IMG/VR virus record: IMGVR_UViG_3300027865_000022
Location: 1-37,065 of that record
From: a virus
Length of the DNA stretch: 37,065 nt
Reading direction: 5' to 3' (one strand)
Below, piece by piece: positions 1 to 37,065 of the stretch. The notes beneath the pieces were generated by a model. It saw nothing but the letters and a program-made list of their open reading frames with translations, did not search any database and was not told where the DNA came from. Position numbers and translations under genes: made by a program. Each line of letters starts with the position of its first letter. Position 1 is the first letter of the stretch.

Positions 1-117
1 GAGGTCGGCCCCGCCCCTTACACCTTTTTCAACTGTTTCCTTTGTGGTTGCTGACTCCTCAGATTCATAGATTATAGTGTCTGAAGTGTCTGAATTGTAG
101 CTTGAAAATATCTTCAT
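1..117 (-). CDS. Unknown protein, N-terminal part only (cut by window edge)
   Basis: An open frame reads leftward from ATG at 117 and stays open for 39 codons to the window edge. The start has a strong ribosome binding site (GGAGGG, about 6 nt upstream). The visible residues begin MKIFSSYNSDTSDTIIYESE and are rich in Ser, Thr and Glu, with no recognisable domain. It lies downstream of the replication gene on the same strand, so it probably belongs to the same leftward operon. The 118-271 gap before it holds no convincing ATG-started gene. Function unknown. Confidence 0.55.
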   Translation of the reverse strand, partial: MKIFSSYNSDTSDTIIYESEESATTKETVEKGVRGGADL

Positions 118-271
118 TTTTTTCCCTCCAATTCGTTATTCACAGAGTTGGCACTAGCAAAATTTGCATATTTAATATATTCTTCCGCTATTACTATCCC
201 TCCAAGTTTTACAATCTGTCTTTAAAATGGTGTTCTTTCGCCAGCCACCATCAGAATCTACCTATCACATC

Positions 272-1066
272 TCACTCCAATGGTGCAAAGGGGTTCTCTT
301 CTTCTTCGGTTTCCATGCCGATGATGGCAGATGAGTCATTAAAGCCATGTGCCCTTAGCCATGAGGCTGGATATGGAACATATTGGCCGCCCTCTTTTCT
401 CCAGCTTGTCGTTTTTTTATGACTGGTGATTGAATCCAATATTTTTTTAAGGTCTACCGGTCCATGGTATTTCGGATAATCAGGTTTAAGGAAAATTTGC
501 CACCAGGCTTTGAGAGCATCCGGCTTATTCCTCTTTTTCGGATAAGCTTGATAGAATTCTTCAAATCCTTCAGGAATTCCATTTTTTTCACAAAAGGTTT
601 TATTCTTTTCTTTCTTTACATTCTTATCATTCTTGTTAATGGCGAGACGTTCCTGGTTCGCCACTGGTTCGCCACTGGTTCGCTGGTCGGTTCGCTGGTC
701 GGTTCGCTCGTAGTTTTTAGGGTTTTGATAATACTCGTAATTACAAACAGTTATCAAGTTCCCTCGTGGTTCACAAACCAGTTCAATCATTAGTGCCTCC
801 CGCAAGCGTTTCATGCAGCGCTTCATAGCGCTTTCGCTGTAGAATTTTTTACAGCAACCAACATTCCAATGAAGTGATTCCCTGATATCTCGATAGCTTC
901 TAAATAATTGCCCTCTTTTCACAATAAAACCATTATATTTCTTGCCTTCATGGTTGGCTTCCCGCATAAGATAATCCCAGACCTCCCTGTCTATGGGCGC
1001 AGAATGGGCTATCCGTGATTCTCTTATGCAGCGTGATTTTATGTAATAACCGCCCTTAATTGCCAT
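272..1066 (-). CDS. Phage replication protein (lambda O / DnaD-like)
   Basis: A 264-residue protein. Residues 1-115 look like the winged-helix N-terminus of phage replication initiators (IDREVWDYLMREAN, then KRGQLFRSYRDIRESL). A hydrophilic linker at about 118-155 is rich in Lys, Asn, Arg and Gln and carries the short repeat TDQRTDQRT, encoded by 11-12 nt tandem repeats at 654-710. The C-terminal domain has the FEEFYQAYPKKRNKPDALKAW and PASWLRAHGF pattern seen in phage O-like proteins that recruit the host helicase loader. The likely role is to bind the phage origin and load helicase. It follows the small regulator gene by 45 nt in the same orientation, so it is probably driven by the leftward promoter at 1373-1401. 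The family assignment is by motif memory, not a search. Confidence 0.7.
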   Translation of the reverse strand: MAIKGGYYIKSRCIRESRIAHSAPIDREVWDYLMREANHEGKKYNGFIVKRGQLFRSYRDIRESLHWNVGCCKKFYSESAMKRCMKRLREALMIELVCEPRGNLITVCNYEYYQNPKNYERTDQRTDQRTSGEPVANQERLAINKNDKNVKKEKNKTFCEKNGIPEGFEEFYQAYPKKRNKPDALKAWWQIFLKPDYPKYHGPVDLKKILDSITSHKKTTSWRKEGGQYVPYPASWLRAHGFNDSSAIIGMETEEEENPFAPLE

Positions 1067-1111
1067 AAGACCGGCCCATTTTGTCGATAATAATTTGCCT
1101 GAAACCGACTT

Positions 1112-1333
1112 TCATTTTATTTTCGTTGACTCACAAGCAACGCTTGCAATGACTGGCGCCCTCCCCCCATTTTTACTTTTTGTCAATCCGAGCCTTTTTA
1201 CGCCCGTCCCAATAGTAATGATGTACATTTCGTTAACGCTTATTCTCCTTCTAACAGCCTCTTCTTTCACGGCAAAGTGCAAATCGTTATCTATCCCCTT
1301 AATATTTGTTCCTGTTGTGTTTTTTTTAGCCAT
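1112..1333 (-). CDS. Small ribbon-helix-helix-like DNA-binding regulator
   Basis: A 73-residue protein starting at ATG 1333, chosen because AGGGAG lies about 8 nt upstream; the longer frame from 1393 would start inside the -10 region. The stretch NIKGIDNDLHFAVKEEAVRR followed by ISVNEMYIITIGTGVKRLG has the strand-helix-helix rhythm of Arc/CopG/MetJ regulators. It sits directly beside the divergent promoter region with its repeated CAATACTTTT half-sites, where an autoregulator would be expected. The C-terminus has no recognisable motif. Role inferred from fold rhythm and position; an alternative is an antitoxin-like protein, but no toxin gene is seen beside it. Confidence 0.55.
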   Translation of the reverse strand: MAKKNTTGTNIKGIDNDLHFAVKEEAVRRRISVNEMYIITIGTGVKRLGLTKSKNGGRAPVIASVACESTKIK

Positions 1334-1372
1334 TAAAGAACTCCCTAATTTTGGTTGACAATTTATTTTTAA

Positions 1373-1401
1373 AATATACCAATACTTTTCCACACTGTCA
1401 A
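1373..1401 (-). promoter_or_regulatory. Leftward sigma-70 promoter for regulator and replication genes
   Basis: On the minus strand, TTGACA (1396-1401) and TATATT (1373-1378) are separated by exactly 17 nt. It would transcribe the small regulator at 1333 and then the replication protein. Its -35 box forms one arm of the shared inverted repeat, so binding there should block both directions. Confidence 0.75.
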
Positions 1402-1435
1402 TACTTTTTTTATTATTTTTAAAAAAGTATTGACA
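1396..1435. promoter_or_regulatory. Probable operator: 15-bp inverted repeat between divergent promoters
   Basis: TGTCAATACTTTTTT (1396-1410) is repeated perfectly in inverted form (1421-1435) around a 10-nt AT-rich centre. Each arm contains the -35 box of one promoter. A further direct copy of CAATACTTTT lies at 1380-1389, within the spacer of the leftward promoter. Three copies of the same half-site suggest cooperative binding by a small repressor, most simply the product of 1112-1333. Confidence 0.6.
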
Positions 1436-1458
1436 AGAGGTTTTGGCGTTGGTATCTT
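1430..1458 (+). promoter_or_regulatory. Rightward sigma-70 promoter for the recombination operon
   Basis: TTGACA (1430-1435), a 17-nt spacer and TATCTT (1453-1458). It lies 40 nt upstream of the first small gene of the plus-strand operon. A second TATAGA-like box just downstream could also contribute. Confidence 0.75.
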
Positions 1459-1497
1459 AGGTATAGATTTTGTTTTTTTGATCAGGGAGGACATGGA

Positions 1498-1629
1498 ATG
1501 GAAGAGTACGAAATAATCCAGGAGTTTTTAGACAAACACTGCGACGGTGTTTGCAAGGAAGAGTGCGAGCACTGGTGCGTAAACGGGTGTCAAAGCCCGG
1601 ATAACCCGAATAATAAGGAGGCCATGTGA
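1498..1629 (+). CDS. Small cysteine-rich protein
   Basis: A 43-residue protein with GGGAGG about 8 nt upstream of ATG 1498; a nearby ATG at 1493 in another frame stops after 7 codons. The core CDGVCKEECEHWCVNGC has five closely spaced cysteines and a histidine, which suggests metal binding. It is the first gene of the rightward operon, and its stop abuts the next start directly (TGA ATG). The 15-nt stretch encoding its C-terminal SPDN region (1593-1607) recurs exactly in the next gene at 1950-1964. Function unknown. Confidence 0.55.
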   Translation: MEEYEIIQEFLDKHCDGVCKEECEHWCVNGCQSPDNPNNKEAM

Positions 1630-2052
1630 ATGGATGTAAAAGGGGAGATTTACAACATGTCGTTGTGTTCGACAACTCTAGAGGGGAAAGACCACATCTT
1701 AGAGCTATCGCTGACCCTGAAATTCAAGGCTCTCGAATTCCCAGAATTCCCAGAATTAGCGCCGCTATTTGAGTACGGGGAAACGCAGTCTGTATCCCTT
1801 GGGAGGGGTACCGCTATTCGCAAGGGCACATATCGTATTGATATCGGTGAAAGTTTCGACTTCAAGGGACAGCTTGACCGGATCGGGTACAAGGGCTATG
1901 TTTATCTCATGCTTAAAAGCGGTTATATTCAAGGCTCTCGAATTCGTCTAAGCCCGGATAACCCTAGCGTTGGGTTTTTGACCTGGATTGCGGATAACTT
2001 CCGCAAAATGATAGACATGCGGATCACTGAGATTAGGGATAAAGATGTCTAA
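1630..2052 (+). CDS. Unknown protein containing a RecT-like motif (patchwork gene)
   Basis: A 140-residue protein preceded by AAGGAGG at a good distance. Residues about 84-97 (IGYKGYVYLMLKSG) are identical to a conserved segment of the RecT encoded at 3080-4243, although the DNA differs at several third-codon positions. The sequence just after it copies two nearby stretches: a 19-nt direct repeat (1722-1740 and 1927-1945, read in different frames) and a 15-nt copy of 1593-1607 at 1950-1964. The rest, including the C-terminal NPSVGFLTWIADNFRKMIDM, matches no family I recognise. It overlaps the nuclease gene by 8 nt, which suggests translational coupling. It may be a natural chimera rather than a functional recombinase. 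Confidence 0.6.
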   Translation: MDVKGEIYNMSLCSTTLEGKDHILELSLTLKFKALEFPEFPELAPLFEYGETQSVSLGRGTAIRKGTYRIDIGESFDFKGQLDRIGYKGYVYLMLKSGYIQGSRIRLSPDNPSVGFLTWIADNFRKMIDMRITEIRDKDV

Positions 2053-2917
2053 CGATTGGATCTATCTTTCAGCTTCTCAAATCAAGGGAATGGCCACTTG
2101 CCCCCGGAAGCAATATTATAAGCGGGTGCTGAAGTGGGATGAGGGAAGCCACTTTAATTTTATAATTGGCTCCACCAATCATTCCATCGGGGAGGAATCC
2201 CAGCGGCTTAAATGCTTGGGGTTGCCTCCTTATAAAAAATCAAAGGCCAAGGAGAGAGCAGTCTTTTGGTTCAACTACCACCTCGCTAAATATTCGGAGA
2301 AGGGCGAGATTAGGTTGGATGCTAACGAGAAAGAGTTTGAGTGGGATGATTTGCTGGAAAAATATATAGCTGATTGTAAGGAATATGCATGGATCTATGT
2401 TGATCAAATACTGCCTAAAATGGAGCCTATGAGGGACGAAGAGAACGGCAAGCCCATGATCGAATATCCCTTTGAGTTAAATTATATATTCAACGACGGA
2501 CTCAAGGTAAAAGTAATTGGTTTTATCGACACCATAGACATAAAAGAAATAGTGGTTGACTTGAAGAACGTCGGTAAAAAACCGTCAACCACTGAGGTTA
2601 GAGAATCGGATCAATACAAAATCTATGCCATTTGGTTCAAGCATAAATTCGGACGATTCCCGACCATCCGGCAAGATACCATTGTGAAAGTAAAAAACCC
2701 TTATTATGCTCCGGTTGATGGCTTTATCTGTGAGGAAGATGAGGTAATACTCAAGCGAAGAGTCCATACCTTCGCCCAGCAGAAAATACGTGGGGTGATC
2801 CATCCATCTGGGATGACCTACATGTGCAATGAACGAATGTGTGCTTTCTACCCGACCAAGGAGAGCGTGAAAAAGCAACAATTTTGTGATCATCATTACG
2901 CCAAAACAAATATTTGA
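2045..2917 (+). CDS. Cas4/RecB-type PD-(D/E)XK exonuclease with Fe-S cysteines
   Basis: A 290-residue protein. It starts SASQIKGMATCPRKQYYKRV, the N-terminal cysteine motif of Cas4/AddB-like nucleases (Cys19). Three more cysteines near the C-terminus (261, 266, 281) complete a likely 4Fe-4S site. Catalytic signatures are GFIDTID followed by VVDLKN (the D...DxK core) and QYKIYAIWF (the QxxxY-type motif). With RecT next door, the probable role is a DNA end-resecting exonuclease for single-strand annealing, equivalent to lambda Exo or RecE. Cas4 itself acts in CRISPR spacer acquisition, which is worth noting given the mini-array elsewhere in this window, but the RecT neighbour favours recombination. 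The overlap with the upstream gene suggests coupled translation. Confidence 0.8.
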   Translation: MSNDWIYLSASQIKGMATCPRKQYYKRVLKWDEGSHFNFIIGSTNHSIGEESQRLKCLGLPPYKKSKAKERAVFWFNYHLAKYSEKGEIRLDANEKEFEWDDLLEKYIADCKEYAWIYVDQILPKMEPMRDEENGKPMIEYPFELNYIFNDGLKVKVIGFIDTIDIKEIVVDLKNVGKKPSTTEVRESDQYKIYAIWFKHKFGRFPTIRQDTIVKVKNPYYAPVDGFICEEDEVILKRRVHTFAQQKIRGVIHPSGMTYMCNERMCAFYPTKESVKKQQFCDHHYAKTNI

Positions 2918-3079
2918 TTTTGCGCGGAGACGGGTATCACGTGACGCCAGTGGTTAGAAGTATGGTGAAAATCCAGGCGTCTAAGTTTATGCCATAAGGC
3001 ATTTTAATTCCAACAGTGCCAGCGATAGGTAGGGGATGAGATTCTCGCCCGACCAATAATTCATATTAAAGGAGAGATT

Positions 3080-4243
3080 ATGTCCGGAATGATGAAGTAT
3101 GATAAATACAAAGTAATGAATCAACATGATAAGATTGAATACATTAATGGCCTGGTTAAGTCCCAATCAGACTTAATATCCCAAACGTTGCCTAATAGGA
3201 ACCAGATAGAAAGATTTCTCCGCAGCTTAACCCTTGCCATAGGATCGGCAAACCAACAACTCTTGAATTGCACTCCTTATAGCATATTCTCAAGTTGCTT
3301 AAACCTGGCCTATTTTGGCCTTGATCCCTCTCCCTACCTAGGGCATGGATATCTTGTGCCCTTCAAAGATCGGGCCACCTTAGTCATTGGGTACAAAGGA
3401 TATGTTTACCTCATGCTAAAGAGTGGCCTGTTCAACAATGTTAATGCTGAGGTTGTCTATGATAAAGAGGAATTTTGTTTGCAGTTAGGAATGTGCCGAT
3501 CACTTATTCACTCTCCTTCTGCACCTTCATTACGAGGTGAAGCAAAAGGAGCTTATACGACCTTGCAGTATAAAGAAGGGCATCAAGACTTTTGCTGGAT
3601 GTGGTGGGAAGAGATAAAAGCTATAAGGGATGGATCGAGGGGCTATAATCCACAAGCACCAAGTGGGCCATGGTTAAATCATCCCGGGGAAATGATGAAG
3701 AAAACACCGACACGCCGTATTATAAAACTCGCACAATTTCCGGTAGGAGATGACCGTTTCCGGGTAGCGGCTGAGGTTGATGGCTCGCAGGAGGGAGGGG
3801 TTGACCTCCTCAAACAGGAGCTTAAGGTCGGGGCAATTAAGGATGTAAATGGCAATTGGCTTGAGCCCGACCCAGAACCAACCAAGGACAACGAAGTGAC
3901 CGTTGAGGCAACAGTCACGGAAGTGGAGCCGGCCAAGACGCGACCAGGAGCAGAGGCAAAGGTGACCCCGGAGGTGTCCACAAGCACAAAAAGACTCAGC
4001 GGGCTCATAGAGGAAATGAAGGATTTTGGCGTTGACTTAACTGACCTGTATCAATGGTTCGAAAAGCAGGGCGCAACCTCGGTGGTTGAAAGGATTGTCA
4101 AAACCGAGGAAGCCTTGGAGCTTCTTGGAAACAGCATCCCCTGGTTGGCAATATCCGGGCAGGATGAAGAGGAGCCAAAACAGGAAGAGACAAAACAGCC
4201 TGAGTGGATGAAGAAATCCGGTGATGATGAAGAAATCCGGTGA
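3080..4243 (+). CDS. recT: RecT-family single-strand annealing protein
   Basis: A 387-residue protein with a strong AAAGGAGAG site before ATG 3080. The RecT core occupies about residues 30-260: SIFSSCLNLAYFGLDPSP, LGHGYLVPFKDRATLVIGYK and the basic KKTPTRRIIKLAQFP near its end. It promotes annealing of single strands in phage replication and recombination, partnered with the nuclease upstream. The C-terminal tail (260-387) is acidic and longer than the core family needs. The gene ends inside a 19-nt tandem repeat (4208-4258), so its last residues and stop codon are products of a duplication. The 162-nt gap upstream holds only a weak hairpin (ATGCC/GGCAT at about 2991) and no gene. Confidence 0.9.
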   Translation: MSGMMKYDKYKVMNQHDKIEYINGLVKSQSDLISQTLPNRNQIERFLRSLTLAIGSANQQLLNCTPYSIFSSCLNLAYFGLDPSPYLGHGYLVPFKDRATLVIGYKGYVYLMLKSGLFNNVNAEVVYDKEEFCLQLGMCRSLIHSPSAPSLRGEAKGAYTTLQYKEGHQDFCWMWWEEIKAIRDGSRGYNPQAPSGPWLNHPGEMMKKTPTRRIIKLAQFPVGDDRFRVAAEVDGSQEGGVDLLKQELKVGAIKDVNGNWLEPDPEPTKDNEVTVEATVTEVEPAKTRPGAEAKVTPEVSTSTKRLSGLIEEMKDFGVDLTDLYQWFEKQGATSVVERIVKTEEALELLGNSIPWLAISGQDEEEPKQEETKQPEWMKKSGDDEEIR

Positions 4244-4258
4244 TGATGAAGAAATATC
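4208..4258 (+). repeat. 19-nt tandem repeat across the recT stop codon
   Basis: The unit ATGAAGAAATCCGGTGATG occurs twice exactly (4208-4226, 4227-4245), followed by a 13-nt partial copy. The unit is not a multiple of three, so the copies are read in different frames, and the second copy supplies the TGA stop. Confidence 0.9.
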
Positions 4259-4299
4259 TTAAACGCTGGAATAAATAAAATGGGACTAAAGGAAAAATC

Positions 4300-5316
4300 A
4301 TGGAAAACGAATTACAGGTTAAGGCATATGCAGATAAGTCCAATTCCCTAGTGGTGGAGGATGACAAAAGTCTGAAAGTCGCAAAAATACTCAAAAGGCA
4401 GATATCCAGCCTCAAGACCTTAATTACAAGCTCCACGGATGTAGAATATCGAGAAAAGAAGGATGCCTATGATGAAGCCCTGAAGGAGATTAAGTCCCTG
4501 AAGGAAGCCTATCAAAAGATACAAAATTCCCGACTGTCTTTTACCAAGCCACTGTCTCTCGCATTCAAGACCATCAAACAAAAGATTGAAAATTATAACC
4601 TTCAATGCGAGCAGGCGGAGCAACGCCGCATCGAGGAGGAGGAGAAGCTTGCTGAAGAGCAACGCCGCATCGAGGAGGAGGAGAAGCTTGCTGAAGAGCA
4701 ACGCCGCATCGAGGAGGAGGAGAAGCTTGCTGAAGAGCAACGCCGGATTTCCGAAGAGTTGAAAGCGAAAGAAGAAGAAGCCGCGCGTGCCGAAGAAAAA
4801 AGAAAACTCGATGAGGAAAAAGCGTCTCAGGAAAAGTTAGCGGCACAAAAAAAAGCGGAAACCAGTCCGGAATACGCGACACTGAAGCCCGATGCCGAAG
4901 TTGATCCTATTTGCAATCATGGTCATTATCCCGGAGACTGCGACAAGTGTAACCCTGTCAGTAAGTTAGAACAGGGGATGGTGGTGACCAAAGAAACCGG
5001 GGTCACAAATGACGGCGAGGAATGTCCAGGGTGCGATGCTGAGAGAAATGTTACCAAACCACCCCCCATTGTCCATCCGGAAGAGAAGCACGAGCCCGTC
5101 ACCAAGCAAAAAAGGGAAGTGAGGTGCCAAGTAGTGAATTTAAAATCCTTTGCCGCTGGGATAGCGTCCGGAGAGGTACCGACCGAATGCATGCGGCCGC
5201 ACACGGAGACGTTGAATAATTACGCACAAGGATTCCATAATCATGCCAAAGAAGGGGACGGTTTTTTCCCGGGATGCATGATAGTGGAGGTATGTTATAC
5301 GGGAAATATATCATGA
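4300..5316 (+). CDS. Coiled-coil protein with perfect heptad-like repeats (DUF1351-like)
   Basis: A 338-residue protein. Residues 1-105 are helical and Lys/Glu-rich, like DUF1351-type phage proteins often found near RecT. Three exact copies of the 13-residue unit EQRRIEEEEKLAE follow at about 107-145, then more charged coiled coil to about 190. The C-terminal third has paired cysteines (CNHGHYPGDCDKC and CPGC), which suggest zinc binding, and ends in an unrecognised domain. It lies between recT and the helicase, and its TGA overlaps the helicase ATG (ATGA). It may be a recombination accessory or scaffold protein; function not established. Confidence 0.7.
   Translation: MENELQVKAYADKSNSLVVEDDKSLKVAKILKRQISSLKTLITSSTDVEYREKKDAYDEALKEIKSLKEAYQKIQNSRLSFTKPLSLAFKTIKQKIENYNLQCEQAEQRRIEEEEKLAEEQRRIEEEEKLAEEQRRIEEEEKLAEEQRRISEELKAKEEEAARAEEKRKLDEEKASQEKLAAQKKAETSPEYATLKPDAEVDPICNHGHYPGDCDKCNPVSKLEQGMVVTKETGVTNDGEECPGCDAERNVTKPPPIVHPEEKHEPVTKQKREVRCQVVNLKSFAAGIASGEVPTECMRPHTETLNNYAQGFHNHAKEGDGFFPGCMIVEVCYTGNIS
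4618..4734 (+). repeat. Three perfect 39-nt tandem repeats
   Basis: Three exact 39-nt units (4618-4656, 4657-4695, 4696-4734) and a partial fourth encode EQRRIEEEEKLAE repeats. The absence even of synonymous differences points to recent duplication or conversion. Confidence 0.9.
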
Positions 5317-6524
5317 ACCTTAAAGAAGCCCTCAAAAGATACTTCGGCTATGATTCATTTCGGGAAAACCAAGAGGATGTTATCAAGAGCATCCTCTCCG
5401 GCCGGGATACGGTTTTAATCGCTCCCACGGGACTTGGGAAGAGTATTTGTTTCCAGCTTCCCGCGATTCTGTCCGATGGGGTTACAATTGTTATCTCCCC
5501 CCTCATTTCTCTGATGAAAGATCAGGCGGACGGATTGAATAAAATGGGGATCGGGGCAGCCTTTATTAATTCGAGCATCACCTGTGCGGCGGAGAAGCGG
5601 GCGATAAACAGAAAGCTCCATGAGGGTACAATTAAAATCCTTTATGTGGCCCCGGAGCGGTTAAACAATCATATTTTTATGACGTTCATCAAGTCGCTGA
5701 AAGTATCTATTCTGGCAGTGGATGAGGCGCACTGTATCTCCCAATGGGGCCATCAGTTTAGACCAAGTTATCACAAAATAAACCAGTTAAGGAAAATATT
5801 TCCTATGGTTCCTTGCATGGCTCTCACTGCTACTGCCACCCTTACTGTGAGGGATGATATTATCAAGCAGCTTGAAATGAAAGACCCGGTAATATTCCAG
5901 AGTTCTTTTGACCGGACAAATCTATACATAAGCGTTGTTAAGGCTTTCGACAAACACAAACAACTTATCGATATCATGGGCCAAAATAAACACGATGGCT
6001 CCACAATCATTTACTGCATCTCCAGAGAGGAGAGCGAAAGGATAGCAAACACCTTGACCGAGTCCGGTTTTTATGCCCAAGCTTATCACGCTGGCATAAA
6101 AAGTGGAGAGAGGATGCAAATCCAAGATGATTTTATCTCCGGGGAATGCAAAACGATTGTAGCAACAACCGCTTTTGGCATGGGTATTGACAAACCGGAT
6201 GTCAGACGTGTTATCCATGCGGATCTTTCAAAAACTATGGAGAATTATTATCAGGAAATAGGGCGGGGTGGTCGTGACGGCAAGCACACAAAATGCATTA
6301 TGATCTGGGACAGAAGAGACGTAAGCCGGTGGGAGTTTTTGATTAGGATAACGACTGAGAATAAAGAAGGTGTTGTGAATGAAGACGAGCGGAAAAGACA
6401 ACTTGATATGCTAAAAAACGTTGTTATTTATTGCACCACAGACGAATGCCGGCGCAAACAAATATTAGCATATTTCCAGGAGGATCACCCTGGGAACTGC
6501 CGGAAATGTGACGTGTGTTTGTGA
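5313..6524 (+). CDS. RecQ-like superfamily 2 DNA helicase (short form)
   Basis: A 403-residue protein. Start 5313 was chosen because it forms an ATGA overlap with the upstream stop and has GGGA 8 nt before it; an in-frame ATG at 5274 would add 13 residues. Motifs in order: FRENQEDVIKSILSGRDTVL, Walker A APTGLGKS, VDEAHCISQWGHQFRPSY (DEAH and the RecQ aromatic loop), ALTATAT, TIIYCISREESE, YHAGI, TTAFGMGIDKPDVR and EIGRGGRDG. The zinc-binding cysteines CTTDECRRKQ...CRKCDVC close the protein. RQC winged-helix and HRDC domains are absent, so it is shorter than the roughly 600-residue E. coli RecQ. It unwinds DNA 3' to 5' and probably works with the nuclease and RecT. Confidence 0.9.
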   Translation: MNLKEALKRYFGYDSFRENQEDVIKSILSGRDTVLIAPTGLGKSICFQLPAILSDGVTIVISPLISLMKDQADGLNKMGIGAAFINSSITCAAEKRAINRKLHEGTIKILYVAPERLNNHIFMTFIKSLKVSILAVDEAHCISQWGHQFRPSYHKINQLRKIFPMVPCMALTATATLTVRDDIIKQLEMKDPVIFQSSFDRTNLYISVVKAFDKHKQLIDIMGQNKHDGSTIIYCISREESERIANTLTESGFYAQAYHAGIKSGERMQIQDDFISGECKTIVATTAFGMGIDKPDVRRVIHADLSKTMENYYQEIGRGGRDGKHTKCIMIWDRRDVSRWEFLIRITTENKEGVVNEDERKRQLDMLKNVVIYCTTDECRRKQILAYFQEDHPGNCRKCDVCL

Positions 6525-6554
6525 AAAATTAAATACAATGGAGGAGGGGAATTA

Positions 6555-6704
6555 ATGAATTCAAAAGAAAAAACAGTCGACTGCCTTGAAAACGCGATGG
6601 CCCTGATTTGCAATCCCCCCGACGTTACCGAGGAAGATCTGAGAACAGCCTATAAGTATCTCCTTGAGCTGGAGGGGCTTTTGGAGGAACAATACAAAGC
6701 TTAA
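6555..6704 (+). CDS. Small acidic helical protein
   Basis: A 49-residue protein with GGAGGGGA just upstream of ATG 6555. The sequence (for example ENAMALICNPPDVTEEDLR) looks helical and soluble, with no recognised family. It is the last gene of the plus-strand operon. Its stop codon overlaps the stop of the converging late gene (shared TTAA at 6701-6704), so there is no space for a terminator between the operons. Confidence 0.6.
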   Translation: MNSKEKTVDCLENAMALICNPPDVTEEDLRTAYKYLLELEGLLEEQYKA

Positions 6705-7060
6705 GAGATCTTATCAATAACCGTGAAAATATAACGCTTGCCCTCTGGTACCGCATGAACCCCAATGCTGTCAATGATTTCCACGTAAAATAAAAAAGAT
6801 GCCTTTACCGGAAAATCGGTAACGGCTGGTCTTAATTGGATTTTGCCGTTAACCGCATCGGTTATAAAAAGCTTAGGACTTGCGCCTGTGTTTATAAAGC
6901 TTTTCGTTGTCCCATCATCCCTGTTGATGAAAAGTAAAGTGATGCTTGTAATGCCGGCTAACGATATCGGCGTCACGCCATCTTCATCAACTAGTTGCCA
7001 GGATTTATAATCCTGAGTCCCAGCAGTAAGATTAGCATTTCCATCAACTATAGTACCCAT
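6701..7060 (-). CDS. Baseplate BppU-like N-terminal domain protein (copy 3)
   Basis: A 119-residue protein: VDGNANLTAGTQDYKSWQLV, then DGVTPISLAGITSITLLF and a C-terminal GKRYIFTVID. The pattern (early beta strands, DG-TPI-L, a loop with SF-TG, final Tyr-x-Phe-x-Val-I strand) matches two other proteins here, at 9973-10326 and 10338-10688, and resembles the N-terminal attachment domain of BppU-type baseplate proteins. It is the last gene of the late operon. Likely a minor tail-tip or baseplate component. Confidence 0.6.
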   Translation of the reverse strand: MGTIVDGNANLTAGTQDYKSWQLVDEDGVTPISLAGITSITLLFINRDDGTTKSFINTGASPKLFITDAVNGKIQLRPAVTDFPVKASFLFYVEIIDSIGVHAVPEGKRYIFTVIDKIS

Positions 7061-7070
7061 ACAAAAGCCT

Positions 7071-7337
7071 CTAATTAAAAAATTTCAATTGTTTCAGATT
7101 GTCCAATGAAAGCATTTGCTTGATAGTGTCCAATATCAACATCTGTTTTGCGGTATCGAGCGACAATAATTGAGCTTTGAATAAATCTAATACAACAGCA
7201 CCGAATGAATCTGAGGCATACTGAAATAGCGTTGTTGCCCTATCCCCGCCGCTTATTGATCCGCTTGCAAACGGCAAAATAGTAAATGTTGATAGATTGT
7301 AAGTCGACAACCTTTTATTTGCGCTGTCAATTGCCAT
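7071..7337 (-). CDS. Unknown small tail-region protein
   Basis: An 88-residue protein. Its start, AIDSANKRLSTYNLSTFTIL followed by PFASGSISGGDRATTLFQYAS, is typical of short proteins found at the ends of phage tail modules. The C-terminal third has three near-copies of a Leu-rich unit (LDTAKQMLILDTIKQMLSLD), which may be a short helical or coiled segment. It sits in a tight run of tail genes (1-10 nt gaps). No function can be assigned. Confidence 0.55.
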   Translation of the reverse strand: MAIDSANKRLSTYNLSTFTILPFASGSISGGDRATTLFQYASDSFGAVVLDLFKAQLLSLDTAKQMLILDTIKQMLSLDNLKQLKFFN

Positions 7338-7338
7338 T

Positions 7339-8286
7339 TTAAGACGGGTCCCCGAGTTTACCTTTTGTGAATACTCCCGATGTATCGTCTAAAGTTCCCT
7401 CTGCGATAACGGCATCGGCGTCATTGTAAATCTTAAACTTCCCAGTATTTGAATCAGACACGCCTTTATTTCTCAAATGCATGTATTCATACATCATTAC
7501 CTGCTGAGGAGTAGGATTTTTTGGTGGTGCTCCCGCCGCTTGTTCTGCCAATGCCAAAGCGGAAGCCCAAACAGCGTTTGTTATTTGGGTGATGGCGCCA
7601 GGTTCGAAAGAATCCAATTCCAATGCATGTGTTTTTCCATAGGCAATGATCGCATACTCTGAAGTATCATCCGGCTGTATTACCCAGTTTGTGTGCATTG
7701 TCGCCACTCGCGTACTGCCAATATAGCTATCAATTAAACCATAACCCCCTTGACCGGTACCAGCAGTGATGACGACTACTGCATGGTCATAAAAGTCATC
7801 CACATCGCTAGCGATGGTTTCAAGAGTGATTGTAATTGCTCCACCAGCTTGCGCCGTGCCATCTTCAATAAACGCCCCTCTGAGTTGCCTTAATATTTTA
7901 CCAGACGAATTCTGTATATTATGGGTCGCCCCTGTTAGGACTTCATCCCAAACAGCACCGACAAGCTCATCTATCTGATTAGTGGTTGTCTGTATGTTTA
8001 TGGTTAAATCGACCCACTCTGATCCCGCGGCATCAGAAAAAGTAACCTGAATATTGTCTCCATTCATCTCTGAAGCACTCAATGTTACCTTCACGCGCTT
8101 CGATCCGGATGGTGTCACCGCAGATAAAGTGCCTACATTCCCCTCTGCGCCTCCATCAGTAGAAACCTTTACGTCTCCGGTCGCCAACGTTGGATTTACT
8201 TGCAAAATATTTGGATTGGCTTGAGACACCAGTGACACATAAAATATATATTCTGTATTTATTTTTGGAGTTACATAGGATGGCAT
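7339..8286 (-). CDS. Probable tail fibre or baseplate protein
   Basis: A 315-residue protein with a beta-rich, Gly/Thr/Ser-rich N-terminal half (VTLSASEMNGDNIQVTFSDA), a middle stretch with HAVVVITAGTGQGGYGLIDS, and a C-terminal MMYEYMHLRNKGVSDSNTGK followed by FKIYND. This C-terminal pattern recurs in phage tail-tip proteins that precede receptor-binding parts. It overlaps the next upstream gene by one base (8286). Exact role unknown; the assignment rests on composition and on lying in the tail cluster. Confidence 0.6.
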   Translation of the reverse strand: MPSYVTPKINTEYIFYVSLVSQANPNILQVNPTLATGDVKVSTDGGAEGNVGTLSAVTPSGSKRVKVTLSASEMNGDNIQVTFSDAAGSEWVDLTINIQTTTNQIDELVGAVWDEVLTGATHNIQNSSGKILRQLRGAFIEDGTAQAGGAITITLETIASDVDDFYDHAVVVITAGTGQGGYGLIDSYIGSTRVATMHTNWVIQPDDTSEYAIIAYGKTHALELDSFEPGAITQITNAVWASALALAEQAAGAPPKNPTPQQVMMYEYMHLRNKGVSDSNTGKFKIYNDADAVIAEGTLDDTSGVFTKGKLGDPS

Positions 8287-9962
8287 TATCTGGTCCCCAA
8301 TCCGTATTGTTGTATTGGGTCAAAGCCTATATTTTTAATTGAAGCCGCTAGTCCCAAACTCCACCCCACAACCAATTTTGGTACTTGCCCACTGGGATGT
8401 TCCGCGCTATCGAACGACATCAGATTGCTGGTTAATGAAGCTAGAGGGTGGTCTAATTGGTCATGCCCTTCTCTAATACCAAGATAGGTTATCCCAGCAG
8501 TGCCACCTATGGGTTTTTGCTCACCGTTCCGGGCTACCCACCCAATTCCTGAGCCATTGAACGCAAACGGGTTATATTGATTCAGATTCAAATTAGCCAA
8601 AGATACCCGATTGCTTCCCTCGGCAGGATTGTCCACGGCGTCACCGCAGTGAGGAAAATCATTATCTCCTATATCTGTGTCAGATCCGATCTGGTCACCC
8701 TGTACCTGAACAACAGAAACAAAATCAACTCCGTCATTGTCGCCGTTATTTATAGTGCTGAAGTCGACAGAAAAGACAGCATCGGTAATAAGCGCTCCTG
8801 CTGAGAGCGAACCGGTATCTATGTAAGCGTTAGCCCTAAAAATCCTAAAGCCACCCCTCCCCACTTCATGCGACACACCCATACTAATGTTTTGCGAAAA
8901 ACTTGATTTATTGCCGTCGCCCGTAGGGGAATCATGCACCGTGTCCCAGTCAAAATCAGGGAATGGACGGGAATACGAATCTGAAGTATTCGTTCCGGGG
9001 TGCGCATCCGGGTTGCCTGTGAACGTAAAATTAGAGATCACGGGGAAAACTGCGTCAATAAAAAATGACTTTGGTATCAATTTAGTAAAACGATAGCGGT
9101 TCATGCCGGTCCGCTCCACATGCGTCTCTACAAACCATCTTTTTGGTAAGCCGTCCGAGTTTCGGCTATTATCTTGTATAAAAGATGGCCGTGTCCCGCA
9201 CCCGCGTTTTCCGGTGGAGTCTTGCAAGCGTAGGTATAAGCCCTGACTCTGTTCTGCTAAGGTTAACTTACTATCGGGTTTTTTTAATTCATTTTCCCAA
9301 TAATCCCGTTCAGAAGCTCGATCCCGGCCCGACGTAATTACCCGGGGGCTCATTTCAACTTTATGAGCACGGCTGACCTCTCCATTAAAGGCAAACTCAA
9401 CTTCGAACTGGATGGGAATAAAACCGGTTAAAGAACCGGAAGGTTTTTTATCGAAAACTATGTACTCATTTTGCCTAACTGCAATACCATGCTCACTTTG
9501 ATAAACTAAGTGAGCCGCAAAAGAGCCAGTATTCCATGCATTTTTATAAATAACCGAATCCAGCCGTCCACCACCTTCGGATTCTGTTTTATGCGTGTTA
9601 ATATCATAGAGCTCGCCGGCAACATCATCCACATCAATAGGTCTGATCCTTGGCCCAAAACTATCCTCGGTAATCAGAGTTTTGCCCAACGGATTGCCGG
9701 GGGAGGCAAACAGATCAAACCGGCTATTTGCCACTATTTCTGCGTAATCGATAGACCGTTTTGGCGCATGAAGCATCATCGGAGCTTGAGTCATCTCGAA
9801 GCCTGTGCCTGTGGGGCTTAGCACACAATTGATGCGCTCCCATGATTTGCTGGAATCTAAAAAATTCTTAAATTTCCCATAAAAAGCCGTTGCCGGTTTG
9901 CCGTTTAGGCTATCCGGTTCAGCGTTCCACGTTTTGCCTTTTATTAAAGCCGCCAAATTCAT
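8286..9962 (-). CDS. Large probable tail/baseplate protein, unknown family
   Basis: A 558-residue beta-rich protein without signal peptide or membrane segment. About residues 310-540 look like a jelly-roll-type module (FDWDTVHDSPTGDGNKSSFS, then aromatic and Gly-rich strands ending KLVVGWSLG), a type of sequence common in phage structural proteins that contact surfaces. It lies between two BppU-like domain genes and a fibre-like gene, consistent with a tail-tip component. I do not recognise a specific family. Confidence 0.6.
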   Translation of the reverse strand: MNLAALIKGKTWNAEPDSLNGKPATAFYGKFKNFLDSSKSWERINCVLSPTGTGFEMTQAPMMLHAPKRSIDYAEIVANSRFDLFASPGNPLGKTLITEDSFGPRIRPIDVDDVAGELYDINTHKTESEGGGRLDSVIYKNAWNTGSFAAHLVYQSEHGIAVRQNEYIVFDKKPSGSLTGFIPIQFEVEFAFNGEVSRAHKVEMSPRVITSGRDRASERDYWENELKKPDSKLTLAEQSQGLYLRLQDSTGKRGCGTRPSFIQDNSRNSDGLPKRWFVETHVERTGMNRYRFTKLIPKSFFIDAVFPVISNFTFTGNPDAHPGTNTSDSYSRPFPDFDWDTVHDSPTGDGNKSSFSQNISMGVSHEVGRGGFRIFRANAYIDTGSLSAGALITDAVFSVDFSTINNGDNDGVDFVSVVQVQGDQIGSDTDIGDNDFPHCGDAVDNPAEGSNRVSLANLNLNQYNPFAFNGSGIGWVARNGEQKPIGGTAGITYLGIREGHDQLDHPLASLTSNLMSFDSAEHPSGQVPKLVVGWSLGLAASIKNIGFDPIQQYGLGTR

Positions 9963-9972
9963 AATTTATCTT

Positions 9973-10326
9973 CTAAATATCGTCTATTACAGTTAATTTA
10001 TAGTTTATGTTTTCCGGGACAAATCTGACTTTAGTATCCGCTAGGATGTATTTGAAATAAAACTTGTAGCTGGTTGCAATGTCAAAATCAGCAGCTACCT
10101 GTGATAGTTTCACCTGACCATTCGCTTCAGAAACAACAGAAATCTTGCCACCGCCAGTGGAAAATGACTTCACAGTAAATGGTGATTCTAATTGCTCAAG
10201 TCGTAATTCAACAGAAGTTTGTCCAGTTAAATCAATCGGTGTTTCCCCATCATCCTGAAGCAAGTTCCAAATGACAGGGTCTTCTGAACCCACTCTAATT
10301 ATTGTATTACCGTCTACAGTTTGCAT
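9973..10326 (-). CDS. BppU-like N-terminal domain protein (copy 2)
   Basis: A 117-residue paralogue of the neighbouring 10338-10688 product: VDGNTIIRVGSEDPVIWNLL, DDGETPIDLTGQTSVELRL and a C-terminal NYKLTVIDDI. It is the size of a single baseplate attachment domain without a receptor-binding tail. Only 11 nt separate it from the first copy, consistent with tandem gene duplication followed by divergence. Confidence 0.6.
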   Translation of the reverse strand: MQTVDGNTIIRVGSEDPVIWNLLQDDGETPIDLTGQTSVELRLEQLESPFTVKSFSTGGGKISVVSEANGQVKLSQVAADFDIATSYKFYFKYILADTKVRFVPENINYKLTVIDDI

Positions 10327-10337
10327 TGCATTAATCC

Positions 10338-10688
10338 TTATATTGCCGCAATCACCCTAAATGTATAGTTTTTCCCTCCAGGGACAGGGGTGGTCATAAG
10401 ATCAATATACAAATCATATGCGGATTCTTCATCAAAGTCGCTCCCCTCCGGATAAAAATCTATTTGTCCTATGTTAACGCTACGCGGTTCGACAATCACA
10501 AGCTTTTGAATTGCATCCAACGTGGAGAACGTTTTACTAGCACCTGATTCTTTGTCATCCAACCGGAGGATAGCTTCCTCCACGGTTGTTAAATCAATCG
10601 GAGTTTCCCCGTCTTTCCCAACAACTATCCAGCGAATACGACCTCCCGAACCCACCCTGATCGTCACATCGCCATCTACTAACATCAA
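10338..10688 (-). CDS. BppU-like N-terminal domain protein (copy 1)
   Basis: A 116-residue protein with VDGDVTIRVGSGGRIRWIVV, KDGETPIDLTTVEEAILRLD and GKNYTFRVIAAI, the same framework as the copies at 9973-10326 and 6701-7060. Probably a small baseplate or tail-tip subunit. It overlaps the end of the upstream gene by 4 nt. Confidence 0.6.
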   Translation of the reverse strand: MMLVDGDVTIRVGSGGRIRWIVVGKDGETPIDLTTVEEAILRLDDKESGASKTFSTLDAIQKLVIVEPRSVNIGQIDFYPEGSDFDEESAYDLYIDLMTTPVPGGKNYTFRVIAAI

Positions 10689-11380
10689 GCACCGGCAAAT
10701 GTATGGTTAATAAAAATCTTAAGCAGGGTGTCTTCATCTTTCCAAAAGTAATCGGCACCATCAAATACAAAATGAGAAAGCAAAACCGTCCCGGATGATG
10801 GTGATGGGGTTGTGATAACGCCCTCTTTAATCTTTTCGGCAGGGGATTCCAGAATAAAACTTGCGCCGAACCATGTGAATTTCCAGCTCACTACACGCAC
10901 ACCTGCCCCGGAGTTATCCACCTCCTGGTCGTTGGTGATAGGATACAGATATGGATCTTCTGTCAGTCCCTCCCCGGCATGCCACCCATACAGCAACCGT
11001 TCGGTTGCTATTATAGGCGTATCCAGGTCGTTATAAACGTCCGTATCTGCTGGTGTTGAAGCGACCGCAGGATTGCCCAAAATCATCGTATTAAAGTTTA
11101 TGTAAGTGCCGTTCCCTGAATAAACATCTACAACCGGCGACCCAAATTGGCTTTTATATGACAAAGCCCAGGCTGCGGCAGCAGCATAGTTTTCTGCGCC
11201 GTCAAGTGTAATCAGATTACGGCCTTTCGGTCTTGCTATTATCCTGTTCGTCGGTTGATGTATCAAAACCGCATTAACCTTACCGGTCATAGACATATGC
11301 AGGTTAGTGTTTCCCATCTTACCCAACCAAACCATGTTTCTCTTTACTCTACGGAAATAATTCAAGGGAGAGGGGATCAT
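10685..11380 (-). CDS. Unknown tail-module protein
   Basis: A 231-residue protein. The N-terminus is basic (NYFRRVKRNMVWLGKMGNTN); the rest is mixed alpha/beta with aromatic patches (SWKFTWFGASFILESP). No signal peptide or membrane segment. It lies in the continuous late operon, overlapping both neighbours by 4 nt. Family not recognised; probably structural. Confidence 0.55.
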   Translation of the reverse strand: MIPSPLNYFRRVKRNMVWLGKMGNTNLHMSMTGKVNAVLIHQPTNRIIARPKGRNLITLDGAENYAAAAAWALSYKSQFGSPVVDVYSGNGTYINFNTMILGNPAVASTPADTDVYNDLDTPIIATERLLYGWHAGEGLTEDPYLYPITNDQEVDNSGAGVRVVSWKFTWFGASFILESPAEKIKEGVITTPSPSSGTVLLSHFVFDGADYFWKDEDTLLKIFINHTFAGA

Positions 11381-11616
11381 TGTTTTTTCTCCTTATGTAG
11401 ATTAACCACTACATTTTCGCCGCCGCCCATGTCTTCATTCATGATTTTGGCGTGTTTTCTTTTGATGCTTTTGCTTTTTTTTATTATGGTATTCTTAAAA
11501 TCTTTATTATCCTTTGTTGCAGCATGGTATATTACGAATGGCATAAGCCACAAATATAAAAATGTTGTTTTAGTTATCTTCAAAAACGCAATGAAAAACT
11601 TTTTTATCCTGTCCAT
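11377..11616 (-). CDS. Small membrane protein of the tail region
   Basis: A 79-residue protein with one hydrophobic segment near the N-terminus (FLYLWLMPFVIYHAA, about residues 19-33) flanked by lysines, and a very basic C-terminal part (KNTIIKKSKSIKRKHAK). Its start overlaps the end of the LamG-type gene by 13 nt. It could insert in the host membrane late in infection. Function unknown. Confidence 0.5.
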   Translation of the reverse strand: MDRIKKFFIAFLKITKTTFLYLWLMPFVIYHAATKDNKDFKNTIIKKSKSIKRKHAKIMNEDMGGGENVVVNLHKEKKQ

Positions 11617-13439
11617 TCGGCCTCTCCATCAGTTTTATCCTTATCCAATTTACCATTCTGTTTCAAGGAGGAATCCAGGATGCCTCCTGTTTTGGTCTCT
11701 TTTGCCTGTGATTTGACTTTTAAGGACTCAGCAACCCCACCCACTTTATCCTTATCCAATTTACCATTCTGTTTCAAGGAGGAATCCAGGATGCCTCCTG
11801 TTTTGGTCTCTTTTGCCTGTGATTTGACTTTTAGAGACTTCAATTTAAAGGATTGTTTTATTGATCCCAGGACGCCGGAAACCTTTAATGATTCCAAGAC
11901 GCCACTGACCGTAACTGATTTTAATTGGGCTTTGAATAAATTTATCCTCCCGACAAAGGCAGTAACAATATCATCAACAATATTTACAGTTCCATTGACA
12001 CCCTCGAAAAAACCAAACATAATCCTGTCAGCTTCATCGATATTGACTATTTCGGCTATGTCCTCGAAGAAGCCAAACATCACCCTATATGCGTCACTTA
12101 GATTGACCAGCTCCTCTACAAACAATATCGGTCCTGATAAATCCCTGATGCTCTCATCAATATTCACGGATTCATTTATGGTGGGGGTGGAGCCTAAGAG
12201 GAAAACTGAGAGCTCAATTATATTTTCAACTTCGTTGATTGCCAGGATCGGTCCCCGCAAACTCCTGATAACCTCATCGATATTTATAACGTGTGATTGG
12301 GACTTAATCGATCCCAATAAATTTCCAAGACTCTCGTCAACATTAATCGCCCCATCTACTCCCACAATAAAACCGGACAACGTTTTATCGGTTTCGTCTA
12401 TGTTTTGTGCTTCGGTAGTTTCGTTGAAAAAACCGAAAAACAATTGCCCGATAGCATCTGAGATGTTTCCTGTCTCGGAATGCCCTTGGAAAAACCCCGT
12501 GTTTAGACTATCATCCTCGCTGATAGAAACAGTATCGCTCGCAGTGGGAATAAGCAACTTTTCTCCTTTTAAAATAAAGCTTGCCGACCTGACCGGAATT
12601 ACTGTCACGTCCCCCCAAATACCGGCAACAGGGTCGGGGGTTGCTTCCAATACAATATCAGCTATATTGTTAGTCGATACAGAGGGGAGACCTAAACTTA
12701 ATTTAAATTGTTGGAACCTGGTATAGGAATTTGTAAAAAGTTGAGTCACTTCTGAGGCCAATAACCCCCGTTCGTATAAATTGATTTCACCAATAAGACC
12801 ATCAAAATAATTAAATGAAACCGTCCCACCCCAAACACCTACTTGCAAATCATTACTGTTAAAAGTGACAAAGCTTTTACTGTGGGCTCCCGATGAGGCC
12901 AAAACCCCATTTTTGTACAGATAAATATTAGTAGACGTGACGACTCCGACCAAATGAACCCACTCCCCAGCTATTTGAGGAGTTAGAACTCTAATCCCAT
13001 CGCCAGACCCAAGCTGATATCTCCATTCATAGTCAGAATCCCTTAACCCTATCCAAAAATTACTACTCCCTCCAGGAGATATTGCCTTCGAATCAACGAT
13101 ACCAACGGTATCATTAAAATCCGGATCTGTATGCACGGCATCGTGTTTCAACCAGATGCTCACAGACCACGGATAATCGTCAACAGATATAACTCCATCC
13201 GGGATATCTATAGAATCATCAGTCCCATCAAAATCCAACGCCCAACCATTCCGGCCAATAGCCCAGGTTGCGTCATCAATTACGCCTAAATTGTTGTATA
13301 GCGATGAATCAAAAACAGTGCCTCCTGCGCCCTCATTTAAAAGCCAAGAGCCGATTAGGCCATCAGACAGAGGATTAGACAGGCCGGGAACCAGTCCGAA
13401 CGGTGGTTTAATATCGTTGTATGAATGCAATAGAGGCAT
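11604..13439 (-). CDS. LamG/concanavalin-type adhesin-like tail protein with C-terminal repeats
   Basis: A 611-residue protein. Residues about 20-240 are a LamG-like lectin fold: GLIGSWLLNEGAGGTVFDSS, LDFDGTDDSIDIPDG, WSVSIWLKHD, EWVHLVGVV and YKNGVLASSG. From about 300 to 510 there are imperfect repeats of roughly 30 residues built on the theme ...NIDE..R.L.G.... The last 90 residues are Lys-rich and contain a near-perfect 37-residue duplication. It probably binds host surface glycans as part of the tail tip, with the repeats as a stalk. A Lys-rich duplicated tail is unusual for such proteins. Confidence 0.65.
   Translation of the reverse strand: MPLLHSYNDIKPPFGLVPGLSNPLSDGLIGSWLLNEGAGGTVFDSSLYNNLGVIDDATWAIGRNGWALDFDGTDDSIDIPDGVISVDDYPWSVSIWLKHDAVHTDPDFNDTVGIVDSKAISPGGSSNFWIGLRDSDYEWRYQLGSGDGIRVLTPQIAGEWVHLVGVVTSTNIYLYKNGVLASSGAHSKSFVTFNSNDLQVGVWGGTVSFNYFDGLIGEINLYERGLLASEVTQLFTNSYTRFQQFKLSLGLPSVSTNNIADIVLEATPDPVAGIWGDVTVIPVRSASFILKGEKLLIPTASDTVSISEDDSLNTGFFQGHSETGNISDAIGQLFFGFFNETTEAQNIDETDKTLSGFIVGVDGAINVDESLGNLLGSIKSQSHVINIDEVIRSLRGPILAINEVENIIELSVFLLGSTPTINESVNIDESIRDLSGPILFVEELVNLSDAYRVMFGFFEDIAEIVNIDEADRIMFGFFEGVNGTVNIVDDIVTAFVGRINLFKAQLKSVTVSGVLESLKVSGVLGSIKQSFKLKSLKVKSQAKETKTGGILDSSLKQNGKLDKDKVGGVAESLKVKSQAKETKTGGILDSSLKQNGKLDKDKTDGEAEWTG
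11634..11833. repeat. 89-nt exact repeat, 111-nt period
   Basis: Positions 11634-11722 and 11745-11833 are identical, with a 22-nt variable linker between them (111 nt offset = 37 codons). They encode the repeated Lys-rich C-terminus of the LamG-type protein. Identity at synonymous sites shows the duplication is recent. Confidence 0.85.
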
Positions 13440-13441
13440 AA

Positions 13442-13888
13442 TTACGTAAATTGATGTTTTATTCCCTGATATTGTTTGGCATGGTTACCCTCTGTGCTGT
13501 CTAACGACGCCCCCGTTTTGTTTTCTATTACGATTTTCCATTTTTCCGGTAATCCGGCAAAAAATGCCTGGGCAACAGAAACGGGATTTGATGTAAACGT
13601 CGTGTTGTTTACATTGGCGTTGATTATCGCTATCGGCTTTGATTTCCGATTCACCGAATCAGGATACGATGTCCCTCCGTCAACCGATCCAACCGCATAA
13701 ACAGCTATGTAACCAGTTGAATCAACTGTTGATGTCGTTTTGATTTTCAACTGAACCAAAGCATCCAAATACAGATTACTGGAATTGTCAATTTCACTGG
13801 AAACGGCCACCCCGTTATCGGCCAGACTCGCTAACGTAATTGTGATAGCAGCTACATTTGCATATTTTAACAGGAGATCACCAGCCAT
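13442..13888 (-). CDS. Probable tail-tip protein
   Basis: A 148-residue beta-rich protein starting AGDLLLKYANVAAITITLAS, with TTSTVDSTGYIAVYAVGSVD GGTSYPD in the middle and a short C-terminal QYQGIKHQF. I have seen such sequences near fibre genes in siphophages, where they are annotated only as hypothetical. It shares one base with the upstream gene. No catalytic motif visible. Confidence 0.55.
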   Translation of the reverse strand: MAGDLLLKYANVAAITITLASLADNGVAVSSEIDNSSNLYLDALVQLKIKTTSTVDSTGYIAVYAVGSVDGGTSYPDSVNRKSKPIAIINANVNNTTFTSNPVSVAQAFFAGLPEKWKIVIENKTGASLDSTEGNHAKQYQGIKHQFT

Positions 13889-14358
13889 TATGATTCATTG
13901 CTCACTAGAAATAAATTCGATATGGTGTGTGTCTGACCATCAGACACAAATACTGGAGAAGCCGTTGACCAAAAGGCAATGACCTCCCGATTCGCTATAG
14001 GTGCTTTATCATCAGTTAAAATATAATAACTTGCGCCATCTCCGGAAGAGGGGATACTTCCTCCGGAGGCCACAAGAGCCAGATCTTTAATTCCAATTTT
14101 ACCTTGATTCGTCCCATCATCTTCAATAAGGGTGTCAAAATCAACATCGTTTAAATTTAATTGAATCCCACCAGTCGCATAACCATTCCCTAATGATATT
14201 TCAGTAAGATCGCTCACCAGATTTGTGTCAGACCCGGGCACGTCATCGGCAGTGGCCAGTAGCAAATACAAATTTGTGGGCAAGGCCCCGCCGCCCCATT
14301 CCTTGCGGAAAAATGCCTCGAATAGTCTTACTTTCCCTCTGTTTGTCACACCTGGCAT
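13888..14358 (-). CDS. Probable tail-tip/fibre-associated protein
   Basis: A 156-residue protein: VTNRGKVRLFEAFFRKEWGG followed by LPTNLYLLLATADDVPGSDT, then Gly/Asn-rich strands (ISLGNGYATGGIQLN). This N-terminal pattern is common in small tail proteins encoded after the hub. It lies 3 nt downstream of the hub gene. Role inferred from position. Confidence 0.6.
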   Translation of the reverse strand: MPGVTNRGKVRLFEAFFRKEWGGGALPTNLYLLLATADDVPGSDTNLVSDLTEISLGNGYATGGIQLNLNDVDFDTLIEDDGTNQGKIGIKDLALVASGGSIPSSGDGASYYILTDDKAPIANREVIAFWSTASPVFVSDGQTHTISNLFLVSNES

Positions 14359-14361
14359 TAT

Positions 14362-17055
14362 TTACCCCAACATGGTCAAACTGATCACAGGAGACGGGGA
14401 CGGCTTATAATCCGCTTTTATCACTTGATATTTTTGATCGGTGATACCCATCTGCGAATAACTAAAATCAATAAGATCACCCTGTTCTAACTCTGAATTA
14501 TTTAAAAAAGTATTTATCGTTATTTCTTCCTTTGGGTCTTTCCAAAAATCTTTATATAACTCAGCAAGATCGTCAGCCATATCCTGATTATTTTGGATTG
14601 CGAAAAACAAGTGGCCTACCTCCCTGATACCATAACGATCAACGCTAACCGTTGTTGAAGTTATGTCTATCGTGTTTTCCGCGTAAGCATCGTTGTTATT
14701 CCAATAACCCAGAGTGTAGTCCAGGTCAGTATGGATATTATTTCTATTTGCTATTCTGTTTAAAGAGGATTCCTGGATTTTGATAGACCTTTTATTCCCT
14801 GTTACAATTGCCATGTCTTGGTCCAGCACCTTATCTACCGATCCGGTGCTGCGAATCCTGGACAACACCGCCTCTCCGGATGGGGAATAGAAAAACCTCG
14901 CCCACGTTTGTTTTGCAAGGAGAGACAGCAATGTATTGATTTTAATTTTTCTTCTAATAGCAAAATTAAAGGTAAAACTAGGGTATGTCGTTGTAATATC
15001 AGCAAATGAAGCGGGATTTATCGGTGGGTCCAAAACATCGTTATTCGAATATTTTGCTGATAAAAACTCAATAACATCTGCCGGCTGCTGAATAAGGGCA
15101 TTAGGGGTGCCTGTAAAAGTGCCGGCCCCGTCATCCTCAAAACCTTTTATGTCGGCGATGAATTCGCCACCAACACTGTCGGCCACTGAATCGCCGCCAA
15201 GTTGTACATCTGCAATCCTATTAGAGACAGCATCGGTTGTCCTGTTGGAGACAGCATTGGTCAATGTTTCTACTGCAAAACCTGGAAGATATTGAACTTC
15301 AGACCACACCTCACCAACAATAAGAGTAGCAGACAATAAAGTTCCATCAGATACTACTTGAATGTAATTATTCGCATCATCGTTGAAATCAGTCCAATCA
15401 AAAGTTCCCAAACTATAGAAAGAAGTGCTGTATATTGTTTGGGAGGTGGTGACAGTGATGTCTTTTGTTTCTTTTAAAACTCCACCTATATATAATTTAA
15501 GTTGAATATCTACGGTGCCGGAAGAAACAAAACATTGTATCCGTGCCCTTTGTTGCTTTGGTACTCCCTGAAACTGCTCAATAGCGACTTTCGTACATTT
15601 CATATCAAAAGAAGTATAAAACACTAAAGATCCGCCATCAGCAAAACCTCTATTAACAATTTGTTCAAGGTTTGCGTTCGTTCCTCCTGTTTGAGTGACA
15701 AATATATCATCCATGAAATAAGTGATCGTCACATTTGATGCTGCCACATGGCTATGATTTGCCGGAGTGCCGCCGCCGAAGCCCGTCTGTGTCGTAATCG
15801 GTTGATCTGGCTGTGTCGTAATCGGTTGATCTGGCTGCTGAGAAACTTCAATAGCAACCTGCCTTGCGATGGCTATGGGGTCGTCAAAGACCACTGTACC
15901 GTTTACTAAACTAGGGGTATTACTAAAATCGCCTATATAAATAGCGTCTTTTGTTTTGCCCCCTGTAGGTAATATTCTAAAATTCGTCAGATCGTTTAGG
16001 GGATGGCCAGACAAGGTTTCCGCTAATTTGTAAGTTATGGCTGTTTTCTCAAAAACACCATCTCCCAGCGAATGGGAGGACGCAGTTGTCCCCCCGAAAC
16101 CCCTTCCGCCAGCGTTAACCTCCAGCTTGCTTGTGCCGGCATTTACCCCGGATATTCTTATCTCCTCAGCCCCGATAATCACCGTTAGTGGATAGCTCAA
16201 TCCGACAAAGGGGGTTGTGTTGGTAATAAGGAAATCCGCTTCTGAAGAATCATCTATACCATTCTCCTCAGCTAAAGTAGTAGCTGCACCCGCCACAACC
16301 GGTATCCCTATCTGGTTTTTTACCTCTCCGATTATGATAGGAGCAATCATATTTACATAATCCTTATCAATTGACGGCCATGTGACAGCCGTTAAAAGAG
16401 TCCCTATAGATTTATCAAAATGCAACCCCATGTCTGTACAGATAAAAGTCATTTCAGTTTCAGATTTTTCAATACCTCCTGCAACAACCCCCATAAATAT
16501 CTGATCGAGGTCAGCCGACACCAGCCCGACATATAAACGGAATATACGAATGAATAAATTCTGTCGGATATAAGCGCTTGGCCTGTCAGTCTCATAGTCG
16601 GGGTCATCGAGCCAGGGACCGTTATCAAGCCTGATTCTTACCGCTGTAACCCGGTATGATTCAATCTTGATTTCGCTCTCAATAGTCCCCCAATCCAACA
16701 CTTTCGGGACATAGTCATGCTGCCCGATCGCTTCAATTTTCCTGTCTGAGAGAAAAAGCGTTTCACCATCCTGGACAAAGTCACCGTCTGAGTGTGAATC
16801 AGCTACAGTTTGCCCGACACCCCTGACAACCCCCGTAAAAGAAGTATCAGTTTTACCTGAATATGAAAATTTTTCTTTATTGATAAACCCGGTACCGGAA
16901 TCAGGGAATTGGATTGTGCTTTTAACAGGAATGGTTGTCACGCTGTCGTTGATATTTCCGTCCAGCGTAGCCAGTAACCCGATTTCCATTAATTGGAACG
17001 GGACATTGCTATCCTTGTTTTTTTCTATTTCGTAAGCTGATGTGAAACTTTTCAT
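14362..17055 (-). CDS. Large tail hub/baseplate-like protein
   Basis: An 897-residue protein, the second longest of the late operon, directly after the tape measure and one smaller gene. The N-terminus (FTSAYEIEKNKDSNVPFQLM) and the segment IAPIIIGEVKNQIGIPVVAG are typical of siphovirus hub or tail-tip proteins. Near residues 395-415 a short exact duplication (QPDQPITT repeated) comes from 24-nt repeats at 15787-15834. The C-terminal 250 residues (LSLLAKQTWARFFYSPSGEA, EELGDLIDFSYSQMG-like end) resemble the part that closes the tail tube. It probably joins tail tube and host-binding parts. Its ATG overlaps the preceding TGA (ATGA). Confidence 0.6.
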   Translation of the reverse strand: MKSFTSAYEIEKNKDSNVPFQLMEIGLLATLDGNINDSVTTIPVKSTIQFPDSGTGFINKEKFSYSGKTDTSFTGVVRGVGQTVADSHSDGDFVQDGETLFLSDRKIEAIGQHDYVPKVLDWGTIESEIKIESYRVTAVRIRLDNGPWLDDPDYETDRPSAYIRQNLFIRIFRLYVGLVSADLDQIFMGVVAGGIEKSETEMTFICTDMGLHFDKSIGTLLTAVTWPSIDKDYVNMIAPIIIGEVKNQIGIPVVAGAATTLAEENGIDDSSEADFLITNTTPFVGLSYPLTVIIGAEEIRISGVNAGTSKLEVNAGGRGFGGTTASSHSLGDGVFEKTAITYKLAETLSGHPLNDLTNFRILPTGGKTKDAIYIGDFSNTPSLVNGTVVFDDPIAIARQVAIEVSQQPDQPITTQPDQPITTQTGFGGGTPANHSHVAASNVTITYFMDDIFVTQTGGTNANLEQIVNRGFADGGSLVFYTSFDMKCTKVAIEQFQGVPKQQRARIQCFVSSGTVDIQLKLYIGGVLKETKDITVTTSQTIYSTSFYSLGTFDWTDFNDDANNYIQVVSDGTLLSATLIVGEVWSEVQYLPGFAVETLTNAVSNRTTDAVSNRIADVQLGGDSVADSVGGEFIADIKGFEDDGAGTFTGTPNALIQQPADVIEFLSAKYSNNDVLDPPINPASFADITTTYPSFTFNFAIRRKIKINTLLSLLAKQTWARFFYSPSGEAVLSRIRSTGSVDKVLDQDMAIVTGNKRSIKIQESSLNRIANRNNIHTDLDYTLGYWNNNDAYAENTIDITSTTVSVDRYGIREVGHLFFAIQNNQDMADDLAELYKDFWKDPKEEITINTFLNNSELEQGDLIDFSYSQMGITDQKYQVIKADYKPSPSPVISLTMLG

Positions 17056-17438
17056 TCCCGTCCTTCAGACCTTATTAATAAATCGGTGTCAAACAAACCT
17101 ACATTAGAAAGCTTAAATCTTGGGGTATTCCACAACCTGCAATTATCATATTCCTCACCCAGATCATCTGTGAAATCAAAAAGATTTTTTCTAAATATGG
17201 CTTTGTTGTTTATGAAATCGACTAATATTGCCTTGTTCACTATCGTCAAATTCCTTATTGGGATATCTAGCCATGTTACCGTATCAGGGTTTAGCGTATG
17301 AATGTTGGCCACATTCGCTGGTGTAAAATTAGCACTCTGCAATATCTCATCCCACCTGCGACCACCAAAACTTTCGAGCGGCGCAATAGTTATACCGATT
17401 TCAACCGTCACCCTTTCTGGAATATAAAACGTGGCCAC
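17052..17438 (-). CDS. Probable distal tail protein
   Basis: A 128-residue protein located between the tape measure and the hub, the position of a distal tail or tail-completion protein in siphophages. Beta-rich, starting ATFYIPERVTVEIGITIAPL; no recognised motif. Translationally coupled to the hub gene (ATGA overlap). Assignment is mainly from gene order. Confidence 0.5.
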   Translation of the reverse strand: MATFYIPERVTVEIGITIAPLESFGGRRWDEILQSANFTPANVANIHTLNPDTVTWLDIPIRNLTIVNKAILVDFINNKAIFRKNLFDFTDDLGEEYDNCRLWNTPRFKLSNVGLFDTDLLIRSEGRE

Positions 17439-17448
17439 TTACAACACC

Positions 17449-20163
17449 TCAAGGAGTAAAATCAGCAGACTGATTCGACATCGAGCGTAACTCAAACTCC
17501 ATTTCAACCGAGCCCACCGAGGATGGCTCCGTATTAATATTAAACTGCCTGTTATCGGAGAAAGTACGCTGATCAATGCGTCGGTTATCGTCTCTGGATG
17601 CCCTAAATTCCCTTGCCACTGGCGCGGGTAGTATTGATTCATCCCGATGGACACGCACATTCATATCCTTAGGAACCTGCAATAATCCGCCTGCAAAAGA
17701 ACCGGAAACAGTCTCACTGGAATTATGCGCTGGGAATAAAGATCTGGAATTATGCGCTGGGAATAAAGATCCTGAATCACTACTACCAATATTTATATGC
17801 CGCGTGGTTATGGTTATCGTCTTATCGTGTAATGCCTCCAACTCGAATTGTATTTCTTGGATCACCGGTGTTGCATTATCGATGATGGAAACGGGGATTT
17901 CGGTATCGAGCTTTTCGATTGATGCCGAAAGCACGCCGAACATGTTTTGGGCTTCCGATATTGTGCTCGATATAAATTGATCGATGTCGATAGCCTGTTT
18001 CTTGATGGTCACCGTCAGAGTATCGGCACTACGTTCCATAAATCCCGATATTTTATCCGACCCCGAAGTCATCCCAGCAAAGATAGTGTCCCCCACCTGT
18101 CTGCTTGGTGTTGCCAATTTATCAGCCATGTCTTTGAGCCGGAAGGTGGCCGTCCCCGTAACCTCATCGAACACTCTTTCTATTTCGTGCTTTGTTTCTT
18201 GAGGATTGAACCCAACAGGAAAGGAAGCTTCACCCGCCTTTTTGTTGAGCTCTTTCAGTTTCTTAAACAATGCGTTCCGTGCCGTCAACAGGTCGTCATT
18301 AGACAATTTTGATTTCTTAACAACGAGTTTGAATGCATCTGTCAAGGATTTCGCTTGGGCGTCTAATTTTGCTTTCGGAAATATATCCAGAGCGGCAAAC
18401 GATTCTTTTAATTTCTTCCCCATAGCATCCCAAGTTCCGGCTATTTTATCCGTTGCCTCTTTTACCTTCTCAGTCATGCTATTCAGGGAATTATCAACGC
18501 TTTTCTGAACCTTCTCCCAGGTTCTAGAAACCTTGCTATAGGTTATTATTCCTTTTTCAACCGCTTCGTTGAACTCATCCAAGCCAGAGAAGCCAAGGGC
18601 GGATAATTTATTTGATGCCCTTTTTTGCAATCTTTCGGTGTTTATTTCCAGATCTTGTACAGATTTCTGAACTTTATCAAGTCCCGTGATCCAATCAGAC
18701 AGCCACGTTCCCACTTTAATACCAATCAGCAAAGCAAAGCCCGCTGCAACAGCAAGTAATGCAGGTTTAAGCAACCACATTGACACTGTGAGTACCGTTG
18801 TCCCTGCGGCTAAAAGGCCAATGGACTTGGCAAATAACAGTATTTTTGCTGCTATCGCCACTTTTACCATAACTCCGATTATTATCCCAGCCGCTTTTGT
18901 TGCAATCCATAGCTGCCCGAGAGTTATGATTAATTCCCTGTTTTCTTTCCACCAGTCTCGGGTCCAGGACACTACATCCTCGATGCCCCTAACTAACCCC
19001 TCTATTGCATCAGCAATACCCGTTACAACCTGGTCAAATTTCTGTTCTATTATATCTTGGTTTGCCTCTGCCCATGCCGCCATTTTTTTCACCAATGGGG
19101 TAATACGCTTGGTGATTACATTTTGTATGGCAGGCATCAAAGCAGTACCCAGCATTAATTTTAGATTAAAAATAGAATCAGTCATCATTGATACTTGACC
19201 GACAAACGTTTTCCGTAGGAGTTCCGTAGCCCCAAATATTTTTCCGTCTGGATCTGTCAAGGTTTCAAGTAAGGCCTTTCTAAATTCAGGCAATGTCAAT
19301 GTTGTCAGGTTTTCAACTCCGGTTTTCAATTTAACCATAGCCAAGACCCCGCGATCCCTCAATATATCAGCCGCACCAGCACCAGCCGCAAAAGCCCTAC
19401 CAAATGCTTTTGATGCTTCGACAAGGGTTGTGCCCATAAAAGCGGCCAAGTCTCCCACGGGCTTGATGGTATTTTTTACCTTTGCCCCGAAAGCTTCAAG
19501 AGTGATCCCAGCTTCAATTATTTCAGGTAGTTCGAAGGGGGCTTTACCTGCAAAGTCAGAGAGTATTTTAAGCTTTCTGTTTGCCAACTCGGACGATTTT
19601 GTCATGGCAATCAATCGTGTCTTAAAACCCTCCACCTTTGCAGCTACGTCAATGAAAGATTTGACCAAAGCGCCCACCCCAGCCGTACCGGCCAGGGTAG
19701 CGATAATCCCCTTGAGGGAGAATACTGATTTGACTAATTCTTTTATATTTTTTATGGTGCTATCAACAGAATCTGCTGCCATTTTTTTGAATCTAGACCA
19801 AGCAGAAGTGTTGTCTTCTATGGTTTTTTTACCCTTTATCATTGTCGTGACCAGGTCCTTAGTGGCCTTTATTGCCGATTTAAATTGAACCACAGTTGCT
19901 TTTACCTTTTTCGCCAATGAAGCGGAGGTGTCAATGAACTTTTCCGTCATTTGCGCTAATGAAGTAAAGCGACCCATGAAGGTTTCTGTTGTTTTAGTTA
20001 CATCGGACATAGTTTTTTTAACTTTGCCCCAAGAATCCGTGGTCATCTTGGCAGATTTCTCAGCACTCTTACCGGATGCATCAAATAATTTTTTAACTTC
20101 TCTTATTTCGACCTCTCCCGTACTGCTAATGGAGAGCTCTATAGTTGCTTTTCTATCTGCCAT
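17449..20163 (-). CDS. Tail tape measure protein
   Basis: A 904-residue protein with long helical stretches throughout (for example KKLFDASGKSAEKSAKMTTD, LAQMTEKFIDTSASLAKKVK), a hydrophobic region at about 410-480 (IIIGVMVKVAIAAKILLFAK, LLKPALLAVAAGFALLIGIK) and a Ser/Gly-rich C-terminus. Together with its place after the frameshifted chaperone genes this identifies the tape measure, which sets tail length and enters the host membrane on DNA ejection. A 27-nt exact tandem repeat (17717-17770) duplicates SLFPAHNS near the C-terminus. It overlaps the preceding gene by 11 nt. Confidence 0.9.
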   Translation of the reverse strand: MADRKATIELSISSTGEVEIREVKKLFDASGKSAEKSAKMTTDSWGKVKKTMSDVTKTTETFMGRFTSLAQMTEKFIDTSASLAKKVKATVVQFKSAIKATKDLVTTMIKGKKTIEDNTSAWSRFKKMAADSVDSTIKNIKELVKSVFSLKGIIATLAGTAGVGALVKSFIDVAAKVEGFKTRLIAMTKSSELANRKLKILSDFAGKAPFELPEIIEAGITLEAFGAKVKNTIKPVGDLAAFMGTTLVEASKAFGRAFAAGAGAADILRDRGVLAMVKLKTGVENLTTLTLPEFRKALLETLTDPDGKIFGATELLRKTFVGQVSMMTDSIFNLKLMLGTALMPAIQNVITKRITPLVKKMAAWAEANQDIIEQKFDQVVTGIADAIEGLVRGIEDVVSWTRDWWKENRELIITLGQLWIATKAAGIIIGVMVKVAIAAKILLFAKSIGLLAAGTTVLTVSMWLLKPALLAVAAGFALLIGIKVGTWLSDWITGLDKVQKSVQDLEINTERLQKRASNKLSALGFSGLDEFNEAVEKGIITYSKVSRTWEKVQKSVDNSLNSMTEKVKEATDKIAGTWDAMGKKLKESFAALDIFPKAKLDAQAKSLTDAFKLVVKKSKLSNDDLLTARNALFKKLKELNKKAGEASFPVGFNPQETKHEIERVFDEVTGTATFRLKDMADKLATPSRQVGDTIFAGMTSGSDKISGFMERSADTLTVTIKKQAIDIDQFISSTISEAQNMFGVLSASIEKLDTEIPVSIIDNATPVIQEIQFELEALHDKTITITTRHINIGSSDSGSLFPAHNSRSLFPAHNSSETVSGSFAGGLLQVPKDMNVRVHRDESILPAPVAREFRASRDDNRRIDQRTFSDNRQFNINTEPSSVGSVEMEFELRSMSNQSADFTP

Positions 20164-20449
20164 TTCTATCTTCCTGTACCTTGTGTATTATTAGTATTTT
20201 TTCAAATATAACTTGTTTTTCAGTTGGTGAATATTCCGGTATATAGAGTGAGAAAACGAATTCTATCGACTGGTAATCCAGTATAAAAACCGATTTCTTG
20301 CCTGAATCAAACGGAGAAGAAATCTGATTTCCCAGATATTGATACAAATACCAAGCTGTTTCATTTTCAGGCAATAAGTCAAGTTGACCGGCTTTACAGT
20401 TTGCGCAATCTTGAGATAATTCTGTCTCGCATTGTTCGCATGTGAGCAC
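20153..20449 (-). CDS. Tail assembly chaperone, frameshifted extension (lambda GT-type; DUF1799-like)
   Basis: The frame reads CEQCETELSQDCANC (a zinc-type CxxC...CxxC pair) and then LPENETAWYLYQYLGNQISS, typical of the C-terminal part of siphovirus chaperone fusions (DUF1799-like). It has a GTG at 20449, but is open further upstream to the slippery site, so it is most simply expressed as a -1 fusion to 20482-20847, giving a 231-residue product in total. The extra residues across the junction read LIAWSKYYLTPHV. The fusion would recruit tail tube and tape measure during tail assembly. It overlaps the tape measure start. Confidence 0.75.
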   Translation of the reverse strand: MLTCEQCETELSQDCANCKAGQLDLLPENETAWYLYQYLGNQISSPFDSGKKSVFILDYQSIEFVFSLYIPEYSPTEKQVIFEKILIIHKVQEDRNGR

Positions 20450-20451
20450 GT

Positions 20452-20491
20452 GTGGAGTAAGGTAATACTTACTCCACGCTATTAGTTTTTT
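20452..20491 (-). promoter_or_regulatory. Programmed -1 ribosomal frameshift site in the tail chaperone
   Basis: The slippery heptamer A AAA AAC (20485-20491, minus strand) is in the zero frame directly before the TAA stop. After a 7-nt spacer comes a perfect 10-bp hairpin (GTGGAGTAAG / CTTACTCCAC, 6-nt loop, 20452-20477). Slipping back one base joins the chaperone to the frame at 20153-20449. Confidence 0.9.
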
Positions 20492-20847
20492 ATTTCTTCT
20501 ACCTTTTCTGCCTCCCGATATTCTTGGATGTTAGTAGCAGCATGCTGAACGAAAGTATTAAATTCCAAGCAGTTTTCCATTAGGAGCCTGATATTTTCGG
20601 GGGTGCATTTAAACTCTTCCCCATCCATGCTAAAGTTTTTCCAGTCAAGCACGATCTTGGTGTTAAGTTTTTTATTCAACGCGTCATCATCGACGATTTT
20701 GCCACTTTTCCAGTTGATCTTAGTACAGCTTTTGGTGATATCTTGCATCTCCTTAGGAGTTAGTGGATTAATGAGTATTTCAGAATCACCCTCAAACTTG
20801 ACCCAAACGCCGTTATTATCCCGCTTTACAATTTTATTAAGTTCCAT
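20482..20847 (-). CDS. Tail assembly chaperone (lambda G-like)
   Basis: A 121-residue acidic protein following the tail tube gene and preceding the tape measure, the fixed place of lambda G-type chaperones. It contains EILINPLTPKEMQDITKS and IRLLMENCLEFNTFVQHAA. Translation normally stops at 20482; a minority of ribosomes would shift at AAAAAAC and make the longer GT-type form. Its job is to keep tape measure protein soluble and to help tube subunits polymerise. Confidence 0.8.
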   Translation of the reverse strand: MELNKIVKRDNNGVWVKFEGDSEILINPLTPKEMQDITKSCTKINWKSGKIVDDDALNKKLNTKIVLDWKNFSMDGEEFKCTPENIRLLMENCLEFNTFVQHAATNIQEYREAEKVEEIKN

Positions 20848-20855
20848 AAAACCCC

Positions 20856-21785
20856 CTATGCCTGCGGAAAGTTAATTACAAGCTCATCGTTTCCGGCATT
20901 TTCGTTAATTTCCAGGTCGACCGCCAGGGTAGCCAACTCGCCCCGCTCCGCATCGGCAATATTGGTAATTGCAACTTTGGGGGCCGTTATATTGATGACG
21001 TTATAAAGAGTTGACCCAAGCGTGATAACCAACGCTCCCTCAGCACCGCTCCGCCATTCACCTAAGATATCTTTTGTCGCTTTGAGATCTAGCTCCGGGT
21101 CCATGCTCCCAATGCCCCGACGCCTGCCCGTGATTACGCTAAAGTTGCCACTGCTTTTGGTTATATCATCTCTTTGGCTTAGATTACTACCAAAATCAAT
21201 TTCTATCTTATTGATCTTGAACGCGTAACCACCGATAGTAAATGTGATCCCTAAGCATATAGGGGGAACGGTTGCGTCATACGAGGGAACCAGCATTGCT
21301 CCATCGGCGTCATCAAAGTCCGCTCCCATAAACTCGAACTCGAACCACCCAGGTTGGCCAGCCTCGCAGATAATCTTAAAATTGCCACGAGCACCCCAGA
21401 TACGGTTTAACTTTCCGTCCAGGTATCTACCGAGACTCAAAGATGGTTCGGCGGCGGAAATGGGTGAATATTCTATATCAACCCCCGGATCGGTAGTTTC
21501 TGACATCCCACAGCCCTTGAGGAGAGTTCCGTATTCCGGGGCTGTATCGACAACACCCGACCCCTTTATGGGTAACTTGCAGGTTATCTTCCCTTCTCGC
21601 TTACCCCTCAATGATGCCTTTCCGGATTTACTCGATCCCAAATAATCAAGGGGAACAAGGTCAATGGTTGGCTCAAATACAGCTTCTACGACTCGTATTG
21701 CATCAGCTAAAGCCAGAGTTTCGGCGGTCCCCTCAGTCCCTTCCACCTTGGCCGCAATCTGCCTTTGTGAGTGTTCTAATGGCAT
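20856..21785 (-). CDS. Major tail tube protein
   Basis: A 309-residue protein starting PLEHSQRQIAAKVEGTEGTA, a common opening of siphovirus tail tube proteins. The middle (FEFEFMGADFDDADGA) and C-terminal part (ITAPKVAITNIADAERGELA, then LAVDLEINENAGNDELVI) are the beta-rich tube fold and end typical of the family. It is placed directly before the chaperone pair. A strong GGAGGT lies just upstream of the start. Confidence 0.8.
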   Translation of the reverse strand: MPLEHSQRQIAAKVEGTEGTAETLALADAIRVVEAVFEPTIDLVPLDYLGSSKSGKASLRGKREGKITCKLPIKGSGVVDTAPEYGTLLKGCGMSETTDPGVDIEYSPISAAEPSLSLGRYLDGKLNRIWGARGNFKIICEAGQPGWFEFEFMGADFDDADGAMLVPSYDATVPPICLGITFTIGGYAFKINKIEIDFGSNLSQRDDITKSSGNFSVITGRRRGIGSMDPELDLKATKDILGEWRSGAEGALVITLGSTLYNVINITAPKVAITNIADAERGELATLAVDLEINENAGNDELVINFPQA

Positions 21786-21804
21786 TTTTTGTTACCTCCT
21801 GTAT

Positions 21805-22245
21805 TTATAAATCAAACCGGATTTGCGAACTAAACCGCGCCGCATAAATCGCCAATTCTTCGTTACCGTCAAGAGCTTCAACGTCAAGAGGTCTTAACCT
21901 TGTCATCTCCAACCCTAAATCATTATTGGTCATATATTGCCTGATATCATCTAATATTTCATATACTCCCACAACCCCATCCCTGCCATGTCGTGCTGAT
22001 TCATCGGCTCGGACATTTCGGGCCACAGCAATTAAAGAAAATACAGTGTCTGCATATTGGGTGTCACCGGTTGTCAGGGTGAAAGGGCCGCCTTGGTAAA
22101 CTACGTATACAGCTGGCGTCTTGTCGGGGAGTTCCTCGATAGTAACAATGAGGAATTCAGCTAAACTATCGCAGGTTTTGAGGTAGGGGAGATTGTTATT
22201 CAATTCTCTGATGAAGCATTTTTCTATTTCTGTAATGGTAGGCAT
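21805..22245 (-). CDS. Mu gp37-like tail terminator/completion protein (DUF1834-like)
   Basis: A 146-residue protein: PTITEIEKCFIRELNNNLPY at the N-terminus, VYVVYQGGPFTLTTGD in the middle, and ARHGRDGVVGVYEILDDIRQ, the pattern of Mu gp37-like proteins that cap or complete the tail. Located between the gp36-like protein and the tube, as in Mu-type head-tail modules. Confidence 0.7.
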   Translation of the reverse strand: MPTITEIEKCFIRELNNNLPYLKTCDSLAEFLIVTIEELPDKTPAVYVVYQGGPFTLTTGDTQYADTVFSLIAVARNVRADESARHGRDGVVGVYEILDDIRQYMTNNDLGLEMTRLRPLDVEALDGNEELAIYAARFSSQIRFDL

Positions 22246-22259
22246 TGTAATATATATTA

Positions 22260-22721
22260 TTAATAATCATCTAATGAGCCCACAAAGCCAGAACTCTTCT
22301 TTGCTATGGTAAAAGTTCTGTCCGATCCAATGTGGGTTGTTTGGATTGTTTGGTCTCCTCCGGCTGGTTCTGTTGCCCCGTCTTCTCCGAGGGAGGCTTT
22401 TCCTACGGCTATCTTTTCGAGTAATCTCACAGCAGCTTCATAACGCTTTGTTATTACTACATCTTCCCCCCGACGCCTGCTGCGGAGATTGTACAGGCCG
22501 ATATCACATGAGAGGGTTGTAACTAAGGCCGGCGTTGTTTCCAAGGGGAGAGTGTATGCCCTGCCAACGAAAGAATTGATTAAGTTGTCGGCATCTGTAA
22601 TAGCTTTATCAACAACCGATGTAGTTGTGGGCCCGTCCTCAAGATCGTCAATCAGAGACTGGACTTTCTCTCGGGAAAATTGTTCTTCCAGGTTGGCAAG
22701 CTCACAATATGGCGCAGGCAT
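22260..22721 (-). CDS. Mu gp36-like protein (DUF1320), head-tail connector
   Basis: A 153-residue protein. PYCELANLEEQFSREKVQSL at the start and DNLINSFVGRAYTLPLETTP followed by VTTLSCDIGLYNLRSRRRGE are hallmarks of DUF1320/Mu gp36-like connectors. The family sits between capsid and tail genes and is thought to act as a head-completion adaptor. Confidence 0.8.
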   Translation of the reverse strand: MPAPYCELANLEEQFSREKVQSLIDDLEDGPTTTSVVDKAITDADNLINSFVGRAYTLPLETTPALVTTLSCDIGLYNLRSRRRGEDVVITKRYEAAVRLLEKIAVGKASLGEDGATEPAGGDQTIQTTHIGSDRTFTIAKKSSGFVGSLDDY

Positions 22722-22756
22722 GAAGGAATCACCTCACTTAAAAGAATTCCCTCCCT

Positions 22757-22774
22757 AGGGGGCGCGCTCCCCCA
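22757..22774 (-). other. GC-rich hairpin between capsid and connector genes
   Basis: Five G and five C residues pair around CGCGCT in the 74-nt gap after the capsid gene. There is no T-run after it on either strand, so it is not a standard terminator; it may slow transcription or protect the 3' end of capsid mRNA. Confidence 0.4.
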
Positions 22775-22795
22775 GAGAGAAATATTGAAATGCAA

Positions 22796-23821
22796 TTAAG
22801 TAAGAAGTGTATCTTTCCACATAAAGCCCAGGTCCGCACCAGAAACGACATAATCGGTGGATTCCCTGACCTCGTAGACATCTCTATGGTCAACGCCTTC
22901 TCGGTGTTTTTCTGTTAGCCTTACCAAGTCGTTTTTCATGTTCTCGCGGCATTCGTAAAGCGCGTTTGGTTGCTCCAAAGCGGGGGTTGCTGTGGCATAA
23001 TAAAGAAAACCCATCCCTTTTGTAGCGGTGTTCTCCCAGATCAAAGCGGAGGTAAAATCTTCGCCGCCTTTTGTCTCTATGGCGGTGGATGTAATTGCCC
23101 CGGCGATAAAAACCTTGAAATCATTATTCGTTGTCATGTTGAACAACGAAGCCAATAGGCTGGTGGTAATGATTTTATCCTTTGTGATTTGTAAACGATC
23201 AAGTAAAGTTGCTTCCAAAACCAACGACAGCCAGGTACCGGAATCAATAATCAATCGGTTGGGAAAAAAACCGGTGTTTTGGTGAATCGTGGTAATTCTG
23301 GCAAAAACATCAACGAGAAAAGTATTATTATCACTCGCAGCCCAAAGACCGCCAGCGTCCTCACCACCGGCCGATTGACCACTCCATGCAGTTGCTTTCA
23401 CCAACGCAGCCACACGGGATTCTTTGCTTAGGTCAATTTTGTCAGACACAAAATTAATGGCGTTAATGTCCAGGTTTAGCGGAGGAGAACCGGACTGTTT
23501 GGCGATCCGGCGGTCTTTGTCGTAGACCTCCTTGGCAAAGCCATATTCTATCGGGTCAATATTCACCTCACCGGTAGGATAGCCACCACGAACGGAGCGA
23601 CCTCGCCCGACGGGCTTGGCTTCATTGCGGAACCACGCCCCCTTTTTATAGGTCAGGATTTTTGATTTGTTTGTTACATTGGTGATAACAGGGAAAGCTC
23701 GCTCATTATTCGCCCTACTGCCTCCCTGGATATAATCTCGGTTGTTGTACATAACGCTGACATTAGCCAGCGGCCCTCTAACTATAAGGGCTTGAGCGTC
23801 TGGTTGTGGCATTTTTCGCAC
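22796..23821 (-). CDS. Major capsid protein
   Basis: A 341-residue protein in the capsid position, between the decoration protein and the gp36-like connector. Recognisable parts: SVMYNNRDYIQGGSRANNER, FVSDKIDLSKESRVAALVKA, FPNRLIIDSGTWLSLVLEAT and a C-terminal VSGADLGFMWKD; these are the features of HK97-fold capsids of the group encoded next to decoration proteins. Residues about 148-162 (QSAGGEDAGGLWAA) are encoded by the 42-nt segment 23337-23378 that the mini-CRISPR spacer matches. The start ATG has AGGAG at a normal distance. Confidence 0.85.
   Translation of the reverse strand: MRKMPQPDAQALIVRGPLANVSVMYNNRDYIQGGSRANNERAFPVITNVTNKSKILTYKKGAWFRNEAKPVGRGRSVRGGYPTGEVNIDPIEYGFAKEVYDKDRRIAKQSGSPPLNLDINAINFVSDKIDLSKESRVAALVKATAWSGQSAGGEDAGGLWAASDNNTFLVDVFARITTIHQNTGFFPNRLIIDSGTWLSLVLEATLLDRLQITKDKIITTSLLASLFNMTTNNDFKVFIAGAITSTAIETKGGEDFTSALIWENTATKGMGFLYYATATPALEQPNALYECRENMKNDLVRLTEKHREGVDHRDVYEVRESTDYVVSGADLGFMWKDTLLT
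23337..23378 (+). other. Capsid-gene segment matched by the mini-array spacer (self-protospacer)
   Basis: Compared with 29996-30037 the match is 39 of 42 nt. Mismatches fall at spacer positions 16, 17 and 35 counted from the repeat's GAAAC end. On the plus strand the three bases 5' of the segment are CTC. A plus-strand transcript of the spacer would be antisense to capsid mRNA. Confidence 0.85.
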
Positions 23822-23895
23822 TCCTTTCTATTTTAGTCTGAGTTCTGCAACTACAATTTTGGATAGTCTGAATTATGGAGTTATCGCAGACTTGC

Positions 23896-24672
23896 TTAGC
23901 TATTTTCAGGCATCCGTTGGTATGCGACCTGAATGACTTTCTGGTTATCATCATTGACGCTCGATCCGGACATATCTGACAGATAGGCCAGGACATCACC
24001 CTCAGCGATTACTAGATTTGCAGGGGTGCCGGAAAGCGTCAAGGCTTCAGGAACAAGCGCGGCAGCATCAACCCCACTAGTATAAGCCTTGGAAGCAATC
24101 ACGTCGGTGCCCGATCCTGCGGTCCCGGCATTTATTACGGTCGGTGTGACAAAATTGGTGTCCGCACCGGTAAGAGCTGTCTGGAATATGGCATAAACGG
24201 CTAACACCTTCATTTTGTGAGGAGCCCGGAAAATGGGGTGCTTGACATCAGTATCGCCAGCATTCGCGGGAATGTACATCTGTACCGATCCTGACAGGTC
24301 TTTATCGAAGAGGAATATCCCGGCCAAATCACCTTCTGCATCAGCAGCTTCAACCACAAACCCTCTGGCGTAACGCAAATCACCGGTTTTTGTGGCCTTC
24401 CCGGCATCGGAGGCACTGACGTATTCGGGAGCGACATAATCGCCAACCGCTAGGGCTTCACCGGCTTCTATTTTGGTGTATCCGTGCACCCTTACATCGC
24501 ATTCCTTACCGGATTCGACGACGTTTTGCAGTACTCCATGTGCATATTCTTTTGTCGAATCGGGGCGGCGAAAAGTATCGGAAGACGTCAATACGACAAA
24601 GCGATATTGATCATCAGACAGATCCTCCGCAGCCGCGCGACCGATAGTTAAAAGATCAAGTTCTGTTGACAT
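23896..24672 (-). CDS. Capsid decoration/stabilisation protein (DUF2190-like)
   Basis: A 258-residue protein. The first half (QYRFVVLTSSDTFRRPDSTK, KIEAGEALAVGDYVAPEYVS) resembles DUF2190-type capsid cement proteins; the second half (SVQMYIPANAGDTDVKHPIF onward) is an added beta-rich domain with many Ala, Gly and Thr. It lies between protease-scaffold and capsid, where decoration proteins are encoded in Mu-like modules. Its length is about double the usual 110-130 residues because of the second domain. Confidence 0.65.
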   Translation of the reverse strand: MSTELDLLTIGRAAAEDLSDDQYRFVVLTSSDTFRRPDSTKEYAHGVLQNVVESGKECDVRVHGYTKIEAGEALAVGDYVAPEYVSASDAGKATKTGDLRYARGFVVEAADAEGDLAGIFLFDKDLSGSVQMYIPANAGDTDVKHPIFRAPHKMKVLAVYAIFQTALTGADTNFVTPTVINAGTAGSGTDVIASKAYTSGVDAAALVPEALTLSGTPANLVIAEGDVLAYLSDMSGSSVNDDNQKVIQVAYQRMPENS

Positions 24673-24730
24673 TTTATATTCCCTTCTTCTCTTAAAATTT
24701 ATAGTAAAGAAAACGTCTTACACAGCATAT

Positions 24731-25360
24731 TTAGTGCTGAGTCACGTTCTTGGAGTATGTTAGGGCCATTTTCGGGTGTTCGCGTTGTGCGATGTCCATG
24801 GCCTCTGTGTAGGTGAGCCCTTCATTGTCTTTCATCGCCTTAGCCACAAAAGCCTCAAACTTTTCACCTTCGGTAAGATTGGTATCATCGTCACCACGTT
24901 TGGCAACTTCCGAAAAATCAATTACTTCCGGGAGTGCGGCGAGGAATGATTTAAAGAAATCCAGCTTGGTCTGTTTGGCCCCTTCGCCAAACTGTAGCGA
25001 TGTGCTGTCATCAACCAGGGATTCCATAAATTCTTTAACTCCCAGTTTTACCCAAGCGGGGATAATTTTCCCTTCCCTGGACAGGCCATCACAAAAGGAC
25101 TTGATCTCTTCGTTGGTTTTGGAAACCCGGAGAATTTCTTCCTTTTCAGCAAACTCCTTTTCTGATTTCGCCTCGGTTTCCTTGACAGCCTTGGCAATAG
25201 CCGCATCGGTGGCCGCCTTCATATCGGCTTCGGAGAATGTTACCGGATCATCTTTCTTCTCCTTGGGATCAGTAGAATGTTTTTGTCCCTTGAAATACTC
25301 GACAAACTCGCTTTCAGACAGGGTCTCATAAAATGCAATCATTTTTTCTTTGAAACTCAT
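24731..25360 (-). CDS. Internal-start scaffold protein (Mu Z-like)
   Basis: The same frame as the protease, starting at an internal ATG with an unusually strong ribosome binding site (GAGGGAGGGAG, about 6-8 nt upstream). The 209-residue product lacks the protease domain and consists of charged helices (TDAAIAKAVKETEAKSEKEF). Nested scaffold genes are known in Mu and lambda (Z and Nu3). Inference from the start site and the family. Confidence 0.6.
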   Translation of the reverse strand: MSFKEKMIAFYETLSESEFVEYFKGQKHSTDPKEKKDDPVTFSEADMKAATDAAIAKAVKETEAKSEKEFAEKEEILRVSKTNEEIKSFCDGLSREGKIIPAWVKLGVKEFMESLVDDSTSLQFGEGAKQTKLDFFKSFLAALPEVIDFSEVAKRGDDDTNLTEGEKFEAFVAKAMKDNEGLTYTEAMDIAQREHPKMALTYSKNVTQH

Positions 25361-25840
25361 TGCTTCTCCCTCCCTCTTTTTCTTACTGTGTTTATTGGAA
25401 TCCTCCTTATCCGCGAATTCCAAAGTTATTAAATTATCATCGTCTGAGAATTTGATGTTTGATAGCCCCTTTACGGCTGGGGGAGCTGCACCCAGGAAGC
25501 CTATGTGCCGCAATCTTAGGTCAGGATATAGGGCAATAGACCGCTTCTTAAAAAGCCCCCTCCGGATGGCCTCGCCAAATTCAGGGACAACGTCTTTGAA
25601 CTTTGCCAACAGGAGGTCATTTTCTTTTTTAAGAGCTTCAACCCAGCCATATGCGGGGGAATTGTCCTTTGGGTGCCCGATTACGGCGGGTGCTTCATGC
25701 TTCGCTGGTTCGTACTGAGAAATTATTTTATCCAGGTCATCATCTGTCCAATTGCGGACGTTACCGACAGAATCACGCTGTCTCCCCGTCCTAAACACCT
25801 CAACCCATTGGTCACCAAAGCCCGATATATCAAATTTCAT
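24731..25840 (-). CDS. Mu gpI-like prohead protease fused to scaffold
   Basis: A 369-residue protein. The N-terminal 130 residues (WVEVFRTGRQRDSVGNVRNW, APAVIGHPKDNSPAYGWVEA, FKKRSIALYPDLRLRHIGFL) are the Mu gpI-type protease domain; the HP pair and the SIALYP serine region fit its catalytic site. The remainder is Lys/Glu/Ala-rich helix of a scaffold protein. A second start at ATG 25360 (MSFKEKMIAFYE), with GAGGGAGGGAG just upstream, would give a separate 209-residue scaffold, as in Mu I/Z. It processes and shapes the prohead. Confidence 0.8.
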   Translation of the reverse strand: MKFDISGFGDQWVEVFRTGRQRDSVGNVRNWTDDDLDKIISQYEPAKHEAPAVIGHPKDNSPAYGWVEALKKENDLLLAKFKDVVPEFGEAIRRGLFKKRSIALYPDLRLRHIGFLGAAPPAVKGLSNIKFSDDDNLITLEFADKEDSNKHSKKKREGEAMSFKEKMIAFYETLSESEFVEYFKGQKHSTDPKEKKDDPVTFSEADMKAATDAAIAKAVKETEAKSEKEFAEKEEILRVSKTNEEIKSFCDGLSREGKIIPAWVKLGVKEFMESLVDDSTSLQFGEGAKQTKLDFFKSFLAALPEVIDFSEVAKRGDDDTNLTEGEKFEAFVAKAMKDNEGLTYTEAMDIAQREHPKMALTYSKNVTQH

Positions 25841-25887
25841 TTTAATAAACCTTTCTTATTTGATTTACCAAGTCACGACATAAACGC

Positions 25888-25931
25888 AAAAAAGCCCGAA
25901 TCAACCGCATCTCTGCGATTAATCCGGGCTT
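25888..25931 (-). terminator. Rho-independent terminator after the portal-gpG segment
   Basis: On the minus strand AAGCCCG pairs with CGGGCTT, with a partly paired inner stem (GATTAATCGCA / TGCGGTTGATT), followed by a run of six Ts. It lies 57 nt after the small gene ending at 25988 and 48 nt before the protease start. Either it is leaky or a further promoter lies in the short gap before 25840. Confidence 0.75.
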
Positions 25932-25987
25932 ATCATCAATCCCAACCCTGTATAGGTAAGGGGGTGTAAGAATCCGAATATTAAGTT

Positions 25988-26161
25988 TTAAATTTTATGC
26001 TCTATAGTGCCCTTACTTTCCCTTATGCCTCCGTTATTAGTTACGAAAGTAAAAGTTATTTTCCCATCTTCCGGGATGGGGAGAAAATGATTGTTTATTA
26101 CTTCAATCATTTTCTTTTTCAACGCATTCGCCCGATGGATTTCTTCTTTGGTTATTATCAT
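25988..26161 (-). CDS. Small unknown protein after gpG
   Basis: A 57-residue protein whose ATG overlaps the stop of the gpG-like gene (ATGA at 26158-26161), so it is likely translated by coupling. The first half is a Lys-rich helix (ITKEEIHRANALKKKMIEVI), the second beta-like (GKITFTFVTNNGGIRESKG). No family recognised. It is the last gene before the terminator at 25888-25931. Confidence 0.6.
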   Translation of the reverse strand: MIITKEEIHRANALKKKMIEVINNHFLPIPEDGKITFTFVTNNGGIRESKGTIEHKI

Positions 26162-26619
26162 ATCCCCATCACATAATCAAGCACGCTGTTTTTCATTTCG
26201 TTGAGATCCTGCTCTTGTAGCAACATGTAGGGTCTCGCCGGGATGGTAGATGATTTATTCTTCCCAGCCTGGCCGCCGAAGTGCTGAATTGCCCCGTAAA
26301 TCTTATGAGAGTTCCAGACAACCTTGTCACGGGTAGCTTTATAGTTTATGTCCCCTAGCATCCCGCCAGAGAATCCTTTTCTGACCAAAATCTTACCGGG
26401 CCATTTATTCTGTTTCTGGCGCTGTTTGATTGTAGCGTCTGCCAACCTTTTCCACCTGGCAGGACGGCCACCGACCTCAAAATTTCGCTGAATGGAAGTC
26501 AACCCGACTTCCCCCAGAATAGCCATAAGGGGGCGGGTGTCTTCCATTCGAGCTTTCAATCCGGCAAGAAATTCCCGGACTTCTGAGTCGTCAAAGTTGA
26601 TTGTGGTTTCTATCGGCAT
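26158..26619 (-). CDS. Mu gpG-like virion morphogenesis protein
   Basis: A 153-residue protein with the gpG pattern: FEVGGRPARWKRLADATIKQ, LVRKGFSGGMLGDINYKATR, YGAIQHFGGQAGKNKSSTIP and ARPYMLL. In Mu this family acts in tail-head joining or tail completion. It follows the portal-F fusion as in Mu-type operons; the 111-nt gap between them shows only very short frames. Confidence 0.85.
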   Translation of the reverse strand: MPIETTINFDDSEVREFLAGLKARMEDTRPLMAILGEVGLTSIQRNFEVGGRPARWKRLADATIKQRQKQNKWPGKILVRKGFSGGMLGDINYKATRDKVVWNSHKIYGAIQHFGGQAGKNKSSTIPARPYMLLQEQDLNEMKNSVLDYVMGI

Positions 26620-26730
26620 GTCATGTCTGATTTATTCCTCGCGATGCTCGCATTAGCCCACATAATAGCCTCTTCAAGCAGTGAAATTATTTTCTATTTT
26701 TTCGTCTTTGAACATGATTTTATGTCGCCC

Positions 26731-28938
26731 CTAAGCCGCAATAGGCAGCTTATCCCATCCAGGATCAGGGACTATTCTAACGTCCGGGCCTTTGTCCGGC
26801 AGTCCGGTTGTCGGATTGAAGGACGGAATCGATTTACCGGTTACGTTCACGGTCTCAATATTCCAATTATTCGCGGCCACCTGTCGAGCAGATACGGTCA
26901 TAACGTAGCATCGGCAATTGAAACCATTGGGAGGATACCATTCATCCCATATCGGGTGATCATTACGAAAAATTCTCCCATTCATCGCCGCATGAGTCAA
27001 CCGTGTAGCGCCATCCATTACGGCCACATACCGCCAGAAGGGGCGGGAAATTAAAACGGCCTGATCAGTCATTTGATTGTACCGACCGGATTGATATGCC
27101 CCTTGCATATTAGTTCGGTAGATTGTCTCCGTCCGCCAGGGAGTCACCCCAACATAGCCAAACTTTTTAAAGATGGAAGAGGCGCTTTTCTGAAATTCCT
27201 TTAGAGTGGTCCCCTCCACCAGAGAACTATTAATCTCTTTTTTTACCTCGTCAAGCAGATCGTCAACGGCGATCCTGGCCAGTTCAAAGCTTTTGTCCCG
27301 AAAGAAATCAATGGCTTCCTCGAAAGGGGACCCCGGACCCCATCTTGTTTCCTCGAATTCGCTGAAAGAGATATTGTCATCCGGCTCTATTTCTGCTTTT
27401 ATTGAACCCACTCCGGTCTTGTCGGTAGCAACCTGTCCTCGCGCCAGGCTTTCACTCAGTTTATTAATGGTCGGGGAGGTGCTTGTCCCATCCAGCCGGA
27501 TAAGCATATCGGCAAAAGAATCAGATTTTTTGATTTCGGAAACCATTTTCGATATCAACTTGTTAAATATAATTTTACCTTGCCCAACAAACCTTACTAC
27601 AGTTCTATCAACTTTACCCTGCGATGTCAAGCCGAGTGCTTCAGAGTTTTTTTTTTCGGCAAACTCCTTTCCGTCTTCATCATCATCGAAGCCGGGATTA
27701 AAAGGGGACGGTTGGGATGGGGGAGACAGTAAATCCTCTCCTTCTTGGGGCTTTGGAATCTTATAGGTATCGTACATGTACTGTTCGGCGACGGGGAGCC
27801 CGACGTCTTTGATGATGATTTTATCTCTTTCTGCCTGCGGCTTCAAATCTTTCTCTTTTTCTGTACGGATGACTAGCTTGGGATATTCGGTTACGCCGGG
27901 GAAATTAAAATCAACAATCCATTTCACCGGCTCACGGTTGAATAATTCGCCTTGAAGATTTGCGTCTGCTCGGACAATGTCATCACGGACATGATCATGG
28001 GTTTTGCTTGCCGCAAAACTCCCACTACTGCCCAACTCGGTTGTTAGGGTTTGGCCCAACACTACCTTGGAAATTTGGCGGTTCATGTATTCGGCAAGCT
28101 CTTTATGCGTACTTACGGTACTTTTTCTCGAAGCTTCCAGAAAACTGAGATCAAACCCTTCAGGTAGGATGATCCCGGCTTCCTGTTGAATAGCATTGCA
28201 CGCGTCAAGCAATTCGTTCTGTTTAGTCTGATCAGTTCCCTGCGGATATTTCCCCATCACAGTGGGAGCGCCGAACTTTTCAGAAAAAATTACCCAGTAT
28301 TTTATCCCATGCTTTTTGAACCAAACTGGCCACCACAGCCGCTGGCCTAACCCTTTCCCATAGGGGTTATCGGTAGATCCATAGCGAAAAACAAAAAACT
28401 TGCGACCAGGCAATTCCTCGCCGTCCACCATGTCTTTAGGGGTTAATAGCCTTAATTCCCGATCGAGATTGAAGACAAAACGCCTTGGATGCTTAGGGAC
28501 AAGGCCCTCTTTTTTAATAAAAACATCCCCCTCCGACTGATCCCACATGATTTCTGTCGGATAAAAACCGTATAGAACGCCTTGTAGTCCTTCCTGACGA
28601 CCGGAATCAAAATTGCAGTTTTTGAATACATTTTCAACATATTCTGCGATCTTAATATCTTCTGGTTTATCCGATGCCGGTTCAATGCTCCAGACTTTAT
28701 TAATTACCGAAAGCTGTCGGGTCTGGAAAACCGATCCGGTGTGATCGTCCCTATCTACGTCATCGTAGAGCTCAAGTCCTTTACCGCCAGCCTTAGAGAT
28801 AAGCACAGGATCTTTATTGTCGAGCCGGTTTAAATAGCCATTGAATACGTCGATATCATTCTTGGGCGTGGCTATTTCGTCCGTTTCCGGTTTTGGTTTG
28901 TTATTTTTTCTTGCGAATATGTTGGATAATAGGGACAT
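26731..28938 (-). CDS. Portal protein (DUF935/Mu gp29-like) fused to Mu F-like head protein
   Basis: A 735-residue fusion. Residues 1-430 are the portal: DRDDHTGSVFQTRQLSVINK, VLYGFYPTEIMWDQSEGDVF, KYWVIFSEKFGAPTVMGKYP, LGQTLTTELGSSGSFAAS. Residues from about 440 contain linker and the Mu F/SPP1 gp7-like domain: WRTETIYRTNMQGAYQSGRY, RPFWRYVAVMDGATRLTHAA and WYPPNGFNCRCYVM. Usually these are two genes; here they are one continuous frame without stop or internal duplication. The portal forms the DNA entry ring, and the F-like part may enter with DNA or help assembly. Confidence 0.88.
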   Translation of the reverse strand: MSLLSNIFARKNNKPKPETDEIATPKNDIDVFNGYLNRLDNKDPVLISKAGGKGLELYDDVDRDDHTGSVFQTRQLSVINKVWSIEPASDKPEDIKIAEYVENVFKNCNFDSGRQEGLQGVLYGFYPTEIMWDQSEGDVFIKKEGLVPKHPRRFVFNLDRELRLLTPKDMVDGEELPGRKFFVFRYGSTDNPYGKGLGQRLWWPVWFKKHGIKYWVIFSEKFGAPTVMGKYPQGTDQTKQNELLDACNAIQQEAGIILPEGFDLSFLEASRKSTVSTHKELAEYMNRQISKVVLGQTLTTELGSSGSFAASKTHDHVRDDIVRADANLQGELFNREPVKWIVDFNFPGVTEYPKLVIRTEKEKDLKPQAERDKIIIKDVGLPVAEQYMYDTYKIPKPQEGEDLLSPPSQPSPFNPGFDDDEDGKEFAEKKNSEALGLTSQGKVDRTVVRFVGQGKIIFNKLISKMVSEIKKSDSFADMLIRLDGTSTSPTINKLSESLARGQVATDKTGVGSIKAEIEPDDNISFSEFEETRWGPGSPFEEAIDFFRDKSFELARIAVDDLLDEVKKEINSSLVEGTTLKEFQKSASSIFKKFGYVGVTPWRTETIYRTNMQGAYQSGRYNQMTDQAVLISRPFWRYVAVMDGATRLTHAAMNGRIFRNDHPIWDEWYPPNGFNCRCYVMTVSARQVAANNWNIETVNVTGKSIPSFNPTTGLPDKGPDVRIVPDPGWDKLPIAA

Positions 28939-28944
28939 TTTGTT

Positions 28945-29184
28945 TTAAACAGTTGCAAGCCATTGCTTTAATGGTGTAAAGTCGTCTCGTTGTACACTTT
29001 TTTTGATAAAAAATATTTGGAGTTCATGTGCCGGCATTCTTTTAAAATCTGCACCGCATTGGTTACACCTCATCTCACCGTCATCGCCGCAAAGAGCTTC
29101 CCATTTACACCCGTGATGGCGCCAGAGCAATTCCCTTAATATTCTTTCGTCTTCAGTCATTTTAATCATCGGCATCACATCCAC
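28945..29184 (-). CDS. Small zinc-ribbon-like protein between terminase and portal
   Basis: A 79-residue protein whose start overlaps the end of the terminase nuclease gene. Contains RELLWRHHGCKWEALCGDDG and CNQCGADFKR, a likely metal-binding group of four cysteines plus histidines. Starts at 29184, 29175 or later are all possible; the G-rich stretch upstream fits either of the first two. Similar short proteins occur at this spot in other phages, without known function. Confidence 0.6.
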   Translation of the reverse strand: MDVMPMIKMTEDERILRELLWRHHGCKWEALCGDDGEMRCNQCGADFKRMPAHELQIFFIKKSVQRDDFTPLKQWLATV

Positions 29185-29897
29185 CCCCCCATGCCCTTAG
29201 TCACACATACTGGCCCACGGTCAGATCGGTGATTATCGGGTGCGTCAACATAGTCACTCATTTGCGCAAAATCTCGCGGTGTATTAGTGGCCTTGTAATC
29301 GAAAGCTGCATAGATTGTAATAGCAACGTATACAGCCATCGACACCGCCAGGACAAGGTCATCATGGTCACCCTCCCGCCATGCTGCGTAACTGTCGTGG
29401 GCCGTCTTGGGATTTATCTTGACTTTGAAATTGAGCAGTTCTTTGATAAGGATGTCAGCTGCTTTTATTCCCTTGGCAATCTTAAGCCGATCCTTTTGAA
29501 ATTGCACCAGCAGGCGCATAACGAGGTCTCGCTTGGGAATTCTTATTATTCTCCCCTCCCTGGTCATATTGTCTCCGCCATGGATTTTGATACAATACGG
29601 GGATAGTCCTGCTTGGGTAAACATATCAACCACCGGCGCTCCCACTCCAGTACCATCCACTACCAAGATTGCACCCCCCCCAAGCTTTTTATTTTTTTGC
29701 ATCTTCCCCACCATCTTGACGATCTTGGGGTAGGGCGTTCCCAGCTTGTACCGCTTCAGGTGCCGGACATGGAACTCAATTAAAGACTCTTTGTTGTCGA
29801 TGGGCGTCACCTTGCGCTCAACAACGCACTCAGCAGTATAATCTTGTGATTGGCCGAGATCCAGACCGATAAAGAAATTACTGGGGACTGTTTTCAT
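29175..29897 (-). CDS. terL: Large terminase subunit, C-terminal nuclease half
   Basis: A 240-residue protein carrying the RNase H-fold nuclease of TerL: FFIGLDLGQSQDYTAECVVE (first Asp), AILVVDGTGVGAPVVDMF (second acidic site) and GDHDDLVLAVSMAVYV (third). It has its own ATG (29897), only a weak GAAGG-type site, and no ATPase motifs. The matching ATPase half is a separate frame at 30131-30876, 233 bp upstream. Together they equal one normal TerL of about 490 residues. The cut falls at the domain linker, so two interacting proteins could still cut DNA at packaging. Whether the gap is spliced or simply untranslated cannot be seen here. Confidence 0.85.
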   Translation of the reverse strand: MKTVPSNFFIGLDLGQSQDYTAECVVERKVTPIDNKESLIEFHVRHLKRYKLGTPYPKIVKMVGKMQKNKKLGGGAILVVDGTGVGAPVVDMFTQAGLSPYCIKIHGGDNMTREGRIIRIPKRDLVMRLLVQFQKDRLKIAKGIKAADILIKELLNFKVKINPKTAHDSYAAWREGDHDDLVLAVSMAVYVAITIYAAFDYKATNTPRDFAQMSDYVDAPDNHRSDRGPVCVTKGMGGWM

Positions 29898-29952
29898 TTT
29901 AATGCCAAACCTTCATCTCTTTCCCTTGCCGGCGGAGCTGCGCCGGAGCTTT

Positions 29953-29987
29953 CCCTTAACAGGTCATTTTTAATGACCTGTTAAGGG
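29953..29987. repeat. Perfect 16-bp inverted repeat (hairpin) at the start of the mini-array
   Basis: CCCTTAACAGGTCATT and its exact reverse complement flank TTT. The right arm is part of the first CRISPR-like repeat and runs into ATTGAAAC. No T-run follows on either strand, so it is not an intrinsic terminator. A second small hairpin, CCGGCG-GAGCTG-CGCCGG, lies just left of it (about 29930-29948), flanked by two copies of CTTTCCCTT. Confidence 0.8.
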
Positions 29988-30074
29988 ATTGAAACGCAGC
30001 CCAAAGACCGTTAGCGTCCTCACCACCGGACGATTGAGTAGAGTTACAGTTGAGACCTGTTAAGGGTCTGAATT
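29959..30074 (+). CRISPR. Putative mini-CRISPR array: repeat, one 42-nt spacer, degenerate repeat
   Basis: The core GACCTGTTAAGGG occurs at 29975-29987 and 30054-30066, a period of 79 nt, which fits a 37-nt repeat plus a 42-nt spacer. The first repeat (29959-29995) ends in ATTGAAAC, the 3' end and crRNA tag of many type I and III repeats. The second (30038-30074) keeps TGAA but is degenerate at its 3' end, as terminal repeats often are; the 5' halves of the two differ. The segment between them, 29996-30037, is the stretch that matches the capsid gene (39 of 42), and the match stops at both repeat edges. No cas genes are seen in the window apart from a Cas4/RecB-like nuclease, so it would depend on the host. 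With only two imperfect repeats the CRISPR label is a hypothesis; the capsid match is direct observation. Confidence 0.6.
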
Positions 30075-30130
30075 AGTCATAAGGCATTCCTTTCGTAATA
30101 AAATTAAACAAAATCCGACAATTATTGAAC

Positions 30131-30876
30131 TCACAAAAACAAAGGCTCCACGTCGTCAGTAATCGCGGCCATGACCATATCGAACGGAAAAACTTGATCT
30201 AGGGTCTCAACAAACTCGCACATATATTCCTGCCTAAACCACCAATCAGTCATACTGCCTAGCTCTTCTTTTAAAAATTCTTCGGTAATTCGGGGGCACT
30301 GATTAGCTGTAATCTTGACTCTGTTCCATCGCTCATCACTGATCCATTTTTCATAAAACCATCCCCGTTTTCCCCATGGGGTGGTTAATCCGACCAGTCG
30401 CCCTTTTGAGACTGCAAGCATCGGCCGAACGGTATAATAAAGATCGTCCATCACCCGCGCCGCTTCGTCGATTATTATCAGCTTTACGTCGCTGTAGCAC
30501 CGGATAGTCCCTTCTTTTCCAGGTAATGCAACAATCCTGCTACCGTTTGAGAATTCAAGCTGTAAAGCGGTTTCTTTGGTCGCGTGCGCAAAGTCCGGGT
30601 ATTTTTTATGAAGCGCCTTGACTTTATTGAATATTTCCGCGGATTGACGCTCTGATGGTGAGACAATGAGGATAAGCGCCGGTGCGTAAAATACCGCTTC
30701 ATGGTATGCCGCAGCCGCCGATACGGTGCTTTTTCCAGACTGGCGGCTACATAGCAGGAGCGTATTTTCCCTCCTCCTGTCAAGAAAATCTTCTTGCCAA
30801 GGATCAGCAAAAAACCCACTATCAGTAAAAAAAAAGTGGGCACCATTGCCGCTCTTAGTTTGGCTTCAGTTAGCAT
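30131..30876 (-). CDS. terL: Large terminase subunit, N-terminal ATPase half (needs -1 frameshift)
   Basis: Start ATG 30876 gives MLTEAKLRAAMVPTFF, a normal TerL beginning, then the frame must move back one base in a T9 run to continue as FTDSGFFADPWQEDFLDRRR. The 248-residue product has Walker A SRQSGKST (44-51), Walker B LIIIDEA (about 133-139), coupling motif GLTTPWGKRGWFYEKW, and ends FVETLDQVFPFDMVMAAITD plus a short tail. It powers DNA packaging. Without the shift, the zero frame runs to 30484 as a basic, non-homologous peptide. The start overlaps the upstream gene by 11 nt. The frameshift could be programmed, due to polymerase slippage, or a homopolymer sequencing error. Confidence 0.8.
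30826..30832 (-). promoter_or_regulatory. Candidate -1 slippery site U UUU UUA in terL
   Basis: On the minus strand, zero-frame codons TTT TTT TTA give the heptamer T TTT TTA at the end of the T9 run 30827-30835. Slipping back one base gives exactly the frame of the ATPase. The run lies in the loop of a 6-bp stem (CCCACT / AGTGGG). One extra T would also restore the frame, so a sequencing error remains possible. Confidence 0.5.
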
Positions 30877-31225
30877 GTTTCAAATCATCTACTATTTGAT
30901 GGCCATTATCGTAAAAAATAATATTGGCCAACTTATGGGAAGGAAACATATAGATCATTCCATTTGCACCTGTTACCCGGACATAGCATTTGTATGGAAT
31001 GTCTTTTACGAAACTATTTCTTATTTTGGGGGTAAATTTTATTTTAAAACGGGTGCCGTCTTTGCTCATTTTTATGACCGGTCTTTTGGATTTAGAAGTG
31101 TACGACCTTATTCTGTTCTTCTGATCTTTTATGAGTAAAACCACTTCCACAGGTTTTAATTCTATAGGTTTTAATTCTATTAATGAGTGATTGCCTTGCA
31201 TTATTTTCCGTGTTTCTCGGTGCAT
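30866..31225 (-). CDS. Unknown protein between terminase subunits
   Basis: A 119-residue basic protein with several beta-like stretches (PVIKMSKDGTRFKIKFTPKI, YKCYVRVTGANGMIYMFPSH). No family recognised. An alternative start at 31201 is possible. A 15-nt exact tandem repeat (31151-31180) duplicates IELKP near the N-terminus. It overlaps terL by 11 nt, so translation of the terminase may depend on it. Confidence 0.6.
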   Translation of the reverse strand: MHRETRKIMQGNHSLIELKPIELKPVEVVLLIKDQKNRIRSYTSKSKRPVIKMSKDGTRFKIKFTPKIRNSFVKDIPYKCYVRVTGANGMIYMFPSHKLANIIFYDNGHQIVDDLKHAN

Positions 31226-31253
31226 GGATCACCAAAATCAATTTCTATTTTCA

Positions 31254-31748
31254 TCAGTGCAAACTCCCGCCATTTCCATTCCCACGGAGACTTTCTTTTA
31301 GCCGGTTTTTTACATCTGGATAATCGTGGAGTGCGCCCATAAAGTGCCTTAGGATGAGGTCAGAGTCACCGTCTCCCTGCCCCTTCTCGGCTTTTTGCTT
31401 CTCAAGTTCCAGATAGGAAGCCAAGAGAGGTTCAAGCGCCTTCAGTGCCTTATCCATTGCCAGAAGGGTATTGGGCCAGTCTTCTTTAGCTTCAGTCTTT
31501 TTTTGAACAGCCAGAGCTCGCCGGTAAACTTCAAGCTGTCTTGATGCGATTGTATCCCCTTCTTTTGCAATTTGAACCGCTTGCGATGCGATTAACTTTT
31601 CTTGGATATGGTTCTTGCGATGCCGCCGCAAAGAGTCTTTGCCGAGATCGTATTGGATCACTAGAGATCGTATTGGATCACCACTAACTAAAGCTAAGTC
31701 AATTTTTTGGTGATCGGGATGTGAGCAAACGGAGCATTTATTATTCAT
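31254..31748 (-). CDS. Probable small terminase subunit (zinc/HTH DNA-binding)
   Basis: A 164-residue protein. The N-terminus CSVCSHPDHQKIDLALVSGD has a Cys-x-x-Cys...His zinc-type motif and leads into a helix-turn-helix-like segment ending SLRRHRKNHI. The remainder is a long helix (about 55-130), suitable for oligomerisation, and a Gly/Asn-rich tail. Its place before terL suggests the small terminase that recognises phage DNA, but no conclusive signature is visible. A 20-nt near-perfect tandem repeat (31644-31683) falls within the DNA-binding segment. It is coupled to the upstream gene through ATGA. Confidence 0.6.
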   Translation of the reverse strand: MNNKCSVCSHPDHQKIDLALVSGDPIRSLVIQYDLGKDSLRRHRKNHIQEKLIASQAVQIAKEGDTIASRQLEVYRRALAVQKKTEAKEDWPNTLLAMDKALKALEPLLASYLELEKQKAEKGQGDGDSDLILRHFMGALHDYPDVKNRLKESLRGNGNGGSLH

Positions 31749-31945
31749 TTAGCCAGAGCCACCTTTGCAAGCGCCGTGATGAGTATAAGATTAAGAGGAA
31801 TTAGGATGTAGATTATAGCTTTTAACCAGGTGACGCCTTGCGAGTTGGAATCAACTTTTAGCTTAATCTCATCGAGAGTTTTTCCAATGTAATCAATTTT
31901 GACATCGATTATAGCATCATGGGGGTATTCTGTGTGTTCAGGCAT
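31745..31945 (-). CDS. Small membrane protein, lysis accessory (XhlA-like)
   Basis: A 66-residue protein from ATG 31945, located 4 nt after the holin stop. A charged N-terminal helix (VKIDYIGKTLDEIKLKVDSN) is followed by one C-terminal membrane segment (AIIYILIPLNLILITALAKV). This layout is that of XhlA/haemolysin-type phage proteins that help holins. The longer frame from 31987 would overlap the holin and lacks a better ribosome binding site. Confidence 0.6.
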   Translation of the reverse strand: MPEHTEYPHDAIIDVKIDYIGKTLDEIKLKVDSNSQGVTWLKAIIYILIPLNLILITALAKVALAK

Positions 31946-31949
31946 TTTA

Positions 31950-32351
31950 TTACTTTTTCCGCTTGTCCATAATATTGCCCACGGCATAATATCCGTAATA
32001 GAAAACTATTATCCCACCAAAACCGGTTGAGAGATGACCGGTAACACCCAAGGTGAATTTTGCCCATCCCGGGCTATACTTCCAAATCCCTACCGAGAAA
32101 ATAAGGCCAGACAAAAACGCACCGATGATCATTATTGCCAAGATCCTTCTGGTAATCGACCTGGCTGTGTTTTCTCCGAGAATAAGAGTTTGATGAGCCA
32201 TGTACATCTTTGCCACCTCTTTACGAGAATCTGCTTTTTCCTCATTAGTGTAGAAAAGCTTATCAATTCCAGATATGGCACCATCAAGAACCTTCTCGGC
32301 CACTTCTCCAGCCTTCTTCGCAGTTCCGAATATTGATAGAGGATTCCACAT
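31950..32351 (-). CDS. Holin (3-TM type)
   Basis: A 133-residue protein. The N-terminal part is soluble (GTAKKAGEVAEKVLDGAISG, the usual start of the GTA-type 3-TM holin group). Two hydrophobic stretches follow (ILAIMIIGAFLSGLIFSVGI and LSTGFGGIIVFYYGYYAVGN), with a basic C-terminal DKRKK. It is the first gene after the late promoter and would form the membrane lesion that releases the endolysin. Confidence 0.7.
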   Translation of the reverse strand: MWNPLSIFGTAKKAGEVAEKVLDGAISGIDKLFYTNEEKADSRKEVAKMYMAHQTLILGENTARSITRRILAIMIIGAFLSGLIFSVGIWKYSPGWAKFTLGVTGHLSTGFGGIIVFYYGYYAVGNIMDKRKK

Positions 32352-32473
32352 AATTTATACCTGTATTTTAGCTCTGGTGTTCCACTTATTCTGCCTAAAC
32401 CAGAGGAGAAGCAGGCCAACATGACTTTAATATCTTTTTCAAATATAAATGCTCACCGATCATCATATTTTTA

Positions 32474-32502
32474 AAAATACCGCTTTTTTGATGAATTGTC
32501 AA
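32474..32502 (-). promoter_or_regulatory. Sigma-70-type promoter for the late operon
   Basis: On the minus strand, TTGACA (32497-32502) and TATTTT (32474-32479) with a 17-nt spacer, located in the 230-nt gap between 32352 and 32581, upstream of the holin. It is the only convincing promoter seen before the long head-tail operon. A leader of about 115 nt follows before the holin start. Confidence 0.7.
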
Positions 32503-32581
32503 CTCGATACCAGCCAAATACGCTTGTTCATTTATCTCTTAGAGCACTTGCCCCCAGAGAAAACCGAAAACCTTGGGAGGT

Positions 32582-32908
32582 TTAATGTTTTTTCCATTCA
32601 ACTTCGGCAATGACACTTATGGCCTCAAACAAATGCTCCATTTCTGGATTTTGTCGGAAATGTTTTACATAGAGTCGTGGATTGTGATAGTGGTAGTGAT
32701 TTTTTGCAATGTGCTCATTAGCGGCCTTCTCAGTGAGGAAAATACCCATATCTACCCATGTCGTTGCCTCGTTGCCCTCATCATCAATTTCAACTTCCTC
32801 TTGAGATTGGACAGCAAAATAATATGGGGAAGCTGAGCAACGGTTACTTTGATTATTTATTTTTATCATTAGAAGTCTTAAGAAGATTAGTGCTTCATTC
32901 TTATTCAT
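32582..32908 (-). CDS. Unknown phage protein
   Basis: A 108-residue protein with GGGGGT before ATG 32908. It has EEVEIDDEGNEATTWVDMGI followed by FLTEKAANEHIAKNHYHYHN and PRLYVKHFRQNPEMEHLFEA, a pattern I know only from unnamed phage proteins. No membrane segment. It lies just upstream of the late promoter region. Confidence 0.65.
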   Translation of the reverse strand: MNKNEALIFLRLLMIKINNQSNRCSASPYYFAVQSQEEVEIDDEGNEATTWVDMGIFLTEKAANEHIAKNHYHYHNPRLYVKHFRQNPEMEHLFEAISVIAEVEWKKH

Positions 32909-32962
32909 TTTTACCCCCTGTATAGTCCTAATGGATTAAATTTCCGGTATGGCAAACATGAT

Positions 32963-33133
32963 CTATTTCTTGCATGGTTTCACCTCCATAACAATCGGTT
33001 TTGCGGTGGGGAATTTGTGTTCCCCGTAGAAATCCTCTTCACCTTGGCTAAAAGTTCCTTTCTTGGATTTCCCGAATTTAACCTCTCCGACCTTTCCCCA
33101 GACAATGCCTTTGTTGAAGTGTTGACTACTCAT
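32963..33133 (-). CDS. Small basic protein overlapping the methyltransferase end
   Basis: A 56-residue protein from ATG 33133, overlapping the end of the C5-methyltransferase gene by 8 nt. Sequence SSQHFNKGIVWGKVGEVKFG is followed by KSKKGTFSQGEEDFYGEHKF; the beta-like, Lys/Gly-rich start is suggestive of a small DNA-binding or OB-type fragment, but this is not certain. A further 15-codon frame with a strong GGAGGTG site follows at 32928-32975 and might be a leader peptide. Confidence 0.5.
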   Translation of the reverse strand: MSSQHFNKGIVWGKVGEVKFGKSKKGTFSQGEEDFYGEHKFPTAKPIVMEVKPCKK

Positions 33134-34196
33134 ATCTCAGTATTCCTTCCACCTCCATTATTGCCCGTCCTATCATTTCGGCAATTTGAGGAACAATTGA
33201 GTTCCCCAACTGCTTAAGGCGGTCCACCCGTCCGGGAAACCCATGAGCCACTCCACAAACCGGGGGTTCAGCTTCCCACCGATTGAGTCGGTAAGGGTTC
33301 TCGATCGAGGGCTCCGTTCCTTTTGCCCCGACCGGTGATCTCTTGCAGTGGGGGTATAGTAACTTTGGGCTTGTTTGTAAGATGGCCTTCTCGGATCGTT
33401 GCCGGCAAACCTCGCTTGCTCCATATCCTCGACCGTCATCATGCTGTTCGTCGGTGTCGGCCACATCTTTCTCCCTCCCGCTACGGCACACTCCACCAAG
33501 CTTATTCCCCGTTTCCCGTTCTGACTCAATCCCTTTCGATTGTGATTGCCGTTCACCGTTGGGGTAGGCCAATTCATCCCTGGTTTCCATCCAGTCCTTG
33601 CTATTTCTCCCAAGCTTTTGGGCCGGCATTTCACATTTGATTTTTTGTTTGGTGCTTCCGGCATGGTATCTGGGGTAGGATATAATCCAGATCCGGTCAC
33701 GACGGTGATAGGCGCCAATGGCGGAAGCTGGAATACAGTGCCATTCTGCATCATACCCGATCTTGGCCAGGTCACAGAGGACCTTTTCGAGTCCTCTCGA
33801 CCTGAGCGCGGAAACATTTTCAATGATTGCGTATCGGGGTCGTATTTCGCCAATAAGACGGGCGAATTCTCTCCATAATCCCGAACGAGCCGCGTTAATT
33901 CCCCCTCCCGGCCCTGCAAGTGATATATCCTGGCAAGGAAAACCGCCAGTAATAACGTCAATCGCGGGTATTCCGTCTCTTTTGAGTCGTTCATAGGTTA
34001 GTGTTTCCACATCGATATAGATTTTTTTGCCCGGCCATAATTCTTTTAACAGTTTCCTGCATTTTCTGTCCTGCTCGCAGAAAGCGACCGTTTCAAAATA
34101 TTGGGCTCCGGTATCGTCCCGGCCAGCCCATTCCAATCCCAGAGAAAACCCCCCGATCCCACTGAAGAGATCAAGGACGACCAGGGCATTCAACAT
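33126..34196 (-). CDS. DNA cytosine-5 methyltransferase (Dcm-like)
   Basis: A 356-residue protein, with AGGTGG just before ATG 34196. Motif I DLFSGIGGFSLGLEWAG (about 9-25), motif IV GGFPCQDIS with catalytic Cys, motif VI IIENVSAL, motif VIII HRRDRIWIISY, and motifs IX-X PVCGVAHGFPGRVDRLKQLG followed by NSIVPQIAEMIG. Between VIII and IX lies a variable target-recognition region of roughly 120 residues. It methylates cytosine in phage DNA, most likely to evade host restriction; no cognate nuclease was found. From 33994 to 33173 the +1 frame also encodes a recognisable protein. Confidence 0.9.
   Translation of the reverse strand: MLNALVVLDLFSGIGGFSLGLEWAGRDDTGAQYFETVAFCEQDRKCRKLLKELWPGKKIYIDVETLTYERLKRDGIPAIDVITGGFPCQDISLAGPGGGINAARSGLWREFARLIGEIRPRYAIIENVSALRSRGLEKVLCDLAKIGYDAEWHCIPASAIGAYHRRDRIWIISYPRYHAGSTKQKIKCEMPAQKLGRNSKDWMETRDELAYPNGERQSQSKGIESERETGNKLGGVCRSGREKDVADTDEQHDDGRGYGASEVCRQRSEKAILQTSPKLLYPHCKRSPVGAKGTEPSIENPYRLNRWEAEPPVCGVAHGFPGRVDRLKQLGNSIVPQIAEMIGRAIMEVEGILRYE
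33173..33994 (-). CDS. Overlapping +1-frame protein of the methyltransferase-associated type
   Basis: A 273-residue frame lying entirely inside the C5-methyltransferase gene. It contains YGENSPVLLAKYDPDTQSLK, VTWPRSGMMQNGTVFQLPPL, repeated WPTPT blocks (NWPTPTVNGNHNRKGLS, MWPTPTNSMM) and NPRFVEWLMGFPDGWTAL. I recall this pattern from many phage and bacterial proteins annotated as hypothetical or methyltransferase-related. Both frames read as protein-like over about 800 bp. The start site is weak (no clear Shine-Dalgarno), so expression is uncertain; it could also be a conserved by-product of the Dcm reading frame. Confidence 0.5.
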   Translation of the reverse strand: MNDSKETEYPRLTLLLAVFLARIYHLQGREGELTRLVRDYGENSPVLLAKYDPDTQSLKMFPRSGREDSKRSSVTWPRSGMMQNGTVFQLPPLAPITVVTGSGLYPTPDTMPEAPNKKSNVKCRPKSLGEIARTGWKPGMNWPTPTVNGNHNRKGLSQNGKRGISLVECAVAGGRKMWPTPTNSMMTVEDMEQARFAGNDPRRPSYKQAQSYYTPTARDHRSGQKERSPRSRTLTDSIGGKLNPRFVEWLMGFPDGWTALSSWGTQLFLKLPK

Positions 34197-34204
34197 TCAC
34201 CACC

Positions 34205-34303
34205 TCAAATCAGAGCGTAGGAGTCTTTCCATTTGCGCCGGGTGACGGTCTTTAACCCAATCAAAAGCACATCGGTTGTCCATGCAAAAGATATGATTCT
34301 CAT
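34205..34303 (-). pseudogene. ASCH-domain-like N-terminal remnant
   Basis: A 32-residue frame: MRIISFAWTTDVLLIGLKTV followed by TRRKWKDSY, then stop. The FAWTT...G.KTVTRR.W pattern is the N-terminus of small ASCH-type phage proteins, which normally continue for 80 or more residues. Here it ends just before the methyltransferase ribosome site. Its ATG overlaps the endolysin stop (ATGA), so it is still translatable. Either a truncated gene left when the methyltransferase was inserted, or a very short peptide. Confidence 0.55.
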
Positions 34304-34914
34304 TCCACAATCTCGAAGTGAGGCCAATCGTCAAATTTCTGATCCGACATGCAGTTGTCCCCATCCCAGTCAGATCCACTCCGTATTTTGATCTTCATCT
34401 GCGAGGCGATCCCCTTCACAACCCCGACGAACATTGCCCATCGCTCGATGTTGTGCAAGACTTTTAAAGTCTTTGCGTGCTTCGCTGCCTTCCGACTATC
34501 ACCTAAAAGCAAAATATCACTCTCAAAACTCCAATCTATGTGGGGCTTTGTTGCCGAATACGGAACAACATCCACGGCAAGCGATTTTTCCAGCGGATCG
34601 AGTTCGTCAATTTTCATAAGTTGTCCTGGGGTCGCATTAACGATAGCTAATTTTATTGATCCCATAGAAACAGCGCAATGGAGGATATTGGCGATACCTG
34701 GAATGTCGATGGCATTGGGGTTATGCTTCGACTCCGGATATGCCAGTTTTGTCTTTCGGGGAATTGAATGGTAGTACCCCATTTGAATCAAAGCACCCCG
34801 TGATCCCTCCAGCACGGTGCAATCGAACTCCTTGACCACTTCGGCAAAGAGATCAACAAGGCGAATATCACAGGTTCTCAGCCTACTAAATGATTTTCTT
34901 CCGAATTTTGGCAT
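34300..34914 (-). CDS. M15-type peptidase endolysin (VanY/L-Ala-D-Glu type) with internal insertion
   Basis: A 204-residue protein. The start (PKFGRKSFSRLRTCDIRLVD) and LFAEVVKEFDCTVLEGSRG match phage endopeptidase lysins. Zinc ligands: His in SKHN (about 84), Asp in SLAVDVVPYS (about 131), His in WPHFEIVE near the end. The C-terminal FVGVVKGIASQMKIKIRSGS followed by DWDGD is typical. Normally SKHN is followed within a few residues by SLAVDV; here about 43 residues separate them (AIDIPGIANILHCAVSMGSI onward), in frame. The family is usually 130-160 residues, so the insertion explains the size. It cleaves peptidoglycan at lysis together with the holin; whether the inserted form is active is unknown. 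Confidence 0.75.
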   Translation of the reverse strand: MPKFGRKSFSRLRTCDIRLVDLFAEVVKEFDCTVLEGSRGALIQMGYYHSIPRKTKLAYPESKHNPNAIDIPGIANILHCAVSMGSIKLAIVNATPGQLMKIDELDPLEKSLAVDVVPYSATKPHIDWSFESDILLLGDSRKAAKHAKTLKVLHNIERWAMFVGVVKGIASQMKIKIRSGSDWDGDNCMSDQKFDDWPHFEIVE

Positions 34915-35017
34915 AATATATCCTCATCTGTTAGCGTGTTGGCTCATATGGACTACCTTCACGGCATCTTCAACAGCTTTTAATAGACTGTTAATCTTCT
35001 GGTCATTATATTAAACT

Positions 35018-35170
35018 TTAAGCATTTGCCCAGATGCCAAATTCATCACTAAACACCTCTATTAAAGCGATCGATTCCAAATCAAGTTTTCTCGTAATAT
35101 TATTTTTCCATGCAATTTGATTACAATCATGGATTCTAACAAAGCAAAAAAATACTTCTATTATCGTCAT
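35018..35170 (-). CDS. Small unknown protein coupled to the methyltransferase
   Basis: A 50-residue protein whose ATG overlaps the stop of the DNA methyltransferase (ATGA), with GGGGAGG just upstream. Sequence TIIEVFFCFVRIHDCNQIAW is followed by a Leu/Glu-rich helix. No family recognised. The 35017-34915 stretch after it holds no convincing gene. Confidence 0.5.
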   Translation of the reverse strand: MTIIEVFFCFVRIHDCNQIAWKNNITRKLDLESIALIEVFSDEFGIWANA

Positions 35171-36135
35171 GTCCTCCCCTCCCCAATCCTAAGCTGAGCG
35201 GTTTCACGTCTGTACCGGGCAACAGCCATGTCAAAGTATGAAGAATTCAACTCACATAAAATCGATTTTCGTCTATTTCGATAGGAGACTAATGAAGAAG
35301 TCCCACTACCCCCAAAAGGATCTAGCACAACACCTTCCTCCGGACACCCTGCCAGAATACAAGTTTCTGCCAATTTAGGGGGGAAAGTAGCAAAATGAGC
35401 ACCTTTAAACGGTCTTGTTGGTATTGTCCAAACAGACCTTTTGTTGCGTTTATTATCCGGCATTCCTCTGTATTCCCGCCCAGAATGTAGCCTTGTCCCG
35501 TACCCCTCATGCTTTTTTCTTCCACCGAAACAAGCTTTCTTCTTCAGCGATACCTCTATGCTATCAACACATTGCTCTTTAATGGCTTCGTAATCATAAT
35601 AATATTTCAGTGATTTGCTTAATAGGAAAATGTATTCATGAGATTTAGTACAACGATCACGGACACTCTCTGGCATTGGGTTCGGCTTGTGCCAAATTAT
35701 GTCCTGGCGAAGATACCATCCATCGGTTTGGAGTGCGAAAGCGACGCGCCAGGGGATGCCTAATAAGTTTTTTGGTTTATATCCTACAGGAGGTAATCTG
35801 TTTTGATTTTTAGAAGAAATAACTTTCCCTACATATCCTTGCGTATATTTATCACTTCCGCCGTTTCCTGATTGACTGTAACTATCACCTAAATTAAGCC
35901 ACAAAGTCCCATCATCGCGTAATACTCGTTTGACTTCCCGAAAAACATTAACCAATTTCTGGATATATTCTTCAGGGGACGGATCGAGTCCTATTTGATC
36001 ATCATGGTCATAATCCCGTAATCCAAAATAAGGAGGGGAAGTCACGCAACAATTAATCGACTGTGATGGAAGATGCTTAATTATTTCCAAACAATCCCCG
36101 TGGTAAAAGGTCGCATCGCCAATGACAATTTTCAT
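35167..36135 (-). CDS. DNA methyltransferase, amino-methylating (N4-cytosine or N6-adenine)
   Basis: A 322-residue protein. Catalytic motif IV VTSPPYFGLRDYD (TSPPY at about 32-36) comes before the SAM-binding motif I LDPFGGSGTSSLV (about 271-283), the beta-class order. Other conserved parts: VFREVKRVLRDDGTLWLNLG, IPWRVAFALQTDGWYLRQDI and WHKPNPMPESV. TSPPY favours N4-cytosine, but N6-adenine enzymes can carry it too. Probably protects phage DNA; no nuclease partner is adjacent. The ATG overlaps the upstream stop (ATGA). Confidence 0.9.
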   Translation of the reverse strand: MKIVIGDATFYHGDCLEIIKHLPSQSINCCVTSPPYFGLRDYDHDDQIGLDPSPEEYIQKLVNVFREVKRVLRDDGTLWLNLGDSYSQSGNGGSDKYTQGYVGKVISSKNQNRLPPVGYKPKNLLGIPWRVAFALQTDGWYLRQDIIWHKPNPMPESVRDRCTKSHEYIFLLSKSLKYYYDYEAIKEQCVDSIEVSLKKKACFGGRKKHEGYGTRLHSGREYRGMPDNKRNKRSVWTIPTRPFKGAHFATFPPKLAETCILAGCPEEGVVLDPFGGSGTSSLVSYRNRRKSILCELNSSYFDMAVARYRRETAQLRIGEGRT

Positions 36136-36755
36136 AACCCGAAAACCTCCTCTATCTCCTCGGCGCTCGGATGCGGCCTGGTGTAATCTGTTATAAAAAT
36201 CTCAATTCCCACATACGGGCATTTCGTGGAACCTGGGCATGGTACAGCCAAACCCTTCCTCTTTGACCTAGTTTCCTTCTCTGCATTCCCGGCCGCGCAG
36301 CATTCACACAGCCAAAAAAACCGGCTCCCGTCGTGACTCTGAATCAGTTTGTCGTTTTTTATCACATTGGAGCCCACCCGCTTAATGACTTGTTCGTATT
36401 TTACGAATTCCTCAAGCTGCTCCTGCAACAGATCCTCGTAAAGTTGTTCGGCATTGCTCAAATCATGCCTATTGTGATACGGGAACGCGGGAATTTTAAA
36501 AAGAAATGCTACCCGAACCGGCGTGGCTATCATTGTCCGCCCCCACTGACGCCGGATTATGGTGCAAATATTAATCCTCTCCTTCTCAGTCACCCCGGAG
36601 GCAATGGCAGGGTATTTCTTGCATCTCCGGGCCTTATCGCCATGCTTTTTGACGTGCGCGATTTGCTGAGCCGCTGACATGTGTCGGCAGTTAGGAATGT
36701 TTTTATTTCTCATCCCGACTGGGAAGCCGGGGATTCTTATTATGGGGTAATTCAT
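36132..36755 (-). CDS. RusA-like Holliday-junction resolvase with Cys-rich insertion
   Basis: A 207-residue protein from ATG 36755, which overlaps the previous stop and has AAGGCGG upstream; the longer frame from 36770 adds only 5 residues. The C-terminal half fits RusA: VRVAFLFKIPAFPYHNRHDL, then SNAEQLYEDLLQ, VIKNDKLIQSHDGSR and GIEIFITDYTRP. RusA cuts four-way junctions left by replication and recombination. Within it is a Cys-rich stretch (CECCAAGNAEKETR...CPGSTKC) that is not part of the normal family and may bind metal. The first 70 residues are basic with several cysteines. Resolvase assignment moderately sure. Confidence 0.65.
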   Translation of the reverse strand: MNYPIIRIPGFPVGMRNKNIPNCRHMSAAQQIAHVKKHGDKARRCKKYPAIASGVTEKERINICTIIRRQWGRTMIATPVRVAFLFKIPAFPYHNRHDLSNAEQLYEDLLQEQLEEFVKYEQVIKRVGSNVIKNDKLIQSHDGSRFFWLCECCAAGNAEKETRSKRKGLAVPCPGSTKCPYVGIEIFITDYTRPHPSAEEIEEVFGL

Positions 36756-36910
36756 TCTGCCGCCTTGCACGAATTTATAACCAGGTCAAATGATGTTTCA
36801 TTTCTTTCTTTAAACTTGTAATATGCACTTTCTTCAGCTTGGCATTTAGGCTTTAAGATACATTTTCCGCTACAAAACCTACATTCACATAATCCATCAG
36901 GGTTTTTCAT
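36752..36910 (-). CDS. Small cysteine-rich protein
   Basis: A 52-residue protein from ATG 36910 with AAGGTGG upstream. Residues 8-24 have five cysteines (CECRFCSGKCILKPKC), suggesting metal binding. The C-terminal half is a charged helix. Its stop overlaps the start of the resolvase (ATGA), so the two are translated together. Function unknown. Confidence 0.6.
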   Translation of the reverse strand: MKNPDGLCECRFCSGKCILKPKCQAEESAYYKFKERNETSFDLVINSCKAAE

Positions 36911-36938
36911 TATCCACCTTACTTAATTTTGTTTCCAA

Positions 36939-37065
36939 CTAAAACATCGTCTTATATTTGTCATAATATTCGCCCCACCCCGCTTTTTTTAACTTCTCGA
37001 AAACAGATAGAGCTGTATTGCCAAATAATTCTTTTATCTCATTCCAGCATGGCAAGGTTGCTGAA
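36939..37065 (-). CDS. Unknown protein, C-terminal part only (cut by window edge)
   Basis: A frame enters from the right edge and stops at 36939. The 41 visible residues include PCWNEIKELFGNTALSVFEK and end GWGEYYDKYKTMF. No domain recognised. It precedes the small Cys-rich gene on the same strand. It is not in frame with the partial gene at the left edge if the window is joined end to end. Confidence 0.5.
   Translation of the reverse strand, partial: SATLPCWNEIKELFGNTALSVFEKLKKAGWGEYYDKYKTMF

Follow-up and report, generated by a model that had tools for sequence, protein, structure and literature searches.

The feature described here is known from one metagenomic contig, IMG/VR record IMGVR_UViG_3300027865_000022, whose 37,065 nt constitute the window that was analyzed. 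It occupies a 233-nt gap (29898-30130) between two terminase genes, and all the genes near it are on the minus strand. On one side lies the terminase nuclease gene (29175-29897, minus strand; phrog_27743), which has a weak DNA_pack_C match and 59% identity to its counterpart in L004, the nearest relative. On the other lies the terminase ATPase gene (30131-30876, minus strand; phrog_7579, terminase large subunit), which is apparently frameshifted and of which a 233-aa frame is 57% identical to L004. At a T9 run (30827-30835, minus strand), a single base disrupts the ATPase frame, as a result of either a sequencing error or a real frameshift. In L004, the ATPase and nuclease genes overlap by 4 nt; in the other relatives, this gap ranges from about 0 to 690 nt and holds no such repeats. 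Because both flanks belong to the syntenic terminase pair of a single phage family, we judge from the assembled sequence that an assembly chimera is unlikely.

Within this gap, a single spacer is flanked by two CRISPR repeats (29959-30074, plus strand). The leader-side repeat, R1 (29959-29995), retains an intact 3' end of 21 nt, GACCTGTTAAGGGATTGAAAC, and has an altered 5' half. It is followed by a 42-nt spacer (29996-30037) and by the terminal repeat, R2 (30038-30074), in which the 5' 29 nt, GTAGAGTTACAGTTGAGACCTGTTAAGGG, are intact and the final 8 nt are decayed. The 13-mer GACCTGTTAAGGG recurs at 29975 and 30054, a spacing of 79 nt that equals one 37-nt repeat plus one 42-nt spacer; the coordinates and period first reported for this core are thus correct. 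Cas6 processing leaves an 8-nt 5' handle on the crRNA. R1 does end, as had been noticed, in ATTGAAAC (29988-29995), which we predict to be such a handle; an 8-nt Cas6 handle is described in PMC8501985. When the undamaged portions of the two repeats are combined, the 5' one from R2 and the 3' one from R1, the resulting composite repeat is also 37 nt long: GTAGAGTTACAGTTGAGACCTGTTAAGGGATTGAAAC.

What has become of the 5' half of R1? In its place stands a perfect 17-bp inverted repeat with a 3-nt loop (29952-29988; arms at 29952-29968 and 29972-29988), such that the 5' half is an inverted copy of the 3' half. RNA folding of this region gives a z-score of -5.6 against shuffled sequences. As a consequence of the inverted repeat, the 13-mer is present three times, once inverted, and the likeness between R1 and R2 is restricted to their 3' halves. 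The 13-mer also brackets the entire stretch as an inverted repeat (29953-29965/30054-30066). A separate GC-rich hairpin (29929-29950) lies between R1 and the start of the nuclease gene.

The spacer has a near-match within the phage's own gene for the major head protein (22796-23821, minus strand; phrog_1005, E = 4e-35), about 6.6 kb from the array. The matching segment, 23337-23378 on the plus strand, encodes QSAGGEDAGGLWAA on the minus strand. Identity is 39 of 42 positions (93% over 43 nt by blastn), and the match stops exactly at the repeat edge on either side. No more than 22-26 of 42 positions matched anywhere in the window when the spacer was shuffled (300 shuffles), and the alignment confirms the match to the capsid gene, ending at the repeat boundaries, that was originally reported. 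The mismatches fall at spacer positions 16, 17, and 35, and codon comparison bears out the claim that they lie in two codons and change Ala to Ser and Gly to Asn (A151S and G157N). A target matching the spacer at 42 of 42 positions would encode the peptide QSSGGEDANGLWAA.

Where might such a sequence have come from? A search of IMG/VR with the single capsid sequence revealed no close relative, while an alignment-based search detected 49 distant ones. In this family, columns 151 and 157 are both variable; serine is common at 151, and a targeted search found asparagine at 157 in natural relatives. The strongly conserved capsid columns of this stretch are unaltered. Since both differences fall at variable columns and introduce residues seen in relatives, the spacer plausibly derives from the capsid gene of a related phage, as the first-pass annotation suggested, and by sequence such an origin fits better than random decay of the self copy. 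For an origin in a relative, it is slightly unexpected that none of the 14 codons carries a synonymous change. A diversity-generating retroelement template and variable pair was considered and rejected because one of the differences is T versus G on the coding strand and does not involve adenine, the match spans only 42 nt, and no reverse transcriptase was found among the phage ORFs scanned. A 31-nt partial self-match in L027 is a coding coincidence.

A perfectly matching target had been expected among viral contigs, and none was found in IMG/VR: no capsid gene there surpasses the phage's own copy as a match to the spacer, the next best reaching 29 of 42. The intended target is therefore not in hand. 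BLAST searches of phages and plasmids gave no similar DNA, only chance-level short matches. Three findings had been named at the outset as speaking against a phage-borne array, namely a repeat resembling that of no CRISPR array, related phages carrying the capsid fragment without repeats, and a spacer that no capsid gene matches better than the self copy. Only the last was made, within IMG/VR; no phage carrying the bare fragment was encountered, and a repeat with the same end is used in a bacterial genome.

Sequence comparisons allow us to identify the repeats as CRISPR repeats with high confidence. The 19-nt repeat end has one match in 84,980 bacterial and archaeal genomes, which is about as many as chance could yield, but the setting of this match is informative. 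It extends to 21 nt, the 3' end of R1 being identical at 21 of 21 positions to the repeat of locus L014 in an uncultivated bacterial MAG (G001). The L014 repeat, GTAGTAGTACCCAGAGACCTGTTAAGGGATTGAAAC, has a GTAG start and lies behind a promoter-like leader. When 386 genomes around this MAG were scanned with a 23-mer, allowing up to three mismatches, the only genomes with matches were G001 and G009, a member of the same small phylum; G009 likewise has a leader, a repeat, and a decayed second repeat. Arrays adjacent to cas1 in this phylum have 37-nt repeats built to the same plan (GTAGAAATTAGAGACCTGACACAGAAGGGATTGAAAC in G001, GTCGGAAACAGAGACCTGATGAATAAGGGATTGCGAC in G002, and GTAAGAACCTGAGACCTGATACGGAAGGGATTACGAC in G008); R2 shares with them the 5' GTAG start and the core GAGACCTG, and their spacers, of 36-52 nt, bracket the 42 nt seen here. 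Aligned to the array repeats of the phylum and to its orphan repeats, the composite repeat scores z = 4.8 to 9.3, the value against the L014 repeat being 9.3. The G002 array adjoins csm2-5 and cas10 (type III-A), that of G008 adjoins cas10 and cmr1, 3, 4, and 6 (type III-B), and that of G001 adjoins cas6, cas1, and cas2. The exact repeat end in a bacterial MAG and the same family beside cas genes in its phylum support the CRISPR identity that had been proposed for the repeats.

No full array with an identical repeat was found; the exact 3' end occurs in G001, and cas-linked arrays carry repeats of the same family. Scans of IMG/VR with exact 21-mers and 18-mers of the repeat returned nothing or coding coincidences in T4-like phages, and an occurrence of GACCTGTTAAGGG in L004 lies within a terminase gene and is likewise a coincidence. 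No Rfam family scored above its threshold (CRISPR-DR2, 17.2 against a cut-off of 37), and the repeat sequence was not found printed in the literature searched. The spacers of the arrays of the related phylum gave no convincing match to the phage. Capsid relatives are present in two of nine genomes of the phylum, a putative host group, and also in many other places.

G001 and G009 also contain orphan elements consisting of a leader plus a repeat (L120, 1263-1440 and 2300-2441; L119, 1070-1350). Promoter-like sites are conserved in them, and they contain a palindrome (GAGTTAA...TTAACTC). Those in G001 flank a VapBC-like toxin-antitoxin pair. These elements are possibly CRISPR-derived small RNAs.

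Might the stretch instead have arisen by duplication of a capsid fragment, with a copy of a short element, mobile or palindromic, on either side? The 13-mer inverted repeat that flanks all of it is what such an element could leave. Nevertheless, the repeat family, the 37-nt length, the 42-nt spacing, the ATTGAAAC end, and the GTAG start are all as in cas-linked arrays, and no flanking duplication is seen. Sequence already disfavors an origin outside CRISPR, which we regard as highly improbable.

Of the explanations considered, the one that we hold to be somewhat probable is a leaderless, phage-borne mini-CRISPR array of one spacer that uses a type III-associated, host-derived repeat in conflict between phages. 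We infer that the CRISPR repeat was probably captured from a bacterial host, itself putative, by recombination. Taking ATTGAAAC as the 5' handle places the array on the plus strand. Transcription of that strand would allow the host Cas6 to release a crRNA composed of ATTGAAAC, the 42-nt spacer, and the remnant of R2. A host type III complex (Csm or Cmr) would load this crRNA and attack the major head protein mRNA of closely related phages superinfecting the same cell, presumably to the competitive benefit of the carrier. With the spacer on the plus strand and the capsid gene on the minus strand, the crRNA is complementary to capsid mRNA and therefore has the complementarity to mRNA that type III targeting requires; chance alone would give this fit half the time. 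Strand orientation and the type III association of the repeat family both bear out the earlier suggestion that the unit would suit type III targeting.

Several features count against an active array. There is no leader, and neither strand has a promoter-like or terminator-like site between 29600 and 30300. R1 has a long hairpin where its normal 5' half should be, and R2 lacks the consensus final 8 nt. Together with the retention of the array in no relative, the missing leader and promoter and the damage to both repeats are what one would expect of an inactive relic, a repeat-spacer-repeat piece of a host array that entered by illegitimate recombination and is decaying without a function. Yet a compact 37-kb record retains the array between two essential genes, and R1 has preserved its 3' 21 nt, in which the predicted handle and Cas6 site lie. 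Furthermore, the R1 hairpin is perfect, which suggests a recent origin or selection. We consider a relic unlikely, though it is the alternative to be taken most seriously.

The strandedness of the neighborhood raises another possibility. Because the flanking genes are all on the minus strand, a read-through RNA antisense to the array is more certain to be made than a plus-strand one. The locus could then serve as an RNA anti-CRISPR or decoy, its repeats titrating Cas6 or Cas7, or its minus-strand mRNA soaking up type III complexes. RNA anti-CRISPRs (Racrs) are known (PMC10651486), and the same repeat family is found in solitary form in other phages. A solitary repeat, however, suffices for a Racr, and the flush 42-nt capsid spacer is left unexplained unless the host carries an identical spacer; no host array with the same spacer was found among the arrays of the phylum that were examined. 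Taken as a whole, a role of this kind seems distinctly improbable to us. More doubtful still is its specific decoy form, in which late minus-strand mRNA, carrying the capsid target and a perfect anti-tag, would bind type III complexes without Cas10 activation. Were it true, the phage, near-identical at the target, would survive a host spacer directed against its own capsid.

The guide is 93% identical to the phage's own capsid gene and type III systems tolerate mismatches, so why an array directed at relatives would not harm its carrier is a sharp puzzle. The first-pass annotation proposed that mismatches or the lack of a proper PAM spare the carrier, an idea for which we find no support where type III is concerned. 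Of the 8 nt adjoining the self target, three agree with the crRNA tag, so tag pairing would not mark the self target as self: the phage's own mRNA lacks anti-tag pairing. The positions of the mismatches also appear to matter little, as mismatches in the corresponding segments had mostly minor effects on a type III-B complex, shorter complexes being stricter in the third segment (PMC8376896). On this analysis, neither the mismatches at positions 16, 17, and 35 nor the lack of a matching tag is likely to protect the phage from type III, and its own capsid mRNA would probably be recognized as well, which counts against our main reading. This leaves temporally restricted expression, an inactive unit, or a different role, whether as a decoy, as an RNA anti-CRISPR, or in self-regulation.

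Self-regulation would mean that an imperfectly matching, crRNA-like RNA tunes the phage's own capsid expression through host Cas proteins, in the manner of CreA. The own capsid gene is indeed the best match anywhere, and creA genes typically have two degenerate repeats (PMC8501985). CreA, however, pairs with a promoter through a short seed, whereas here 39 of 42 positions match inside a coding region, and the two amino-acid differences resemble the natural variation of a relative and not tuned mismatches. We regard self-regulation as very unlikely.

How does the locus compare with systems already described? Mini-CRISPR arrays that target relatives are established for the archaeal portogloboviruses SPV1 and SPV2 (Medvedeva 2019, PMC6858448). 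Like those arrays, ours has one or two spacers (here one) between CRISPR repeats, is intergenic, and belongs to a virus without cas genes: no cas families were found among the phage ORFs scanned, the sole near-hit being a weak Cas4-like match of a PD-(D/E)XK exonuclease. As in SPV1 and SPV2 (PMC6858448), point mutations separate the own locus from the spacer, which here plausibly derives from a related virus. The arrays of SPV1 and SPV2 possess promoter-bearing leaders and match a co-occurring virus perfectly, whereas here there is no leader and no known target; in addition, the first repeat is altered, the carrier is a bacterial phage, and the repeat is type III-associated. An earlier survey, as it is discussed in PMC6858448 and PMC11656645, recorded leaderless mini-arrays directed against relatives in bacteriophages and prophages. 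Judged by that discussion, the present array shares with them the absence of a leader, a spacer putatively directed against a gene of a related phage, and a likely exchange with host arrays, and differs from them in its near-self capsid match, its type III-associated repeat family, and the 17-bp hairpin of R1.

With RNA anti-CRISPRs and other solitary repeat units, the locus has in common a CRISPR repeat in a phage without cas genes (PMC10651486). It is not a solitary unit, however, since it has a spacer and a second repeat 79 nt downstream, and no promoter was found. The CreA guides of CreTA modules also consist of two degenerate repeats and one spacer-like stretch with an imperfect match (PMC8501985). 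Here, in contrast, there is no toxin RNA, and a long match to a coding region takes the place of the seed match to a promoter, so that the locus is not built as a CreA guide is.

Mini-arrays in viruses are thus already known; this one stands apart in that its repeat is of a type III-associated family, its spacer nearly matches the carrier's own capsid gene, R1 has a hairpin, and the array sits in the packaging operon. So far, it is mainly among archaeal viruses that virus-encoded mini-arrays have been linked to competition. If a bacterial phage were clearly shown to use a type III-associated repeat in this way, RNA-targeting immunity would join the means of inter-phage conflict. The altered R1, together with the position in the packaging operon, makes the self-targeting puzzle testable.

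Solitary repeats of the same family were detected in phage contigs from IMG/VR that are roughly 20 to 160 kb long (L139-L143). L143 has two of them, 37 nt each (GTAGAAAAATGAGACCTGATTAATAAGGGATTGAAAC), at 686-722 and 1713-1749, and L139-L142 likewise carry two; in these contigs, the second is followed by a T run and then by terminator-like hairpins. By sequence, these solitary repeats are candidate RNA anti-CRISPRs. In L144, two family repeats separated by a 32-nt spacer (14-109) lie at the end of an IMG/VR contig and are possibly the edge of a longer array. Elsewhere in our window, perfect 89-nt direct repeats occur within coding regions at 4618-4745 and 11634-11833, the former being a tandem repeat with a 39-nt period.
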